Positions 1 to 64,000 of a stretch of DNA of 64,000 bases are shown one piece after another. The notes beneath the pieces are model-generated. The model worked only from the letters and a program-made list of their open reading frames with translations, did not search any database and had not been told where the DNA came from. The position numbers were made by a program, and so were the translations under genes. Where the stretch lies: contig NZ_QYUK01000011.1 of the NCBI RefSeq assembly GCF_003590945.1, positions 1,702,001 through 1,766,000 on the forward strand. The letters run 5' to 3'. This DNA comes from Oleomonas cavernae (lineage in GTDB: Bacteria; Pseudomonadota; Alphaproteobacteria; Zavarziniales; Zavarziniaceae). Within the stretch, counting starts at the first letter, position 1; every line of letters starts with the position of its first letter.

Positions 1-597
1 TCGCCGGCATCGGCGATCGCCTTGGAATAGGCTTCCGGCGTCCGGCACTGGCTGCCGACGTGGAAGCTGATCGCCGGGATATAGCCGCGGCGGGCGACAT
101 CCTGGAGCAGGCGCACCGCCTCGTCCTTGGTCGCGCCGAATTTCAGCGACAGGTCGAAGGCGGCATAGCCGGACGCCGTCTGCAGGCGCACCTGGATCAC
201 GTCGGGGTGCTTGCCCACCTCCTCCTCGATTTTGTCCAACTCGTCGACGGAATCGACCACCCAGGCCTCCAGGCCATAGATCTTGTCGGCCGCCTCGATC
301 GCCGCGGCCCTTGACCGGGTGGTTGAAATAGCATTGGGCGTCGGGCAGCAGTTCCTGGACCTGGGCGATCTCGACCAGCGACGCCGTGTCGTAGTGGCGG
401 ATGCCGGCCTTCCACAGGGAGGTCAAAACCAGCGGATGGGGATTGCATTTCACCGCATAGAGCACCCGGCCGGGAAAGCCTTTGAGGAAGGTCTCGGCAC
501 TGCGTTCCAGGCGATCAGGATGGACGCACAGCACTGGGTAGCTGGGGTCGAGCACGTCGACGACCTGATCGACCGTCGAAAATCGCCTGTATTTCAT
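1..597 (-). CDS. Type III PLP-dependent decarboxylase (ornithine/lysine/diaminopimelate type), 5' part, with frame break
   Basis: The N-terminal half of a group IV (alanine-racemase-fold) decarboxylase; the rest lies beyond the window edge. The PLP lysine is in AVKCNPH (Lys50), followed by the HYDTASLVEI and CYFNHPVKGR segments and later HVGSQCRTPEAYSKAI, all typical of bacterial ornithine/lysine decarboxylases of this fold (polyamine synthesis, cytosol). The frame changes near 303-312: the protein runs to KGR, then resumes as AIEAADKIYGLEAW in another frame. The junction lacks two bases (or carries one extra) compared with an open frame. I take this as a sequence error, not a pseudogene, because both sides are fully conserved. 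Start ATG at 597. It is divergent from the SDR gene at 735. Substrate (ornithine versus lysine or another amino acid) cannot be told from this part. Confidence 0.85.
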   Translation of the reverse strand, partial: MKYRRFSTVDQVVDVLDPSYPVLCVHPDRLERSAETFLKGFPGRVLYAVKCNPHPLVLTSLWKAGIRHYDTASLVEIAQVQELLPDAQCYFNHPVKGRGDRGGRQDLWPGGLGGRFRRRVGQNRGGGGQAPRRDPGAPADGVRLCRLRPVAEIRRDQGRGGAPAPGCRPPRLYPGDQLPRRQPVPDAGSLFQGDRRCRR

Positions 598-734
598 GCC
601 GCCCTCCGGGGTGCCGCTCGAATCGCCTGACCCAGCATGATGGCCTTGCCCCGTGTCGGGAAGATGTCGTCCCCCACAAACGGACGATCCGCCGTGCCGC
701 CGCCCGCGCCATGGTGCCGTGGGAGGACTTAGAA

Positions 735-1628
735 ATGCCATGGACACCCGCCGACATGCCCGACCTCAACGGCAAGGTCGCCCTCGTCACCGGCGCCAAC
801 CGGGGCCTGGGCTTCGAGACCGCCAAGGCGCTGGCCGGCCGGGGGGCCCGGGTGATCATCGTCTGCCGCGACCTGATCCTGGGCTCGGAGGCCGCCGCCA
901 GGATGGGCGGCAAGGTCGAGGTCGTGACCATCGCCCTCGACGACCTCGCCTCGATCGAGGCGGGCGCCGCCGAGATCGCCCGCCGGACCGATCACCTGGA
1001 TATCGTGGTCAACAATGCCGGCCTGTTCGGCGTCGATTTCACCAAGACCAAGCAGGGATTCGAATATCACTTCGGCACCAACCACCTGGGCCATTTTGCC
1101 TTGACCCTCAAGCTGTGGCCCCTGCTGGCAACGGCGCGGGTGGTGACGGTCACCAGCGCCATGTACCGCCGGGCCAAGATCGATTTCGATGACCTCGGAT
1201 GGCAAAAGCGGCCCTATTCCAAATGGCAGGCCTATGCCGATTCAAAGCTCGCCAACCTGCTGTTCGCCGAGGAATTGCAGCGCCGCTTCGACGCCGCCGG
1301 CTTCAAGGCCACCAGCGTGCTGGCCCACCCCGGCTATGCCGCGACCAACAGCCCGTTCGGCGGCCGCTCGATGAAACCCAATTTCGGTGAGGTGATCATG
1401 CTGATCCTGGGCAACCTGCTGATGGCGCAGAGCCCGGCCATGGGCGCCCAGCCCAGCCTGATGGCGGCAACCGACGCGCAAGCCCGTGGCGGCGATCTCT
1501 ATGGCCCGACCAGGATGGGCGGCATGCGCGGCGCGCCCGCCAAGGCCGACAAGAAGATCGCACCCGATCCAGCACTCGCCCTGCGCCTGTGGCAGGTCTC
1601 ATCCGGGCTGACCGGGGTTGCGGTCTGA
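735..1628 (+). CDS. SDR family oxidoreductase (retinol-dehydrogenase-like)
   Basis: A 297-residue short-chain dehydrogenase. The Rossmann cofactor motif TGANRGLGF lies near residue 20, NNAG near residue 95, and the catalytic set is the Ser of VTSAMYRR with YADSKLAN (Tyr-x3-Lys). The NHLGHFALT stretch places it with retinol-dehydrogenase/WW-domain-oxidoreductase-like SDRs, which reduce or oxidise a carbonyl/alcohol with NAD(P)(H). An ATG at 711 is also in frame, but it would put the ribosome-binding site (GGGAGG, 721-726) inside the gene; ATG 735 has that site 8 bases upstream and is preferred. The substrate is unknown and no pathway neighbour points to one. It converges on the Coq4-like gene across a palindromic repeat. 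Confidence 0.85.
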   Translation: MPWTPADMPDLNGKVALVTGANRGLGFETAKALAGRGARVIIVCRDLILGSEAAARMGGKVEVVTIALDDLASIEAGAAEIARRTDHLDIVVNNAGLFGVDFTKTKQGFEYHFGTNHLGHFALTLKLWPLLATARVVTVTSAMYRRAKIDFDDLGWQKRPYSKWQAYADSKLANLLFAEELQRRFDAAGFKATSVLAHPGYAATNSPFGGRSMKPNFGEVIMLILGNLLMAQSPAMGAQPSLMAATDAQARGGDLYGPTRMGGMRGAPAKADKKIAPDPALALRLWQVSSGLTGVAV

Positions 1629-1640
1629 GGCTGTCAGGCG

Positions 1641-1763
1641 CGTTGTGCGTCCTTCGAGACGCCACTCTTCGAGTGGCTCCTCAGGATGAGGAGAATCTTT
1701 ATGCCACAACAATTTTCCTCATCCTGAGGAGGCCCGAAGGGCCGTCTCGAAGGACGCACAACG
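1641..1763. repeat. Family A palindromic repeat, copy 1
   Basis: A long near-perfect inverted repeat. The outer arms are 1641-1660 and 1744-1763 (core GTGCGTCCTTCGAGAC and its complement). An inner pair CTCAGGATGAGG / CCTCATCCTGAG flanks a short AT-richer centre. The same 115-bp core recurs at 11006, 18869 and 27202. It fills the gap between two convergent genes. No transposase is nearby; it is a non-coding palindromic element (REP/MITE-like). Confidence 0.9.
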
Positions 1764-1782
1764 TCTCTGCCAGGTGCGGCGC

Positions 1783-2742
1783 CTATTCCGGGGCGAGGCC
1801 GATGCGTGCGCGCACCTCGTCGATGGGCAGGGCGACCAGGGGCCAGAAATCCCAATTGTCCGACAGGTCGGTAGTCATCGCGCCACCGCGTTCGATAGCG
1901 CGAAAGAAACGCGGGGCGAGGCCCGGCTCGGCCATGATGCTCTTCACGGTGGGCTGTTTCACCGGGGTCACGTTGAGCCCCGCGCCGAAGGTCAGTTGCG
2001 CGAAGAGAATGACGTAGAACGGGTTCTGCCGGCGGAAGCCGGCCATGAGGGCGGCGACCAGCGTCTCCTCCGCCGGCGTGACGCCGTAGCCGCCCAGCAC
2101 ATGGGAGAAATCGTGATAGACGCCCGCCAGGGGAAAGCCGAATTTCTCGCCGGGAAAACCAAAGCTGTTGTCGCGGTAGTGGCGGAAGAAACGGCCGCCC
2201 AGCGACTCCGCATCCAGGTCGGCGAAAGCGGTGAAGCGCGCCGCGAGCGCCGGATCCTCGTGCAGGCCACGCAGGCCCAGGACCGCTTCGGCCACGCCGC
2301 GGATGCCGCCATGGTGCAGGTACTGGTCCTTCAGCAGCCCGCCGATATGGGAATGGCGCAGGAAGTCGAGGCGGAACAGCAGCATGTGATGTTCCATCAT
2401 CTTCTGCATGGTGCGCAGCGCCGGCAGGTCGACCTGCAACGCCTTGGCGAATTCGGTGATCCGGCCCCAGGCGGCAGGCGAAGCCGGCCCGTCGGCCAGG
2501 CTCACCACGATCATGCCCTGGACCAGTTGCTGTGCCACGGGGGCCGACAGGCCCGCCGCCAGTTCGGCCGGCGCTATCGGCTCGAGTTCGTCGAGCGGGA
2601 CGTGGAGATCGAGCAGGAAATCCTGGGCGGCCGCGATCATGGCGCCTGCCGCAGGCCCGATCTCGCCATCCGCCTGTGCCACCATACGCATCGCACGCAG
2701 GCCCAGGAGCGCTTCCTCGGGGCCTGGATGAATAAGCTGCAT
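1783..2742 (-). CDS. Coq4-like protein with TerB-like N-terminal region
   Basis: 319 residues. The C-terminal half carries H210-D211-x2-H214-x11-E226, which is exactly the HDxxH-x11-E metal motif of Coq4, the ubiquinone-pathway protein that acts on C1 of the benzoquinone head group. Flanking GVYHDFSHVLGGYG and NPFYVILFAQ segments fit that family. Residues about 12-60 (MVAQADGEIGP and following) resemble the TerB/tellurite-resistance helical fold, which is not part of classic Coq4. ATG 2742 is preceded by a good GGAGGG site (2750-2755). No ubiquinone gene is adjacent, so a role in quinone or other lipid-borne chemistry is inference from the motif alone. Confidence 0.65.
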   Translation of the reverse strand: MQLIHPGPEEALLGLRAMRMVAQADGEIGPAAGAMIAAAQDFLLDLHVPLDELEPIAPAELAAGLSAPVAQQLVQGMIVVSLADGPASPAAWGRITEFAKALQVDLPALRTMQKMMEHHMLLFRLDFLRHSHIGGLLKDQYLHHGGIRGVAEAVLGLRGLHEDPALAARFTAFADLDAESLGGRFFRHYRDNSFGFPGEKFGFPLAGVYHDFSHVLGGYGVTPAEETLVAALMAGFRRQNPFYVILFAQLTFGAGLNVTPVKQPTVKSIMAEPGLAPRFFRAIERGGAMTTDLSDNWDFWPLVALPIDEVRARIGLAPE

Positions 2743-3078
2743 CGAACATCCCTCCGGCGCATGGGCCGGGGCGAATCATGCACGTGGGCCTTTGCAGGCG
2801 CAACGCGTCGGGGAAGTTGAAGCGGGCGGGCGCGACCTTGCCTGATTCAGGTAGGGCGGACCATAACCAGAAGGCTTCATCTGGCCCCCAACTCATGTTC
2901 AAGTCGGGACATGACAAGCCTTGCCCCGCCCCCTACCCCTGCCTGATGCCGACAACGGCATCATCACCGATGCCGGCGCGACCCGATTGAGCGACTATGG
3001 CATCGCTTAATGGGCCGGTCCCTACCCAGGACATAAGCTTCCAGCAAAGCAAACAAACGGCTACTCGGGCTGATCACC
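2743..3078. other. Intergenic region with partial copy of the ilvA start region
   Basis: 336 bp without a convincing gene. It holds the ribosome-binding site of the Coq4-like gene and, at 2875-2928, a second copy of the DNA that precedes and begins the threonine ammonia-lyase gene at 3482-3534. From the ATG at 2911 the copy reads 11 codons (MTSLAPPPTPA) and then stops. The remainder (2947-3078) shows no recognisable element. Confidence 0.6.
2875..2928 (+). repeat. Direct repeat, upstream copy (ilvA leader and start)
   Basis: 54 bp about 90 percent identical to 3482-3534, with one indel and a few substitutions. The copy includes an ATG (2911) followed by the same first six codons as the ilvA gene. 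The two copies are 607 bp apart and flank the small Zn-finger gene. Confidence 0.85.
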
Positions 3079-3447
3079 ATGTGTAACTGCGCAGAGTTGG
3101 AAGACATCGTTAATTGCGGCGATAACGAACAGGAAGAGTTCGTGCGTCCTCGCAAGCTTTTCCTTATGAGCGAAAAGCCTGATGCCCGCCTGTACTCATG
3201 TCCTGACTGCGGTTGCCACTGGCAAGTCGACCACATGATGAGAGGGCCGCAGGCCATAAAGGTGACAGACCCATCCCAATGGGAGGAATTCGACGACCGC
3301 CCACATAGATTGAAGTTCATGGAGCGCCTTCACGGAGGCCGGAGCGCGGATCAATGCCAGTGGTTGGGATGCACGAACCGCGCGCTCAATGGCATGGCGC
3401 TGTGTGTTATGCACGCCTATCCCGAGTGGGCGCCCGGTCGGCCCTGA
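3079..3447 (+). CDS. Small putative zinc-finger protein, unknown function
   Basis: A 122-residue protein that I do not recognise. It has a first Cys/His cluster SCPDCGCHWQVDH (about residues 40-52) and a second one reading CQWLGC...ALCVMH (C-x4-C-x10-C-x2-H, about residues 93-112), the spacing seen in small treble-clef-type zinc fingers. Base composition is lower in G+C than the neighbours and codon use is less biased (for example tgt, agt, aac/aat mixtures), suggesting acquisition. It sits exactly between the two copies of the ilvA leader repeat, so it may be transcribed from the upstream copy. Function is unknown; DNA or RNA binding is only a guess from the fingers. Confidence 0.55.
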   Translation: MCNCAELEDIVNCGDNEQEEFVRPRKLFLMSEKPDARLYSCPDCGCHWQVDHMMRGPQAIKVTDPSQWEEFDDRPHRLKFMERLHGGRSADQCQWLGCTNRALNGMALCVMHAYPEWAPGRP

Positions 3448-3481
3448 GCGCGGGAGCCGCCATCCCATTCGGCGTTAGCTA

Positions 3482-3534
3482 CTTCATCTGGCCCCAAGTC
3501 ATGCTCAAGTCGGGGCATGACAAGCCTTGCCCCG
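3482..3534 (+). repeat. Direct repeat, downstream copy (functional ilvA leader and start)
   Basis: The counterpart of 2875-2928; here the ATG at 3517 opens into the full threonine ammonia-lyase gene, so this is the functional copy of the 5' end. Confidence 0.85.
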
Positions 3535-4770
3535 ATCCCCGCCCCCCTGCCCGTCACCATCGACGACGTTCGCCAGGCCGCCGCCAACCTGCGCGGCCAG
3601 ATCGTCGAGACGCCCACCGCCTTCTCCCGGACGCTGAGCCAGGTCACCGGCGCCCGGGTACACCTGAAATTCGAGAACCAGCAGTTCACCGCTTCCTTCA
3701 AGGACCGCGGCGCCTGCTACAAACTGCAAAGCCTGAGCGAGGCCGAGCGTCGGGCCGGCGTCATCGCCGTGTCAGCCGGCAACCATGCCCAGGGCGTCGC
3801 CTATCACGCCGCGCGGCTGGGAATACCCGCCACCATCGTGATGCCCAGGAACACGCCCTTCGTGAAAGTGCGCCAGACCCGCGAGCACGGCGCCCGCGTG
3901 GTGCTGGAGGGCGAGATCCTGTCGGAATCCTTCGCCGCGGCCAAGCGCATTGGTGCTGCCGAAGGCCTGATGCTGATCCATCCCTTCGACGACACTCGCA
4001 TCATCGCCGGCCAGGGTACCGTGGCCCTCGAAATGCTGGCCGAATTTCCCGATCTCGACTGCCTGGTGGTGCCGATCGGCGGCGGCGGCCTGATCGCCGG
4101 CGTCGCCATCGCCGCCAAGGCGCACAACCCGGGCATCGAGATCATCGGCGTCGAAACCGCGCTGTACCCGTCGATGTATCATGCGATGCGGGGCGAGCCG
4201 GCCCAATGCGGCGGCGCCACCATTGCCGAGGGCATCGCGGTCAAGGATGCCGGGCAGATCACCCTGGCGATCTGCCGCGAACTGGTGGCCGAGATCATGC
4301 TGGTCTCCGATGCCGACCTGGAGCGGGCGATCGGCCTCCTCCTGGCGATCGAGAAGACCGTGGTCGAAGGTGCGGGCGCCGCCGGCCTGGCCGCCCTGCT
4401 CGCCAATCCGCAGCGTTTTTCGGGCAAGCGCGTCGGCCTGGTGCTGACCGGCGGCAATATCGACCCGCGCCTGCTGGGCGAGGTGATCCGCCGCAACCTG
4501 GTGCGCGAGGGCCGCATCGCCGGCCTGCGCGTGATGATCTCCGACAGCCCCGGCACGCTCGCCAAGATCGCCAGCCTGATCGGCGAAGGCGGTGGCAATA
4601 TCCTGGAAGTCTCGCACCAGCGCCTGTTCCTCGACGTGCCGGTGAAGAACGCCGACCTCGACCTGGTGGTGGAAACCCGCGACGCCGCCCACCTGGACGA
4701 AATCATCGCCAGCATCACCACCGCCGGCTATCCGGTGCGCCGGCTGCGCTCGACCGATGCGGCAGGGTAA
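3517..4770 (+). CDS. ilvA: Threonine ammonia-lyase (threonine dehydratase) with C-terminal ACT domain
   Basis: 417 residues. It converts L-threonine to 2-oxobutanoate and ammonia with PLP (first step to isoleucine, or threonine catabolism). PLP lysine is Lys62 in ASFKDRGA; SAGNHAQG (about 86-93) and GGGGL (188-192) bind the cofactor phosphate. Residues about 333-405 form one ACT domain (LRVMISDSPGTLAKIASLI), the single-ACT layout of the shorter ilvA/tdcB-like enzymes rather than the two-ACT-like biosynthetic E. coli form. The gene stands alone; no ilv neighbours are present. The 5' end is duplicated upstream around the small Zn-finger gene. It converges on an unknown gene 18 bp away. Confidence 0.93.
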   Translation: MTSLAPIPAPLPVTIDDVRQAAANLRGQIVETPTAFSRTLSQVTGARVHLKFENQQFTASFKDRGACYKLQSLSEAERRAGVIAVSAGNHAQGVAYHAARLGIPATIVMPRNTPFVKVRQTREHGARVVLEGEILSESFAAAKRIGAAEGLMLIHPFDDTRIIAGQGTVALEMLAEFPDLDCLVVPIGGGGLIAGVAIAAKAHNPGIEIIGVETALYPSMYHAMRGEPAQCGGATIAEGIAVKDAGQITLAICRELVAEIMLVSDADLERAIGLLLAIEKTVVEGAGAAGLAALLANPQRFSGKRVGLVLTGGNIDPRLLGEVIRRNLVREGRIAGLRVMISDSPGTLAKIASLIGEGGGNILEVSHQRLFLDVPVKNADLDLVVETRDAAHLDEIIASITTAGYPVRRLRSTDAAG

Positions 4771-4788
4771 AATGTGTGTGCACCGCCC

Positions 4789-5124
4789 TCAGCGAATACC
4801 TGTCGACGACCATCCCCTTGCAGATGCCCACTTCTTGTAGATGCGGTACATCTCTGCCCTGTTCACCCCGGTCAATTGCATCGCCTCAGCATCGCTAATG
4901 CCCACGCCGTGGAGCAGATCGTTCAATGTGTTGTTGATTGCAACACACGCACAACCGTCATCGTCTCTGTCGTCGACATTTGGCCATTGACTCAGCAGCC
5001 CTCGCATTTCGTCTTCAGAAACGCCGAGGCGTGTGTCGAAGTCAAAATCGAAATATTTGAAAGCGCCTTCCATCGTGCGACGGACGACTTCCTGTTCGCT
5101 GTGTGTGAGGACGTTTAAAGACAT
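4789..5124 (-). CDS. Hypothetical protein, 111 aa
   Basis: I do not recognise this protein. Starting at ATG 5124 it reads MSLNVLTHSEQEVVRRTMEG and ends in a helical segment containing VNRAEMYRIYKKWASARGW. It is acidic in the middle (NVDDRDDDGCAC). A longer in-frame ORF reaches back to 5244, but those extra codons are the translation of a palindromic repeat (5163-5247), so they are not taken as coding. It lies in a less G+C-rich accessory patch with the next unknown gene. Confidence 0.5.
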   Translation of the reverse strand: MSLNVLTHSEQEVVRRTMEGAFKYFDFDFDTRLGVSEDEMRGLLSQWPNVDDRDDDGCACVAINNTLNDLLHGVGISDAEAMQLTGVNRAEMYRIYKKWASARGWSSTGIR

Positions 5125-5345
5125 CTGGGAGACTGTTTCAAAAGTTGTGCCTTGCGGAGACGCATTGCGTCCTTCGACAAGCTCAGGATGAGGGGAATCT
5201 TTGTGGCAAAAAGACTTGTCCTCATGGTGAGCCTGTCGAACCACGCAACTCGTTTGCCCGTGTCACCCAACGAGAGGCGTCTAATCTTGCCATTCTTGAT
5301 CGCCACCTGCGCTTCGCCAAGAGGGAATTGCCATCCTGCGGACAT
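5115..5345 (-). CDS. Doubtful small ORF ending inside a repeat
   Basis: A 76-codon ORF whose ATG (5345) lies 7 bases beyond the stop of the 138-aa gene, in the same direction. The first about 35 residues (MSAGWQFPLGEAQVAIKNGK...) look protein-like. The second half is the translated palindrome (IPLILSLSKDAMR) and it overlaps the 5' end of the 111-aa gene. It may be a once-longer gene cut by the repeat, or chance. Confidence 0.2.
   Translation of the reverse strand: MSAGWQFPLGEAQVAIKNGKIRRLSLGDTGKRVAWFDRLTMRTSLFATKIPLILSLSKDAMRLRKAQLLKQSPRCL
5163..5247. repeat. Palindromic repeat, diverged relative of family A
   Basis: Inverted repeat with arms TGCGTCCTTCGACAAGCTCA and, at the other end, GTGAGCCTGTCGAACCACGCA. 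It shares the CAGGATGAGG...CCTCAT core and the AATCTTTGTGGCAAAAAGACTT centre with family A. It is shorter and less perfect than the 115-bp copies. It separates two unknown genes. Confidence 0.75.
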
Positions 5346-5351
5346 TGCCGA

Positions 5352-5768
5352 TCACCCGCGAGACACTTCGGCGGCCCGCATCAACATGCCGGCGACCGCC
5401 AACGCCTCTGCGTTGGAAAGCTCGATGTGGACGCCCAGGGGCTTCCTGATTTTCAGGCAGATGGCACTATCCAACCAGACATCGACCCGGCCGTCGGCCG
5501 CCTCATAGGTCCAAAGGGATTGGCCTGTTGCGCCAATAGTAGCCTTCGCCTTGGTCTGAGCCCCAAGACCAACATCGCCCTCTCCCGGTCGGGTAGCCAG
5601 CCGCAGCAGTATTTCAGCCAGTTCGACGATCGCTTCCTCGCCCAAATCGGTTGGGTCGTCGAAGGGATTCAACGATTTCAGGCAGATGGCGCCGGTCGGC
5701 TCCCGCCAGACCTCAATGTCCCCTTCCCCTGCCAAAATTCGCTGGTCGTCTGTCATTGCACCTTCCAT
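5352..5768 (-). CDS. Hypothetical protein, 138 aa
   Basis: I do not recognise this protein. It contains two similar segments, WREPTGAICLKSLNPFDDP (about residues 21-39) and VWLDSAICLKIRKPLGVHIEL (about 97-117). Each is followed by a helix of the type AIVELAEILLRLA or AEALAVAGMLMRAA, so it may consist of two related halves. No signal peptide or membrane segment. ATG 5768 has GGAGG ten bases upstream; ATG 5756 (MTDDQR...) with GGAAGG four bases upstream is an alternative start. The gene is in an accessory patch. Confidence 0.55.
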   Translation of the reverse strand: MEGAMTDDQRILAGEGDIEVWREPTGAICLKSLNPFDDPTDLGEEAIVELAEILLRLATRPGEGDVGLGAQTKAKATIGATGQSLWTYEAADGRVDVWLDSAICLKIRKPLGVHIELSNAEALAVAGMLMRAAEVSRG

Positions 5769-5946
5769 GGCGATAAAGCCTCCGGTCGTATGGCAGGATG
5801 ACCGCCGACTTGATCTCGCGCAATGCGGGGCGGTGCCGGCGAGACAAAGTTGGCCAGGAACAGGTCCGCGGCCTGAATCAAGCGACTTCGACCCCCGGCG
5901 GCGCTAATCTGCTCCAAGCGGCTCGCTCGGCCCCGGAAAACGCGCG

Positions 5947-6885
5947 ATGGAATTCAAGGATTACTACAAGGCCCTGGGGGTCGCGCGGGAGGCGCCGCTC
6001 GACGAGATCAAGCGGGCTTACCGCAAGCTGGCGCGGCAGTATCACCCCGACCTGAACAAGGAGCCTGGTGCCGAGGCCCGTTTCAAGGAAATCGGCGAGG
6101 CCTATGAGGCGCTGAAGGATCCCGAGAAACGGGCGGCCTATGACTCGCTCGGGCAGGGCTTCGACGCCGGGCAGGAATTCCAGCCGCCACCCGGCTGGGA
6201 TACGGGCTTCGAGCATGCGGGTGCGGGATCGCCATTCGACGCGCCCGACTTCAGCGAATTCTTCGAGACCCTGTTCGGCCGCGGCCATCGCCAATCCGCC
6301 GGGCGCGGCACGTTCCAGGCCCGGGGCGAGGACCATCACGCCAAGGTGCAGATCGAGCTCGAGGACGCCTACCAGGGTGCCGCGCGGACGATCTCGCTGC
6401 GGGCGGCGGAACTGGGCGAGGATGGCCGGGCGCATCTGCGCGAGCGCAGCCTGAACGTCCAGATCCCCAAGGGCGTGCGGCCGGGCCAGCATATCCGCCT
6501 GAACGGCCAGGGTGGTCCGGGCCTTGGCGGCGGGCCGGCGGGCGACCTTTACCTCGAGGTCGAGTTCAAGGCCCACCCGCTCTACCGGGTCGAGGACAGG
6601 GATGTCTATTTCGACCTGCCGGTGACGCCGTGGGAGGCGGCGCTGGGCGCCAAGGTCAAGGCGCCCACGCCGGCCGGACCGGTCACCCTGACCATCGCCG
6701 CCGGCTCGCAGGCCGGCACCAAGCTGCGCCTGAAGGGCCGCGGCCTGCCCGGCACCCCGCCGGGCGATCTCTATGCCGTGCTGCAGATCGCCCTGCCGCC
6801 GGCCGCCAGCGAGGAAGCCCAGAGGCTGTACAGCGAGATGGCTGCGACGCTGGCGTTCAATCCCCGGACCAGGCTGGGAGTGTGA
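5947..6885 (+). CDS. cbpA: DnaJ-class curved-DNA-binding protein / co-chaperone CbpA
   Basis: 312 residues. N-terminal J domain with HPD at residues 33-35 in RQYHPDLNKEP, a G/F-type linker (about 65-115), then two DnaJ C-terminal substrate-binding domains (VQIPKGVRPGQHIRLNGQG; DLPVTPWEAALGAKVKAPT) and no zinc-finger region. That layout is CbpA, a DnaK co-chaperone and nucleoid-associated protein. The next gene, 2 bp downstream, is its modulator CbpM, which confirms the call. Confidence 0.93.
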   Translation: MEFKDYYKALGVAREAPLDEIKRAYRKLARQYHPDLNKEPGAEARFKEIGEAYEALKDPEKRAAYDSLGQGFDAGQEFQPPPGWDTGFEHAGAGSPFDAPDFSEFFETLFGRGHRQSAGRGTFQARGEDHHAKVQIELEDAYQGAARTISLRAAELGEDGRAHLRERSLNVQIPKGVRPGQHIRLNGQGGPGLGGGPAGDLYLEVEFKAHPLYRVEDRDVYFDLPVTPWEAALGAKVKAPTPAGPVTLTIAAGSQAGTKLRLKGRGLPGTPPGDLYAVLQIALPPAASEEAQRLYSEMAATLAFNPRTRLGV

Positions 6886-6887
6886 TC

Positions 6888-7205
6888 ATGGCAGAGCAAC
6901 CCGGTTACATCCTGAGCGGCACGATCATCGACGAGCAGGTCGAGCTGAGCCTCGACGAGGTCTCGACCTTCTGCGCGGTGCGGCGGGAGGAAATCGTCAT
7001 CCTGGTCGAGGAAGGCGTGCTGGAACCCGTGGGGGCGCAGGCCGACGACTGGCGCTTCGGCGGCGACAGCCTGCGGCGCGCGACCAAGGCGCTGCGCCTG
7101 CAACGGGACCTTGAAATCAGCCCCGGCGCCCTGGCCCTGATCCTGGACCTGATGGACGAAAACGACCGGCTGCGGGCGCAACTGGCCCTGCTGCGTCATC
7201 GCTGA
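6888..7205 (+). CDS. cbpM: Chaperone modulator CbpM
   Basis: 105 residues, immediately after cbpA. A MerR-like helix-turn-helix type of fold with SLDEVSTFCAVRREEIVILVEEGVLEP in the first half and a C-terminal coiled helix (ALILDLMDENDRLRAQLALL). CbpM binds the J domain of CbpA and blocks its co-chaperone and DNA-binding activity. ATG 6888 follows the cbpA stop by two bases, so translation is probably coupled. The 3' end overlaps the convergent DUF2272 gene by 10 bp. Confidence 0.88.
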   Translation: MAEQPGYILSGTIIDEQVELSLDEVSTFCAVRREEIVILVEEGVLEPVGAQADDWRFGGDSLRRATKALRLQRDLEISPGALALILDLMDENDRLRAQLALLRHR

Positions 7206-8095
7206 GACACCAGCGCCGGGAACCGCGCCGCATTCTCCAGCACCACGATCCAATCCCGGCCGGTGGCGCCGCCGGCCACCAGGTTGCCGGCGGCATCGAC
7301 CGGCGCCCGGGTCAGGGAGACCGATTGCATGACGTTGCCGCCGATCGCCTCGATGCAGCGGCCCGACGGGCTGAAATCGCAGGCGCTAAAGCCCACGACG
7401 ATGTCGCAGTGCATGGGCCGGGTGCCCAGGGTCAGTTCGCGCCAGTCGGCCGGGGGGGCGCCGCTGCGGGTGGCGCAGACCAGGTCGCCGGCCAGGGGCG
7501 GCCCGGACGCGATCGGCCGGGCGCGGAAGGCGCGGCTGCCGGGCGGCGCCGTCATGAGGTCGTTGATGTAATCCCAATGGGTATCGCTGTAGAGGAAGCG
7601 GCCCTCGGGCACGCCGGCCATCCAGATCACCCAGGAGGTGAAGGCGGCCGACCAGGGCTCGTCGAAGGGGCTCGAGCCGATCGGCGTGCGGCGGAAGGCG
7701 GTCTTCTCCACGCTGCCGTCGGGGTTCTGGACGTTGGTGTAGCCGGCCGCCTGGGCGGTCAGTTCCCAGTGGTTGCGGTGGGGTGGGGTGGCGCACCAGT
7801 AGTCGGCCAGCGAGGGGAAGGCGTCACGCTCCTGCTCCCACATCGCCGGGTGGCTGTTGGGCAGGATGACCACGGCGCGCCCGGGCTGAAGCTCCACCAC
7901 CCGCTCGCCCCATTTGGCCCATTCGCCGCGCGCGATGCGCACCATGGCCGCGGCGGTGCCGTCGGCCGGCGCCGCGGGCTGGGCCCCGGCGCAGGCGGCA
8001 GGTTCCGGCACCGCCTGGGTGCTGGCCCCCGGGGGCTTGGCGCAGGCGGCCAGGCTCAAGCCCAGAATCAGGAGGATGGCGCCGGCCTTGTTCAT
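7196..8095 (-). CDS. DUF2272-type lipoprotein
   Basis: 299 residues with a lipoprotein signal peptide; the lipobox is LAAC (Cys18) in ILGLSLAACAKPP, followed by an Ala/Pro linker. The mature part has W- and H-rich segments (YSDTHWDYINDL, TRPMHCDIVVGF, GGNVMQSVSL). The His/Cys arrangement near HCD and the late GGNV motif resemble NlpC/P60/CHAP-like cysteine peptidase folds used for DUF2272. Likely outer-membrane or inner-membrane anchored in the periplasm, possibly acting on cell wall. The family assignment is from memory of the motif pattern, so function stays open. Confidence 0.65.
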   Translation of the reverse strand: MNKAGAILLILGLSLAACAKPPGASTQAVPEPAACAGAQPAAPADGTAAAMVRIARGEWAKWGERVVELQPGRAVVILPNSHPAMWEQERDAFPSLADYWCATPPHRNHWELTAQAAGYTNVQNPDGSVEKTAFRRTPIGSSPFDEPWSAAFTSWVIWMAGVPEGRFLYSDTHWDYINDLMTAPPGSRAFRARPIASGPPLAGDLVCATRSGAPPADWRELTLGTRPMHCDIVVGFSACDFSPSGRCIEAIGGNVMQSVSLTRAPVDAAGNLVAGGATGRDWIVVLENAARFPALVSQR

Positions 8096-8134
8096 GTCAC
8101 CACCCGAGTCGATGTATCCAAAACGGGTGTTATC

Positions 8135-8950
8135 TTACCTGTCGAGGCCGCGCTGTGCGAGGAAACGCCGCCGCCCCGCCTCACCCTTGGCCTCGAACAC
8201 CGGCAGCAGGCGCTCGATCAACCAGGGGAAGGCCCCGACCAGGCGCGAGGTCAGGCTGTCGCCGTAAGGGACGTAGGTTTCCAGCCGGCCGCTGTCCAGG
8301 GCCCGCATCGCCGCCTGCGCCACCTCGGCCGCGGTCAGGACCCGGCCGACGAAATTGAGCGGCGAACCACCGTGGGTCGCCTCATAGCGCAGCATCGGCG
8401 TGTCGACCCCGCTGGGGAAGACGCCCGAGACGCCGATGCCGTGAGGCTTGAGTTCGGCCCGGATCGAGGTCTGGAAGCCGCGCAGGCCGAATTTTGCCGC
8501 CGCATAGGCGGCACTGCCGCGCATCGCCACGATGCCGCCCATCGACACGATCGAGAGAATGTGGCCACGCCGGCGCGGTAACATGACCCGTGCCGCGGCG
8601 CGGGCAAGCTGCATCGGTGCCGCCAGGTTGATCGCCAGGTGGCGGTCGAGGACGGCCGGCGCCAGGTCGTGGGCATCGCCCGGTTCGATGTAACCGGCAT
8701 TGTTGACCAGGATATCCAGATCGGCATGGTCGCGCTCGATCGCCGCCGCCAGCGCCGCAATGCCCTCGATGGTGGACAGGTCGGCGTCGATCATGATCGG
8801 TACCGTCTTCAGGGCCTTGGCGTTCGCCTCCATCCGGCTGCGGTCGATGTCGGCGAGGACCAGGGTGTGCCCGCGCGCCTCCAGCCGCTGCGCCATCTCG
8901 CCGGCAATGGCACCGCCGCCGCCGGTGATCAGGACCTTGCCCGCCGGCAT
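8135..8950 (-). CDS. SDR family oxidoreductase
   Basis: 271 residues. Cofactor motif TGGGGAIAGEM near residue 9, NNAG near residue 85, and active site S...YAAAKFGLRGF (Tyr-x3-Lys). The start ATG at 8950 overlaps the stop of the monooxygenase gene (TGATG), so both are one translationally coupled operon behind the palindrome at 10307-10325. The product presumably handles the alcohol/ketone side of whatever the monooxygenase oxidises; substrate unknown. Confidence 0.85.
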   Translation of the reverse strand: MPAGKVLITGGGGAIAGEMAQRLEARGHTLVLADIDRSRMEANAKALKTVPIMIDADLSTIEGIAALAAAIERDHADLDILVNNAGYIEPGDAHDLAPAVLDRHLAINLAAPMQLARAAARVMLPRRRGHILSIVSMGGIVAMRGSAAYAAAKFGLRGFQTSIRAELKPHGIGVSGVFPSGVDTPMLRYEATHGGSPLNFVGRVLTAAEVAQAAMRALDSGRLETYVPYGDSLTSRLVGAFPWLIERLLPVFEAKGEAGRRRFLAQRGLDR

Positions 8951-10281
8951 CACGCGGCTTGGCTTTCGGCGTAGCGGCCCGGTTCCAGGTCGGGCCAGCC
9001 CAGGCGCCGGCGGATCTTGCGCATATGCTTGCGGTAGGCGGCGATCTCGACATAGGCGGCGTGGCGGCTGGAACCGGCGAAGTGGATGCCGCCGCTGAGA
9101 TCGGGCGCATCGGTCGCGATCAGGGCATTGATCGCGTCGGCCCCTGCCCCGCCCCGGGCCCGCGCCGCGATCGTGCGGGCGATCAGGTCGGCCATCTGGT
9201 CGAACAGCTTGTAGGCGCCGCCATTGGTCTCCATGAAGCCCAGGGCATAGAGCGAGGGCACCTCGCGGCTGAACAGGTTCATGTAGAGCTTGGGCCGCCC
9301 GTCCTTCCACTGGAACAAGGCCGGGTCCAGATAGGGAATTTTCCACTGATAGCCGGTGGCGGCGATGATCAGGTCGATCTCCTGCGCCGTGCCGTCCTTG
9401 AAGTGCACGGTCTTGCCCTCGAAGCGCGCGACATCCGGCTTGGCCGCGATGTCGCCGTGGGCGAGGTAGTGCAGCAACTGGGTGTTCAGGATCGGGTGGG
9501 TCTCGAAAATGCGGTGATCGGGCTTCTGCAGGCCCAGGCGGGTCAGGTCGCCGTTGAGCAGGCGCAGCATGCCCCCGAACACCCGCTGCTCCAGCCACAT
9601 GGGCAGTTGCGGGCCCGCGGCGGCAAAGGCATCGGCGGGGATGCCGAAGATGTGTTTCGGGACGAAGTGATAGCCGCGGCGCAGGCTGATGAAGGCCGCG
9701 TCAGCCATCTTGGCGGCATCGCAGGCGATGTCGCAGCCGGAATTGCCGGCCCCGATGACCAGCACGCGCTTGCCCCTGAACTCGTCGATCGACTTGTAGG
9801 TCACCGAATGGCGCAGCTCGCCGGTGAAATGGCCGGGATACTGCGCCGTGCTGGGGTGCCAGTTGGTGCCGTTGGCGCAGACCACCGCGCTGTGCTCGAC
9901 CGTCTCGCCGGTCGAGAGCGTGACCTGCCAGTGCCCGTCGGCCAGCCTGGCCTCGCTCACCTGCGTGTTGAAGCGGATGTGCGGGTAGAGGTCGAAGCGG
10001 CGGGCGAAGGACCGCATATAGGCCAGGATCTGCCGGTTCGAGGGATAGTCCGGGTAATCGTCCGGCATGGGGAAGTCGTGGTAGTGCGACTGGGTCCGCG
10101 ACGAGATGAAGTGCGCCGACTGGTAGATCGGCGAGCCTTCGTTGGCCGGGTCCCACAGGCCGCCGACATCGCCGTGACGCTCGTAGACCACGAAGGGAAT
10201 GCCCTGGGCCTTGAAAGTGCGCGCCAGGCTCAACCCCGCCGGACCGCCACCCACCACGCAAACCGGTGCCATCTCGATCAT
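8950..10281 (-). CDS. Flavin-containing monooxygenase
   Basis: 443 residues. FAD motif GGGPAG at 11-16, NADPH motif GAGNSG at 177-182, and the FMO signature F-x-G-x3-H-x3-Y at 152-162 (FTGELRHSVTY). It is a class B flavoprotein that inserts one oxygen atom into N, S or, in Baeyer-Villiger relatives, carbonyl compounds using NADPH and O2. It is first in an operon with an SDR and divergent from a TetR gene across a 19-bp palindrome, so it is probably induced by its substrate through that repressor. Confidence 0.9.
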   Translation of the reverse strand: MIEMAPVCVVGGGPAGLSLARTFKAQGIPFVVYERHGDVGGLWDPANEGSPIYQSAHFISSRTQSHYHDFPMPDDYPDYPSNRQILAYMRSFARRFDLYPHIRFNTQVSEARLADGHWQVTLSTGETVEHSAVVCANGTNWHPSTAQYPGHFTGELRHSVTYKSIDEFRGKRVLVIGAGNSGCDIACDAAKMADAAFISLRRGYHFVPKHIFGIPADAFAAAGPQLPMWLEQRVFGGMLRLLNGDLTRLGLQKPDHRIFETHPILNTQLLHYLAHGDIAAKPDVARFEGKTVHFKDGTAQEIDLIIAATGYQWKIPYLDPALFQWKDGRPKLYMNLFSREVPSLYALGFMETNGGAYKLFDQMADLIARTIAARARGGAGADAINALIATDAPDLSGGIHFAGSSRHAAYVEIAAYRKHMRKIRRRLGWPDLEPGRYAESQAA

Positions 10282-10306
10282 GCCATCCTCATAAACTGAG
10301 CAATCC

Positions 10307-10325
10307 TCAGATTTGCTAAATCTGA
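10307..10325. promoter_or_regulatory. Probable TetR operator between the FMO operon and tetR
   Basis: Perfect inverted repeat TCAGATTTGCTAAATCTGA in the 89-bp gap between two divergent genes. Its size and place are those of an autoregulatory TetR-family operator. The gap is AT-rich compared with its surroundings, as expected for back-to-back promoters. Confidence 0.7.
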
Positions 10326-10370
10326 TGACTCCTCATATTTATTGCAAGCAGATTCTTTTCAGGTGCGGGC

Positions 10371-11000
10371 ATGGCGGACAGCGGACAGGGGATCAGGCGA
10401 CGGCCGCAGCAGGCCCGTGCCCAGGCGCGGATGCAGCGCATCCTCGACGAGGCCGCGGCCCTGATTGCCCAAAAGGGCAGCGAGCAGGTGAAAATGTCCG
10501 AGATTGCCGAGCGGGCCGAGGTGCCCATCGGCTCGGTCTATCAATTCTTCCCCGACAAGACGGCGATCATCCGCACCCTGGCCGAGGTCTACATGGCCCG
10601 GATCCGTGCAGGCCTGGTCGCCGGCCTGGCCGACATCGCCTCGCCCGCCGAGGCACTCGAGCGGATCGGGTCACTGTTCGACGACTATTACGCCCTGTTC
10701 CTGTCGGAGCCGGTGCTGCGCGACATCTGGGGCGGCACCCAGGGCGACAAGCTGATCCAGGACCTCGACATCGCCGACAGCCGCGAGAACGGCCAGGCCG
10801 TGTTCGATACCCTGAAGCGTTTCGTTGGCGTGCCAGACCGGCCGCGCTTCAAGACGGCCTGCTTCCTGGTGCTGCACCTGACCGGCGCCGCGGTGCGCAT
10901 GGCCATCGCCGTGGAGCGCAAGGAGGGCAAGCGCCTGGTCGAGGAATACAAGGCGCTGATGGTGCGGGAACTGGGCGCGTTCCTGAAGGGGCCGGCATAG
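10371..11000 (+). CDS. TetR family transcriptional regulator
   Basis: 209 residues. N-terminal helix-turn-helix domain: ARMQRILDEAAALIAQKG, then VKMSEIAERAEVPIGSVYQFFPDKTAI (about residues 43-69). The variable C-terminal ligand domain follows. It is divergent from the FMO/SDR operon, with a 19-bp palindrome in between. Likely represses that operon and itself. The ligand is unknown. Confidence 0.88.
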   Translation: MADSGQGIRRRPQQARAQARMQRILDEAAALIAQKGSEQVKMSEIAERAEVPIGSVYQFFPDKTAIIRTLAEVYMARIRAGLVAGLADIASPAEALERIGSLFDDYYALFLSEPVLRDIWGGTQGDKLIQDLDIADSRENGQAVFDTLKRFVGVPDRPRFKTACFLVLHLTGAAVRMAIAVERKEGKRLVEEYKALMVRELGAFLKGPA

Positions 11001-11005
11001 GCGGG

Positions 11006-11120
11006 GTGCGTCCTTCGAGACGGCCCTGCGGGCCTCCTCAGGATGAGGAGAATCTTTGTGGCAAAAAGACTTTCCTCATCCTGAGGAGCCATGCGAAGCG
11101 TGGCGTCTCGAAGGACGCAC
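11006..11120. repeat. Family A palindromic repeat, copy 2
   Basis: 115-bp inverted repeat with outer arms GTGCGTCCTTCGAGAC / GTCTCGAAGGACGCAC and inner CTCAGGATGAGGA / TCCTCATCCTGAG. It begins 5 bp after the TetR stop codon and ends 12 bp before the scpB stop codon, filling a convergent gap completely. Confidence 0.92.
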
Positions 11121-11132
11121 GCTGCCGATCCC

Positions 11133-11828
11133 CTATGGCCCCTCGCCCGCATCCAGCGGTTCGTAACCCTGGTCGCCCTCTTCCAGCGGTTCCAGGTCCT
11201 CGTCACGGCCGATCACCGGCAGGGCCTGGCGCGGATCGACCAGGCCGGCCGCCTTCAGGTCCTCGATCCCCGGCAGGTCGCCGATCTGGGCCAGGCTGAA
11301 GTGATCGAGGAAGACGTCGGTGGTCTTGAAGGTCAGCGGCTTGCCCGGGGTCTTGCGCCGGCCGGCGGGCTTCACCCAGCCGGTTTCCAGCAGCACGTCC
11401 AGGGTGCCGCGGCTGACCGCGACGCCGCGGATCGCCTCGACCTCCGACCGGGTCACCGGCTGGTGATAGGCGACGATTGCCAGGGTCTCGATCGCCGCGC
11501 GCGACAGGCGGCGGGTTTCTTCCGTGTCCCGGCGCAGCAGGAAGGCCAGGTCCGGCGCGGTGCGGAAGGTCCAGCGGCCGCCGACCTCGATCAGGTTCAC
11601 GCCCCGGCCGCGATAGAAGTCAATCAAGCCGTCGATCAGCGGCCGCACGGCGACACCGGGCGGCAGGCGCAGGGCCAGGGTGGCCTCGTCCAGCGGTTCG
11701 GCCGCGGCGAAAAGCAGGGCTTCGATCATGCGGGTGTAGTGCAGCAGATCGGCCTCGTCGGGGGGCGGCGGGCCCTTGGGCTCGTCTTCCTCGAACATCT
11801 CAGGGTCTTGAGCGGGGGTCTCGCTCAT
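11133..11828 (-). CDS. scpB: Segregation and condensation protein B
   Basis: 231 residues. Two winged-helix domains typical of ScpB: LLHYTRMIEALLFAAAEPLDEATLA at the start, and RAAIETLAIVAYHQPVTRSEVEAIRGV with GTLDVLLETGWVKPAGRRKTPGKP. With ScpA and SMC it forms the condensin-like complex for chromosome organisation and segregation. The start overlaps the end of scpA by four bases (ATGA). In many alphaproteobacteria tat genes follow scpB; here a palindromic repeat and a TetR gene follow instead. Confidence 0.93.
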   Translation of the reverse strand: MSETPAQDPEMFEEDEPKGPPPPDEADLLHYTRMIEALLFAAAEPLDEATLALRLPPGVAVRPLIDGLIDFYRGRGVNLIEVGGRWTFRTAPDLAFLLRRDTEETRRLSRAAIETLAIVAYHQPVTRSEVEAIRGVAVSRGTLDVLLETGWVKPAGRRKTPGKPLTFKTTDVFLDHFSLAQIGDLPGIEDLKAAGLVDPRQALPVIGRDEDLEPLEEGDQGYEPLDAGEGP

Positions 11829-12616
11829 TCGTCACGCGCCTTCCTGATGAAAATGGGGGCGAAGGGCTCGCTCTGGCGGAGCTGGATCTTGCCCTGGCGA
11901 ACCAGCTCGAGGCTGGCCGCAAAGGTCCCGGCCAGGGCCGAGCGGCGGCCCAGCGGATCGGCGAATTCGTCGGGCATGAAGCTTTCCAGCCGCGCCCAGT
12001 CGAGCTCGATCCCCAGCATGCGCGAGAGGCGATGGATCGCCGCCTCCATGGTGAACACCGGCGGCAGCTTCACGGTCATGTGGCCGCCGGTCTTGCGGGC
12101 GGCCCAGTCGGCATAGGACCGGATGAGGTCGTAGAGGCTCAGGTCCCAGTTCGACTTGCGCACCACGGTGACGCCTTCGGGATCGCCGCGGGAGAAGACG
12201 TCGCGGCCCAGTTGGTGGCGCGACATGAGCTTGGCCGCCGCGGCGCGGATCGCCTCCAGCCGCTCGAGCTGCAGGGCCATGCGCGCGGCCAGCTCCTCGC
12301 CCGACGGTTCCTCGCCCGAGGGCGCCTCGGGCACCAGCAGGCGCGACTTGAGATAGGCGAGCCAGGCGGCCATGACCAGGTAGTCGGCGGCCAGTTCCAG
12401 GCGCAGGCGCCGCGCCTCGCCGATGAAGACCAGGTACTGATCGACCAGTTTCAGGATCGAGATCTTGCGCAGGTCGACCTTCTGGGTCTTGGCCAGGGCC
12501 AGCAGCACGTCGAGCGGCCCCTCGAAGCCCTCGACGTCGACCTTCAGAACCTCGCCGTCTTCGCCGATGATGGCGGCGGCCTGGTCTTCAAAGGGCAGGG
12601 TCGGCTTGTCGCTCAT
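11825..12616 (-). CDS. scpA: Segregation and condensation protein A (kleisin)
   Basis: 263 residues. The kleisin N-terminal SMC-neck-binding part FEGPLDVLLALAKTQKVDL lies near residue 28, followed by LVDQYLVFIGEARRLRLELAADYLVMAAWLAYLKSR in separate conserved blocks. The C-terminal winged-helix segment is ASLELVRQGKIQLRQSEPF. It bridges the SMC heads together with ScpB. It lies 13 bp after the M50 peptidase gene and overlaps scpB by four bases, so the run is one operon. Confidence 0.92.
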   Translation of the reverse strand: MSDKPTLPFEDQAAAIIGEDGEVLKVDVEGFEGPLDVLLALAKTQKVDLRKISILKLVDQYLVFIGEARRLRLELAADYLVMAAWLAYLKSRLLVPEAPSGEEPSGEELAARMALQLERLEAIRAAAAKLMSRHQLGRDVFSRGDPEGVTVVRKSNWDLSLYDLIRSYADWAARKTGGHMTVKLPPVFTMEAAIHRLSRMLGIELDWARLESFMPDEFADPLGRRSALAGTFAASLELVRQGKIQLRQSEPFAPIFIRKARDE

Positions 12617-12629
12617 GGCGCGATATTAC

Positions 12630-13316
12630 TCAGGCAAGCCCGGTGAGCGAGAGCAAAAGCCGCACGACGCCGTTGATGATCGGCGCGATCAGGTCGAACA
12701 CCGGGTTGAAGGCGAAGCCCAATTGCTGCGCGATCAGCGGCAGCAGGAAGACCGCCCCGAAGACGATCAGCATGCCGTAGGGCTCGACCCGCGACAGGGG
12801 ATAGGCCAGGGCGCGCGGCAGGACGCCCACGGCGACACGGCCGCCGTCCAGGGGCGGCAGCGGGATCATGTTGAAGACCCCCAGCACGGCATTGACCAGG
12901 ATCGCGTTGACGCAGTTCTCGCCCAGCCATTGCCCGGCCTGGTCCGGCAGCAGCGGCACCAGGTGCAGCAACAGCGCCGCGACCAGCGCCATCAGCAGGT
13001 TGGCGCCCGGCCCCGCCGCGGCGACCAGGACCATGTCGCGGCGCGGGTTGCGCAGCTTGCGGAAATTGACCGGCACCGGCTTGGCATAGCCGAAGGCAAA
13101 GCCCGCCGTCAGCAGCAACAGGCCGGGCAGGATGATCGTGCCCAACGGGTCGATATGGCGGACCGGATTGGCCGAAATGCGCCCCAGCATGCGCGCCGTG
13201 GGATCACCCAGCTTGTCGGCCATCCAGCCGTGGGCGGCCTCGTGCAGGGTGATGGCGAAGATGATCGGCAGGGCCCAGACCGAGACCTCATGCACGAAAC
13301 CAGGAAAATCCATCAT
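12630..13316 (-). CDS. Site-2-protease-type membrane peptidase (M50 family)
   Basis: 228 residues, several membrane segments. The zinc motif HEAAH is at residues 25-29 and the second metal/active-site segment is IPLPPLDGGR, with NPRRDMVLVAAAGPGANLL between. These mark the small soluble-domain-less S2P homologues (YwhC type) that cut proteins within the membrane. ATG 13316 overlaps the nagZ stop (ATGA). Its place between nagZ and scpA suggests co-transcription with the division/segregation genes, but the substrate is unknown. Confidence 0.88.
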   Translation of the reverse strand: MMDFPGFVHEVSVWALPIIFAITLHEAAHGWMADKLGDPTARMLGRISANPVRHIDPLGTIILPGLLLLTAGFAFGYAKPVPVNFRKLRNPRRDMVLVAAAGPGANLLMALVAALLLHLVPLLPDQAGQWLGENCVNAILVNAVLGVFNMIPLPPLDGGRVAVGVLPRALAYPLSRVEPYGMLIVFGAVFLLPLIAQQLGFAFNPVFDLIAPIINGVVRLLLSLTGLA

Positions 13317-14326
13317 GCCACGGCCTCCGCCAGCAGGGCTTCCAGCTCGGCACGGCCGGCGGTGCGATCGAATGGCTTGGGCGGCTGTCGGCGCGCGCTG
13401 GCCGCTTGCCAGCGGGCCAGCGCCGGCCCGGCCAGCACCGGCACCGCGGGCAGCAGGGTGGCCATCTCGTCCAGCCTGCCACTGCAATGGAGGGCGATGT
13501 CGCAGCCGGCGCTCAAGGCCCACGCCGCCCGATCGGCCAGGTCGCCGGACAGCGCCTGCATGTTGATGTCATCCGAGACCAGCACATGGTCGAAGCCGAG
13601 CAGCCCGCGCACCACCCCGGCAATGCCCGCGGCCGATTGGGTCAGGGGTGCCGCCGGATCGATCGCGCCATAGACGACGTGGGCGGTCATGGCGATGGGC
13701 ATGTCGGCCAGCGCCTTGAAGGGCACGAAATCCGTGGCCGTCAGGCCATCCAGCGGCTCGTCCACCACCGGCAGCGAAACATGGCTGTCGGCCATGGCCC
13801 GGCCGTGGCCCGGCAGGTGCTTGATCACCGGCAGGACACCGCCGTCGAGCAGGCCGTCGCAGGCGACCCGGCCCAGTGCCGCGACCACCTGCGGGTCGGC
13901 GCTGAAGGCGCGGTCGCCGATCACGTCATGGGCACCGGGAATCGAGATGTCGATACACGGGTGGCAGTCGACATCGATGCCCAGGTCGTGCAGGTCGGCC
14001 GCGATCAGCCGGGCCTGGAGATAGGCGGCACGCGCGGCCTCGCGCGGGGCCAGGGCGCCGATGCGGCGGGCCGGGAAGTAGCGCGGCCAGTGCGGCGGCC
14101 GCAGGCGCGCCACCCGGCCGCCCTCCTGGTCGATCCAGACCGTGGCATCGGGCCGGCCGACGGCGCTCCGGCAATCGGCGACCAATGTCCTGACCTGGTC
14201 CGGCGTTTCGATATTGCGCGCGAACAGGATGAAGCCCAGCGGCGGGGCGGCCGCAAACAGCGCCCGTTCGGCCGCGGTCAGCACGGGTCCGCTGACTCCG
14301 ACGACGATGGCGCGGGGATCAGTCAT
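13313..14326 (-). CDS. nagZ: Beta-N-acetylhexosaminidase
   Basis: 337 residues, glycoside hydrolase family 3. The signature KHLPGHGRAMADSH is at about 169-182, and the nucleophile Asp lies in SDDINM (251-256). WIDQEGGRVARL near residue 65 is also family-typical. It removes N-acetylglucosamine from anhydromuropeptides in cytosolic cell-wall recycling. There is no signal peptide. ATG 14326 fits the usual start (MTDPRAIVVGV). It sits between the SPOR gene and the M50 peptidase gene, a common alphaproteobacterial arrangement with argS and scpAB. Confidence 0.92.
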   Translation of the reverse strand: MTDPRAIVVGVSGPVLTAAERALFAAAPPLGFILFARNIETPDQVRTLVADCRSAVGRPDATVWIDQEGGRVARLRPPHWPRYFPARRIGALAPREAARAAYLQARLIAADLHDLGIDVDCHPCIDISIPGAHDVIGDRAFSADPQVVAALGRVACDGLLDGGVLPVIKHLPGHGRAMADSHVSLPVVDEPLDGLTATDFVPFKALADMPIAMTAHVVYGAIDPAAPLTQSAAGIAGVVRGLLGFDHVLVSDDINMQALSGDLADRAAWALSAGCDIALHCSGRLDEMATLLPAVPVLAGPALARWQAASARRQPPKPFDRTAGRAELEALLAEAVA

Positions 14327-14344
14327 GACGGCTTCCCTAGGTAG

Positions 14345-14490
14345 CCCTCTCCGCCCTTCAGGGGGAGAGGGTTGGGAGAGGTGGGTTGATGGCGTAGGGC
14401 GCGATCCTGCCCGCACACCACCTCACCCTTGCTTCCCACCGCTGCGCGGCGGGCCCCTTCCCTCTCCCCCGCCTGCGGCGGAGAGGGGGC
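14345..14490. repeat. Family E palindromic repeat (CCCTCTCC...GGAGAGGG), copy 1
   Basis: A composite of two opposed stem-loops. The first is CCCTCTCCGCCCTTCAGGGG with GGAGAGGG. The second, about 100 bp on, is CCCCTTCCCTCTCCC with GGCGGAGAGGGGG. GGTGGG/CCCACC tracts lie between them. Related copies lie at 22854 and 50591. It separates nagZ from the SPOR gene in what is otherwise a tight operon. Confidence 0.75.
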
Positions 14491-14503
14491 AGCGGAGCAG
14501 CGA

Positions 14504-15418
14504 TCAGTGAACGACATTGCAGTCCTGGTTGCGCTGCTTGAGCTTGGCGCAGACCTGGGCGGCAGCGTCCTTGGTGGCGAAGGGGCCGGCGCGCAGGCGG
14601 TAAAGCGTGGCGCCGTTCACCTGGACCGGCACGATGATCGGCTTGAGGCCCGCCAGCAGATCGGAATTGGCCTTGGCGATGCGCGCCCAGGCCTGTTTGG
14701 CGGTCGCCTCGTCCTTCAGGGCCGCGAGCTGGATCACTGCCGCACCGCTCGCCGACGGCGCCGGTGTAGCAGGCGCCGCCGGGGCCGGCACGGCGGCGGT
14801 GGCCGGCGGCTTGGGCGGGGTGGCCGGGGCCGGTGCAGGCGTTGGTGCCGCGGCAGTCGCGGGCGGCTTGGCGGGTGCCGGCGTGGGCGTCGCCGGTGCG
14901 GGCGTCGCCATGGCGGGCGGGGTCAGCGGCGTGGGCGCCCCACCCTCCTCCGCCGTCGGCGGCGAGGGCGGCGGCACCTCGGTCAGCGGCGGCGGTGGCG
15001 GCGGGGTGGGCCTGGCCATCGGCTCGTCCGGCGGGGGCAGAAGCTGTTCGGGCAGGCTGGAATCGGCATTGCTGCCGCCGATGCGGTCGAAGATCAGCTT
15101 GTCCTGGTCGGGCACTTCCATGCCGCCCGGCGATTCAGGCGGCACCTTGGACGGTTCGGGATTGGCCCGGATCAGTGGCACGCTGGTGGCATCCGCCACC
15201 TGGGAACGGTCATCGCCGCCGGCAATCAGCGACAGGAGCAGATAAAGCACGGCGCCGCCGGCCAGGCCGATGACGACCAGGCGCCCGATGCGCATGCCAC
15301 CGCCCCCGCCGTCGGTCGGCGGCGGCACCATCCGCTCGCCCGCCGGGCCGGGCCGATAGGGCCCTTGGCCATAAGGGTCAGGGGTGTAGGGATCTTGATT
15401 CGGGTCCTGATTCGACAT
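14504..15418 (-). CDS. SPOR domain membrane protein
   Basis: 304 residues. A Gly/Pro-rich cytosolic head (DPYGQGPYRPGPAGER) precedes one membrane helix around residues 45-64 (LVVIGLAGGAVLYLLLSLIA). A long Pro/Ala/Thr-rich periplasmic linker follows, then a C-terminal SPOR domain (AVIQLAALKDEATAKQAWAR ... YRLRAGPFATKDAA ... QDCNVV). SPOR domains bind denuded peptidoglycan at the septum, so it likely works in division. The start overlaps the argS stop (ATGA). The linker is low-complexity and length-variable in this family. Confidence 0.88.
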   Translation of the reverse strand: MSNQDPNQDPYTPDPYGQGPYRPGPAGERMVPPPTDGGGGGMRIGRLVVIGLAGGAVLYLLLSLIAGGDDRSQVADATSVPLIRANPEPSKVPPESPGGMEVPDQDKLIFDRIGGSNADSSLPEQLLPPPDEPMARPTPPPPPPLTEVPPPSPPTAEEGGAPTPLTPPAMATPAPATPTPAPAKPPATAAAPTPAPAPATPPKPPATAAVPAPAAPATPAPSASGAAVIQLAALKDEATAKQAWARIAKANSDLLAGLKPIIVPVQVNGATLYRLRAGPFATKDAAAQVCAKLKQRNQDCNVVH

Positions 15419-17178
15419 CAGCGCATCTCCTCGGCCGGCGTCACCCCAAGGATACCAAGACCCGACGCGATGACATCGCACACGGCTTGCAGCAGGCTGA
15501 GCCGGGCGCGCGTCAGGCCGGGGTCATTGACGTGGATGAAGCGCAAGGACGGGTCTTCCTTGCCCTTGTTCCACAGCCCGTGGAAGCTCGCGGCCAGATC
15601 ATACAGGGCAAAGGCCACGCGGTGCGGCTCGTGCGCCTCCGCGGCCGATTCCAGCAGGCGCGGAAAGGCCGCCATCTGCTTCACCAGGGCCAGTTCGTCG
15701 ATCGTCACGATGCGGTCGAGCGGCGCTGCCGCCAGTACCGCGCGATCGGTGTCGAGATCCGGCAGTTCCGCCTTGGCGTTGCGCAGCACCGAGCGCGCCC
15801 GGGCATGGGCGTACTGGACGTAGAAGATCGGGTTGTCCTTGGACTGTTCCGTCACCTTCTCGAAGTCGAAGTCGATCGGCGCATCGTTCTTGCGCATCAG
15901 CATCATGAAACGCACCACGTCGCGGCCGACCTCGTCGACGACCTCGCGCAGGGTGATGAAGCTGCCCGAGCGCTTGGACATCTTCACCGGCTCGCCGCCG
16001 CGGGTGAGCTTGACGAGCTGGCAGATCTTCACGTCGAGCTCGGCGGCACCGCCCGAAATCGCGGTCACCGCCGCGCGCATGCGCTTGATGTAACCGCCGT
16101 GGTCGGCGCCCCAGACGTCGATCTGGTTGGTGAAGCCGCGCGTGAACTTGTCGAAGTGATAGGCGATATCGGCGGCGAAATAGGTCCAGGCGCCGGACGA
16201 TTTCTTCAGCGGCCGGTCGGTGTCGTCGCCGAATTCGCTGGCCTTGAACAGGGTCTGGGGCCGCGGCTCCCAATCCTCGGGCTGCTTGCCCTTGGGGGCT
16301 TCCAGCACGCCTTCATAGATCAGGCCCCGCTCGGTCAGGGTCGCCAGCGCCTGGTCGATGCGGCCGGACTTGTGCAGGCTGGCCTCCGAGAAGAAGACGT
16401 CCTGCTTGATGTTGAGGGCAGCCAGATCCTCGCGGATCATCACCATCATCGCGGCGATGGCGAATTCCTTCACCGGCACCAGCCAGATTTCCTCCGGCTG
16501 GTTCAGGTAGCGGTCGCCAAACTTGGTCTTCAGCCCCTGCCCCACCGGAATCAGATAGTCGCCGGGATAGAGCCCCTCGGGGATCTCGCCGATCGCCTCG
16601 CCCAGGGCCTCGCGGTAGCGCAGGTGCGCGGAACGGGCCAGGGTGTCGACCTGGCCGCCGGCATCGTTGATGTAATATTCGCGGGTGACGTCGTAGCCGA
16701 CCTTCTCGAGCAAGGCGGCCAGCGCGTCGCCGAAGACGGCGCCGCGGCAATGGCCGACATGCAGCGGCCCGGTGGGATTGGCCGAGACATATTCGACATT
16801 GGTCCTGATGCCGGCACCCAGCGCCGAGGCGCCGTAAGCCGGGCCGGCGGCCAGGATCTCGCCCAGGCGCGCGCGCCAGAAATCATCCGACAGGCGCAGG
16901 TTGACGAAGCCGGGGCCGGCCACGCTCGCTTCCGTCACCGCCGGATGATCGCGCATGGCCTCGGCGATGTGCTGGCCCAGGACCTGGGGTTTCACGCCCA
17001 GGAGCTTGGACAGGGCGAGCGCCGCATTGGTCGCGACATCGCCGTGGGCGGCATCCTTGGTCGGCTCCAATCGGACGGCCGACAGGTCCTGCGGCAACGC
17101 AGGGATGGTGCCGGCGGCAGACAGGGACAGGAGGCGGGCCTTGAGGTCAAGGCCAAGACTATCGAAGAAGTTCATCAT
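15418..17178 (-). CDS. argS: Arginine-tRNA ligase
   Basis: 586 residues, class I synthetase. It has the N-terminal additional domain, then the HIGH-equivalent HVGH at 140-143 in [15 protein letters not shown], the [13 protein letters not shown] block, the [12 protein letters not shown] motif, and a C-terminal DALR anticodon-binding domain with [14 protein letters not shown]. It charges tRNA-Arg. ATG 17178 overlaps the dgt stop by four bases, and its own stop overlaps the SPOR gene start, so dgt-argS-SPOR are coupled. Confidence 0.96.
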
Positions 17179-18356
17179 GTATGGACGCTGACATCGAAAA
17201 GGCGGGCGTGTTCCTCGATCGCGAAGCGGTCGGTCATGCCGGCAATGAAATCGGCCACAAGCCGGGCGGTTCTGGGCGTGCCGGACCCTTCGGCCCGCCG
17301 GGCCCAGTCGGCCGGCAGGCAATCGGGTTCGGCCAGGAAGAGGTCGAACAGTTCACGGACGGTCCGCCTGGCCTTGGAGGTCATGCGGTTCACCCGGTCG
17401 TGGCGATACATACGGGCCTTCAGGAACTCCTTCAATGCCCGATCCTGCGCCTGCATCTCGGGCGAAAATGCGACGACGGGTGCGCCGTGGTGGCGAATGT
17501 CTTCGACCAGGCCCGGTTTCAGGGCCGCCAGCCGCCGCGCCGTTTCGCCCAGGACATCCTCGACCATGCGGTTGATCAGGCGCCGCACCACCTCATGGGC
17601 CATGCGCTGGCGTTCCAGCTCGGGATACTGCCGCTCCACCGCCGCGACCACGTCGCCCACCAGGGGCAGGTCGCGCAGGTCGGCAAGCTGGAACAGGCCG
17701 GCGCGCAACCCGTCATCGATGTCGTGATTGTTATAGGCGATATCGTCGGCCAGGGCCGCCACCTGGGCCTCGGGCCCGGCATGGGTGGCCAGTTCCAGGT
17801 CCTGCTCGCCCATGTAGTCGAGGATGGCAACCGGCAGCGGCCCCGCGCCGCGCCGGCGCTTGCCCTGGGCGTCGACCAGCGGGCCGTTGTGCTTGACCAC
17901 CCCTTCCAGGGTTTCCCAGGTCAGGTTCAAGCCGTCGAAATCGGCGTAGCGCTTCTCCAGCCGGGTGAGAATCCGCAAGGTCTGGGCATTGTGGTCGAAG
18001 CCGCCGAAGGGCGCCATGCGCTCGTGCAGGGCATCCTCGCCGGCATGGCCAAAGCAGGTGTGGCCCAGGTCGTGGGCGAGCGCCAGCGCCTCGGCCAGAT
18101 CCTCGTCCAGGCCCAGGACGCGGCAGATCGAGCGGGCGATCTGCGCCACTTCCAGGCTGTGGGTCAGCCTGGTGCGGTAGTGATCGCCCTCGTGATAGAC
18201 GAAGACCTGGGTCTTGTACTGAAGCCGCCGGAAGGCACCCGAATGGATGATCCGGTCCCGGTCGCGCTGGAAGACGCTGCGGGTCGGGCTTTCGGGTTCG
18301 GGATGGCGGCGGCCCCGGCTGCGGCGCGGGTCGCTCGCATAGGGGGCGGCGGTCAT
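17175..18356 (-). CDS. dgt: Deoxyguanosinetriphosphate triphosphohydrolase-like protein
   Basis: 393 residues, HD superfamily. The metal residues are His in [11 protein letters not shown] and the HD pair in [16 protein letters not shown], with a later Asp in [16 protein letters not shown]. It hydrolyses dNTPs (preferring dGTP) to the nucleoside plus triphosphate. ATG 18356 gives the usual start [16 protein letters not shown] leading into [24 protein letters not shown]. In alphaproteobacteria it is regularly next to argS and divergent from erpA, as here, although a DUF3995 gene and a repeat lie between. Confidence 0.92.
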
Positions 18357-18399
18357 GGCCGCGAAACTACTAGGGTCGGCGCCCGGTCGCAAACGGCTC

Positions 18400-18831
18400 T
18401 TAGGCCGCGGCACAGGCAACCGCAAAGACACCCGCCGCCAAGCCCAGGCACAGGGGCGAGTAATAGCGGGTGTCGAGGCGGGCGAAGCGGCTGTTGCGGA
18501 TCTTCTTGAAGAAGCCGACCAGGCGGAAATCGCCGATCGACCGCGCGAACAGGACCAGGGCAAGGGCGAACGCGGCCCAGACCAGCAGCCAGTGGGCCAA
18601 GGGCAGATCGACCAGGCCGCCCACCGCAGCGACCAGCAGTGCGCAGCCCAGCAGCGCCGCCGCCACGAGCAAGGTCAAGCCGCGGCCCGGGTTGAAGGCC
18701 GGCTTGCCATCGACATAGGGCACGCCGGCCGACAGGCTGCCGATATCACCACGAATGGCCCAATAGGCGTGGATCAGGCCGAGCACGGCGAAAATGACGC
18801 TGACCGCCAGCGCCAGCAGGGTGATCGGCAT
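18400..18831 (-). CDS. DUF3995 family membrane protein
   Basis: 143 residues with four predicted membrane helices (LLALAVSVIFAVLGLIHAYW; GLTLLVAAALLGCALLVA; LLVWAAFALALVLFARS; PLCLGLAAGVFAVACA). The pattern H-x-YWA, and RSIGDFRLVGFFKK followed by FARLDTRYYSPLCL, is what I associate with DUF3995. Function unknown. The longer ORF to 18930 contains translated repeat sequence, so ATG 18831 is chosen. A transcript from a promoter around 18.85 kb could continue into dgt 43 bp on. Confidence 0.8.
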   Translation of the reverse strand: MPITLLALAVSVIFAVLGLIHAYWAIRGDIGSLSAGVPYVDGKPAFNPGRGLTLLVAAALLGCALLVAAVGGLVDLPLAHWLLVWAAFALALVLFARSIGDFRLVGFFKKIRNSRFARLDTRYYSPLCLGLAAGVFAVACAAA

Positions 18832-18868
18832 TTGAGGGCCTCCGCAGCAGTTACCTGCAAATCCAGCC

Positions 18869-18983
18869 TGCGTCCTTCGAGACGGGTGCTTCGCACCCTC
18901 CTCAGGATGAGGAAAATCTTTATGGCACAAAGGCTTACCTCATCCTGAGGAGCCATGCTAAGCGTGGCGTCTCGAAGGACGCA
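18869..18983. repeat. Family A palindromic repeat, copy 3
   Basis: 115 bp with arms TGCGTCCTTCGAGAC / GTCTCGAAGGACGCA and the inner CTCAGGATGAGGA / CTCATCCTGAGGA pair. The part between outer and inner stems differs on the two sides (GGGTGCTTCGCACCC on the left, GCCATGCTAAGCGTGGC on the right), each a small local hairpin. It lies in a divergent gap between DUF3995 and erpA. Confidence 0.92.
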
Positions 18984-19153
18984 CCCCACGAATCCAATAC
19001 AATCTTCAATCTACGCTACGCCCGGACACTGCTCCCCGCCATCCGCAGGACTGCACCGCGCGGGCGACAAATTGACATCCGGCGCCACAATCCTATGTTT
19101 AAGCAACGACGTTAACCTTTGTCCGCGGCCGGCTGTCCGGCCAGGGGTATTCC

Positions 19154-19546
19154 ATGACCGCGACGCAAGCTGCCTCGGGCGCTGATGGCGCCCTGCTTCC
19201 GCCCCCCGGCGACGGCCGTACTGTCGGCCTGACCGACAGCGCTGCCGCGCGCGTCGCCTTCCTCTTGAGGGAAGAAGACGGCGGGGCCGACGTGTTCCTG
19301 CGGGTGTCGGTTTCGGGCGGCGGCTGTTCGGGCTTCCAGTACGGCTTTGCCTTCGACGACCAGGTGATGGACGACGACCTGCTGATCGAGAAAGGCGGCG
19401 CCACGGTGCGCATCGATTCGGTCTCGCTCGACCTGCTGGCCGGTTCGGTCATCGATTATGTCGAGGACATGATGGGGGCGTCGTTCCAGGTGAAGAACCC
19501 GAACGCCTCCTCGTCCTGCGGCTGCGGCTCGTCCTTCGCGGTCTGA
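19154..19546 (+). CDS. erpA: Iron-sulfur cluster insertion protein ErpA (A-type carrier)
   Basis: 130 residues. The HesB/IscA domain has its three cluster-binding cysteines: Cys58 in SGGGCSGFQYGF, and Cys122 and Cys124 in SSSCGCGSSF. It also has the ErpA-like DLLAGSVIDYVEDMMGASF region. It passes Fe-S clusters to target apoproteins. The N-terminus carries about 23 extra residues (ASGADGALLPPPGDGR) before the domain, so a later start is possible, but no better start codon is evident. xth follows after 8 bp. Confidence 0.92.
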   Translation: MTATQAASGADGALLPPPGDGRTVGLTDSAAARVAFLLREEDGGADVFLRVSVSGGGCSGFQYGFAFDDQVMDDDLLIEKGGATVRIDSVSLDLLAGSVIDYVEDMMGASFQVKNPNASSSCGCGSSFAV

Positions 19547-19554
19547 CCCGCCCG

Positions 19555-20322
19555 ATGCGGGTCGCCAGCTTCAACGTCAATTCGGTCAAGGCACGCCTGA
19601 CCAACCTCACCGATTGGCTGCGCGAGGCGCAGCCCGATGTCGTCTGCCTGCAGGAACTGAAGACGATCGACGTCGACCTGCCGGAAATCGGTGATGCCGG
19701 CTACAACATCGTCGCCGTGGGCCAGAAGACCTACAACGGCGTCGCGATCCTGGCCAAGGAGAGCATCGAGGTCGAGGAGCGCCGCCTGCCCGGCGACGAG
19801 GCCGATGAACAGGCCCGCTACGTCCAGGCCCTGATCGGCGGGCGCCTGCGCGTCGCCTCGATCTACCTGCCCAACGGCAACCCGATCGATACCGACAAGT
19901 TTTCCTATAAGCTGGGCTGGATGGCGCGCCTGCGCGACCACGCCGCCGGCCTGCTGGCGCTGGAGGAACCCACCGTGCTGGCGGGCGACTACAACGTCTG
20001 CCCGACCGACGGCGACGTCTACGATCCTTTCGCCTTCCGCGACGATGCCCTGTGCCAGCCGCAATCCCGCGCGGCGCTGCGGCGGATCGTCAATCTGGGC
20101 TATACCGATGCCCTGATGGCGATCGATCCCGGGCCCAGGCGCTACACCTATTGGGACTATCAGGGTGGCGCGCTGCAGCGTAACAACGGCCTGCGCATCG
20201 ACCACCTGCTGCTTTCGCCCCAGGCCGCCGACCGCCTGCTGGATGCCGGGGTCGACAAGGCCCCGCGTGAGCGCGAACGCCCGTCCGACCACACCCCGGT
20301 GTGGTGCAAGCTGGATATCTGA
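19555..20322 (+). CDS. xth: Exodeoxyribonuclease III
   Basis: 255 residues of the exonuclease-endonuclease-phosphatase fold. Motifs: FNVNSVKARL at the start, CLQELKT (metal Glu), GDYNVCPTDGDVYDP (Asn/Asp pair), RIDHLLLSP and the final SDHTPVWCKL (catalytic Asp-His). It is an AP endonuclease and 3'-5' exonuclease in base-excision repair. It lies 8 bp after erpA, the usual pair in this bacterial class. Confidence 0.94.
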   Translation: MRVASFNVNSVKARLTNLTDWLREAQPDVVCLQELKTIDVDLPEIGDAGYNIVAVGQKTYNGVAILAKESIEVEERRLPGDEADEQARYVQALIGGRLRVASIYLPNGNPIDTDKFSYKLGWMARLRDHAAGLLALEEPTVLAGDYNVCPTDGDVYDPFAFRDDALCQPQSRAALRRIVNLGYTDALMAIDPGPRRYTYWDYQGGALQRNNGLRIDHLLLSPQAADRLLDAGVDKAPRERERPSDHTPVWCKLDI

Positions 20323-20377
20323 GGGCCGGTGGGGGCGCCGATGGAGCCTGCCCCCCGTTCGACCCCCCATCCCGTTC

Positions 20378-21367
20378 ATGACCTTGCCCAACTGGCTGAA
20401 GGCGGCAGCGCTGTGTGGCTTTGACGTTACGCCTCTGTTCGCCCAGGCCGGCATCGACATCGACCTGATCCACCTGGAAAGCGCCACCGTGCGGCCGTCG
20501 CAGATCATCCAGGTGATGACCGCGGCCGTGGCCCTGGCCAAGCGGGGCCACTTCCCCTTCGCGCTGGGCGAGACCTTCGCCTTCGAATACATGCCCGATA
20601 TCGAGGTCTTCGTGACCACCAGCCCGACCCTGCGCCAGGCCCTGCCGGTGTTCGACCTGGTGCGGGCCTTCATCAACCCCATGCTGGCGGTCGACCTGCG
20701 CGAGGACGGCGCGGTGGCGAGGCTGATCCTGCGCAGCGATCACCCGACCGAGGCGACACCCTATTTCGCCGAATCGCTGTTCGCCGCGATCCTGAAGTTC
20801 GCCCGCCGGCTGCTGGACCAGCAACACCCGTTCCACCGCCTTTGCCTGACCTATCCCGCCCCGGCCCATGCGGCGAAGTACCGGGCCTTCTTCAAGCTGC
20901 CGGTCGCCTTCGAGCAGCGCGAGAACGCGATCGAGTTCGACCGCGACCTGCTGGACCGGCCGCTGCGGGGCGGCGTCCCCGTGCTGCATCGCCAGGCGGA
21001 GTACCGTATCGAGCGCCGGATGGCCCATCGCCCGCGCTATAGCGGGGTCACCGCCGCCGTCGAGGCGACCTTGCGAGCCAAGCCGGCGCTGCTGGGCGGC
21101 GGGCTGGCCGCGACGGCCCAGGCCATGGCCTGGCCCAGCCGCAGCCTGCAACGCCGCCTGGCCGAGGAAGGCGAGAACTTTGCCGCACTCCAGGCCCGGG
21201 TCCGCCAGCAACTGGCCATGGCCTATCTGGACGACGACCGCGGCGATATCGAAGCCTTGAGCGACTACCTGGGCTTTTCCGACCGGCGCAGCTTCACCCG
21301 CGCCTTCGTCCGCTGGACCGGGCAAACACCCCGCGCCTTCCGGGCCAAGGGGCGCACCGAACGCTGA
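20378..21367 (+). CDS. AraC family transcriptional regulator (OruR-like, arabinose-binding-domain type)
   Basis: 329 residues. The N-terminal about 190 residues match the large ligand domain used by OruR/virulence-type AraC proteins (ALCGFDVTPLFAQAGID ... HPFHRLCLTYPAPAHAAKYRAFFKLPVAFEQ). The C-terminal two-HTH DNA-binding domain includes MAWPSRSLQRRLAEEGENF and DIEALSDYLGFSDRRSFTRAF. No target is obvious; the next gene (PF10118 protein) lies 94 bp downstream on the same strand and could be regulated or independent. Confidence 0.88.
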   Translation: MTLPNWLKAAALCGFDVTPLFAQAGIDIDLIHLESATVRPSQIIQVMTAAVALAKRGHFPFALGETFAFEYMPDIEVFVTTSPTLRQALPVFDLVRAFINPMLAVDLREDGAVARLILRSDHPTEATPYFAESLFAAILKFARRLLDQQHPFHRLCLTYPAPAHAAKYRAFFKLPVAFEQRENAIEFDRDLLDRPLRGGVPVLHRQAEYRIERRMAHRPRYSGVTAAVEATLRAKPALLGGGLAATAQAMAWPSRSLQRRLAEEGENFAALQARVRQQLAMAYLDDDRGDIEALSDYLGFSDRRSFTRAFVRWTGQTPRAFRAKGRTER

Positions 21368-21461
21368 GCCATTGGCACCAAATGTTCCCTTTTGGGGCTG
21401 CGGTCATATCGCCGGCGACAACCCGCCCCTAGATTGGGCAGGGCTTAGAGAAGGCGACCCC

Positions 21462-22337
21462 ATGGACCAGCAGCACCAGACCGACGCCGCCATCATCCCC
21501 CGCAAGGGCCCGGATTTCGGCCTGGACGGCGACATTCCCCGCTATTGGATGGGCGGCGACCCGTTCAAGACCCGGTTCTTCGATGCCATGTCCCTGCTGT
21601 TTCCCGAGGGCGAGAAATTCTTCATCGCCTGCGTGCGCGACTATCACGACAAGATCGACGACCCGGCCCTGGCGGAACAGGTGCGCGGCTTCGTCTATCA
21701 GGAAGGCCAGCACGGCATGGTGCATACGCGCTTCAACGACCGGCTGAAGGCGCAAGGCATCGATGTCGACCGGGAGCTGGAAGAACAGAAGCAACTGCTG
21801 AACGAGACCTTCCGCAAGCGCTTCCCCAAGGTTTTCACGCTGGCCCAGACGGCGGCCTCGGAACACCTCACGGCCCTGATGGCCCACGGCTTCTTCGCGA
21901 CCGACATGATGCAGAAGGCCGACCCGCGCATCCGCGCCATGTACGCCTGGCACGCCATCGAGGAGATCGAGCACAAGGCGGTCGCCTTCGACGTCTTCAA
22001 GAAGGTCGCCCGCGGCAGCTACCTCACCCGGATCTCGGCCATGCTGATGGCCTCGCTGGGCTTCCCGCTCCACGTCTTCGTCATCATGCACCGCATGTTC
22101 AAGGTCGACCGGCCCGAAAAGCCGCTCGCCATGTGGCTGCGCGGGTTGTGGTGGCTCTATGGCTGGGGCGGCCTCTATCCCCGCCTGCTGCCGCATTACT
22201 TTGCCTACTACCTTCCCGGCTTCCATCCCTGGAAGCACGGCGACATGGGCATTCACGAGACCTGGACGACGGCCTTCAAGGACAGCGGCGGCAATGCGAT
22301 TGCCGCCGGCAACGCCGTGCTGCCAGGCGCGTCCTGA
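21462..22337 (+). CDS. PF10118-type putative metal-dependent hydrolase
   Basis: 291 residues. The fold is marked by helical segments with paired Glu/His residues: YQEGQHGMVHTRFN near residue 89, AASEHLTALMAHGFF, and WHAIEEIEHKAVAFDVFKK. These look like a ferritin-like diiron arrangement, the pattern of the COG3687 family annotated as metal-dependent hydrolases. A hydrophobic C-terminal part (SAMLMASLGFPLHVFVIMH) may contact membrane. Start ATG 21462 follows a GAGAAGG-type site. Function is uncertain; the diiron reading is my inference from residue spacing. Confidence 0.7.
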   Translation: MDQQHQTDAAIIPRKGPDFGLDGDIPRYWMGGDPFKTRFFDAMSLLFPEGEKFFIACVRDYHDKIDDPALAEQVRGFVYQEGQHGMVHTRFNDRLKAQGIDVDRELEEQKQLLNETFRKRFPKVFTLAQTAASEHLTALMAHGFFATDMMQKADPRIRAMYAWHAIEEIEHKAVAFDVFKKVARGSYLTRISAMLMASLGFPLHVFVIMHRMFKVDRPEKPLAMWLRGLWWLYGWGGLYPRLLPHYFAYYLPGFHPWKHGDMGIHETWTTAFKDSGGNAIAAGNAVLPGAS

Positions 22338-22398
22338 TCCTTCCCTACTCTGCCGGCGCCCGCGGTGGCATGCTGCCGGCAGAACCAGGGAGGACACC

Positions 22399-22839
22399 AT
22401 GCGCCCGATCACGGCCGACGACCCGTTGACCGGCGGCTGCCTGTGCGGGCGCTTGCGCTACCGCGTCATCGCCCCGCCGCTCTCGACCAGCCATTGCCAT
22501 TGCACCTTGTGCCGCCGGGCGAATGCCGCCGGCTTCGTCACCTGGTCGACGGTGCCGCGCGCGGCCTTCTCGTTCAACCAGGACAGCCCGAAGGACTACG
22601 CCTGGTCGCCGCGGGCGGTGCGCCAGTTCTGCCCCGATTGCGGCAGCCAGCTCACCTTCCGCTTCGTCGAGCTGGCCGACGAAATTGACATCACCTGCGC
22701 CACGCTGGACGAGCCCGATCGGGTTACGCCCGAGTATCACACCTGGGTCGCCAACAAGCTGCCCTGGATCGTGCTGGGCAACGACGGCATCCCCCATCAC
22801 GACGAATGGGGCAGCGACACGGTGCCCGACGGGGTGTGA
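22399..22839 (+). CDS. GFA family protein (glutathione-dependent formaldehyde-activating type)
   Basis: 146 residues. Cysteines match the two-zinc GFA fold: Cys14 and Cys16 in GGCLCGRLRY; Cys33, Cys35 and Cys38 in SHCHCTLCRR; Cys78 and Cys81 in RQFCPDCGSQL. Members share the CENP-V/Mss4-like fold; despite the name, most have no proven role in formaldehyde handling. ATG 22399 has a strong AGGGAGGA site a few bases upstream. It converges on the LysR gene across a palindrome. Confidence 0.88.
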   Translation: MRPITADDPLTGGCLCGRLRYRVIAPPLSTSHCHCTLCRRANAAGFVTWSTVPRAAFSFNQDSPKDYAWSPRAVRQFCPDCGSQLTFRFVELADEIDITCATLDEPDRVTPEYHTWVANKLPWIVLGNDGIPHHDEWGSDTVPDGV

Positions 22840-22853
22840 GCCTCCTGCGCACT

Positions 22854-22983
22854 CCCTCGCCCCGCGTGCGGGGAGAGGGCTGGGGTGAGGGGTCGCGGGG
22901 CCACACCTTGTCCTGACCGGATCGGGCACGGCCAGCCCCTGGCAGCCCCTCACCCTGCCCTCTCCCCGCAAGCGGGGCGAGGG
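22854..22983. repeat. Family E palindromic repeat, copy 2
   Basis: Outer arms CCCTCGCCCCGCGTGCGGGG with GAGAGGG on the left, and CCCTCTCCCCGCAAGCGGGG with CGAGGG on the right. GGGGTGAGGGG and CCCCTCACC face each other between them. It fills a convergent gap between the GFA gene and lysR. Confidence 0.82.
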
Positions 22984-22995
22984 AAACCGGTGGCA

Positions 22996-23910
22996 TTACC
23001 CAGGCCGGTCCCATGGCGGCACGCCGGCGAAGGCTTCGGCCAGGAAATCGATCATCACGCGCACTTTGGCGCTCAGGTGGCGGCGGCTGGGGAAGATTGC
23101 CTGCACGTCGATGTCGGGCATGCGGAAGCCCGGCAGCAGCGGCACCAGGCGGCCCTGGCGCAGATCCTCCCCGATCAGGAAGGTGGGCTGCCAGATGATG
23201 CCGCGCCCGGCGATCGCCGCCGCCCGTGCGGTGTCGCCGTTGTTGGTCAGCATCACATAGTTGACCTTGACCGCATGGTCGACGCCGACCGCGTCCAGGA
23301 GATGCCATTCGTCCCCGGTCGAAGCGTAGGTATAGCCGACGCAAGCGTGGCCGCGCAGGTCGTCCGGCACCATAGGCGTGCCATGACGGGCCAGATAGCC
23401 GGGCGAGGCGCAGACGATGTTGCGCGAGACGGCGAGCCGGCGGGCGATATGGGTGGTGGAGCCGGCGCGCGAAATCCGGATGGCGAGGTCGAAGCCCTCG
23501 TCGACGATGTCGACCACCCGGTCGAACAGCGCCACGTCGAGTTCCACCGCCGGGTAGCGATCCAAGAACCGCGGCCACAGCGGCGCCAGGTGCAGGACGC
23601 CGAAGCTGAGCGGCGCGTTGACCCGCAGCCGGCCCTGGGGCCGCAGGGTGGCGGCCGAGACCAGTGCCTCGGTCTCGGCCACATCGTCCAGGATCGATTT
23701 GCTGCGCTCGTACAGCGCCTGGCCGCCCTCGGTGAGCGAGACGCGCCGCGAGGTGCGGTTCAGCAGGCGCGTGCCGAGATAGGCCTCGAGCTCGCTGACA
23801 TAACGGGTGACGTTGGCCGGCGAGGTGTTCAGAGCCTCCGCCGCGCGGGCAAAGCCGCCCGTCGAGACGACGGTCGCGAAGATTTCGTAGGCGCGCAGCC
23901 GATCCATCAC
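22996..23910 (-). CDS. LysR family transcriptional regulator
   Basis: 304 residues. N-terminal winged HTH (MDRLRAYEIFATVVSTGGFARAAEALNTSPANVTRYVSEL, given here only as a landmark in parts: FARAAEALNTSP and VTRYVSELEAYLGTRLLNR). The effector domain follows (GRLRVNAPLSFGVLHLAPLW, VDEGFDLAIRISRAG). This is the common CrgA/DmlR-like subgroup. It is divergent from the alpha/beta-hydrolase gene with a dyad at 23929-23946 between them, so it likely regulates that gene and the following SDR. Confidence 0.9.
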   Translation of the reverse strand: MMDRLRAYEIFATVVSTGGFARAAEALNTSPANVTRYVSELEAYLGTRLLNRTSRRVSLTEGGQALYERSKSILDDVAETEALVSAATLRPQGRLRVNAPLSFGVLHLAPLWPRFLDRYPAVELDVALFDRVVDIVDEGFDLAIRISRAGSTTHIARRLAVSRNIVCASPGYLARHGTPMVPDDLRGHACVGYTYASTGDEWHLLDAVGVDHAVKVNYVMLTNNGDTARAAAIAGRGIIWQPTFLIGEDLRQGRLVPLLPGFRMPDIDVQAIFPSRRHLSAKVRVMIDFLAEAFAGVPPWDRPG

Positions 23911-23928
23911 CGATCATTCATAAAAGCT

Positions 23929-23946
23929 GAACTACTAAATCAGTTC
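23929..23946. promoter_or_regulatory. Candidate LysR-binding dyad
   Basis: GAACT-N8-AGTTC in the 122-bp gap between divergent lysR and the hydrolase gene. Embedded in it is the T-N11-A spacing typical of LysR sites. A TATAAAAT stretch about 15 bp further on could be the -10 of the hydrolase promoter. Confidence 0.5.
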
Positions 23947-24032
23947 TGCACCATCGATCCAGTATAAAATGAACAATACCTTCTGCCCATCGGCACCGCA
24001 GCGCCGAGCCTCATTCGGACAGGAGACTTCAA

Positions 24033-24965
24033 ATGATCAACGACCTGACCCCTTCCCGCCGCAGCCTGCTGGCCGGCGCTGCCGCCCTCACCCTCGCCGC
24101 GGCGCCCGTCTTCGCCGCCACCGGCAAGGTCCCCGCCGGCTTCCGGGAAGCCGATGCGGAGGTGAACGGCACCCGCATCCACTACGCGATCGGCGGCCAG
24201 GGCAGCGCTATCGTCCTGCTCCACGGCTATGCCCAGACCAGCCACATGTGGACGCCCCTGATGCCCTTGCTGGCCAAGAACCACACGGTGATCGTGCCCG
24301 ACCTGCGCGGCGCCGGTGCCTCGGCCAAGCCCGAGGGCGGCTACGACAAGAAGACCTTGGCGGTCGACATCCACGACCTGGTCACCCAGCTCGGCTTCGA
24401 CAAGGTGCAGGTGGTCGGCCACGACATCGGCCTGATGGTCGCCTATGCCTTCGCCGCCCAATTCCCGCAAGCGACCGAGCGCCTGGTCCTGATGGATGCC
24501 TTCCTGCCCGGCATCGGCAACTGGAAGGATGTCTGGCTGCTGCGCGACCTGTGGCACTTCCACTTCTACGGCCCCACCCCGCTGGCCCTGGTCGCCGGCC
24601 GCGAGCGGATCTACTTCGAGCACTTCTGGAACGACTTCGCCGCCGATCCCAAGCATTCGGTCTCGGAAGAGGACCGGCAGGTCTATGCCGCGGCCTATGC
24701 CCAGCCGGGCGGCATGAAGGCGGGCTTTGAATACTTCCGCAACTTCGAGAAGGACGCCGCCGATTTTGCAGCACTTGCTGAAACCAAGCTGACCATGCCG
24801 GTCCTGGTCCTGACCGGCGAGAAGGCCAGCGGCACCGTCCTGATCGATCAGACCAGGCTGGTCGCCCAGAATGTCGAGGGTGTGATCATCCCCGGCTCGG
24901 GCCACTGGCTGATCGACGAGGCGCCCGCACTCGTCATCCCCGCTCTCGTCAACTTCCTCAAGTAA
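24033..24965 (+). CDS. Exported alpha/beta hydrolase (epoxide hydrolase / haloalkanoate dehalogenase type)
   Basis: 310 residues. A twin-arginine signal (SRRSLLAGAAALTLAAAPVFA) suggests folded export to the periplasm. The mature enzyme has the oxyanion HGYAQTSHMW at about 64, the nucleophile Asp131 in VVGHDIGLMVAY (Asp, not Ser, as in epoxide hydrolases and fluoroacetate dehalogenases), and the catalytic His in GSGHWLIDE. The LRGAGASAKP stretch is also family-typical. It is divergent from LysR and is followed after 25 bp by an SDR gene, likely one operon. The real substrate cannot be told. Confidence 0.85.
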   Translation: MINDLTPSRRSLLAGAAALTLAAAPVFAATGKVPAGFREADAEVNGTRIHYAIGGQGSAIVLLHGYAQTSHMWTPLMPLLAKNHTVIVPDLRGAGASAKPEGGYDKKTLAVDIHDLVTQLGFDKVQVVGHDIGLMVAYAFAAQFPQATERLVLMDAFLPGIGNWKDVWLLRDLWHFHFYGPTPLALVAGRERIYFEHFWNDFAADPKHSVSEEDRQVYAAAYAQPGGMKAGFEYFRNFEKDAADFAALAETKLTMPVLVLTGEKASGTVLIDQTRLVAQNVEGVIIPGSGHWLIDEAPALVIPALVNFLK

Positions 24966-24990
24966 CCCCAGAAATCGAAGGAGCAGAATC

Positions 24991-25740
24991 ATGAACCGTC
25001 TTATCGGCAAGCGCGCCCTGATCACCGGCGGGACCAGCGGCATCGGCCTGGAAACCGCGCAGCAATTCATCGCCGAGGGGGCCCGCGTCGCGGTCACCGG
25101 CACCAACCCGGAGACCATCGCCAAGGCCCGCGAGATCCTAGGCAGCGATGCCCTGGTCCTCCAGGGCGACGCCGGCAGCGTGGCCGACCAGAAAAGGCTG
25201 GCCCAGGCGGTCGGCGAGGCCTTCGGCCAGCTCGACGCGGTCTTCATCAACGCCGGCATCGCCCAGTTGAAACCGATCGAGGCCTGGGACGAGGCAGGTT
25301 TCGACCGCACCATCGCGGTGAACCTGAAGGGCCCCTATTTCCTGCTCCAGGCGCTTTTGCCGATCCTGGCCAAACCCGCCTCGATCGTGCTGAACACCTC
25401 GATCAACGCCAATATCGGCATGCCCAATTCCAGCGTCTATGCCGCCAGCAAGGCCGGCCTGATCTCGCTGGCGCGGACCTTCTCGGGCGAGTTGATCGGC
25501 CGCGGCATCCGGGTGAACGCGGTCAGCCCCGGGCCGATTTCGACCCCGCTCTACGGCAAGCTCGGCATGTCCAACGACGATCTGCAGAAGACCGCGGACT
25601 ACATCAAGTCCCAGATCCCCGCGGGCCGCTTCGGCGAACCCGGCGAGATCGCCAAGGCCGTGGTCTTCCTGGCCTCCGACGAGTCGGCCTTCACCGTCGG
25701 CGCGGAACTGGTGATCGACGGCGGCATGAGCACCCTGTAA
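24991..25740 (+). CDS. SDR family oxidoreductase
   Basis: 249 residues, classical SDR. Cofactor loop TGGTSGIGLE near residue 11; NAGIAQ near residue 87; catalytic SINANIG...SSVYAASKAGLISLAR (Ser, Tyr-x3-Lys); and the C-terminal signature VGAELVIDGGMSTL. NAD(P)-dependent. Ribosome-binding site AAGGAG lies just upstream of ATG 24991. It is the second gene after the exported hydrolase; a strong hairpin at 25747 probably ends the transcript. Confidence 0.9.
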   Translation: MNRLIGKRALITGGTSGIGLETAQQFIAEGARVAVTGTNPETIAKAREILGSDALVLQGDAGSVADQKRLAQAVGEAFGQLDAVFINAGIAQLKPIEAWDEAGFDRTIAVNLKGPYFLLQALLPILAKPASIVLNTSINANIGMPNSSVYAASKAGLISLARTFSGELIGRGIRVNAVSPGPISTPLYGKLGMSNDDLQKTADYIKSQIPAGRFGEPGEIAKAVVFLASDESAFTVGAELVIDGGMSTL

Positions 25741-25746
25741 CGACCC

Positions 25747-25779
25747 TGCCCCCGGGGATCCGACCGGTTCCCGGGGGCA
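25747..25779 (+). terminator. Hairpin terminator after the hydrolase-SDR operon
   Basis: Perfect 10-bp stem TGCCCCCGGG / CCCGGGGGCA with a 13-base loop, starting 7 bases after the SDR stop. It is followed by AATTTCT, a weak T-tract, so an intrinsic terminator is likely but not textbook. Confidence 0.6.
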
Positions 25780-25948
25780 AATTTCTGCGGCGGGCGCGAG
25801 ATACCGGTTTGCGCAGTGCAGCATAATCAGCAACACTGATCGCTCAAGCCATCGGCGACGGGTCCTGCCCGACGCCGCCGCGGCCTGTCCGACCGATGGC
25901 ACCCGAGAACGTGAGCCTGTTGTCCGCCGGCGTCGGTAGGAGCGTGCC

Positions 25949-26383
25949 ATGTCAGACGAGAACACTTTCTCTCATGTGAAGCCGGGCGATACGCCGTTCG
26001 TCGGCGAGGGCCTGCGCGATTTCTTCCAGTATCGCGACTTAGGCATCGCCGCCGCCACCGGCGGCAAGGTCATCGCCCAACTGGTGCGCGCCAACGAGCC
26101 GCCGCAAGAGGGTACGGGCTGGCACCGCCACAAGGCCGATTTCCATATCGTGATCATGCTGAAGGGCTGGGCGCGCTTCATGTACGAGGACAAGGAGACG
26201 CTGGTCTCGGCCGGCGACTGCGTCCACCAGCGCCCCGGCATCACCCACTACCTGTTCGATTACTCGCCGGACATGGAATATCTCGAAGTGGTCGGCCCGG
26301 CGGATTTCACCACCATCGACGTGGAAGGCCCCTGCCCCGTGCCGGCGCCCACGCCGTGGAAGACGGCGGCGGTGGCGGAATAG
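25949..26383 (+). CDS. Cupin domain protein
   Basis: 144 residues with a single cupin barrel. The motif-1 region is TGWHRHKADFHIVIMLKGWA (His, His, then acidic/His metal positions) and motif 2 is GDCVHQRPGITHYLFDYS. A metal-binding small enzyme or regulator-like sensor; substrate unknown. It begins with MSDENTFSHVKPGDTPFV. It converges on the DUF4328 gene with 4 bp between. Confidence 0.8.
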   Translation: MSDENTFSHVKPGDTPFVGEGLRDFFQYRDLGIAAATGGKVIAQLVRANEPPQEGTGWHRHKADFHIVIMLKGWARFMYEDKETLVSAGDCVHQRPGITHYLFDYSPDMEYLEVVGPADFTTIDVEGPCPVPAPTPWKTAAVAE

Positions 26384-26387
26384 GCCT

Positions 26388-27088
26388 CTAACTGCGGGCC
26401 CAGGCCGGCAGGGCGGCGACGTCGGCGCGGGCGGCGCGCAGGTCCTGCCGCCGGGAAATGCCCGAGACGACCAGGGCGATCGAGCTGTAGGACATCAGCC
26501 ACAGCACCTCGGCGACGCTGCCGACGACCTCGGGCGCCATCAGCCCCCGTCCCCGCGGCACCACCCCAGCAGGGGCAGGAAGGTCAGGGCCAGGGCCGCG
26601 ACGGTCGCCGCCAGCCAGACGCCGGCCACGGCGGTGGAAGGCGACTGGCGCCAGTTCACGAACAGCGATTGCGCCCGGAAGGGATCGCTGGCCCGCCAGG
26701 CCTCGCGCAGCAGCAAGGTGGCGAAAAACAGATTGATCACCGGCAGGCACCACAGCACGGCGGCGGTCAGCACCGGCCAGACGGCGTCGCTGACTCCCAG
26801 GGCCGGCAGGTTGTGGCGGCAGCCCAGCAGGAAATAGAGAACGGCGAGTGCGACGAGCCCCAGCAGGCCGGACTGGGCCCGCTTCCAGAAATCGATGCTG
26901 ACCCTCATCTGCGCGGCGGCGGCCGGATCCTGCACCGTCTCATCCGGCAGGATCCCGGCGACCACCAGCAGGCGATCTAGGATCATCAAGGAGAGAACCG
27001 CGCCCAAAACACACAGGATACAGACCAGCAGCGCCCGGGGCGCCACCGACACAAACTCCTGCCGCGGCCCCCTCGCGACGAACGACAT
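26388..27088 (-). CDS. DUF4328-like membrane protein, with frame break
   Basis: About 233 residues once the frame is repaired. Membrane helices occur around LLVCILCVLGAVLSLMILD, LLGLVALAVLYFLLG, AVLWCLPVINLFFATLLL, VAGVWLAATVAALALTFL, and in the second frame VAEVLWLMSYSSIALVVSG. The segment R-x-NLPALG...W...LPVINL...LREAWRASDP resembles DUF4328. The first frame stops early at 26540; the continuation GRGLMAPEVVGSVAEVLW is in another frame down to 26388. The gene is one base short of a whole frame, consistent with a missing base near 26555-26570. Function unknown. Confidence 0.65.
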
Positions 27089-27201
27089 GCGCAGGCTCCC
27101 CGACCGAAGCAACAGGAAAAAATCGAACGGGACAGCCTGCGCCGCAGAGCCTTTATTTTCCGTTACCGAGCCGGTTCTGGTAGGCGGATTGGGGAGGCGT
27201 T

Positions 27202-27316
27202 GTGCGTCCTTCGAGACGCCACGCTTCGCATGGCTCCTCAGGATGAGGCAAGTCTTTGTGCCATAAAGATTTTCCTCATCCTGAGGAGGCCCGAAGGGCC
27301 GTCTCGAAGGACGCAC
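27202..27316. repeat. Family A palindromic repeat, copy 4
   Basis: 115-bp core with arms GTGCGTCCTTCGAGAC / GTCTCGAAGGACGCAC and inner CTCAGGATGAGG / CCTCATCCTGAGG. It lies between the valS stop (27344) and the start of the DUF4328 gene. Confidence 0.92.
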
Positions 27317-27343
27317 GGCGCGCCTGCGAGATGGATCCCCAGC

Positions 27344-30015
27344 TCAGCTGCTCGCGGTGAGGCGGGCCAGGGCTTCGACCAGCTTGGCGCGCGCCCGCGC
27401 GGTCTCGTCCTGGCGTTCGCGCTGTTCCTCGATCACTTCCGGCGCGGCCTTGGCGATGAAGGCCGCATTGCCCAGCTTGGCCGCGATCTTGGCCAGTTCC
27501 TGGTCGGCCTTGGCGATCTCCTTCTCCAGGCGCTTGCGCTCGGCCGCCAGGTCGATGACATCGCCCAGCGGCAGGGCCGCGGTGACCCCTCGATGACGAG
27601 CTGGACCGAACCCTTGGGCGCGGCGGCGACAAAGTCGATCGCCTCCAGCCGGGCCAGGCGCTGGATCAGATCGCGGTGGCGGCCGACCCGCGCGGTGACG
27701 CCGTCGTCGGCGCCGACCAGCGCCAGGTTCAGCTTCGCCCCGGCCGGGACATTCGATTCCGCGCGCAGGGCGCGGATCTCCGAGATCAGGCGGATCACCC
27801 ATTCGACTTCCCCGTCGGCGGCCGGATCGATCAGGCTGCGGTCGACCTGGGGCCAGTCGGCCAGGATCAGGGTACTCGGCCGCGCGATGCCGGCGCCTTC
27901 CGCGGTCTGGGCCCACAGTTCTTCGGTGATGAAGGGCATGAAGGGGTGCAACAGGACCAGGATGCGGTCGAAGACATGGGCCGCGGTGGCGCGGGTTTCG
28001 GCCTTGGCCGCGTCGTCCTCGCCGTTCAGCACGGGCTTGATCAGTTCCAGATACCAGTCGCAGAAGGTGCCCCAGACGAACTGATAGATCGCCGCCGCCG
28101 CCTCGTTGAAGCGATAGCCGTCGAGCGCCTCGTTCAGCGCCGCGGTCACCCGTTCCGCCTCGCCCAGTAGCCAGCGATTGATGGTGCCTGTCGCCGCCTT
28201 GGGCTCGAAGCCGGGCGCGATGCGGCATTCGTTCATCTCGCAGAAACGCGCGGCATTCCACAGCTTGGTGGCGAAGTTGCGGTAGCCCTCGACCCGCTGG
28301 GTGCTAAGCTTGATGTCGCGGCCCTGGGCGGCCATGGCCGTCAGGGTGAAGCGCAGGGCATCGGCGCCGTATTTGTCGATCAGGTCGAGGGGATCGATGA
28401 CGTTCCCCTTCGACTTGGACATCTTCTGGCCCTTCTCGTCACGCACCAGGGCGTGGATATAGACCGTGTGGAACGGCACTTCCTTCATGAAGTGCAGGCC
28501 CATCATCATCATCCGGGCAACCCAGAAGAAGATGATGTCGAAGCCGGTCACCAGGATATCGGTCTTGTAGTGACGCTTCAGGATATCGGTCTGTTCCGGC
28601 CAGCCCAGGGTCGAGAACGGCCACAGGGCGGAGGAGAACCAGGTGTCGAGCACATCCTCGTCGCGGATGAGCGCCACGTCACGGCCATAGTGGGCCTTGG
28701 CCGCTGCTACCGCCTCGGCCTCGGTCTCCTCGACGAAGACATGGTTGTCGGGACCGTACCAGGCCGGGATCTGGTGGCCCCACCAGAGCTGGCGCGAGAC
28801 GCACCAGGGCTGGATGTTGTTCATCCACTCGAAATAGGTCTTGTCCCAGTTCTTGGGAACGAACGTGGTCTCGCCGCTTTCCACGGCCGCGATGGCGGGC
28901 CGGGCCAGGGTCCTGGCATCGACATACCACTGATCGGTCAGCAGGGGTTCGATGACCACGCCCGAGCGGTCGCCGAAAGGCTGCATCAGGACGTGGTCCT
29001 TGACCTCGACCAGATATTCCTGGGCTTCCAGGTCGGCGACGATCTGCTTGCGGGCGTCGAAGCGATCGAGGCCGCGATAGGCCGCCGGCACCGCCTCGTC
29101 GGTGACGATCCTGCCATGGATGTCGAGGATCGAGATCTGTTCGAGGTTGTGGCGCTTGCCGACCTCGAAATCGTTGAAATCATGGGCCGGCGTGATCTTG
29201 ACGGCGCCGGTGCCCTTCTCGGGGTCGGAATAGCTGTCGGCGACGATGGGGATGCGCCGGCCGACCAGGGGCAGGATGGCGAACTTGCCGACCAGGTGGC
29301 GGTAGCGCTCGTCGTCGGGATGGACGGCGATGCCGCTGTCGCCCAGCATGGTTTCGGGCCGCGTCGTCGCCACGGTGACGAAGTCGTCGGTGCCTTCGAT
29401 GGGATAGCGGATGTGCCAGAGGTGGCCCTTCACCTCGCGGCTCTCGACCTCGAGGTCGGAAATCGCGGTGAGAAGCTGCGGGTCCCAGTTGACCAGGCGC
29501 TTGTCCTTGTAGAGCAGGCCGTCGCGGTACAGGGTGACGAAGACCTTGCGCACCGCGGCGCTCAGGCCCTCGTCCATGGTGAAGCGTTCGCGGCTCCAGT
29601 CGCACGACGCCCCCAGCCGGCGCAACTGGCCGGTGATGGTACCGCCCGAGACTTCCTTCCAGGCCCAGACGCGCTTGATGAATTCTGCGCGGCCGAGGTC
29701 CCGGCGCGAGCGGTTCTCGCCCGATTGGGCCAGTTGGCGTTCCACCACCATCTGGGTGGCGATGCCGGCATGGTCGGTACCCGGCTGCCACAGCACGTCA
29801 CGCCCGCGCATCCGCTGCAGGCGCACCAAAATGTCTTGCAGCGTGTTGTTCAGGGCGTGGCCCATGTGCAGGCTGCCGGTGACGTTGGGCGGCGGGATCA
29901 CGATGGTGTAGGGCTCACCACCGGTGCGCTTGCCCACGCCGAAGGCGCCCGAGGCCTCCCACTGGGCATAGAGGCGGGGTTCGACGGCGGCGGGGTCGTA
30001 GGTCTTCTTAAGCAT
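27344..30015 (-). CDS. valS: Valine-tRNA ligase, with frame break near the 3' end
   Basis: About 890 residues. Class I synthetase motifs: HMGH in [14 protein letters not shown], the editing (CP1) domain with the [22 protein letters not shown] block in pieces, KMSKSKGN in [16 protein letters not shown], an anticodon-binding domain, and a C-terminal coiled arm ([18 protein letters not shown]). The frame shifts near 27588 in a GGGG run: VQLVIEG continues in a new frame as [18 protein letters not shown]. The gene is one base short of a full frame, so I read this as a deletion error. Start ATG 30015 ([20 protein letters not shown]). It follows popZ, the usual order in this class. Confidence 0.95.
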
Positions 30016-30092
30016 GACGTATCTCGATAGCGCAGCCGCCACGCCTTGTCGGCGCGGCCGGCGCAATGCGGCGGGGCGTGACGCCCCAGGAT

Positions 30093-30764
30093 TCAGAGGT
30101 TGGGATCGCGCCCGGAAATGCGCGCCAGTTCCTCGGCCACGCAACGCTCGACGATCCCGGCCAGGTGGGTATCCAGCCAATCCTTGAGCATCGGCCGCAG
30201 CAGGTCCTCGACCACCTCCTCGACCGAGCGGGCGTCGCCGTCCGCGCGGCGCGTCCCGGCCGGCGGCCGGCTGGCCTGGGCGACCTGGGCAAAGGCATTG
30301 CGGGCCTGGCTTGCGATCGTTTCCGATACCAGGCGTTCAGCGGGCGGCACGGCACCGGACATCGGGCTGTCCTTCTCGTTCAAGAGCATCGGCGGGACGG
30401 GCTCGTCTTCATCGTCTTCCGCCACGAAATTCTGCAGGGGTGCCGGATCCGGCACCAGCGCCGGACCGGCGAAGGGGGCGTCGGCAGGCGTATCGGGTTC
30501 GGGATGGGGGCTCAGCGAGACGACGCTGCCGTCGTCGGCCACCATCTCGGTCAGGTCGAGGATTTCGCCGGGGGTGTCCCTGGGCGCGTCCCTCGGAGCG
30601 TCTCTAGGGGCATCGCCGGCCGGCTCGGCATCGGTGGCGGCCCCCTCGGGCCGACCGTCGCCGTCTTCGGCGATGATCCGCCGAATCGAGGCCAGAATCT
30701 CTTCCATGGTCGGGTCGGCGGCACCCTTTGCGCCCTCGCCTTCCCGCTTCAACTCATCCGTCAT
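30093..30764 (-). CDS. popZ: PopZ-like polar organising protein (DUF2497)
   Basis: 223 residues. The N-terminal signature [18 protein letters not shown], a long acidic Pro-rich middle, and a C-terminal oligomerisation region ([20 protein letters not shown] ... [16 protein letters not shown]) are those of PopZ/DUF2497. PopZ forms a polar matrix that anchors the ParB-centromere complex in alphaproteobacteria. The middle contains four near-identical DAPR units from a 12-bp tandem repeat (about 30573-30612). It lies between tolC and valS, the conserved place for this gene. Confidence 0.88.
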
Positions 30765-30866
30765 CTCTTAATCCCCGCCGCTCAGGCGTCCCCAGCGACC
30801 GCCCAAGCTACGGCACGCACCCACCGAAAGAAAGAGGCGGGCGCGTTTTCTGTCAACGGCGTGTCA

Positions 30867-32242
30867 TCAATCGAAGCCGAACCAGCGGCCGCGGCTCTCG
30901 TCATAGTGCTTCACGGGATCGTAGCGGTCGCCCGACAGATTCAGGTTCTGGGCGGTCAGGCGGCCCACGGCGGACAGCAAGGTGAAGGCGGCGATATATT
31001 CGTCGCCCTGGGCCCGCACCAGGGCGACCTGGGAATTGAGCAATTCCTGTTCGGCGTTCAAGACATCGAGCACGGTGCGCGAGCCGACCGAGGATTCCTG
31101 CCGCACGCCTTCCAGCGCTAGGCTGTTGGCGGCGACCGCCTGCTTCTGCGAGACGATCACGGCCCGCGCCGCTTCGAGCTGGTCGAAAGCGTTCGAGGCC
31201 GACTCGATCACCGTGCGCTGGGTCTCGGAGACCTGCGACAGGCGCTGGCTGGCGGTTTGCTGGTTCTGGCGGATGGTGGCGTATTCGGCGCCGGACTGGT
31301 ACAGCGGCACGGTCACCTGGACCTGCAAGGCCGCTTGATCCGTGCGCGATCCATTGGTGCTCTGTTCTTCGGCCCGCGATAATTCGGCCACCAGATCCAC
31401 CTGGGGCAGAATCGTGCTGATGGCAACGTCGATGCCGTCGCGGGCCGCTAATTCAACATAACGCGCCGTGATAAGGTCAGGATTCTCTGCCACGGCAATG
31501 GCCCGAGCTTCTTCAGCGGTCGGCGGCAGCGGCGGCAGCGAAGGCAGGGCCGCGAGTGTACCCGGCGCATTGCCCACGACGCGCTCGTAGGCCTGCCGTG
31601 CCCCGTCGAGATCGGCCTTCGAAACTTCGAGCTGCGACACGGATTCCGCCAGACGCGCTTCGGACTGGGCGACGTCGGTGCGGGTCACTTCGCCGACACG
31701 GAAGCGATCCTGGCTGGCTTCCAGTTCGCGACGCAGCACTTCGACGTTCTTCTCGTTCAACTCCACCACCGCCTGGTTGGTGATGACGTTGACATAGGCC
31801 TGGACGACCGCCAGCAGCACGCTCTGTTCAACGGAGTTCAACTGGCCGCGACCGGCCTGGATCTGGTTGTCGGCGGCACTGGTTTCGGCCACGGTTCGAC
31901 CGCCGCGATAAAGCGGCTGCGAACCTTGCAGCGAAACGGACCAAGGGTTGAGGTCTTCTGAACGCTTCGCCGTTATCGGCGCACCCGTGAGGGGTTCGTT
32001 GAGGGGGTCCTGGAGTCCACCGAGGCGTAACCACCCGCCCCGTTGATCACCACCGTGGGCCGCCAGCCCGACAGGGCCTTGGCGATTTCCTCGTCGGTCG
32101 CGCGCAGGGCGGCGCGCTGCGCCTCCAGCGTCGGGTTGGTCGCATAGGCCGTCGACAGGGCTTCAGGCAGCGATTCGGCCCAGGCGGGCACCACGCCGCT
32201 GATTGCCATGATTGCAACGAGGCTCACCAAACGCTTGGCCAT
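30867..32242 (-). CDS. tolC: TolC family outer membrane efflux protein, with frame break
   Basis: About 458 residues. Signal peptide VSLVAIMAISGVVPAWA after MAKRL; then ESLPEALSTAYATNPTLEAQ, typical of TolC first repeats, and long alpha-helical barrel segments (QSVLLAVVQAYVNVI, SRTVLDVLNAEQELLNSQVAL). The frame breaks near 32008: the first part stops after the SRTPS segment, while the continuation DPLNEPLTGAPITAKRSEDL is open in the next frame. One base is missing in a C-run. It is the outer-membrane exit of type I and RND systems. It follows the rhodanese and pcm genes, as in many relatives. Confidence 0.9.
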
Positions 32243-32375
32243 CTTCACCGTCCCGACCTTGAACCGGCACGACACGCAGGCGCGTCGCGAGGGTAATTGC
32301 CGCACAAACCTATAGTCGCGCCGCCACCCTGACAACTCGGGCAACGCATGGCCGACGCGCATTATATGATGGGGA

Positions 32376-32705
32376 TCAATAACGCGCCATTCCAGGGTCG
32401 ACGACGCCGGCCCAGCGATCGATGCCGCCGGTCAGGTTGATCGCCCCCTCGACACCCTTCGAGCGCAGCCACAAGGTCGCCCGCAGGCTGCGGGCCCCGT
32501 GATGGCAAACCACCACCACCGTCCGGCCATCGGCCAGTTCGGCCGGGTCCACCCCGCGCTCCAGGGTGCCCAGCGGCACGTTCACGGCGCCGTCCAGATG
32601 GCAGATCTCGAATTCCCACGGCTCGCGCACGTCGAGAATCATCGGCGTCTCGCCCGCCTCGAGCCTGGCCGCCAGCGCTTCGACCGGGAGTTCGATCTCG
32701 CTCAT
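32376..32705 (-). CDS. Rhodanese-like domain protein
   Basis: 109 residues, one rhodanese domain. LDVREPWEFEICHLDGAVNVP precedes the active loop CHHGARS with catalytic Cys67, and GIDRWAGVVD comes at the end. It carries sulfane sulfur on Cys67 in transfer or detoxification. It sits 11 bp after the pcm-like gene in the conserved pcm-rhodanese-tolC string, so it is likely co-transcribed. Confidence 0.92.
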   Translation of the reverse strand: MSEIELPVEALAARLEAGETPMILDVREPWEFEICHLDGAVNVPLGTLERGVDPAELADGRTVVVVCHHGARSLRATLWLRSKGVEGAINLTGGIDRWAGVVDPGMARY

Positions 32706-32716
32706 CGCGCGCGCCT

Positions 32717-33370
32717 TCAGAAAACGAAGGCGGGCGCGCGCTCGAAGCCCGGCAGGATGGGGGTCGCGGCGTCGAACAGGGGCCGGCGGCCGACGATGCC
32801 GCCCGCCTTGGTGAACAAGGTGGCGACCCCCATGGGGCCGTCACGCAGCACGGCGATCAGGCGGCCGCCTTCCGCCAGTTGCTCGAACAAGGCCGGCGGC
32901 ACGTCCGGGACCGACGCCTCGATCAGGATCACGTTGTAGGGCTGGCCGGCGGCATGGCCCTTGGCCAGGTCGCCCGCGACCACCGCGACATTGACCAGGC
33001 CCAGTTCGGCCAGGGTCGCGCGGGCCTGGGTTGCCAGGTCGGCCGCGGCTTCCAGGGCCACCACGTCGGCCGCGAGATGGCCGAGCACGGCGGCGGTGTA
33101 GCCGGTGCCGCTGCCCACATCGAGCACCTTTTCATGGCCGGCGATGCCGGCTTCCTGAAGCATGCGGGCAAAGACCCGCGGCTCGATCAGGTAGCGGCCG
33201 CCGCCCAGGCTGATGTCTTCGTCGACATAGGCGACGGATTTCAGAAGCTCGGGCACGAAGCGCTCGCGCGGCACGGCGAAGATCGCCTCGTGCACGCGGG
33301 TATCGGTGACCCGGTTCGGCTTGATCTGGCTCTCCAGCATCAGGCGCCGGAGGGCGAGGAAATCTGCCAT
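32717..33370 (-). CDS. Protein-L-isoaspartate O-methyltransferase family protein
   Basis: 217 residues. The AdoMet-binding motif VLDVGSGTGYTAAVLGHL is at about 92-109, preceded by the PCMT-type start (MLESQIKPNRVTDTRVHEAIFAVPRERFVPELLKS in blocks). It lacks the classic PCMT TxSxP-type motif; in its place is DEDISLGGGRYLIEP. In alphaproteobacteria this short form beside tolC is a PCMT paralogue whose repair activity is not certain. Cytosolic. Confidence 0.85.
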   Translation of the reverse strand: MADFLALRRLMLESQIKPNRVTDTRVHEAIFAVPRERFVPELLKSVAYVDEDISLGGGRYLIEPRVFARMLQEAGIAGHEKVLDVGSGTGYTAAVLGHLAADVVALEAAADLATQARATLAELGLVNVAVVAGDLAKGHAAGQPYNVILIEASVPDVPPALFEQLAEGGRLIAVLRDGPMGVATLFTKAGGIVGRRPLFDAATPILPGFERAPAFVF

Positions 33371-33549
33371 TGATGTGATCCGATTGGGTGATGGGCTCCA
33401 AGGACTTATACGAGGTCGCCCGGCGCCTGACAACGCGCCCGAAAGCGCCCTTGGTGCAATGCGTCAATTCTGTTGCACGACCGTCGATGGCGCTTCGCAT
33501 CGCCGTCCTTCTTCTTGTAGAATGGGCCGCAAAACAAGGGAGGCCCGCC

Positions 33550-33735
33550 TTGGGATACAGCATCGTTGCCTGCAACACGATCGGGGCAATCGCGCTGAAG
33601 CGCGAAGACGCAATCGCGGCCCTGAAGAAGGCCCGCGAGCTGCGCGACCAGAACTTCTGGGATATCGAGATCATCGATGCGCGCGGCAGCCGCCTGGATG
33701 AAGCGACCTTTGCCCGGCAGCACGACCTGAAATAG
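33550..33735 (+). CDS. Small conserved-looking protein, 61 aa, TTG start
   Basis: From TTG at 33550 it reads (M)GYSIVACNTIGAIALKRED..., a compact charged protein with the helix EDAIAALKKARELRDQNF and ending in ARQHDLK. A strong AAGGGAGG site (33537-33543) sits 6 bases before the TTG, which decides the start; an in-frame ATG at 33388 would have most of its extra codons opposite the pcm promoter region. I do not recognise a named family. It lies just before the tRNA-Cys promoter. Confidence 0.65.
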   Translation: MGYSIVACNTIGAIALKREDAIAALKKARELRDQNFWDIEIIDARGSRLDEATFARQHDLK

Positions 33736-33758
33736 TCGCGCCGCCGGCCGCTGCTTGG

Positions 33759-33787
33759 TTGCGCGGGTCCGGCTGCTCTGGTATATC
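33759..33787 (+). promoter_or_regulatory. Candidate promoter for tRNA-Cys
   Basis: TTGCGC (33759-33764), a 17-base spacer, and TATATC (33782-33787), ending 17 bases before the tRNA. The -10 is good; the -35 is only fair. Confidence 0.45.
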
Positions 33788-33804
33788 GCCCGTCTTCCCG
33801 AAAC

Positions 33805-33878
33805 GGCGACGTGGCGGAATGGTTACGCAGCGGACTGCAAATCCGTGTATGCCGGTTCGATTCCGGCCGTCGCCTCCA
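33805..33878 (+). tRNA. tRNA-Cys (GCA), CCA encoded
   Basis: 74 bases. Acceptor GGCGACG pairs with CGTCGCC; the anticodon loop CTGCAAA gives GCA; the T-loop GGTTCGATTCC is standard; discriminator U is followed by an encoded CCA (33876-33878). Confidence 0.96.
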
Positions 33879-33892
33879 GGGATTAAATGCGC

Positions 33893-33922
33893 TTGGCATC
33901 GCGTCGAATCGCGGTGTATAAA
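33893..33922 (+). promoter_or_regulatory. Promoter for tRNA-Asn
   Basis: TTGGCA (33893-33898), an 18-base spacer, and TATAAA (33917-33922): close to the sigma-70 consensus. Between it and the tRNA lies a 7-bp hairpin AGCCGGC-CAA-GCCGGCT (33954-33970), possibly a processing element in the leader. Confidence 0.65.
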
Positions 33923-33972
33923 GCGCGCCTTCCGCAGTGGCGGAAACGAGCTTAGCCGGCAAGCCGGCTGTT

Positions 33973-34047
33973 CCTCGGTAGCTCAGTGGTAGAGCAACCG
34001 GCTGTTAACCGGTTGGTCGCTGGTTCGAATCCGGCCCGGGGAGCCAG
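33973..34047 (+). tRNA. tRNA-Asn (GTT), CCA encoded
   Basis: 75 bases. Acceptor TCCTCGG pairs with CCGGGGA (one G-U), anticodon loop CTGTTAA gives GTT, T-loop GGTTCGAATCC, discriminator G then encoded CCA. Confidence 0.97.
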
Positions 34048-34052
34048 ATTGA

Positions 34053-34086
34053 TCAGGGGTCAGGAAGCAATCCCTGACCCCTGATG
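34053..34086 (+). terminator. Hairpin after tRNA-Asn
   Basis: Perfect 13-bp stem ATCAGGGGTCAGG / CCTGACCCCTGAT with an 8-base loop, starting 6 bases after the tRNA; followed by GCGTTTTGG. Probably the tRNA terminator, though the T-run is short and displaced. Confidence 0.6.
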
Positions 34087-34217
34087 CGTTTTGGGGCAAT
34101 CGGGGCAGCAATCGACGCGGTCAGTCCCTTGCCCTTGCCCGCCGGGCCGCGACAATCACATCACCAATACCATCTAAGCCAATTTGACCGCCGACAGGCA
34201 CCGGGTATGATTGGATC

Positions 34218-34496
34218 ATGACCACGACGGCCCGACAGGAAATCGCCAAGATTCGAGAAGCGCTCGATGCGTTGGAGCGCCGTCTCGACGCCGGCGACCT
34301 CGAGCAGGATTTCGGGCCCGCACCTACCGGCGCTGACCTCGACGTTTGGTTGGAGCGTAACCAAGACGCCCTGATGGAAACCCTGCGCGAAGGGGACGAG
34401 CAGCTCGCCCGTGGGGAATACCGCGAAGGTACTGCTGCGGAGCTCCATGACTACTTCGCCGAGAAGTATCGCCGCCGCTACACCACACAAACCTGA
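34218..34496 (+). CDS. Putative antitoxin of a ParE/RelE-type pair
   Basis: 92 residues, acidic and helical: RQEIAKIREALDALERRLD at the start, and a C-terminal DYFAEKYRRRYTTQT tail. No classic ribbon-helix-helix or Phd/AbrB motif is evident, so the antitoxin class is not clear. The call rests on size, acidity and the ParE-like toxin gene 16 bp downstream on the same strand. Start ATG 34218. Confidence 0.6.
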   Translation: MTTTARQEIAKIREALDALERRLDAGDLEQDFGPAPTGADLDVWLERNQDALMETLREGDEQLARGEYREGTAAELHDYFAEKYRRRYTTQT

Positions 34497-34512
34497 GCGC
34501 AGTTTTCTGTGT

Positions 34513-34821
34513 ATGACGCAGCGGCGATTGAAGTTTCTTTCGGCGGCCGAGGCTGACCTCGACGAGATCGAAGAGTACATTCGCAGCAAGGATGGTGCCC
34601 TCAGGGCTGCCCGCATCCGCGGCGAAATCTTCCACCGCATCGATCTTCTGACTGCCATGCCAGGCATGGGAGCGCGCCGAAAGGCACCTGACGGGAGAAT
34701 CCTTCGCTTCACGGCCGTGATGCGCTGGTGGATCATCTACGAAGACCGGGAAGCCGAAAACGTCGTCGTCATTCGTCGGATCGTCGATAGTGCCCGTCAG
34801 CTCAAAAACCTGATCTTCTAG
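34513..34821 (+). CDS. ParE/RelE superfamily toxin
   Basis: 102 residues. FLSAAEADLDEIEEYIRSKDG, then IDLLTAMPGMGARRKAPDGRIL, YEDREAENVVVIRRIVDSARQL: the standard ParE/RelE fold pattern with C-terminal IRRIVDSAR. ParE members poison gyrase; RelE members cut mRNA, and this protein is nearer ParE by its MPGMG and R-rich end. ATG 34513 is preferred over an upstream in-frame ATG at 34411, which lies inside the antitoxin gene. It forms a two-gene operon with the antitoxin. Confidence 0.85.
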   Translation: MTQRRLKFLSAAEADLDEIEEYIRSKDGALRAARIRGEIFHRIDLLTAMPGMGARRKAPDGRILRFTAVMRWWIIYEDREAENVVVIRRIVDSARQLKNLIF

Positions 34822-34937
34822 CGCCAGATTACCGCGCCTGCTCGCCCACCACCCTCAATCGATGAAGGAACTCCGGTGGCGATTGCATCGCCATGTCCGC
34901 AACCCACCCTCAATCGTCAGCTTTTCGGAGAGCGGCT

Positions 34938-35306
34938 CTAGGCGACGCAGATGCCCGGGACTGCGAGCTTCTGGAACAGGTGCGGCGAGGCAATTGCCGA
35001 GGGCGGATAGGCGGAGAGTTTTGCCCGGAATGCCGGATGGGTGAAGGCGGCCCGGAAGGCGGCCGTCGATTCCCAGATCGCATAGTTGAGATAGGTCGGG
35101 CTTTCGCCGATGGCGCGGTGAAGCTGGGTCGAGATGAAGCCCGGCTGCTGCTTCATGAATGCCGCATCGTCCTGCCACACCCGGAGGAAGGTCTGCTCGT
35201 CGGCCTTGTCGAGCGTGAAGACGTTCACCAGGACGACGGCGGCGGCATCGATCGCGACCTGGCGTTCGATCGGAAAGGCAGGATCGAGGGGGCGTATCAG
35301 GGACAT
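34938..35306 (-). CDS. Antibiotic-biosynthesis-monooxygenase (ABM) domain protein
   Basis: 122 residues. The ABM/NIPSNAP-like ferredoxin fold is seen in VVLVNVFTLDKADEQTFLRV, QPGFISTQLHRAIG and YAIWESTAAFRAAFTHPAF. These small proteins include quinone-forming monooxygenases and heme-degrading enzymes, but many are of unknown role. Divergent from a MarR gene with two operator-like palindromes between, so expression is probably controlled by that repressor, for instance in response to phenolic compounds or oxidants (inference). Confidence 0.82.
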   Translation of the reverse strand: MSLIRPLDPAFPIERQVAIDAAAVVLVNVFTLDKADEQTFLRVWQDDAAFMKQQPGFISTQLHRAIGESPTYLNYAIWESTAAFRAAFTHPAFRAKLSAYPPSAIASPHLFQKLAVPGICVA

Positions 35307-35322
35307 GGCTGGCTCCGTCTAA

Positions 35323-35381
35323 TTGGCATCATCGTGTCAATATGGTATTATATACCTATACTGAATCGACATCATGATGTC
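35323..35381. promoter_or_regulatory. Divergent promoter region with two MarR-type operator copies
   Basis: Two related dyads: TTGGCATCATCGTGTCAA (35323-35340) and GACATCATGATGTC (35368-35381, perfect palindrome). Their 14-bp cores agree at 11 positions and start 42 bp apart, about four helical turns. AT-rich TATGGTATTATATACCTATA between them supplies candidate -10 elements for both directions. Confidence 0.75.
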
Positions 35382-35402
35382 AATAACGCTGCAGGATGAC
35401 CA

Positions 35403-35879
35403 ATGCGCGCTACCAAGCGAACCCCGGCCGGCGATGCCTTGAGCGATCTCGTCCTCGACCTGTTCCGGCTGAACAGCCGCATGCTCGCCGCGGGCGACCG
35501 GCTGGTTGCCGGCCTGGGCTTGACCAGCGCGCGCTGGCAGATCCTGGGCGCCATCACCGCCGCCGGGCGCCCCCAGCCGGTGGCGTGGCTCGCCCGCGAC
35601 TTAGGTGCCAATCGCCAGAACGTGCAGCGGATCGTCAACGATCTGCACAAGGACGGGTTCGTCGCCTTTGAGGCCAACCCGCACCACCGGCGGGCGCAGC
35701 TCGTCGTGCTGACCGACAAGGGAAAACGCGCCTTCGAGGCGGCCATGCGCTTGCAGGCGCCTTGGATCAACCACCTCTCGGACGGCCTCTCGATCAAGGA
35801 CATGGAGACCGTCCACCGCGTCGTCACGGCGCTGCGGACAAAACTGGAAGGCAGCGACGAACCGGACGAACAGGCCTGA
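35403..35879 (+). CDS. MarR family transcriptional regulator
   Basis: 158 residues. Winged-helix DNA-binding core: LGLTSARWQILGAITAAGRP, then VAWLARDLGANRQNVQRIVNDL and the wing FEANPHHRRAQLVVLTDKGKRAF; helices at both ends dimerise. Likely represses itself and the divergent ABM gene through the paired dyads at 35323-35381. ATG 35403 is the first start after the operator region. Ligand unknown. Confidence 0.9.
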   Translation: MRATKRTPAGDALSDLVLDLFRLNSRMLAAGDRLVAGLGLTSARWQILGAITAAGRPQPVAWLARDLGANRQNVQRIVNDLHKDGFVAFEANPHHRRAQLVVLTDKGKRAFEAAMRLQAPWINHLSDGLSIKDMETVHRVVTALRTKLEGSDEPDEQA

Positions 35880-35936
35880 TCGCCGGTTCTGTGGTCCGTC
35901 CTTTCGCTTTCTCGCGGTCGCGCTATCCTGCTGGCC

Positions 35937-36209
35937 ATGAACTGGCTGGATACCCTGCTGATCACCGCGATTGCCCTGGCTGCCGGCGGCCTGTGGCTGC
36001 TCGCCGTGGTCTCGATGCTCCAGGCCCTGCAACATCGCCGGCCCGAGACCTCCCTGCTGGGCTTGCTGGTCACCAGCCGGGTGCTGACCCGGCCCGACCT
36101 GTTCACCGACCAGGCGCAGCCCTATCTGAAGCGCTTGCGGTTGGCCTTCATCGGCTTCTTCGTGGTGATCTTGCTGGCGGCGGGCCTGGCCATCCTGCTC
36201 AGCCGATGA
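35937..36209 (+). CDS. Small two-helix membrane protein, 90 aa
   Basis: I do not recognise a family. Two membrane helices: LDTLLITAIALAAGGLWLLAVVSML in pieces near residues 4-28, and LAFIGFFVVILLAAGLAILL near 69-88. They are joined by a polar stretch with ETSLLGLLVTSRVLTRPDLF. It lies between the MarR gene and the CFA cluster, on the same strand as both. Confidence 0.65.
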   Translation: MNWLDTLLITAIALAAGGLWLLAVVSMLQALQHRRPETSLLGLLVTSRVLTRPDLFTDQAQPYLKRLRLAFIGFFVVILLAAGLAILLSR

Positions 36210-36350
36210 ACGGGATTGCGACCGACCGGCCCGCTGCCATGAGCACGAACACCCAGGTCGGCAAGCTGTCGTAGAGTCGCGGGATAGCCCCAGGCAAATC
36301 CATCCCGCATTGCTGCGCGTATAGCGTTTGAACACGCACGTGACATCGAG

Positions 36351-37715
36351 ATGCCAGCAGACGCCAGTTTCCCCATCATCGATCGTGGCCGGGCCCATGA
36401 CGGCGGCATGGCAGGCCCCAGGCGCATCGCCGTGGTCGGCACCGGCATTGCCGGCCTTGCCGCCGCCTATTTCCTGAAAGATCGCCACGACGTCGTGGTC
36501 TACGAGAAGGACGCCCGCCTGGGCGGCCACGCCAACACCGTCACGGTCGATTACGACGGGGCCGGGATCGCCGTCGATACCGGCTTCATCGTCTATAACG
36601 AGGTCAATTACCCCGAACTCGCGCGCCTGTTCGCCGACCTGGGGGTCGAGACCGACGCGAGCAACATGAGCTTCTCGGTCTCCGCCGGTGACGGGGCGCT
36701 GGAATGGGCGGGCGACAATCTGCGTACCGTGTTCGCGCAGAAGCGCAACCTGGCACGTCCCCGTTTCCTGGGCATGCTGCGCGACATCGCGCGCTTCAAT
36801 CGCCAGGCCGCGATCGACCTGGGCACCGGCGGCCTGGGCGACCTGAGCCTGGGCGACTATATCGCCCGCGGCCGCTATGGCGACGCTTTCAGGCGCGACT
36901 ACCTGTTGCCCATGGGCGCGGCGATCTGGTCGACCCCGGCGGCCGACATGATGGCCTTTCCGGCTGCCAGCTTCATCCGTTTCTTCAACAACCACGCGCT
37001 GCTGCGCGGCCTCGACGATCGTCACCAGTGGCGCACGGTGCGGGGCGGCAGCCAGCGCTATGTGAACAGGATCGCAGCGGCCTTGGGCGCCCGGGTGCGC
37101 CTCGCCTGCCCCGTGGTGGCGATCGAACGCGATGCCTTCGGGGTTACGCTGCGTGATGCCGGCGGTCACCAGGACCGCTTCGACGAGGTGGTGCTGGCGA
37201 CCCATGGCGACCAGGCGCTGAAACTGTTGGCCACACCCACTGACGCCGAACGGCGCCTGTTGGGCGCCTTCCGCTATGCCGGCAATCACGCGGTGCTGCA
37301 TCGCGACCCGACGCTGATGCCCAGGCGCCGCGCCATCTGGTCGAGCTGGAACTACCTCTCCTCGCGGGCCGATCGCCGGGACGAGTGCCGCACGGTCTCG
37401 CTCTGCTACTGGATGAACCGGCTGCAGAACATCGATCACGACCGGCCCCTGTTCGTGTCCTTGAATCCGCCGCGCAACCTGCGGGAAGATCTGGTGTTCG
37501 CCCGCTTCGACTACGAGCATCCGATGTTCGACGCCGCCGCCATCGCCGCCCAGCGTCGCCTGGCCGAGATCCAGGGCGCCAACCGCGTCTGGTTCGCCGG
37601 CAGCTATTGCGGCAACGGCTTTCACGAGGACGGCCTGCGTGCCGCGATCGCCGTCGCCAATGCGCTGGACGCGCCGCCGGCCTGGGCAGCCGAACGCCGG
37701 CTCGCGGCGGAGTGA
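36351..37715 (+). CDS. FAD-dependent oxidoreductase (COG2907 amine-oxidase-like) of a CFA-type cluster
   Basis: 454 residues from ATG 36351. The dinucleotide motif is VVGTGIAGLAAAYFL, followed by VYEKDARLGGHANTV, and the C-terminal FAD contact is WFAGSYCGNGFHEDGL. This is the flavoprotein regularly found with DUF1365 and a cyclopropane-fatty-acyl-phospholipid synthase, where it is thought to oxidise membrane fatty acyl chains. ATG 36408 (MAGPRRIAVVG) is an equally possible start; neither has a clear ribosome-binding site. It is 2 bp from the DUF1365 gene, first of the cluster. Confidence 0.88.
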   Translation: MPADASFPIIDRGRAHDGGMAGPRRIAVVGTGIAGLAAAYFLKDRHDVVVYEKDARLGGHANTVTVDYDGAGIAVDTGFIVYNEVNYPELARLFADLGVETDASNMSFSVSAGDGALEWAGDNLRTVFAQKRNLARPRFLGMLRDIARFNRQAAIDLGTGGLGDLSLGDYIARGRYGDAFRRDYLLPMGAAIWSTPAADMMAFPAASFIRFFNNHALLRGLDDRHQWRTVRGGSQRYVNRIAAALGARVRLACPVVAIERDAFGVTLRDAGGHQDRFDEVVLATHGDQALKLLATPTDAERRLLGAFRYAGNHAVLHRDPTLMPRRRAIWSSWNYLSSRADRRDECRTVSLCYWMNRLQNIDHDRPLFVSLNPPRNLREDLVFARFDYEHPMFDAAAIAAQRRLAEIQGANRVWFAGSYCGNGFHEDGLRAAIAVANALDAPPAWAAERRLAAE

Positions 37716-37717
37716 CC

Positions 37718-38562
37718 ATGCCGCCCGCCGCCGCCACCCGCCCATCCGCCGCGCTCTACCTGGGCCGCGTGTTCCACGGCCGCTGGCGGCCCGTGCGCCA
37801 TGCCTTCCGCTACCGTGTCTTTTCGCTGCTGCTGGATCTCGACAGCCTGGGGGAGACCGCGCGCCGGTCGCGCCTGTTCTCGTGGAATCGCTTCAATGTC
37901 CTGTCGTTCCACGACCGCGACCATGGCCCCCGCGACGGCGCACCCCTGCGCCCCTGGGTCGAAGCGCAATTGCTGGCCGCAGGTCTTGGCGGGCTGGCCG
38001 GCGGGCCGATCGACATCCTGTGCTTTCCGCGCCTGTGGGGCTTCGTGTTCGATCCGCTGACGGTCTACTACTGTTTCGCCAGCGACGGCCGCCTGGGCGC
38101 CATCGTCTACGAGGTGAAGAACACCTTCGGCGGCCAGCACGCCTATGCCATGGCGGTTGCCGATCGCAATGAGGCCACGATTCGCCAGCACGCTGCCAAG
38201 GGCTTCTACGTCTCGCCCTTCATCGCCATGGCCGCGGACTATGCTTCCGCCTGAACCGCCCCGGCGAGACGCTGCGGGTGGCCATCGACGCGCACGACGC
38301 GGATGGCCGGCTGCTGCTCGCCACCCTGGACGGCCGGCGCCGTCCTTTCACCGATCTGTCACTCGCCCGTGCCATTCTTGGCCACCCGTTGATGACGCTT
38401 AAAGTGTTTGCCGCGATTCACTGGCAAGCCCTGCGCCTTTGGCTGAAGGGTGCGCCCTATCATCCCAAACCCGAAGCCCCGACCCCGGAGCACGTTCATG
38501 AGCTTGTCGTCGACCACCGATCGCGCCCCGGAAACCGCCAATCACGGCATCGTCGAACTTGA
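37718..38562 (+). CDS. DUF1365 protein of the CFA cluster, with frame break
   Basis: About 281 residues after repair. DUF1365 blocks: LYLGRVFHGRWRPVRHAFRY near the start, FCFPRLWGFVFDPLTVYYCF-like core (CFPRLWGFVFDPLTVYYC), EVKNTFGGQHAY, and the C-terminal WLKGAPYHPKPE. The frame is lost near 38240: MAADYA runs to a stop, while FRLNRPGETLRVAIDAHD continues in the next frame; one base is missing. DUF1365 proteins accompany CFA-type synthases; activity unknown. The repaired frame runs 65 bp into the CFA gene, so the true 3' end may be earlier. Confidence 0.82.
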
Positions 38563-39753
38563 CCAGGCGCTGAACCTGCCCGGCTTGACCCGCTGGACAC
38601 GGCTGGTGCTGCACCTCGCCCGCCGCCTCGAATACGGCACGATCCTGGTCACCCTGCCCGAGGGCCCGACGGTCGCCCTGCGCGGCCGCACGCCCGGGCC
38701 GAGCGTCGATTTCATCATGCGCGACCAGGGGCTGTCGCGGCGCCTGCTGCTGCGCGGCGGCCTGGGCTTTGCCGAAGCTATCTGGACGGCGAATGGGAGA
38801 CGCCCGATCTTGCTGCCCTGCTCGGCGTCTTGAACGTCAACGAGGCGATGCTGGAAGAGATCTGGAACGGCAAGCCCTGGGCCCGGGCGTTGAGCCGGAT
38901 CGGCCATTTCTTCAATCGCAATTCCAAGGCGGGCAGCCGGCGCAATATCGCCCATCACTACGACCTGGGAAATCGCTTCTACGGCGAATGGCTCGACCCG
39001 ACCATGACCTATTCCGCCGCCGTGTTCGAGCAGCCGGGGCAAGATCTGGCACAAGCCCAGAATGCCAAGTACGACCTCCTGGCCGGCAAGATCGCCCTGC
39101 AGCCCGGCGAGCATGTGCTGGAGGTCGGTTGCGGCTGGGGCGGCTTTGCCGAGCGCGCGGCCAAGCAGCACGGCGCCAAGGTCACCTCGATCACCATTTC
39201 GGCCGAACAGCACGCCTTTGCCGCCAAGCGCATCTTCGAGGCCGGCCTGGCCGACCGGTCGAGGTCCGCCTGACCGACTACCGCGACGTTACGGGCCAGT
39301 TCGACAAGATCGCCTCGATCGAAATGTTCGAGGCGGTGGGCGAGCGCTATTGGCCGACCTATTTCGGCTGCCTCCGCGACCGGTTGAAGCCGGGCGGCGT
39401 GGCCGGCCTGCAGGTGATCACCATCGCCGACCGGCATTTCGCGAAATATCGGCGGGGGGTCGATTTCATCCAGAAATACGTCTTCCCCGGCGGCATGCTG
39501 CCCAGCCCGAGCGAATTCACCAAGGTGGCCGCCGCCGCCGCCTGCACGAGCGCGGCCGCAGCACCCACGGCCTCGACTATGCGATGACCTTGCAGCTTTG
39601 GCGCGATCGCTTCGAGGCGGCCTGGACCCGCATCCGCCCCTGGGCTTCGACGAACGCTTCCGCCGGCTGTGGAACTACTACCTGACCTATTGCGAGGCGG
39701 GATTTCGCACCGGATCGATCGACGTGATGCAAGTCGCACTTTCCAAGGGCTAA
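38498..39753 (+). CDS. Cyclopropane-fatty-acyl-phospholipid synthase family methyltransferase, four frame breaks
   Basis: About 419 residues after repair. AdoMet motif VLEVGCGWGGFAERAAKQHG; NIAHHYDLGNRFYGEWLD and MTYSAAVFEQPGQDL are CFA-synthase blocks, as are DKIASIEMFEAVGERYWPTYF, FIQKYVFPGGMLPS, and the C-terminal WNYYLTYCEAGFRTGSIDVM. It transfers a methylene or methyl group from AdoMet to unsaturated phospholipid acyl chains. Breaks are near 38781, 39258, 39535 and 39645; each needs one added base, and the gene length (1256) plus four gives a whole frame. All conserved blocks survive, so error is far likelier than decay. The start overlaps the DUF1365 gene. Confidence 0.88.
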
Positions 39754-39878
39754 TATCTGGGCGGCATGTTCGCCTTGCTGGCTTTGGCAACACTGGCCAT
39801 AATCCCGCTCCATTTCTTGCGACGTGTGAGCCACCTCACAGCCGCGCGCCGTGCAGGAACACCAAGAATGGGACGGCG

Positions 39879-39953
39879 ATGAAGCAATGCCTGCGGCACG
39901 ACTTCGGGCCCGGACCCATCCATGTGATGCAGGTAGCACTAGAGCGTGGTTGA
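39879..39953 (+). pseudogene. Possible remnant of a second CFA-synthase C-terminus
   Basis: The 24-codon stretch from ATG 39879 ends in GPGPIHVMQVALERG and a stop, closely matching the end of the preceding CFA synthase (RTGSIDVMQVALSKG) but with different codons. The DNA between (39754-39878) shows no other CFA similarity that I can see. It may be the last trace of a tandem paralogue, or chance overlap with the MFS start. Confidence 0.35.
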
Positions 39954-41324
39954 TTCACTCAAGTCTCGTCTCCCGGCCTTGCAGGTTTGGCTCTACGGTC
40001 TGCCCGCCCTGGCCCTGACCTCGGTCGGCATTCCCCTTCTTCTGTACCTCGTGCCTTTCTATACCGAAGAGCGGGGCATCCACCCCGAGGCGGTGGGCGG
40101 CATCCTGTTTGCGGTGCGCCTGGCCGATGCGCTGTTCGATCCCACCTTCGGGACGATCTCCGACCGCTTCCACACCCGCTGGGGCGGCGGCGGCCCTGGT
40201 TGTTCGTCGGCACGATCCTGCTGATCGTTGCCATCTGGCACACCTTCCTGCCGCCCGAGACCATCACCTGGCGCTACTTCCTGTTCTGGATGATCGTGCT
40301 CTATGCGAGCTGGACCATGGTCATCGTGCCCTATGCCGCCTGGGGCGCCGAGCTGACTGGCGACTTCGACGAACGCACCAGGGTCGCCGGCATCCGCGAA
40401 CTGTTCCTGCTGATCGGCACGGTGCTGGCCGCCTCGGTGCCGACCGTCCTCAAATCCATGGGTTACGAGGGCCAGGGCGCCACCCTGGCGGCGATTGCCG
40501 TCTTCGTCATCGTCGGCCTGCCGATTGCCATCGGCCTGCTGTTCTGGAAGGTGCCCGAACCGGCGGTCATCGCCAGCCCCCATGTCCATAGCTGGCGCGC
40601 GGGCTTCGATGCCATCCGCAAGAACGGCCCCTTTGCCCGCCTGATCAGCGCCTTCCTGCTGAACGCGACCGCCCAGGCGATGGTCGCCACCCTGTTCTTC
40701 TTCTATGTGAAATATGTCCTGGGCGCCGGCACCTCGGGGCCCTATCTGCTGCTGACCTATTTCATCTCCGGCATCGTTGCGGTGCCGGTCTGGATGCGGC
40801 TGGCCGAGCGCTTCGGCAAGCACCGGACCTGGGCCTTCTCGATGATCTCGTCGGCGCTGATCTTCCTGATCACGCCGTTCCTGGGCGTCGGCGACGTCTG
40901 GATCTTCGGGGTGATCTCGGTGCTGACCGGGTTCAGCCTGGGCTGCGACCAGATCCTGGCCGCCTCGATGCAGGCCGACGTGGTCGATATCGATTCGATC
41001 CGTTCGGGCCAGCAGCGCGCCGGGCTCTATTTCGCGCTGTGGAACATGGTGACCAAGCTGGCCGGCGGGATCGCGGCCGGCATCACCCTGCCGCTGCTGG
41101 GCTACTATGGCTTCATCGCCGACGGCCGGACCAACCCGGCCAGCGCGCTCGCTGCCCTGACCGTGCTGTTCGCGGTGGTGCCGCCGATCCTGCGCCTGCT
41201 CTCGGTCTGGATCATCTGGAACTACCCGATCACCCGCGAACGCCATGCCAAGCTTCGGGCCTTGATGGAACGCAAGCTGGCGCGCCGGGCCGCGGCGGCC
41301 GAGGCGGCCGCCGCGAAGGGCTGA
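39946..41324 (+). CDS. MFS transporter of the GPH (glycoside-pentoside-hexuronide) type, with frame break
   Basis: About 459 residues after repair, twelve membrane helices expected. GTG start at 39946 (VDSLKSRLPALQVWLYGLPALAL). DPTFGTISDRFHTRWG then, after the break near 40190, RPWLFVGTILLIVAIWH: the D-x5-R-x-GRRRPW loop typical of GPH carriers is split by one missing base in a GGCGGCGGCGG run. Related transporters sit in CFA/DUF1365 clusters of other proteobacteria. The cargo there is not known; sugar transport should not be assumed. Confidence 0.85.
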
Positions 41325-41432
41325 TCGGCGGCCTTACGCCGCGGCGGCGGGGCAGATCATCAGTGAAACGGACTACAGGGTTTCGATCCGGCGTTTGACG
41401 ATGCGGAGAATCCAGCCCAGGAGCGGCAGCCG

Positions 41433-41816
41433 TTAATAGAACTGGCCGGCATCCCAGTGATCGACGTGCTGGACGGCAAGGCCGGTCACCGGATCGAAAC
41501 TGACCTGGCTGAGGCCGTTGATGACCCAGGGATCCCGCTTGGGCCAGCGGCGCAGTTGATAGGACATGGTCCAGACCATGATACCCTGCGAGCCGTTGGC
41601 AAAGCGTTCGGTGACCTTGAAGCGGATGCCTGAGCAATCGGCGAAGAGCTTGGCGAAGATGAGCTGCACCCGATCGATGCCCATCACCTCGCTGAAGGGA
41701 TCCCTGAAACGGATACGCGGGTCCATCACCTGATAAAGCGTCGCGACGCTGCCGGCGTCCAATTGCTCGAGCACTGCCGAGTAACGGGCAAGCGCCGCAT
41801 ACGCTTTGCTATTCAT
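41433..41816 (-). CDS. NTF2-like (SnoaL-type) protein
   Basis: 127 residues from ATG 41816 (MNSKAYAALARYSAVLEQLD). A cone-shaped NTF2 fold: LYQVMDPRIRFRDPFSEVMG, then RVQLIFAKLFADCSGIRFKV and VQHVDHWDAGQFY at the end. Related small proteins accompany CFA/FAD/DUF1365 genes elsewhere, but this copy is on the opposite strand, converging on the MFS gene. Function unknown. An upstream in-frame start at 41864 is less likely because it adds a poorly conserved-looking basic stretch. Confidence 0.75.
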   Translation of the reverse strand: MNSKAYAALARYSAVLEQLDAGSVATLYQVMDPRIRFRDPFSEVMGIDRVQLIFAKLFADCSGIRFKVTERFANGSQGIMVWTMSYQLRRWPKRDPWVINGLSQVSFDPVTGLAVQHVDHWDAGQFY

Positions 41817-41975
41817 TCTTATTGTTTTCCTGTGCTGCATGCTACCAGTGAGAGAAACACGCATACGGCAAACGGCGGAGCAACTTCAAGGGGGATGGGA
41901 ACGTGAGGCGCCGCATGAGGGCCATGCGCGCTACCGAAGAAATCGATCTCGTTGGGATCACCGGGCCCCGGCGGC

Positions 41976-42008
41976 AAAAAGCCCCGCCTCCTTGACGGAG
42001 GCGGGGCT
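41976..42008 (-). terminator. Rho-independent terminator of the glycine-zipper gene
   Basis: On the minus strand AGCCCCGCCTCC-GTCAA-GGAGGCGGGGCT followed by TTTTT: a perfect 12-bp stem, 5-base loop and T-run, 24 bases after the stop codon. Confidence 0.93.
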
Positions 42009-42031
42009 TGCGGTTTTGTGATCGGGTCGGA

Positions 42032-42277
42032 TCAACGGCGGCGCTTGTAGTCGTCATCGTCCGCGGTCAGGGCACCGATCGCGGCACCGGCACCGCCACC
42101 GATCAGTGCGCCGGTCAGGGCGCTGCCGCCGGTCAAGGCACCCACCAGCGCACCGCCGCCGGCACCGATGGCACCGCCGGTCACCGCCCGCCGTTCCTGA
42201 TGATTGAGGCCGGAGCAAGCGCCCAGGCCGAGTGCGCCGGCCAGAGCCAAGGCGGCAAAGGTCTTGGACTGATACAT
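42032..42277 (-). CDS. Glycine-zipper lipoprotein, 81 aa
   Basis: Signal peptide TFAALALAGALGLGAC with lipobox cysteine at residue 21, then a glycine-zipper region (GGAIGAGGGALVGALTGGSA, GALIGGGAGAAIGAL) and a charged end DDDDYKRRR. Like OsmB/YMGG-type small envelope lipoproteins, whose exact role is unclear. A good AAGGAG site precedes ATG 42277 and a strong terminator follows, so it is a single-gene transcript. Confidence 0.85.
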   Translation of the reverse strand: MYQSKTFAALALAGALGLGACSGLNHQERRAVTGGAIGAGGGALVGALTGGSALTGALIGGGAGAAIGALTADDDDYKRRR

Positions 42278-42421
42278 GGTAGTCTCCTTAACCACTTTGG
42301 ATGTCACGAGGCAGGCCCCGCGTATTCCATGGGAAATCAACAGCAGGTTCAGGGGTTGGTTCCAAAGAACCTGAAGTCTCCCTATAATCCATTGAAAGTG
42401 CTTTTGTTTTTGTGAGAGGCG

Positions 42422-43024
42422 ATGATGGAACGAACGGTCCAGATCCTGTCCTACGAGACCGTGCATAAGGGTTTTTATCCAAAATCCGTCCTGCGCCTGC
42501 GGCACTCGCTGTTCCGCGGCGGATTGAGCGCCGAGGTGAGCCGCGACGTGCTGGAACTGGGCGCCGCCTCGGTGGTCCTGCCCTACGATCCCAGGACCGA
42601 TTCGATCCTGCTGGTCGAGCAGTTCCGCATCGCGCCCTATCTGATGGACGAGGAACCCTGGCTGCTGGAAGCCATCGCCGGCCGCGCCGAAGACGGGGAA
42701 GCCGCCGACGTGGCGGCGGCCCGCGAGGCCCGGGAAGAAGCGAACATCGAATTGACCGCGCTTGCGCGCGCCGGCATCGGCTATCCCTCGCCCGGCGGCC
42801 TGAAGGAACTGACCACCATCTTCGTGGGCTGCTGCAATCTTGCCGGTGTCGATGGCGGCGTCCACGGCGCGGCGGACGAAAGCGAGGATATCCGCGTGCG
42901 GGTGATCGCGGTCGACGAGGCCCTGGCCATGGCGGCAAGCGGCACCCTGCGGGCCCTTTCCGCCCTGGTGGCCCTGTACTGGCTGGCGCTCCATCGGGCC
43001 GATCTGCGGCGCCGCTGGGCTTGA
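42422..43024 (+). CDS. NUDIX hydrolase, ADP-ribose pyrophosphatase type
   Basis: 200 residues. The Nudix box is GRAEDGEAADVAAAREAREE followed by ANI (G-x5-E-x7-REAREE-x-N-I; the usual Gly before the last hydrophobic is Asn). Upstream LLVEQFRIAPYL and downstream YPSPGGLKELTTIFVGCC resemble NudF/TrgB ADP-ribose pyrophosphatases, which split ADP-ribose into AMP and ribose-5-phosphate. ATG 42422 or 42425. It is followed by cysteine synthase after 65 bp. Confidence 0.86.
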   Translation: MMERTVQILSYETVHKGFYPKSVLRLRHSLFRGGLSAEVSRDVLELGAASVVLPYDPRTDSILLVEQFRIAPYLMDEEPWLLEAIAGRAEDGEAADVAAAREAREEANIELTALARAGIGYPSPGGLKELTTIFVGCCNLAGVDGGVHGAADESEDIRVRVIAVDEALAMAASGTLRALSALVALYWLALHRADLRRRWA

Positions 43025-43089
43025 ACCGGTGGGCAGGCGCCGCTAGGGTCGCTGCAACATTCAAAAAACCCCCAGATCGACCCCTCCCC

Positions 43090-44088
43090 ATGGCGATTCG
43101 CAAAGATTTCATCGACACCATCGGCAACACACCGCTGATCCGCCTGCACGCCGCCTCGCAGGCGACCGGCTGCGAGATCCTCGGCAAGGCCGAGTTCCTC
43201 AATCCCGGCGGCTCGGTCAAGGACCGCGCGGCGCTGGCCATCGTGCGCGATGCCGAGGAGCGCGGCCTGTTGCGCCCTGGCGGCGTCATCGTCGAGGGCA
43301 CGGCCGGCAATACCGGCATCGGCCTCGCCCTGGTCGGCAACGCCCTGGGCTACCGCACGGTCATCGTGATGCCCGAGACCCAGTCCCAGGAAAAGAAGGA
43401 TATGCTGCGCCTGTGCGGCGCCGACCTTCGCCTGGTGCCGGCCGTGCCCTACGCCAACCCCATGAACTATGTGAAATACTCGGGCCGCCTGGCCGAGGAG
43501 ATCGCGGCGGGCGAGCCCAACGGCGCGATCTGGGCCAACCAGTTCGACAACGTCGCCAACCGCCGCGGCCATTACGAGACCACCGGGCCGGAGATCTGGG
43601 CAGACACCGCCGGCAGGATCGACGGTTTCGTCAGCGCCGTCGGCTCGGGCGGGACGCTGGGCGGCGTGGCGCTATACCTCAAGGAACAGAACAGCAAAGT
43701 GGTGATCGCCCTGGCCGATCCGCCGGGGGCCGCCCTCTACAGCTACTACAAGACCGGCGAATTGAAGGCCGAAGGCACCTCGATCACCGAGGGCATCGGC
43801 CAGGGCCGCATCACCGCCAACCTCGAGGGCGTGCCGGTCGACGTCGCCTTCCAGATTCCCGACGAGGAATCGCTGCCGATCTGCTTCGACCTGCTCAAGC
43901 ACGAAGGCCTGTGCCTGGGCGGCTCGTCCGGCGTCAATGTCGCCGGGGCCATTCGCCTGGCCCGGGAGCTGGGGCCGGGTCACACGATCGTCACCATCCT
44001 GTGCGACTACGGCACCCGCTACCAAAGCAAGATGTTCAACCCGGAATTCCTCAAGGCGCGGAACCTGCCGACGCCCGACTGGCTGTGA
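43090..44088 (+). CDS. cysK: Cysteine synthase (O-acetylserine sulfhydrylase)
   Basis: 332 residues. PLP lysine Lys44 in FLNPGGSVKDRAAL; substrate loop EGTAGNTGIGLALVG; phosphate loop GSGGTLGG; C-terminal CLGGSSGVNVAGAIRLA. It makes cysteine from O-acetylserine and sulfide. The sequence fits the longer cysK-like form common in alphaproteobacteria rather than cysM. It is followed by a 3-mercaptopyruvate sulfurtransferase gene after 18 bp, so the two form a sulfur-handling operon. Confidence 0.9.
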   Translation: MAIRKDFIDTIGNTPLIRLHAASQATGCEILGKAEFLNPGGSVKDRAALAIVRDAEERGLLRPGGVIVEGTAGNTGIGLALVGNALGYRTVIVMPETQSQEKKDMLRLCGADLRLVPAVPYANPMNYVKYSGRLAEEIAAGEPNGAIWANQFDNVANRRGHYETTGPEIWADTAGRIDGFVSAVGSGGTLGGVALYLKEQNSKVVIALADPPGAALYSYYKTGELKAEGTSITEGIGQGRITANLEGVPVDVAFQIPDEESLPICFDLLKHEGLCLGGSSGVNVAGAIRLARELGPGHTIVTILCDYGTRYQSKMFNPEFLKARNLPTPDWL

Positions 44089-44106
44089 CTGCGGAGCACC
44101 GATCCA

Positions 44107-44952
44107 ATGCCCAATGCGACCGGACTCGTTTCGACTGCGTGGCTCGCCGAGCATCTGAGTGCACCCGACGTGCGGGTGATCGATGCCTCCTGGTACCTGC
44201 CCGATGCCAATCGCGACCCCAAGGCCGAATACCGCGAGGGTCACATCCCCGGCGCGGCGTTCTTCGACATCGACGAGATCGCCGACCTGACCTCGCCCCT
44301 GCCCCACATGCTGCCGCCGCTCGAGAAATTCGCCTCGCGCGTGCGCAAGATGGGCCTGGGCGACGGCAATCGCATCGTCGTCTATGACGGCGGCGCGCCC
44401 TTCGCCGCGGCCCGCGTGTGGTGGATGTTCAGGGCTTTCGGCCACGACGATGTCATGGTGCTGGACGGCGGCATCGCCAGATGGAAGGCCGAGGGCCGCC
44501 CGCTCGACGACCTGCCGCCGGCCCCGCGCGAACGCCACTTCACCGCGCGCCAGAACACCATGCTGCTGCGCAGCTACGACCAGGTGCGGGCCAACCTCGT
44601 CAGCCACCGCGAACAGGTGGTGGATGCGCGCAGTGCCGCACGTTTCACCGGCGCGGTGCCCGAACCGCGGCCGGGCCTGAAGCGCGGCCACATCCCCGGC
44701 TCGGTCAACCTGCCCTCGACCGAATTGCTCGATCCCGTGACCGGCGTCTTCCTCGACAAGCCCGCCCTGCGCGCCAAGATCGAGGCCGCCGGCATCGACC
44801 CCAACAAGGCGGTGGTGTGCAGTTGCGGCTCGGGTGTGACGGCGGCCATCGTCATGCTGGCCCTGCACGAGATCGGCGCCCGCAGCGTCTCGCTCTACGA
44901 CGGCTCCTGGGCCGAATGGGGCGCACGCGAGGATGCCCCGGTCGAGGTCTGA
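44107..44952 (+). CDS. sseA: 3-mercaptopyruvate sulfurtransferase
   Basis: 281 residues, two rhodanese domains. The second carries the loop CGSGVTA with catalytic Cys240, the mercaptopyruvate-type signature (true rhodaneses have CRKGVT-like loops). RGHIPGSVNLPS and DGSWAEWGAR are family blocks. It moves sulfur from 3-mercaptopyruvate to thiols or cyanide. The stop overlaps the GNAT start (TGATG). Confidence 0.93.
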   Translation: MPNATGLVSTAWLAEHLSAPDVRVIDASWYLPDANRDPKAEYREGHIPGAAFFDIDEIADLTSPLPHMLPPLEKFASRVRKMGLGDGNRIVVYDGGAPFAAARVWWMFRAFGHDDVMVLDGGIARWKAEGRPLDDLPPAPRERHFTARQNTMLLRSYDQVRANLVSHREQVVDARSAARFTGAVPEPRPGLKRGHIPGSVNLPSTELLDPVTGVFLDKPALRAKIEAAGIDPNKAVVCSCGSGVTAAIVMLALHEIGARSVSLYDGSWAEWGAREDAPVEV

Positions 44953-45542
44953 TGACCACGCCCGCCAGCGAGCTGCCGCCGGCGGACTGGACGGAAACGT
45001 CCGGCCCGGTGGCGGAGAGCCGCATCACCTACCTGGAGATGACGGCGCGCCCCTCGCCCCGGCGGGCACCGCCCCCGCTCGATGCCCATGCCCTGATCCG
45101 GGTCGAGGAACCGCCGGTGGCCTATTTCCGCTGGCTGTATCACTATGTCGGGCGCGACTGGATGTGGGTGGACCGGCGCCGCTGGGATGATCAGCGTCTC
45201 GCCCAGCATCTGGCCGCCCCGGGCTATGCGCTTTACGTGCTGTCCCTGAAAGGCGCACCGGCAGGCTTCTTCGAGCTGGTCGCCCTGGACGGCGGCCAGC
45301 GCGTCGACCTCGGCCTGTTCGGCATCGCGCCCGATTTCATCGGCCGCCGGCTGGGGCCGTTCCTGCTCGACCAGGCGATCCAGCTTGCCTGGGAGCGCGG
45401 CCCGCAGCGCGTCACGGTCGATACCTGCACGCTGGACCATCCCAAGGCCCTGATCCTCTATCAGCGCTTCGGCTTTGCGCCCTATGCCACCCGCGAACGC
45501 CTCGTTTGGCCACTGGGCCCCGGCTTGAGGGGCCTCACCTGA
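44952..45542 (+). CDS. GNAT family N-acetyltransferase
   Basis: 196 residues. The acetyl-CoA region is LFGIAPDFIGRRLGPFLLDQAI (modified Q/R-x-x-G-x-G/A loop), then VTVDTCTLDHPKALILYQRFGFAPY, the usual end of the fold. The RWLYHYVGRDWMWVDRRRW segment is characteristic of a group of GNAT proteins near sulfur and amino-acid genes. Substrate unknown. Coupled to sseA by a TGATG overlap. Confidence 0.86.
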   Translation: MTTPASELPPADWTETSGPVAESRITYLEMTARPSPRRAPPPLDAHALIRVEEPPVAYFRWLYHYVGRDWMWVDRRRWDDQRLAQHLAAPGYALYVLSLKGAPAGFFELVALDGGQRVDLGLFGIAPDFIGRRLGPFLLDQAIQLAWERGPQRVTVDTCTLDHPKALILYQRFGFAPYATRERLVWPLGPGLRGLT

Positions 45543-45556
45543 CCCGGGAGAGACCG

Positions 45557-45943
45557 ATGCATCGCAGCCGCCTGGCAGGCTTCATCATCGACTGCCGTAC
45601 CGACGACCTGGACGGTGCCGCGACCTTCTGGGGCCGGGCCCTGGGGCTGGAGCCCAATCGCTCGAGTGGCGACCCGGAAGATTCGGGTTACATCCCGTTC
45701 CACCGCGAAGACCCCAACGACATCAACATCGAAGTCCAGCGCGTGGAGCACGACAGCCGGGTCCACCTGGATATCGAGACCGACAATGTCGAGGCCGAGG
45801 TCGAACGCCTGCTGGGCATCGGCGCCAAGGTGGTGAAGCGCATTCACACCTGGTGCGTGATGGAGGCGCCGACGGGCCACCGCTTCTGCGTGGTGCGCGC
45901 CAGCAGCTCGAAATTCGCGCAAGAGGCGACGGTCTGGCCGTGA
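45557..45943 (+). CDS. VOC (glyoxalase/bleomycin-resistance) family protein
   Basis: 128 residues. FIIDCRTDDLDGAATFWGRALGLEP is the usual first repeat, HLDIETDNVEAEVERLLGIGAK the second, and APTGHRFCVVRA the final metal-site strand. Specific enzyme activity cannot be assigned. The AGGAG-like GGGAGAG site lies before ATG 45557. Last gene of the cysK-sseA-GNAT string; a palindromic repeat follows. Confidence 0.85.
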   Translation: MHRSRLAGFIIDCRTDDLDGAATFWGRALGLEPNRSSGDPEDSGYIPFHREDPNDINIEVQRVEHDSRVHLDIETDNVEAEVERLLGIGAKVVKRIHTWCVMEAPTGHRFCVVRASSSKFAQEATVWP

Positions 45944-45983
45944 CCGGCTACGCCCCCTCGCCCAGGTCCACACCACTCTTAAT

Positions 45984-46071
45984 CGTTATGGCCGGGCTTG
46001 TCCCGGCCATCCACGCGGACACCGACCTCACCGAGTTCACGTGGATGACCGGGACAAGCCCGGTCATGACG
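45984..46071. repeat. Family D palindromic repeat
   Basis: 88 bp with arms ATGGCCGGGCTTGTCCCGGC (each arm itself a hairpin) and CCGGGACAAGCCCGGTCATG, bounded by CGTT and GACG and with GGCCATCCACG/CGTGGATGACC facing each other. A widespread type in alphaproteobacterial intergenic DNA. It fills the convergent gap between the VOC gene and aapP. Confidence 0.85.
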
Positions 46072-46096
46072 AACTTGGAAGGTAGCGGGGTGCCGC

Positions 46097-46870
46097 TCAG
46101 TGCAGGATCTGCGACAGGAAGAGACGGGTGCGGTCGCTCCTGGGATTGGCGAAGAATTCGTTGGGTTCGTTCTGTTCCACGATCTCGCCGCGGTCCATGA
46201 AGATCACCCGGTTCGCCACCTGGCGGGCAAAGCCCATTTCGTGGGTCACGCACAGCATGGTCATGCCCTCTTCCGCGAGGCTGACCATGGTGTCGAGCAC
46301 TTCCTTGACCATTTCCGGGTCGAGCGCCGAGGTCGGCTCGTCGAACAGCATGATCTTGGGGTTCATGCACAGCGAGCGGGCGATCGCCACGCGCTGCTGC
46401 TGGCCGCCTGAAAGCTGGCCGGGGAACTTGTTCGCCTGCTCGGGGATGCGCACCCGCTTCAGGTATTTCATCGCGATTTCTTCGGCGTCCTTCTTGGGCA
46501 TGCCGCGCACCCAGATGGGGGCCAGCGTGCAGTTCTGCAAGACGGTCAGGTGCGGGAACAGGTTGAAGTGCTGGAACACCATGCCGACCTCGCGGCGGAT
46601 CTCGTCGATCTTCTTGAGGTCGTTGGTGAGCTCGATATTGTCGACGACGATCTTGCCCTTCTGGTGTTCTTCCAGCCGGTTGATGCAGCGGATCATGGTC
46701 GACTTGCCCGAGCCCGAGGGCCCGCAGATGACGATGCGTTCGCCCCGGTAGACGCTGAGGTTGATGTTCCGCAGGACGTGGAACTCCCCGTACCACTTGT
46801 TCACGTCGACCAGTTCGATGGCGAGCTTGTCGGATACAGGCGGTGTGGCGGTCGCGGTTTGAGTGCTCAT
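46097..46870 (-). CDS. aapP: General L-amino acid ABC transporter, ATP-binding protein
   Basis: 257 residues. Walker [10 protein letters not shown], signature LSGGQQQR, Walker [12 protein letters not shown], and the H-loop CVTHEMGF; polar-amino-acid ATPase subfamily (HisP/GlnQ). Together with AapJ, Q and M it imports a wide range of L-amino acids. ATG 46870 ([20 protein letters not shown]); the longer ORF upstream runs into aapM. It is the last gene of the operon. Confidence 0.93.
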
Positions 46871-46883
46871 CTGCGGTGCTCCC

Positions 46884-48052
46884 TTACTTGCGATGGCCGG
46901 TGTCGAGGCGACGTTCGATCCGCATGGAGACACGCGACATCGCAAAACAGAATACGCCGAACATCAGCGCGGCGAAGACGTAAGCCTCGACGTCCCGGCC
47001 CAGCCAACTGGCATCCTTGGCGCCATCGTCGAGAACGTTGAAGAGGTCGCGCAGACCGATGATCGATACCAGGGTGGTATCCTTGAACAGCGAGATGAAG
47101 CTGTTCACGATACCCGGAATGACCAGTTTCAGCGCCTGGGGCAGGATGATCAGCCGCGTCGACTTCCAATAGCCCAGGCCCAGCGCCTTGCCCGCCTCGT
47201 ACTGGCCCTTGGGGATCGCCTGCAGGCCGCCGCGGATCACCTCGGCCATGTAGGCCGCCGAGAACAGTGCCACGCCGACCAGGGCGCGCAGCAGCTTGTC
47301 GACGTTGTTCCCCGGCGGCAGGAACAGGGGCAGCATGACCGACGACATGAACAGGATCGAGATCAGCGGCACGCCGCGCACCGTCTCGATGAAGACCACG
47401 GCGACCGACTTGGCGACCGGCATGTTCGAGCGCCTTGCCAGGGCGAGGATGATGCCCAGCGGGAACGATGCCGTGATGCCGGTAACCGCCACCACCAGGG
47501 TTACCAGCAGCCCGCCCCAACTGTCGGTCGAGACGAAGGGCAGCGAGAAGATCGCCACCGGGTCGGCAAGGCCGAGCATCTCGATGAACGGCAGGTAGTA
47601 GGTGCCGCCGACCAGCAGCACGAAGGCCAGCACCGGCCAGACGAAGAGCAGGAACAGGACCAGCGGCCGGCGCAGGGGCGTCTTGGGCAGGATCGCCAGC
47701 AAGGAACCAAGGCCCAGGAAGAAGACGATGTCCGGCCGCCAACGCTCCATCTCGGGGTAGGTGCCATAGATGATCTGGCCCATGCGCATCTTGATGAAGG
47801 TCCAGCAGGCACCCTCGGCCCCGCGCAGGCGCTGTTGTCGGTGCCCGAGATGACCGAGCTGAAGATCGCCCAATCGAGGAACTTGGGGATGGTGATGACC
47901 AGGATGTATAGCACCAGGGCGCTGAGGATCGCGTTGAACCAGCTCGAGACCAGGTTGCGCCGGATCCAGCCGATCACGCCGACGGTCGAGGCCGGCGGCG
48001 GCTCGGCCGGGGTCGGGGTGAAAATGACGGGCGGGTTGGTGATGTCGCTCAT
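46884..48052 (-). CDS. aapM: General L-amino acid ABC transporter, permease AapM, with frame break
   Basis: About 390 residues. The N-terminal part ([21 protein letters not shown]) and the rest ([20 protein letters not shown], then the permease EAA-like loop [17 protein letters not shown]) are in different frames. The break is near 47830 in a GCGCGGGG run: TDNSAC continues as [20 protein letters not shown] once one base is added. Family length and both halves are conserved, so a missing base is the simplest reading. Membrane permease half, pairing with AapQ. Confidence 0.92.
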
Positions 48053-48062
48053 GGCTGCGCCC

Positions 48063-49256
48063 TCACCGCTCGACCAGCGCTTTGCGCGCGTTATACCAAT
48101 TCATCCCGGCGGAAATCAGCAAGCTGACGGTGAGGTAGACCGCCATCGCCAGGGCGATCGCCTCGACCGCCTGGTTGGTCTGGCTGTTCACTGTGCCGGT
48201 CATCACCGCGACCAGTTCGGGATAGCCGATCGCCGCCCCCAGCGAGGAATTCTTCAGCAGGTTCAGGTACTGGCTGGTGAGCGGCGGAATGATCACGCGC
48301 AACGCCTGGGGAATGACCACCAGGCGCAGCGTCGTGCCGTGCCGTATGCCCAGCGAATGGGCCGCTTCGCTTTGCCCCTTGCCCACCGACTGAATGCCGG
48401 CGCGCACGATTTCGGCGATGAAGGAAGCGGTATAGAGGCTGAGCGCGATGGCCAGGGCGGCCAACTCGGGAATGATGGTGACACCGCCGGCGATATTGAA
48501 GGTGCCCTTGGCCGGCATCTCCCAGGAAACCGGGTCGCCGGCGAACAGATAGGTGAGCAGCGGCAGGCCGATGATCAGGCCCAGCGCGGTCCAGAAGGCG
48601 GGGAAAGACCTGCCCGTGTCCATGTGGCGCTTGTGGGCCCAGATGCGGACCGCGATGGCGGCAACGAAAGCCAGGACCACGGCGATGATGAACGGCAGGA
48701 ACGCCGACTCCAGGACCGGCCCGGGAAAGGTGATCCCGCGCTGATTGAGGTAGAAGGTGTTTTCGATCGAGATGCTGTCCCGGACGACCGGCAGCGCCTT
48801 GAGCACCGACACGTACCAGAAGGCGATATGCAGCAGCAGCGGCACATTGCGCATGACTTCGACGTAGACGGTCGCCACCTTGGCCACCAGCCAATTGTTC
48901 GAGAGCCGGGCGATGCCGACGATGAACCCGATCAGGGTGGCGAGGACGATGCCGATGGCACTGACCAGCAAGGTGTTCAAGACCGCGATCAGGAACATCC
49001 GCCCGTAGGTCGAGCCGGAGTCGTAGCTGATCAGGTTCTGGACGATGTCGAAACTGGCGCTGCGATCCAGGAAATCAAACCCGGTCGCGACATTCTGGCG
49101 GCGCAGGTTGTCCTGGACGTTCTGGAACAGATACCAGCCGACGCCGAGGACGAGGGCAAGAAGAACGATCTGCGACACGATGGCGATGACCTGCGGGTCG
49201 CGCCACGGCCGTACACCGGAAGGCTTCGCCGCCGGGCGGCTGGAAGAAGACGTCAT
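48063..49256 (-). CDS. aapQ: General L-amino acid ABC transporter, permease AapQ
   Basis: 397 residues, the unusually long permease with a large insertion typical of AapQ/BztB. Helices at QIVLLALVLGVGWYLF and following; the segment YGRMFLIAVLNTLLVSAIGIVLATLIGF begins the core. The ATPase contact loop is KGQSEAAHSLGIRHGTTLRL. It lies 10 bp before aapM. Confidence 0.94.
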   Translation of the reverse strand: MTSSSSRPAAKPSGVRPWRDPQVIAIVSQIVLLALVLGVGWYLFQNVQDNLRRQNVATGFDFLDRSASFDIVQNLISYDSGSTYGRMFLIAVLNTLLVSAIGIVLATLIGFIVGIARLSNNWLVAKVATVYVEVMRNVPLLLHIAFWYVSVLKALPVVRDSISIENTFYLNQRGITFPGPVLESAFLPFIIAVVLAFVAAIAVRIWAHKRHMDTGRSFPAFWTALGLIIGLPLLTYLFAGDPVSWEMPAKGTFNIAGGVTIIPELAALAIALSLYTASFIAEIVRAGIQSVGKGQSEAAHSLGIRHGTTLRLVVIPQALRVIIPPLTSQYLNLLKNSSLGAAIGYPELVAVMTGTVNSQTNQAVEAIALAMAVYLTVSLLISAGMNWYNARKALVER

Positions 49257-49329
49257 CCAGGTTCCTCGTCGCGTGATGTCGCGTGAAGCAACGGCGGCGG
49301 GATGCCAGGCATCCCACCGCCTTAGACGA

Positions 49330-50352
49330 TCAACGGAACGGAGGCGCGTACTGCAGGCCGCCCTGGGTCCACAACGCGTTCAAGCCGCGGGCAATGCCCA
49401 GCGGCGAGCCGGCACCGACATTGCTGTCGAAGATCTCGCCGTAGTTGCCGACCTGCTTGATGATGTTGTAGGCCCAGGCGTTGTCGAGCCCCAGGCCCTT
49501 GCCGAGTTCGCCTTCGACACCAAGCAGGCGCTTGATCTCGGGATTGGCGTCGGCCTTGGCCTTGATCTCGTCGACATTGGCCTTGGTCACACCATATTCC
49601 TCGGCCTCGACCATGGCATAGAGCGACCAGCGAACCACATCGCCCCACTGGTTGTCGCCGTGCCGCACGGCCGGCCCCAGCGGCTCCTTGGAGATGATTT
49701 CGGGCAGCACGATCGCGCCGGCCGGATCGGCCAGCTTGATGCGCGTGGCATAGAGACCCGAGGCATCCGTGGTGTAGGCGTCGCAACGGCCGGACTCGAA
49801 AGCGGCGACCGCTTCGTTGTTCGAGCCGAAGGCGACCACGGTGTATTTGAGGTTGTTGGTGCGGAAGTAATCGGCCAGGTTCAGCTCGGTGGTGGTGCCG
49901 GTTTCGGTGCAGACCGTGGCGCCGTCGAGCTTCTTGGCGCTGTCGACACCCAGGGATTTCTTCACCAGCAGGCCCTGGCCGTCGTAGTAGGTAACGCCGA
50001 CGAAATCGAAGCCTTGCGACGAATCGCGGGCCAGCGTCCAGGTGGTGTTGCGCGAGAGCAGGTCGACTTCACCCGACTGCAGGGCGGTGAAACGTTCCTT
50101 GGCGGTCAGCGGGGTGAACTTCACCTTTTCCGCATCGCCAAAGATCGCCGCCGCGACAGCGTGGCAGACATCGACGTCGATGCCCTTGTAGACGCCCTTG
50201 TCGTCGGGCGCCGCAAAGCCCGCCAGCGCCGGCGAGACGCCGCATTGGACGAAGCCCTTCTTCTTCACGTCGTCGAGCGTGCCGGCGTGAGCCGCGGTCA
50301 CCGTACCGACCGCGAGCACCGCGCCGATCGTGAGCAGGCTAAGCTTGGTCAT
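49330..50352 (-). CDS. aapJ: General L-amino acid ABC transporter, periplasmic binding protein
   Basis: 340 residues. Signal peptide KLSLLTIGAVLAVGTVTAAHA, then TLDDVKKKGFVQCGVSPALAGFA and DVDVCHAVAAAIFGDAEKV, the AapJ/BztA type of amino-acid receptor. Further blocks: TETGTTTELNLADYFRTN and NQWGDVVRWSLYAMVEAEE. First gene of the aapJQMP operon. The upstream 349 bp to metC hold its promoter, which I could not pinpoint. Confidence 0.94.
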   Translation of the reverse strand: MTKLSLLTIGAVLAVGTVTAAHAGTLDDVKKKGFVQCGVSPALAGFAAPDDKGVYKGIDVDVCHAVAAAIFGDAEKVKFTPLTAKERFTALQSGEVDLLSRNTTWTLARDSSQGFDFVGVTYYDGQGLLVKKSLGVDSAKKLDGATVCTETGTTTELNLADYFRTNNLKYTVVAFGSNNEAVAAFESGRCDAYTTDASGLYATRIKLADPAGAIVLPEIISKEPLGPAVRHGDNQWGDVVRWSLYAMVEAEEYGVTKANVDEIKAKADANPEIKRLLGVEGELGKGLGLDNAWAYNIIKQVGNYGEIFDSNVGAGSPLGIARGLNALWTQGGLQYAPPFR

Positions 50353-50701
50353 TCTAGAAGCCCCTTGTCAGGTCTATTGGGCCGCCCGGCATTGTCGCCT
50401 TTGTGCAAGCCTCGGCGCACACGCTAACAGTCATTTGCGCGCCTTGCCAAGCGGGGACGGTCAGATTTTGTGCGCCGCAGCGCATTCTTTCCTAATTGCG
50501 CCTGTTCTTTGGGCGGCGCGCCAAATGCCCAAAACCAGGGCAGCGACAGCCTGCGTGCGGATGCGCTATCAATGGCAAGCAGCTTCGGCACCCGCCTCCT
50601 CACCCAACCCTCTCCTCGCCTTAAGGAGAGGGCTCTTCTCCCCTCCGCCCTCCGGGGGGAGGGGGGGGAGGTGGGCAAGCGAGATCTTCGAGGAGCTTTT
50701 C
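50353..50701. other. Divergent gap between aapJ and metC
   Basis: 349 bp without a gene. It carries the aapJ promoter region (not resolved), a family E palindrome at 50591-50676 and the metC ribosome-binding site AGGAG (50691-50695). No riboswitch-like structure was recognised. Confidence 0.5.
50591..50676. repeat. Family E palindromic repeat, copy 3
   Basis: CCGCCTCCTCACCCAACCCT at the left matches GGGGGGAGGTGGGC at the right; an inner hairpin CCCTCTCCTCGCCTTAAGGA with GAGGG and a second CCCTCCGCCCTCCGGGGGGA lie between. It ends about 15 bp before the metC ribosome-binding site. Confidence 0.72.
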
Positions 50702-51892
50702 TTGTCGCGCAAACATCGCCCCGATACCGACGTCGTTCACCTGGGCCGCCGGCCCGCGGATTTCCACGGCGCGGTGAACCCGCCCGTCTATCACCTCTCG
50801 ACCGTCCTGTTCCCGACCCTGGACGCCCTGGAGGCGGCCCAGCGCCCCTCGCCCGATCCACGGCGCATGACCTATGGTCGGCGCGGGTCGCCCACCAGCT
50901 TCACCTTGAGCGAGGCGGTCGCCGCCCTCGAGGGGGCGGACGGCTGCCAGATCACCCCGTCCGGCCTCTCGGCGGTGGCGACCACCCTGCTGGCCCTGCT
51001 GAAAGCCGGCGATCACCTGCTGATGGTCGATTCCTGCTATGCCCCGTCGCGCGGGCTGTGCGAGGGGGTGCTCAAGCGCTTAGGGATAGAGACCACCTAT
51101 TACGATCCGCTGATCGGCGCCGGCATCGCCGCCCTGATCAGGCCCAACACCACGGTGATCTTCATGGAAAGCCCGGGGTCCCTGACCTTCGAGGTCCAGG
51201 ATGTGCCGGCGATCGTCGCCGCGGCCAAGGCGGCGGGCCATCCCGTCACCACGGTGATCGACAATACCTGGGCCTCGCCCTTCTATTTCAAGCCGCTCAC
51301 GCTCGGCGTCGACATCTCGTTGCAGGCGGCGACCAAATATATCGTCGGCCATTCCGATGCCCTGATCGGCACCATCTGCGGTAACGCCGAAACCCTCCCG
51401 CGCATCAAGCAGACCGCCGGTGACATGGGCGTTTGGACCGGGCCCGACGACATGTACCTGGCCCAGCGGGGCCTGCGTACCATAGGCGTTCGCCTGGAAC
51501 GCCACCAGGAAACCGGCCTAGGCCTGGCCCGCTATCTCCAGGGCCGGCCCGAGGTGAAGCGGGTGCTGCACCCCGCCCTGCCCGACGATCCGGGTCATGC
51601 TTTATGGAAGCGGGACTTCATCGGTGCCTCGGGCCTGTTCGGGGCGGTGCTGCACCCGGTGCCGCGCGCCGCCCTCGCCGCCTTCCTCGACCACCTCGAA
51701 TTGTTCGGCATGGGCTGGTCCTGGGGCGGCTATGAGAGCCTGTGCGTGCCCCAGCACCCCGAGAAGATCCGCGTCGTGACCCCCTGGACCGAGCCGGGCC
51801 CGCTGCTGCGCTTCCATGCCGGGCTCGAGGATATCGATGACCTGATCGCCGATCTCGACGCCGGCTTTGCCAGGATGGCCGCCGCCACATGA
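50702..51892 (+). CDS. metC: Cystathionine beta-lyase
   Basis: 396 residues from TTG 50702, chosen because AGGAG (50691-50695) is 6 bases upstream. Cys/Met-metabolism PLP enzyme: PLP lysine Lys212 in SLQAATKYIVGHSD, YGRRGSPTSFTLSEAVAALEG near 58, VTTVIDNTWASPFYFKPL, and SWGGYESL near the end. This pattern is the MetC type that releases homocysteine, pyruvate and ammonia from cystathionine. Its stop overlaps the start of the MFS gene (ATGA), so both are co-translated. Confidence 0.9.
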   Translation: MSRKHRPDTDVVHLGRRPADFHGAVNPPVYHLSTVLFPTLDALEAAQRPSPDPRRMTYGRRGSPTSFTLSEAVAALEGADGCQITPSGLSAVATTLLALLKAGDHLLMVDSCYAPSRGLCEGVLKRLGIETTYYDPLIGAGIAALIRPNTTVIFMESPGSLTFEVQDVPAIVAAAKAAGHPVTTVIDNTWASPFYFKPLTLGVDISLQAATKYIVGHSDALIGTICGNAETLPRIKQTAGDMGVWTGPDDMYLAQRGLRTIGVRLERHQETGLGLARYLQGRPEVKRVLHPALPDDPGHALWKRDFIGASGLFGAVLHPVPRAALAAFLDHLELFGMGWSWGGYESLCVPQHPEKIRVVTPWTEPGPLLRFHAGLEDIDDLIADLDAGFARMAAAT

Positions 51893-53165
51893 CCGATGCG
51901 GCGCCACCGCGGCGCGGCCTGGCGCGGCTGACGAGGCCGCCGATCGCGCTGCCGCCCCGGCAGTGGCAGGTGCTGCTGCTGGTGGGCGTCGCCTTTTTGA
52001 TCAACCAGTACGACCTGGGGGTGTTCGGCCTGGCCCTGCCGCGCATCCAGGCCTCGCTGGGCATCGGCGAGGGCGAGATCGGCAACGTCACCGCGCTGAT
52101 CCGCATCGGCGTGCTGCCGGCCTTTGCCCTCGCCATGCTGGCCGATCGCCACGGCCGGCGGCGCATGCTGATGATCACCATCGTCGGCGTCGCCCTCTCC
52201 AACCTGGCGACCGCCTTCGCCCCCGACCCGACCAGCTTTGTGATCTGCCAGATCTCGGCCCGCAGCTTCATCGGGGCCGAGGAGATGCTCTCGGTCGTGG
52301 TCGTGGCCGAGGAATTGGACAGCCGGGTGCGCGGCTGGGCGATCGGCGCCCTGGGTGCCCTGGGCTCCATGGGTCACGGCGTGGCGGCCTTGATGTTCGG
52401 CATGGTCGATATCCTACCCCATGGCTGGCGCAGCCTCTATTTCCTGGCCGCGGTGCCGCTGCTGGCCCTCGCCTTCCTGCGCCGCCGCCTGACCGAGACG
52501 GCACGCTTCGCCCAGTACCGCGACAGCGGGCCGCCGGCCTCCAGCCTGGCGCCGCTGCTCGCCCTGGCCAGGGCGCATCCGGTTCGTGTGGCGATCCTGG
52601 CGGCGGCGGCGGCGCCCGTCGCCTTCGCCCTGGCGCCGTCGCTGCTCTATGTCTCCAAGCACCTGCAGGTCGACGAGGGCTACAGCCCGGCGGCGGTCTC
52701 GCTGCTCTACCTCACCGGCGGCGCCGTCGCCATGCTGGGCAACCTGGCCGGCGGGCGCCTGGCCGACCGGCTGGGCCGCCGGGCCGTGCTGACCGCGGCG
52801 GCCCTGATCAGCCCTGCCCTGTTCGCCGTCTTCTACGGCGGCAGCGGCGCGATCGTGCCGGCGGCCTGGGTCGGGGCGATCTTCACCTATTTCTGCGTCG
52901 ATGTAACCTTGTCGGCGCTCAGCACCGAATTGTTCCCGACCTCGAGCCGGGCCACCGCCTCGGCCGGCCGCTCGCTCATCTGGTCGGTCTCGGCGGCCGG
53001 CGGCCTGTGGGCCCAGGGCGCCCTGCTGGAGCTTGCCGGCAGCGCCTCCACGGCGACCATCTGGGTGCTGGCCCTGGCGCCGCTCACCGCCCTTGTCGTG
53101 CTGCTCGCCATGCCGAGACCGCGGGCAAAAGGCTCGAGGACATCGCGCCCGAACGGCCGCTCTAG
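51889..53165 (+). CDS. MFS transporter, with frame break at the 3' end
   Basis: About 425 residues after repair. Twelve helices; the loop ADRHGRRRMLMITIVGVAL between helices 2 and 3 and ADRLGRRAVLTAAAL in the second half are MFS signatures; LTETARFAQYRDSG marks the central loop. Near 53115 the frame leaves its normal end: the alternative frame gives METAGKR-like PETAGKRLEDIAPERPL and a stop at 53163-53165, a common MFS tail, whereas the given frame runs on into the zur gene as Arg/Ser-rich nonsense. One base is missing. Coupled to metC; the cargo may be a sulfur amino acid or its product, but that is inference. Confidence 0.85.
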
Positions 53166-53635
53166 CCCGCCGACCGGCAGGCGGCGCAGATCCCGGTCAG
53201 TTCGACCGAGGTCGACTGGACACTGAAACCACGCTCGGCCGCGCGGGCGGCCAGCATGCCGACGGCGCCGGGATCGCCCAGTTCCGCCACTTCCCGGCAG
53301 CGGGTGCAGATCAGGAACTGGCCGGCATGGCTGGTATCGGGATGGCTGCAGCCGACAAAGGCATTGAGCGAGGCGATGCGGTGGACCAGCCCCTGCTCCA
53401 TCAGGAAATCCAGCGCGCGGTAGACGGTCTGCGGCGCCACCGGCTTGCCGCCCACCTCGCCCAGCCGGGCGACCAGGTCATAGGCCCCCGCGGGCCGATG
53501 GCTTTCCAGCACCAGTTCGAACACCTGGCGGCGCAGGTCCGTCAGCTTGGCGCCGCGCGTCGCACACAGCGCCTCCGCCCTGGTCAAGGCGTCGCTGACG
53601 CAATGGTCGTGGTCGTGATCATGGGCGTGGGTCAT
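53162..53635 (-). CDS. zur: Zinc uptake regulator, Fur family
   Basis: 157 residues. A His/Asp-rich N-terminus THAHDHDHDH; HTH region KLTDLRRQVFELVLESHRPAGAYDLVARL and VAPQTVYRALDFLMEQGLVH; then CSHPDTSHAGQFLICTRC (first Cys pair) and ICAAC (second pair), the structural zinc site of Zur/Fur proteins. This is a Zur rather than Fur by the HDxDH start and the short C-terminus. It is divergent from hisI across a palindrome of Zur-box type (53680-53694), so it likely controls hisI and itself. No znu genes are in the window. Confidence 0.88.
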   Translation of the reverse strand: MTHAHDHDHDHCVSDALTRAEALCATRGAKLTDLRRQVFELVLESHRPAGAYDLVARLGEVGGKPVAPQTVYRALDFLMEQGLVHRIASLNAFVGCSHPDTSHAGQFLICTRCREVAELGDPGAVGMLAARAAERGFSVQSTSVELTGICAACRSAG

Positions 53636-53679
53636 CGGATACGACTATACCGCTTGGGCCCCAGGATGCTAGAACCGAC

Positions 53680-53694
53680 GTGATATTATAACAC
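53680..53694. promoter_or_regulatory. Candidate Zur box
   Basis: GTGATATTATAACAC, an AT-rich dyad in the 70-bp gap between divergent zur and hisI. Its core ATATTATAA matches the alphaproteobacterial Zur-site pattern TGTTATAATATAACA on the other strand except at two positions. Confidence 0.75.
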
Positions 53695-53705
53695 CAGAGC
53701 CGATC

Positions 53706-54098
53706 ATGACCGCCACCGCCATCGCCCAAATCCTCGCCGCCGTGAAATTCGACGAACGCGGCCTCGTGCCCGCCATCGCCCAAGCCCACGACAGCGGCGA
53801 GGTCCTGATGATGGCCTGGATGAATGCGCAATCCCTGGCCGAGACCTTGAATACCGGCCGCGTCACCTACTGGTCGCGCTCGCGCGCCGGCCTGTGGCGC
53901 AAGGGCGACACCTCCGGCCATGTCCAGGTGCTGCGCGAGCTGCGCGTCGACTGCGACGGCGACACGATCCTGCTCCTGGTCGACCAGACCGGCCCCGCCT
54001 GCCACACCGGCACCCGCACCTGCTTCTTCCGCAAGGCGGAGGATGGCGCCCTGGTCGAGGCGGCGACCTTCGTGCCCTGCGGGCATGAGCACGGGTAG
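53706..54098 (+). CDS. hisI: Phosphoribosyl-AMP cyclohydrolase
   Basis: 130 residues. It opens the purine ring of phosphoribosyl-AMP in histidine synthesis. The catalytic zinc ligands are present with exact family spacing, C83-x15-C99-x6-C106, and the Mg-binding Asp set is D82-C-D84-G-D86. The MMAWMN and [18 protein letters not shown] blocks are typical. It is preceded by a Zur box, so it may be a Zur-regulated HisI copy made under zinc shortage; no other his genes are nearby, which supports a second, dedicated copy. Extra CGHEHG at the C-terminus could bind metal. Confidence 0.9.
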
Positions 54099-54103
54099 GC
54101 CGG

Positions 54104-54775
54104 GTGCCCGGCAACACGACCATAGCCGAGATCGCGGGCCTGTTCGGCAAGCCCGAACTGTCCCACGCCCTGTTCTATGCCTTCGAGGTCGGCCTTCGCC
54201 TCAGGCTGGGCAGTGATCAAGACTGGCACTATCAGATCGACCGTATTCCCCGTTTTCTGCATTCGATCGACCGCGCCCGGGCGATCATCAGGGCGGTGTT
54301 TGCGCCGACGGACCCGGTCGCACTGATCAGCCAGTATGGCGGACCGGCCTGGGGCAACGCCGAACGAAAGGGCATCGCCGCCCTGAAAGCAGCGGGATTT
54401 GATGTCGGCGTGCTGAAACCCGCAGGAGACGTTATCCAGGACGACCATGACGACGGGACCTATCGACGCTGGTATCTCACGCCGCCCCTTCCCGCCCATG
54501 AGGTCGACAAGCTGACATGGTGTGCGGTGTCAGGCGAGATAGACGTCAAGCCGCAGGCGAGCGCGTTCAAGATTTACCTGGTCGATCCGGACCGCAAGGT
54601 CATCGCCCATGTCTATGACGACCGCGGCATGGACGTTGTCGCCCTGGAACCCGATACATTACGGCCGCTCTATCGCCAGTTCCAGGGCTGGCTGCTCGAC
54701 TACGACCGCAGCAGAATGGACGCTGTCTTCGCCTCCGGCAACGTGTTGCCCGTAACCCCGAAGACTACCGACTGA
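54104..54775 (+). CDS. DUF3885 domain protein
   Basis: 223 residues from GTG 54104, 5 bp after hisI. The C-terminal VYDDRGMDVVALEPDTLRPL and YRQFQGWLLDYDRSRMD blocks are those of DUF3885; YLTPPLPAHEVDKLTWCAVSG and FKIYLVDPDRKVIAHVYDD are also seen. No signal peptide or membrane helix. Function unknown; the spacing makes it part of the hisI transcript and so perhaps of the Zur regulon. It converges on the ATP-grasp gene across a repeat. Confidence 0.75.
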   Translation: MPGNTTIAEIAGLFGKPELSHALFYAFEVGLRLRLGSDQDWHYQIDRIPRFLHSIDRARAIIRAVFAPTDPVALISQYGGPAWGNAERKGIAALKAAGFDVGVLKPAGDVIQDDHDDGTYRRWYLTPPLPAHEVDKLTWCAVSGEIDVKPQASAFKIYLVDPDRKVIAHVYDDRGMDVVALEPDTLRPLYRQFQGWLLDYDRSRMDAVFASGNVLPVTPKTTD

Positions 54776-54784
54776 TCCCCCAGC

Positions 54785-54865
54785 CGTCATTCCGGCGAAG
54801 GCCGAATCCATTTTGATGAAGCGCGTGCTGGCCCGGAATGGATTCCGGCCTTCGCCGGAATGACG
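54785..54865. repeat. Family C palindromic repeat, copy 1
   Basis: 81 bp with arms CGTCATTCCGGCGAAGGCCG / CGGCCTTCGCCGGAATGACG and inner AATCCATTTTG / GAATGGATT, centre GATGAAGCGCGTGCTGGCCC. It fills the convergent gap between the DUF3885 gene and the ATP-grasp gene. Copies 2 and 3 follow at 55829 and 56712. Confidence 0.93.
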
Positions 54866-54877
54866 TGGGGAGATGTC

Positions 54878-55765
54878 TCAGCGCAATGGGCTCACACCGA
54901 GAATCGCGTTGAGCAGGTGTTGCGGGTCAGCAACTTCAGGCAGGCCTGAAACTTGACCGTCACCTACTTCCAAAAGGAGCCATCCGCCACTGGCGAGGCG
55001 TGCAAAGTCGGCCGTCGCGAAATGACTTGGCAAGGCAGCGCAGACAGCTTCGACAATTTCCTTTGGCGGGCCATCGCCAATCATACCGGTGATCCTTGGC
55101 CAACAACCGACCGGGTGACCGTCGAACGCAAATACCCGCCATTCCATGACCTCGTCGCCGATATGGGCGAGCTCACGCCAGGCACGAAATACCAACCCAC
55201 CGACCAGAGAATTACCCTGGAGTTCCCGGAAACGAGAGATCACTCGCTTCGCCCCCGCAAGATCGCTCGCTGACGGGATGAAGCAGGCTTCCTCCCAATA
55301 ACCCGCAGCCTGCGATTTTACCCAGTCCTTCAGAACCACGGGGCCATCGCCGAACGCTGCCAGCGTGTATGCCAGCGCTTGGTCGTCATCCATCTCGTCG
55401 CCGGCAATCCATGCAGTCGGCGCCATCCAAGGCGCCACATGAGGATAGGCCACCGGCCCCCAATGGCACGCTGCATACTGATCGGGCGAATTGACGAGGC
55501 GGACTTCCTTCGCTTCCAGCGCATCGTACAGCAACGCGTAGTCTTCCACCCTCAACATCCAGCCGCGGTAGATAGCCTCGATCGGGCCGTCGACGCGAAG
55601 GCGTCGTAGTGCAGCCTTGGTGTCGTGACGATGATCCAACGCCTCGTGGTCGATCAGCAGATGCGAAACGCCAAGCGCCGTCGCTGCGTCAGCCTCCCGC
55701 TGAAATGCGGCATCTGCGACCTTTGGATCAATTGGATCCGAGCAGAAGATAATCGTCTTTGGCAT
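54878..55765 (-). CDS. ATP-grasp domain protein (DUF4343-like)
   Basis: 295 residues. N-terminal Rossmann-like part KTIIFCSDPIDPKVADAAF; ATP-grasp parts: VVLKDWVKSQAAGYWEEACF, GGLVFRAWRELAHIGDEVMEWRVFAFDG, and the metal/ATP site ASGGWLLLEVGDGQVSGLPE. Such enzymes ligate a carboxylate to an amine or thiol through an acyl phosphate; this subgroup often has no assigned partner and can act in peptide or RiPP-like tailoring. It stands alone between two copies of the family C palindrome, with A+T content above its neighbours. Confidence 0.78.
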   Translation of the reverse strand: MPKTIIFCSDPIDPKVADAAFQREADAATALGVSHLLIDHEALDHRHDTKAALRRLRVDGPIEAIYRGWMLRVEDYALLYDALEAKEVRLVNSPDQYAACHWGPVAYPHVAPWMAPTAWIAGDEMDDDQALAYTLAAFGDGPVVLKDWVKSQAAGYWEEACFIPSASDLAGAKRVISRFRELQGNSLVGGLVFRAWRELAHIGDEVMEWRVFAFDGHPVGCWPRITGMIGDGPPKEIVEAVCAALPSHFATADFARLASGGWLLLEVGDGQVSGLPEVADPQHLLNAILGVSPLR

Positions 55766-55828
55766 TGCCCCACCTGCACTCCACCTCGAAGTGAACTAGT
55801 CGTATGTGGTTACCAACACTCGTCCACT

Positions 55829-55910
55829 CGTCATTCCGGCGAAGGCCGGAATCCATTTTGATGAAGCGCGTGCTGGCCCAGAATGGATTCCGGCCTTCGC
55901 CGGAATGACG
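55829..55910. repeat. Family C palindromic repeat, copy 2
   Basis: 82 bp with the same arms and centre as copy 1 (nearly identical base by base). It lies between the ATP-grasp gene start and the end of the 239-aa gene. Confidence 0.93.
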
Positions 55911-55978
55911 TTTGAGGTTATACAGTATATCCCTCGAACGGACGGTCAGAAATTGACCAAGGTGCCTTCACTCCATAG

Positions 55979-56698
55979 TCATATGCAGCTCTGTTGCAGC
56001 GAGCAGGCCTTCTCGGTACTCGAAAGTAATGCCCCATCCCGGGTAAGACCCAAATAGACTTGGGAGACACCATAGCGCGGGTCCGATCCCACACCAACGC
56101 CGCCCACAAATTCCCAATAGTTTTCCGCCGTCACCTGGCTTAGGTAGGCAGGAAATTCGTCAGAAAAGTCCGGCTGATATCGCGAATTCATCCCGGCCAT
56201 GAACGCCTTATGCCGTTCAGGAGCCGTTACCAAGTCATACCAGTATTTCACCACATCGACGAATATCTCTGGCGGTGTATCTCTTGTAGCCACGTAGTCC
56301 GCAGAATCCTGGCGGGGGCACGGACCATCCGCTATCGTCATGTAGGTCCAGACCCTTTCGGTTGCCACGACCAATTTCTTGTCGGGCTCATCCTTCCATC
56401 CGCCCTTGCCGTCGCGGAACATGAAGCGCTCGGTGAACAAGCAGACGTCGCTCGGCGCCCTCATCACCTCCGACCTGACTTCATAGGAGTATCCGCCAGG
56501 AAATACGAAGTGCGAGCAGACCTCGACGGCATCATGCGGCATCGCCCGCAGATAACTCTTCAGTTCGGCGGGTATCTGCGGACTGTCACCAAAATAGACC
56601 TTGCAACGATCGAAGGTGAGCGCGCCCTTCGCATTGGCGTGTGCCGTGACAAGACAGGCAAGCAAGCCCACTGATATCGCCAGCCATTTCATCGCCAT
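55979..56698 (-). CDS. Secreted hypothetical protein, 239 aa
   Basis: Signal peptide MKWLAISVGLLACLVTAHANA, then a mature part with five spaced cysteines (DRCKVYF, VEVCSHF, DVCLFTE, GPCPRQ, KACSLQQSCI). Such cysteines fit disulfides in the periplasm. No family recognised. Base composition is less G+C-rich than average and the gene is bracketed by copies 2 and 3 of the family C palindrome, so it looks acquired. Confidence 0.6.
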   Translation of the reverse strand: MAMKWLAISVGLLACLVTAHANAKGALTFDRCKVYFGDSPQIPAELKSYLRAMPHDAVEVCSHFVFPGGYSYEVRSEVMRAPSDVCLFTERFMFRDGKGGWKDEPDKKLVVATERVWTYMTIADGPCPRQDSADYVATRDTPPEIFVDVVKYWYDLVTAPERHKAFMAGMNSRYQPDFSDEFPAYLSQVTAENYWEFVGGVGVGSDPRYGVSQVYLGLTRDGALLSSTEKACSLQQSCI

Positions 56699-56711
56699 CC
56701 TCCCCTTCTCT

Positions 56712-56793
56712 CGTCATTCTGGCGAAGGCCGGAATCTATTTTGATGAAGCGCGCGCTGGCCCGAAATGGATTCCGGCCTCCGCCGGAATGACG
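56712..56793. repeat. Family C palindromic repeat, copy 3
   Basis: 82 bp with a few substitutions from copies 1 and 2 (arm CGTCATTCTGGCGAAGGCCG). It lies between the 239-aa gene start and the end of the lactone-oxidase gene. Confidence 0.92.
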
Positions 56794-56809
56794 GTGGTGA
56801 CTACGGGGC

Positions 56810-58093
56810 CTACTCCTCGAACAGGTCGCGCAGATAGTCGTTGAGGAACAGGCCGTCAGGGTCCAGCCGGCGGCGGACGGTTTGGAAGTCGTGCCAGTGG
56901 GGATAGAGCGCTGCGAGGTCCGCCGCTTTCAGGGTGTGGAGCTTGCCCCAGTGGGGGCGGCCCTGGTGGTTGCGGAAGATGGCTTCCATCGCCGCGAAAT
57001 AGGCGGTGAAGTCCTCGCCAGCCAGGCGGTGGACGGCGATGGCAGCGCAGTCGCGGCCCTCGAAGGGGCTGAGCCAGATGTCGTCGGCGGCGACGTAGCG
57101 GAACTCGATGGGGAAGTAGATCCTGGTCCCCGTGCGCTGGAACCAGGCGCGGATCTCGGCGATGCACTCCAGGCCGGCCTGTGCCGGCACCGCATATTCC
57201 ATCTCGTTGAAGCGGACCGAGCGGCTGGAGGGGAAAGTGCGCTCGGCATAGTCGATCTTCTCGCTGCTGCCGGCCGCGGCCGAGAGCCGGGCCAGCGGGC
57301 CGGTGAGCGCCGGGATCAGGCGCGAAGCCTGGGCGAAAGCCCACAGGGCGCCGTTCTCCACCACCGAGGTCTTGAAGTGATGCAGGGCAAGGGCCTTGGA
57401 GACCGGGGCATCGGTCGGGTCCAGGGTTTTCACCACGGCCGCCTGGGAGAGCGGGAACCAGAAGAATTCCGCGTGACGATGCGCCTGCGCGAAATCCGGG
57501 AACGTCGCCAGCACCTCGTCGAGGGCCATGCCGCGCTGGCGCTCGTGCAGCGTATAGGCGGGACGGCAGGCGAGTGTCACCTCGGAGAGAATGCCCATCG
57601 AGCCCATGGCGACACGGGCGGCGTTGAAGACGTCGCTCTCGACCGTGGCGCTGCACGACACGATGTCGCCGCTGGCGGTCACCAGGCGCAGGGCGGTTGC
57701 CTGGGACGCGATGCTGCCCAGGCCGACCCCCGTGCCATGGGTGCCGGTGCCGATGGCACCGGCAATGGCCTGGGCATCGATGTCGCCCTGGTTGGCGAGG
57801 CTCAAGCCCCTTTCGCGCAGCAAGGGGCCTAACGCCCTGATCGTGGTGCCGGCCTTCACCGTCGCCTGTTCACCCTCGACCGCGACCACGCCGCTGTGGC
57901 CGGCAAGGCTGATATGGGCGCTGTCGGTTACGCACAGGGGGGTGAAGGAATGGCCGCTGCCGACCACGCGCAAGGTCAGGCCCCGGGCCTTGGCCTCGCG
58001 CACCGCGGCGACGATGCCGGTCTCCTCGACCGGTGAGAAGATGACGGCCGGGTTGGCCTGGTGCAGGCCCGACCAGTTGCGCCAGGCGGTCAC
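56810..58093 (-). CDS. FAD-linked lactone oxidase/dehydrogenase (D-arabinono-/L-gulono-lactone type)
   Basis: 427 residues. The VAO-type FAD-binding domain has VVGSGHSFTPLC, whose His48 is the residue that covalently binds FAD in this family. The ALO domain ends with PHWGKLHTL (the H-W-x-K signature of aldonolactone oxidases). It oxidises an aldonolactone or a similar polyol with O2 or an electron acceptor. GTG start at 58093 overlaps the TGA of the permease gene (GTGA), so it is translated with an ABC-2 exporter, an unusual partner for this enzyme. Confidence 0.85.
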   Translation of the reverse strand: MTAWRNWSGLHQANPAVIFSPVEETGIVAAVREAKARGLTLRVVGSGHSFTPLCVTDSAHISLAGHSGVVAVEGEQATVKAGTTIRALGPLLRERGLSLANQGDIDAQAIAGAIGTGTHGTGVGLGSIASQATALRLVTASGDIVSCSATVESDVFNAARVAMGSMGILSEVTLACRPAYTLHERQRGMALDEVLATFPDFAQAHRHAEFFWFPLSQAAVVKTLDPTDAPVSKALALHHFKTSVVENGALWAFAQASRLIPALTGPLARLSAAAGSSEKIDYAERTFPSSRSVRFNEMEYAVPAQAGLECIAEIRAWFQRTGTRIYFPIEFRYVAADDIWLSPFEGRDCAAIAVHRLAGEDFTAYFAAMEAIFRNHQGRPHWGKLHTLKAADLAALYPHWHDFQTVRRRLDPDGLFLNDYLRDLFEE

Positions 58094-59388
58094 GGTTGCA
58101 CCGAGGGCCTGGTGAAGCGGGTCGAGAGCAGGAAGCCGATGCCGATCAGTTGCGCGGCCGGGCCGATCAGCCCCAGGAACAGGTCGGCCCCGGCCATGGG
58201 CGCGAACAGCGGCAGCAGCCTGACGCCGCCGGCCCCGGCCAGGATCGCGGGAACGACGACATAGAGCACGATCAGATAGACCAGGGCAGCCAGGTGGCCG
58301 CGGCGCATCCGCGGCCCCAGCACGACATAGTAGACCAGGGCCATGTCGCGCAGCAGGAACAGGAAGGTGGCCACAAGCTGGGCCGCGACCCGGCCGCCTT
58401 CCGGCATCTGGGCGACCGTGGCGACGCCGACCGCGATGATGACGGGCAGGCCCGCCACCCAGGGCGGCATGTCGGCGAAGGCGCCCTGCCAGTCGCCGGC
58501 GGTCAGGCGCCCCAGAAGCCGGCGCAGGCGCACGATGCTCTTGGGTTCGAGGAAGCCGGCGGCCCAGGTCGCCATGACCAGGACATGAAAGCTCAAGCCG
58601 GCCTCGACGAAGGCATCCCCGAAGGCCAGGCTGTCGGTGATCTCGGGCAGGCGGTTGGTGAAGCCGTTGAAGAAGACCACCAGGAAGACCAGGAACAGCA
58701 GCCAGACCAGCGGCCGGCTGCGATACTGCAACTCGGCCCGCATCAGGCGGTAGCAGCCGATCCAGCCCCAGAGCGCAAAGAGCGCGGTGACCAGCAGGGC
58801 GAACAGCTTGGGCTGGAACACGATGCCGTACCAGTTGATCTCGAACTCGAAGCCCACCACCAGGGGCAGGAACTGGAACGAGGCGAGGATCGCCACGATC
58901 TGGGCGAAGGTCACCTGGAAACGGCGGACACCCGATTGCAGGCGCAACTGGATCAGGCCGAACCACAGCGCGATCGAATGGGCAAACAGGCCGGTGACGA
59001 CCAGCCTGACCGGCGCCAGGTCGTCACCCGGCACGCCGCCCGAGGCGAGCACGGCGCCTAAGCAGATGGCCGCGCCATACCAGGAATAGACCGTGCCGCC
59101 CAGCAGCTTGCCCAGGGTCATGGCGCTGGGCCCGATGCCGGAGAGACGCTGGCCATCCCAGGTGCGGCCCTGGACCTCGGAGACGACACTGTCGCAGGCC
59201 ATGCGGCTGCCCCAAAACACCAGGATGGCCCAGCAGACGACCATGGCGGTCTGGGCCACCGCCGCCTGCTGGTCCCAGGTCCAGCCCATCATGAACAGCA
59301 GGAACAGGACCGCCGGCATGGCGATCAAGCGCTGGGTCGAGAGTTCGAGCCACAGGTTGCGGCGCAGTTCGGGGTTAAGAAGCATCAT
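58090..59388 (-). CDS. ABC-2-type transporter permease, unusual
   Basis: 432 residues with about ten to twelve membrane helices, for example AMPAVLFLLFMMGWTW, AMVVCWAILVFWGS, SRPLVWLLFLVFLVVFFNGF and VAALVYLIVLYVVVPAILAG (the last in pieces). No permease signature of a well-known subfamily. It sits between an ATPase gene (ATGA overlap) and a lactone-oxidase gene (GTGA overlap), so its function as the membrane part of that ABC system is from context. Substrate unknown. Confidence 0.72.
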   Translation of the reverse strand: MMLLNPELRRNLWLELSTQRLIAMPAVLFLLFMMGWTWDQQAAVAQTAMVVCWAILVFWGSRMACDSVVSEVQGRTWDGQRLSGIGPSAMTLGKLLGGTVYSWYGAAICLGAVLASGGVPGDDLAPVRLVVTGLFAHSIALWFGLIQLRLQSGVRRFQVTFAQIVAILASFQFLPLVVGFEFEINWYGIVFQPKLFALLVTALFALWGWIGCYRLMRAELQYRSRPLVWLLFLVFLVVFFNGFTNRLPEITDSLAFGDAFVEAGLSFHVLVMATWAAGFLEPKSIVRLRRLLGRLTAGDWQGAFADMPPWVAGLPVIIAVGVATVAQMPEGGRVAAQLVATFLFLLRDMALVYYVVLGPRMRRGHLAALVYLIVLYVVVPAILAGAGGVRLLPLFAPMAGADLFLGLIGPAAQLIGIGFLLSTRFTRPSVQP

Positions 59389-60313
59389 GGCCGTGCCGCC
59401 TTCACCTTCTCGAGATAGCGGTCCTGCAGGCTGCCATGCTCCTCGGCCAGGCCGGCGACGATAAAGCCCTGCTCGATCAATTGCCGCAGCAGCAGCGACT
59501 GGGCGACGAGATCGCCGGCGAAGTCGAAGACCGCCCCGGCCTCGCCGACCTTGGGATCGGTAACGCCGGGCATTCCCCCAGTGCGTCCAGAAGGCGATCG
59601 GCACCCGCCGCCAGGACCAGGCGCAGATGGCGCGAGGCAGCCGCCTGCCCGGCCCGATGGGCACCGCGCAAGGGGGCATGATCGACGATCCGCCCCTGAT
59701 CCACGATCAGCATGTGGGACGAGTAATCCTCGAGTTCCGCCAGGATGTGGGACGAGACGATGATCGTCATCCCCTGCGCCTGGAGCGACAGGATCAGCTC
59801 GGCCAGGCTCGCCCGCGCCTCGGGGTCGAGGCCCGAGGCCGGCTCGTCCATCAGCAGGATGCGCGGGCGGTGGATGATGGCCTGGGCGATCGCCAGGCGC
59901 TGGCGCAGGCCGCGCGACAGGCTGCCGGCCCGCTCGCCCAGGCGGTCGGCCAGGCCCAGCTTGGCAGCGGCATCCTTGGCCACCGGCACCGTGTCGCCCT
60001 CGATCCCGTGCGCCCCGGCCCAATAGCGCAGGCATTGCAGCACGGTCAGATCGTCATAGAGACCGAAGAATTCGTCGAGGAAGCCCAGCAGGCGGCGCGC
60101 CGTGCGCGGCTCGGCCGCGGCATCGATGCCGCCTAAGCGGATGGCGCCGGCATAGGGCACCTCCAGGGTGGCGAGGCAGCGCAGCAAGGTGGTCTTGCCC
60201 GCCCCGTTGGGGCCCACCAGCGCCGTCACGGTGCCCGGCTCGATGCGGAAGCCGACCTGGTCCAGCGCCCGCTTGGCCGGATATTCGAAGCAAAGCCCCT
60301 CGACCTCGATCAT
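59385..60313 (-). CDS. ABC transporter ATP-binding protein, with frame break
   Basis: About 310 residues after repair. Walker A GPNGAGKTTLLR, signature LSRGLRQRLAIAQ, Walker B ILLMDEPASGLDPEARA, and VSSHILAELEDYS. The C-terminal end in the given frame (IPRSARPGRSST) is nonsense; the neighbouring frame continues as GVTDPKVGEAGAVFDFAGDL and reaches the stop at 59385, which overlaps the permease ATG. One base is missing near 59570. First gene of the ATPase-permease-lactone oxidase operon. Confidence 0.88.
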
Positions 60314-60429
60314 GCCTGGCTGATCCCCCTCATTGCCGGGGATTGTTCACGGGCCGGCGCCCGGACGCAACATGAACTCCCACTCCTCCAGACCGCTCTT
60401 GCCGTCTCCTCTGATTTGCAGTAAATAAA

Positions 60430-60439
60430 TGACCAGTCA
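60430..60439. promoter_or_regulatory. Candidate TetR operator
   Basis: TGACCAGTCA, a perfect TGAC-N2-GTCA dyad in the gap between two divergent ABC operons, 22 bases before ATG 60462. It overlaps the in-frame ATG at 60429, one reason to prefer 60462 as the start. Confidence 0.5.
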
Positions 60440-60461
60440 GTTATTAACATCGCGACACATC

Positions 60462-61127
60462 ATGGCCCGAAGCCGCCTCCATCCCGATCCCTTCACCGAG
60501 CCGCGCTGGCGCCGGCGCAAGGATGCGCGGCCGTCGGAAATCCTCGATGCCGCCCTGGGCGTCTTCGTCGAGAAGGGTTTCGCCGCGGCGCGGATCGAGG
60601 ACATCGCCCAGCGCGCCGGGGTCACCAAGGGCACGGTCTATCTCTATTTCCCGTCCAAGCAGGCGGTGTTCGAGGCCCTGATCCGCCAGGCCATCCTGCC
60701 GCGCTTCGAGGCGATCGAGGCCATCGCCGATGCCTATGATGGGCCGATCGCGCCCTTGTTCCAGCGCCTGATCCAGGAGGTCGGCCAGCGGGTGGCGGGC
60801 GAGTTGGCGGTGTTTCCCAAGCTGATCATCTCGGAGGCGGGGAATTTTCCCGAGATCGCGCGCTTCTACCGCTTCGAGGTGATCGCCCGGGGCGAGGCGC
60901 TGTTCTCCCGCCTCTATGCCAAGGGAGTCGCCACCGGCGAGTTGCCCGATATCGATCCGCGCATCGTCACCAAGCTGACCGTGGCGCCCCTGCTGCTCAG
61001 CGCCATCTGGAAGACCACCTTCTCGGCCTTCGACGAAGAAGCCTTGGATGTCGCCGCGCTGATCCAGACCCACGCCCAGGTTCTCGCCCGCGGCCTTGCC
61101 GCGCTGGCCCGGGAGGCACGCCCATGA
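60462..61127 (+). CDS. TetR family transcriptional regulator
   Basis: 221 residues from ATG 60462 (MARSRLHPDPFTEPRWRRR). HTH domain: RPSEILDAALGVFVEKGFAA then RIEDIAQRAGVTKGTVYLYFPSKQAV. The remainder is a ligand/dimer domain of the large TetR C-terminal type. It is first in an efflux operon with HlyD and ABC genes (ATGA overlap with HlyD), as in many drug- or solvent-responsive pumps. Confidence 0.88.
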   Translation: MARSRLHPDPFTEPRWRRRKDARPSEILDAALGVFVEKGFAAARIEDIAQRAGVTKGTVYLYFPSKQAVFEALIRQAILPRFEAIEAIADAYDGPIAPLFQRLIQEVGQRVAGELAVFPKLIISEAGNFPEIARFYRFEVIARGEALFSRLYAKGVATGELPDIDPRIVTKLTVAPLLLSAIWKTTFSAFDEEALDVAALIQTHAQVLARGLAALAREARP

Positions 61128-62080
61128 CCCGCACCCTGTCCCCTTTCGTCCTGCTTGCCCTGATCCTTGCCGGCTGCGGCGACAACGGCGGCCAGGTTAC
61201 GGTCCAGGGCTATGCCGAGGGTGATTTCGTCACTGTCGCCGCCACCGCCGGCGGCCGCCTGACCGCGCGCCCGGTGAACCGCGGCGACGTGGTGAAGGCT
61301 GGCGACGCCCTGTTCGCGCTGGACGCGACGGCGGCCACAGCCAGCCGCGACCAGGCCGCCGCCAGCCTCGCCCAGGCCCAGGCCGATCTGGCCGACAGCC
61401 TGAAAGGCAGCCGGCCCACGGAAGTCGCCGCGATCGACGCCCAGATCGCCGAGGCGCGCTCGGCCCTCGATCTCGCCCGCATCGAGTTGGCGCGCACCCA
61501 GCGCCTGACCGCGACCCAGGTCGCCAGCCGTCAGGGCCTGGACAAGGCCCAGGCGACGGTCGAGCAGGCCCAGGCCCGCCTCGAGGCCCTGGAAGCCCAG
61601 CGCGACACCGCCACCCTGGGCGCCCGCGACGACCGCATCCTGGCGGCACGCGCGGCAGTCGCCGCAGCCAGTGCGACGCTGGCCGATGCCGAGTGGCAAC
61701 TGGCCGAACGGCAGGTAACGGCGCCGGTGGCCGGCATCGTCAGCGAGACCATCCGCGACCCCGGCGAAGTGGTCGCGGCCGGGGCCCCGGTGCTGACCCT
61801 GCTGCCCGACGACGGCACCAAGATCCGCTTCTTCCTGCCCGAAACCCTGCTGCCCAAGGTCGCCCCGGGCGACACGGTGCGCCTTGCCTGCGACGGCTGT
61901 CCCGGCGATCTCGCCGCCCGCGTCACCTATGTGGCGCCCAAGGAGGAATTCACCCCGCCGACGGTCTATACCGTCACCAACCGGGAGACCTTCGTCTACC
62001 TGGTCGAGGCGCGGCAGAGCGCCGGGGCCACGCGCCTGCGCCCCGGCCAGCCGCTCGACGTGACGATCGGCGCGCCATGA
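61124..62080 (+). CDS. HlyD-type membrane fusion lipoprotein
   Basis: 318 residues. Lipoprotein signal with lipobox LAGC (Cys18); barrel-sandwich hybrid halves at VTVAATAGGRLTARPVNRGD and VAGIVSETIRDPGEVV; coiled-coil hairpin between (AQAQADLADSLKGSRPTEVAA and following). This is the YbhG/EmrA-like adaptor class that joins an ABC-2 exporter to the outer membrane in a MacAB/YbhFSR-like pump. Its stop overlaps the ATPase start (ATGA). Confidence 0.9.
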   Translation: MTRTLSPFVLLALILAGCGDNGGQVTVQGYAEGDFVTVAATAGGRLTARPVNRGDVVKAGDALFALDATAATASRDQAAASLAQAQADLADSLKGSRPTEVAAIDAQIAEARSALDLARIELARTQRLTATQVASRQGLDKAQATVEQAQARLEALEAQRDTATLGARDDRILAARAAVAAASATLADAEWQLAERQVTAPVAGIVSETIRDPGEVVAAGAPVLTLLPDDGTKIRFFLPETLLPKVAPGDTVRLACDGCPGDLAARVTYVAPKEEFTPPTVYTVTNRETFVYLVEARQSAGATRLRPGQPLDVTIGAP

Positions 62081-63006
62081 CCACCCCGCTCGCCATCGAT
62101 GTCACCGATCTGACCAAGCGCTTTGGCGAGCGCACGGTGGTCGATCACGTCTCGGTCAAGGTCAAGACCGGCGAGATCATGGGCTTCCTCGGCCCCAACG
62201 GCAGCGGCAAGACCACCACCATCCGCATGCTGTGCGGCCTGCTGGTGCCCGACGAGGGACGCGGCACGTGTCTGGGCCTGGACGTGCTGGCGCAGAGCGA
62301 TGCGATCAAGCGCCAGGTCGGCTATATGACGCAGAAGTTCAGCTTCTACGAAGACCTGACGATCGAGGAGAACCTGAGCTTCGTCGCCCGCATCTATGAC
62401 CTCGACCGCCGGGCGCAGCGCGTCGCCGAGACGCTGGAACGCCTGGGGCTGGCCAACCGCCGCAACCAGCTCGCGGGCTCGCTGTCGGGCGGCTGGAAGC
62501 AGCGCCTGGCGCTGGCCGCCTGCATCATGCACGAGCCGCGCCTGCTGCTGCTGGACGAGCCCACCGCCGGCGTCGACCCCAAGGCGCGGCGCGATTTCTG
62601 GGACCAGATCCATCTCCTCGCGGCCGAGGGCATGACCGTGCTGGTCTCGACCCATTACATGGACGAGGCGGAACGCTGCCACCGCATCGCCTACATCGCC
62701 TATGGCAAGCTGCTGACCGAGGGCACGGTGGACGAGGTCGTGGCCGCCGCCGGCCTGACCACCTTCGCCCTGTCGGGCCCCGGCATGGGCGCCCTGGCCA
62801 GGCTGCTGGAAGGCGCGCCCGGCGTCGACCAGGTCGCCCCCTTCGGCACCGTGCTCCACGTCTCGGGCCGCGACGGGGCCGCCCTGAAAGCCACGCTGGA
62901 CAGCGTGGTGAATGGCACGCCGGGGGTCCACATCAGCGCGGATGCCCCGTCGCTGGAAGATGTCTTCATCCTGCTGATGGGCGGGGCACAGGACAATTTC
63001 TCATGA
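62077..63006 (+). CDS. ABC exporter ATP-binding protein (YbhF-like)
   Basis: 309 residues. Walker A GPNGSGKTTTIRM, signature LSGGWKQRLALAA, Walker B LLLLDEPTAGVDPKARRD, H-loop VSTHYMDEAERC. Single ATPase domain, similar to each half of YbhF. It pairs with the downstream permease and the HlyD-like lipoprotein. Confidence 0.92.
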   Translation: MTTPLAIDVTDLTKRFGERTVVDHVSVKVKTGEIMGFLGPNGSGKTTTIRMLCGLLVPDEGRGTCLGLDVLAQSDAIKRQVGYMTQKFSFYEDLTIEENLSFVARIYDLDRRAQRVAETLERLGLANRRNQLAGSLSGGWKQRLALAACIMHEPRLLLLDEPTAGVDPKARRDFWDQIHLLAAEGMTVLVSTHYMDEAERCHRIAYIAYGKLLTEGTVDEVVAAAGLTTFALSGPGMGALARLLEGAPGVDQVAPFGTVLHVSGRDGAALKATLDSVVNGTPGVHISADAPSLEDVFILLMGGAQDNFS

Positions 63007-64000
63007 CGACCTTCCTCCATTCCTTCGGCATTTCCCGTGCCCGCCTCGCCGCCATGGTGGTGAAGGAATTCATTCAGATGCGGCGCGACCGCCTGACCTT
63101 TGCCCTGCTGATCGGCATCCCGATCATGCAGCTCGCCCTGTTCGGCTTTGCCATCAACAACGACCCCAAGGGCCTGCCCACCATCGTCCATGTGGCCGAG
63201 GACGGCCCCCATGCCCGCAGTATCCTCAGCGCCCTGCGCAATTCCGGTTACTTCAAGCTGGAGGAAGAGGCAGCCAGCCGGGCGCAGGTCGACCGCGCCC
63301 TGGAACTGGGCCGGGTACAATTCGCAGTGACGATCCCGGCGGGCTTCGAGCGCACCCTGCTGCGCGGCGAGACCCCGCAACTGCTGATCGAGGCCGATGC
63401 CAGCGACCCCTCCGCCACCGGCAATGCCATCGCCGCCCTGGCGCGTATCGGAACCGAGGCCCTGCGCCACGACCAGGGCGACCTGGCCGGCACCACGGTC
63501 GCGACGGACGACCGCCCGCCGCCCTTCGAATTTGTCGTCCACCGCCGCTTCAACCCCGACGGCATCACCCAGTACAATATCGTGCCCGGCCTGATCGGGG
63601 TGATCCTGACCATGACCATGGTGATTACCACCGCCATGGCCATGACCCGCGAACGCGAGCGCGGCACCATGGAAAACCTCCTCGCCATGCCGGTGCGGCC
63701 GATCGAGGTGATGACGGGCAAGATCCTGCCGCCCATCGGCATGGGGGCGATTCAGGTCTCGGTCGTGCTGATCGCCGCGCGCGGCCTGTTCGGGGTGCCG
63801 ATGACCGGCTCGTTCCCAGCCCTGATCATCGCCGTGATGCTGTTCATCGCCACCAACCTGTGCATCGGCTTCACCTTCTCGACGGTGGCGCGCAACCAGC
63901 TCCAGGCGATGCAGATGTCGTTCTTCTTCTTCCTGCCGTCGATCCTGCTCTCGGGCTTCATGTTCCCCTTCCGCGGCATGCCGTCGTGGGCCCAGGCGAT
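63003..64000 (+). CDS. ABC-2-type permease (YbhS/YbhR-like), cut by window end
   Basis: At least 332 residues visible from ATG 63003 (ATGA overlap with the ATPase gene). The YbhS layout is seen: ARLAAMVVKEFIQMRRDRLTFALLI (ABC-2 N-terminal helix), a large periplasmic domain, then VPGLIGVILTMTMVITTAMAMTRERERGTMENLLAMPVRP and PSILLSGFMFPFRGMP in pieces. The gene goes on past 64000. With TetR-HlyD-ATPase it forms a tripartite efflux system for small hydrophobic compounds or drugs (family knowledge). Confidence 0.9.
   Translation, partial: MTTFLHSFGISRARLAAMVVKEFIQMRRDRLTFALLIGIPIMQLALFGFAINNDPKGLPTIVHVAEDGPHARSILSALRNSGYFKLEEEAASRAQVDRALELGRVQFAVTIPAGFERTLLRGETPQLLIEADASDPSATGNAIAALARIGTEALRHDQGDLAGTTVATDDRPPPFEFVVHRRFNPDGITQYNIVPGLIGVILTMTMVITTAMAMTRERERGTMENLLAMPVRPIEVMTGKILPPIGMGAIQVSVVLIAARGLFGVPMTGSFPALIIAVMLFIATNLCIGFTFSTVARNQLQAMQMSFFFFLPSILLSGFMFPFRGMPSWAQA

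Follow-up and report, generated by a model that had tools for sequence, protein, structure and literature searches.

CGTC-1 type REP dimers flank two accessory genes between hisI and an oxidoreductase gene in Oleomonas cavernae

Introduction

Between hisI and a gene for an FAD-linked oxidoreductase (ALO) in Oleomonas cavernae lie three accessory genes, two of them bracketed by copies of one repeat. We asked whether these repeats are sites of gene capture or members of an ordinary repeat family. A preliminary description of the locus had proposed that they might serve as recombination sites through which genes are gained or deleted, giving a small cassette array. REP dimers, the class to which we assign the repeats below, are usually regarded as transcript-end hairpins or as selfish DNA. 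If capture were true, they would accept incoming genes outside Neisseria too, and this in a class in which CGTC REPs are common; if it were false, the locus would exemplify how the spread of REPs can make an accessory island resemble a cassette array. The window referred to throughout is the whole stretch of 64,000 nucleotides, and the features under study are listed in Table 1.

Table 1. Genes and repeat elements of the hisI-ALO island (window coordinates)
Feature	Position	Strand	Remarks
hisI (phosphoribosyl-AMP cyclohydrolase)	53706..54098	+	conserved left border
DUF3885 gene	54104..54775	+	accessory, unbracketed
R1, CGTC-1 type REP inverted dimer	54785..54865	+	81 bp; convergent gap
R2K_3 family ATP-grasp gene	54878..55765	-	295 aa, accessory
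R2, CGTC-1 type REP inverted dimer	55829..55910	+	82 bp
Orphan gene	55979..56698	-	239 aa, accessory
R3, CGTC-1 type REP inverted dimer	56712..56793	+	82 bp; most diverged of the trio
FAD-linked oxidoreductase (ALO)	56810..58114	-	conserved right border

Results and discussion

Two apparently imported genes lie between three nearly identical repeats

The preliminary description had placed nearly identical repeats at 54785, 55829 and 56712, around an ATP-grasp gene and then a second gene on the same strand. Alignments and pattern searches bear out both the coordinates and the likeness, and the bracketing of the two genes is confirmed. The best alignment of R1 and R2 has 80 identities, one mismatch and one gap, R2 and R3 are 93% identical by BLAST, and all three elements point in the same direction. 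R1 lies 9 bp from the DUF3885 stop and 12 bp from the R2K stop; R2 is 68 bp beyond the orphan stop, with the R2K start 63 bp further on; R3 is 16 bp beyond the ALO stop and 13 bp from the orphan start. Each copy of the trio thus follows a stop codon at a distance of 9-68 bp, and none lacks a gene whose 3' end points towards it.

The ATP-grasp assignment holds, as the product matches Pfam R2K_3 with 98.3 bits (E 7e-28). It also carries the ExGD motif (LLEVGDGQ) that the available part of PMC4431377 describes for R2K.3, and so has both the domain and the motif of that family, whose members are proposed there to form peptide-like bonds and to function in biological conflicts. The patchy, transferred distribution of the family is seen here too; unlike the R2K.3 loci treated in that part of the source, this one has no adjacent GNAT or second R2K gene among the five named proteins scanned. 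The second gene had been called secreted and Cys-rich. By eye its product does begin with a probable signal peptide, but only six further cysteines follow, for which ‘Cys-rich’ is generous. This orphan has no match in Pfam, NCBIfam, PADLOC or plasmids and one weak match in PHROG (E 0.043), and its single-sequence structure prediction (mean pLDDT 45) is too poor for use.

Both bracketed genes are lower in G+C, as had been noted: 59.6% for the R2K gene and 56.0% for the orphan, with 62.2% for DUF3885, whereas the window as a whole has 66.5% and hisI and ALO have 69%. Their codon scores are -0.10 and -0.04, and that of DUF3885 is 0.18. Among 84 control genes of 500-1100 bp, codon scores fall below 0.08 in 11 and G+C below 61% in 7. 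The gene caller, a simple codon model, misses weak genes, the R2K and orphan genes among them, and for this reason the composition control was rerun with an added ORF step. Low G+C and atypical codon use mark the two genes as apparently imported. Their accessory status is likewise upheld: neither has a match in 59 other genomes, and DUF3885 is absent from all five congeners among these, two of which are only about 75% complete.

The repeats belong to a genome-wide family of CGTC-1 REP dimers

What had been described as one palindrome does form a hairpin, and is really an inverted pair of two small palindromes. These face each other within each element and pair into one hairpin of about 32 bp, for which RNA folding gives energies of -59.1, -67.0 and -57.6 kcal/mol in R1, R2 and R3 (z -9.9, -12.6 and -9.5). 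The trio therefore has the hairpin-forming REP doublet of REPINs, which in the available account (Bertels and Rainey, 2011, PMC3116915) are likewise doublets that make one hairpin and are dispersed as a unit.

The repeated unit, CGTC-ATTCCGGC-GAAG-GCCGGAAT-CCA, matches the published definition of CGTC-1 REPs. As given in the part of Di Nocera et al. (2013, PMC3733652) available to us, these have a CGTC tag that is unpaired in the single unit, an 8-bp stem beginning with AT, a 4-base loop and a CCA tail; the family is typical of alpha-Proteobacteria, lies by gene 3' ends in convergent and tandem gaps, and includes dRS3 of Neisseria. Both arms of R2 read ATTCCGGC-GAAG-GCCGGAAT, with an 8-bp stem and a 4-base loop, and the deviations are slight: one base is lost in the left arm of R1, and T replaces C in the left arm of R3. 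All three copies start with CGTC and end with GACG, and the tail is CCA in R1 and R2 and CTA in the left unit of R3. A half-element pattern (up to 3 mismatches) matches six times in the window, always within the trio, and never in 100 shuffles. Tag, stem and loop length, CCA tail, inverted dimers, alpha-Proteobacterial home and 3'-end placement are all shared with CGTC-1 REPs as that source presents them (PMC3733652).

In the genome of 5.64 Mb, 99 sites match the palindrome pattern with up to 1 mismatch and 82 match the spacer pattern with up to 3 mismatches, with none for either reversed control. Copies were counted by the spacer-pattern search, and the DNA around all 82 sites was examined; 67 reach the full-length score, one place being counted twice because it was read from both strands, which leaves about 66 copies. 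Of the 64 elements outside the trio, 36 lie in convergent gaps, 23 in tandem gaps, none in divergent gaps and 5 inside called ORFs. Control sequence of 180 kb has 81 gaps of 60 bp or more, 9 of them convergent, 49 tandem and 23 divergent, so that the elements are enriched in convergent gaps (Fisher 4e-10, the 5 elements inside called ORFs excluded). Of the 23 elements in tandem gaps, 14 lie closer to the 3' end. An earlier pass over 40 elements had labelled one as divergent (L040, flagged as inside an ORF) and left three unplaced. The dimers inside called ORFs (5 of 64; L144, L010 and L044, for example near C11:2431771 and 2435067) resemble intragenic REPs, but could be signs of miscalled genes.

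The family is multicopy and dispersed and sits mostly in convergent and tandem gaps. Sequence, copy number and placement all assign the trio to the genome's own CGTC-1 type REP dimers. The arm (up to 1 mismatch) has 93 matches in O. cavernae; among 385 class genomes no other has more than 15, and only 9, O. cavernae included, have any match. Elements that can be aligned to the 82-mer occur in four of six other genomes of the family Zavarziniaceae, all congeners, with at most 81% identity over its length. A literature search found the letters of the repeat in no paper, and no paper joining REP, RAYT and alphaproteobacteria. We know of no phage that targets the repeat.

A private spacer suggests a common local origin

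Three copies within 2 kb have a probability of about 0.01 under uniform placement and of 0.02-0.05 when placement follows gene gaps, and three pairs 0.2-1.1 kb apart have P = 0.09; all of these tests are post hoc. The spacer is stronger evidence than such statistics for a common local origin. All three copies share the form TTTTGATGAAGCGCG. Identities within the trio are 92-97%, and none with another copy exceeds 91%; the mean with the other copies is 0.82, against 0.90 for those copies among themselves. In having three private-spacer copies within 1.9 kb around foreign genes the locus departs from CGTC-1 REPs as presented in the available account (PMC3733652). The private spacer and the tight spacing together call for one local origin, for which plain genome-wide spread would be insufficient, and divergence is lowest between R1 and R2 and highest for R3, which may reflect stepwise growth of the array.

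The private spacer could also mean that the block R1-R2K-R2-orphan-R3 arrived ready-made: a close, unsampled relative with its own spacer variant would have donated it through homologous recombination in the flanking genes. The distance of the trio's spacer from the other copies, together with arms of the local type, would agree with this, but the exact spacer pattern has no match in genome_contigs (own genome left out) and congener elements do not exceed the 81% given above. We give this origin little credence.

The spacer, with R1 and R2 nearest and R3 furthest, is also what REP-mediated capture would leave. An incoming REP dimer with its gene would have crossed over with a REP resident between hisI and ALO to give REP-gene-REP, and would have done so twice; the resulting direct repeats would permit clean gene loss. 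A second locus fits this picture. Only three intervals between neighbouring elements are 0.2-2.8 kb long, the two of the trio and C11:2761614-2762586, and the third holds a single gene, DUF2726, with a G+C of 0.61 and a low codon score. In the genome-wide count that the preliminary description called for, most copies lie by ordinary genes, and the only other close pair brackets an atypical one. Beside the DUF2726 locus (L147:6598-7650, equal to C11:2761597-2762649) is an HTH/RelE toxin-antitoxin-like pair, and on its other side an amidase gene.

Several results speak against capture. Copies within 10 kb of each other show no general likeness (P = 0.32 for 15 pairs, two of which involve one place read from both strands). 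Three further stretches, in which neighbouring elements are 2.9-4.5 kb apart, contain host-like genes, some elements there lying inside called ORFs, and among the congeners a REP pair 2.4 kb apart in G001 encloses two host-like genes and one 5.1 kb apart in G005 four. Genes of atypical codon use are not rare, as the 11 of 84 controls show. For homologous recombination, moreover, a match of 82 bp is short.

Apparently foreign genes in a REP-bearing junction

Of the five congeners, only G001 has ALO and hisI as convergent neighbours; between them lies one palindrome, GTCATCCCGGCCTGCGCCGGGATGAC, and no gene, where O. cavernae has three genes. Different contigs carry the two genes in G002, G004 and G005, and in G003 hisI was not found. 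No such palindrome lies within 1.5 kb of ALO in G002-G005, or in the hisI regions of G002, G004 and G005, the G004 contig ending about 0.8 kb past hisI. A junction with one small palindrome and no gene is what capture would start from. As half of an element of related type, however, the palindrome in G001 is evidence for a REP-tolerant junction and not a proven empty site of the trio. Against capture stands also DUF3885, which is just as accessory and has no repeat on its left side, towards hisI.

We favour, with a probability of roughly 0.6, the reading that the trio consists of ordinary, home-grown CGTC-1 REP dimers, REPIN-like, that became associated with foreign genes in a REP-bearing gap, were copied locally and act at transcript ends. 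The foreign genes would have landed in an insertion-tolerant gap between the convergent hisI and ALO that already carried a REP, and one REP variant would then have been copied into the new gaps, leaving a hairpin near the 3' end of each new gene. From hairpin and placement, the elements today are most likely transcript-end structures, which would serve as two-way terminators or protectors of RNA 3' ends and not as dedicated capture sites. The unbracketed DUF3885 and the amplification of the arm in this genome support this reading. The figure of 14 of 23 tandem elements nearer the 3' end weakens it, as does a terminator scan, in which five terminator-like sites in the region, two of them within elements, against a mean of 2.4 (sd 1.6), are not clearly above chance. 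The DUF2726 pair and the G001 half-element count against it in that they would suit capture as well. Rfam gave two matches in the region, both far below gathering scores, one of them over R2.

Capture by repeats of this kind has been suggested before: in the part of PMC3898611 available to us, REP-type recombination or capture is proposed for dRS3 of Neisseria, itself a CGTC-1 repeat. The Neisseria dRS3 and minimal mobile elements described there share with our locus repeats beside variable genes and whole accessory genes between two conserved ones; they differ in their large repeat arrays and in exchange between strains, our analysis covering one genome per species (PMC3898611). All told, the earlier gene-capture interpretation is partly supported. 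The G001 junction, the private sub-family and the DUF2726 pair speak for it; the occurrence of the same REPs at ordinary gene ends, the unbracketed DUF3885, the host-like genes within the G001 pair, the dissimilarity of neighbouring copies and the lack of attC boxes and target duplications reported below speak against it. REP-assisted capture is possible but unproven, and we hold it to be unlikely; a new gene-capture machine or dedicated cassette system is not supported. Also unlikely is the general form of the proposal, in which the REP dimers of this lineage would provide homology islands, or else sites at which a phage-type recombinase acts in trans, and single foreign genes would be captured one by one and be losable. 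The hisI-ALO array and the DUF2726 locus would then be two products of the process, and REP duplication its footprint.

Element ends and a candidate transposase

Target-site duplications were sought at 65 elements, and for k = 2 to 9 they are not above shuffled pairs, unlike in classical MITEs. The attC sites of integrons have the boxes RYYYAAC and GTTRRRY. An integron-type array with the repeats as attC sites would account for one element 3' of each gene, all in the same direction, but attC-like outer boxes occur in none of 65 elements with clear ends, which contradicts it, and many ordinary host genes have such elements beside them as well. We reject this explanation, which has next to no chance of being right.

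Just outside the CGTC tags, at both ends of the elements, is a weak outward motif of 10 bp, approximately RYWGRGGGT, which is not mentioned in the available part of PMC3733652. Taken from both ends of the 61 dimers outside the trio, it places 61% of 122 ends above the 95th percentile of intergenic sequence (leave-one-out), and may belong to the element itself or reflect a preferred target. Four of the six trio ends fit it (R1 left, R2 right and both of R3). The remaining two ends are those that face the R2K gene, as if the gene had split one element; this would suit capture, but the chance odds of the pattern are 1 in 15. In the DUF2726 pair one copy could be scored; it fits the motif at the outer end but not at the end towards the gene.

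A search of the genome found a single Y1_Tnp (RAYT-like) gene, at C11:1056441-1056770 (L057). Its best NCBIfam match is REP_Tyr_transpos with 72.9 bits, below the cut-off of 80. No CGTC family repeat lies in its 3.3-kb locus, about 1.5 kb each way, and in this the family differs from REPINs with their RAYT as presented in the available part of PMC3116915. By eye, the gene is flanked on both sides by short direct repeats that contain AATAGGGGAC-like words and do not belong to the CGTC family.

Relatives of the R2K gene

Among 385 class genomes, its own included, the R2K gene has relatives in one other, as a weak partial match; further relatives are found in ten plasmid records, all below 60% identity, and are encoded by 374 stretches of genome_contigs, of which the best 80 were taken further. 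Across 85 R2K loci there is no homologue of DUF3885 or of the orphan, and a single partial palindrome, which lies 2.7 kb beyond the gene in L060. The 12 alpha-type loci have no repeat of at least 25 bp across the gene, with matches of 16-22 bp in four. That other R2K loci are without such repeats is a further point against capture. The window protein was placed in a tree with 34 of these 85 loci. Its sister there is formed by genes of Inquilinus limosus and of a strain labelled Mycobacterium sp. KBS0706, within a clade of 13 that is otherwise from alpha-Proteobacteria. Elsewhere in the window, the ORFs at 5145-5801 and 63248-63742 have atypical codon use and no Pfam match, and may be foreign genes or spurious.
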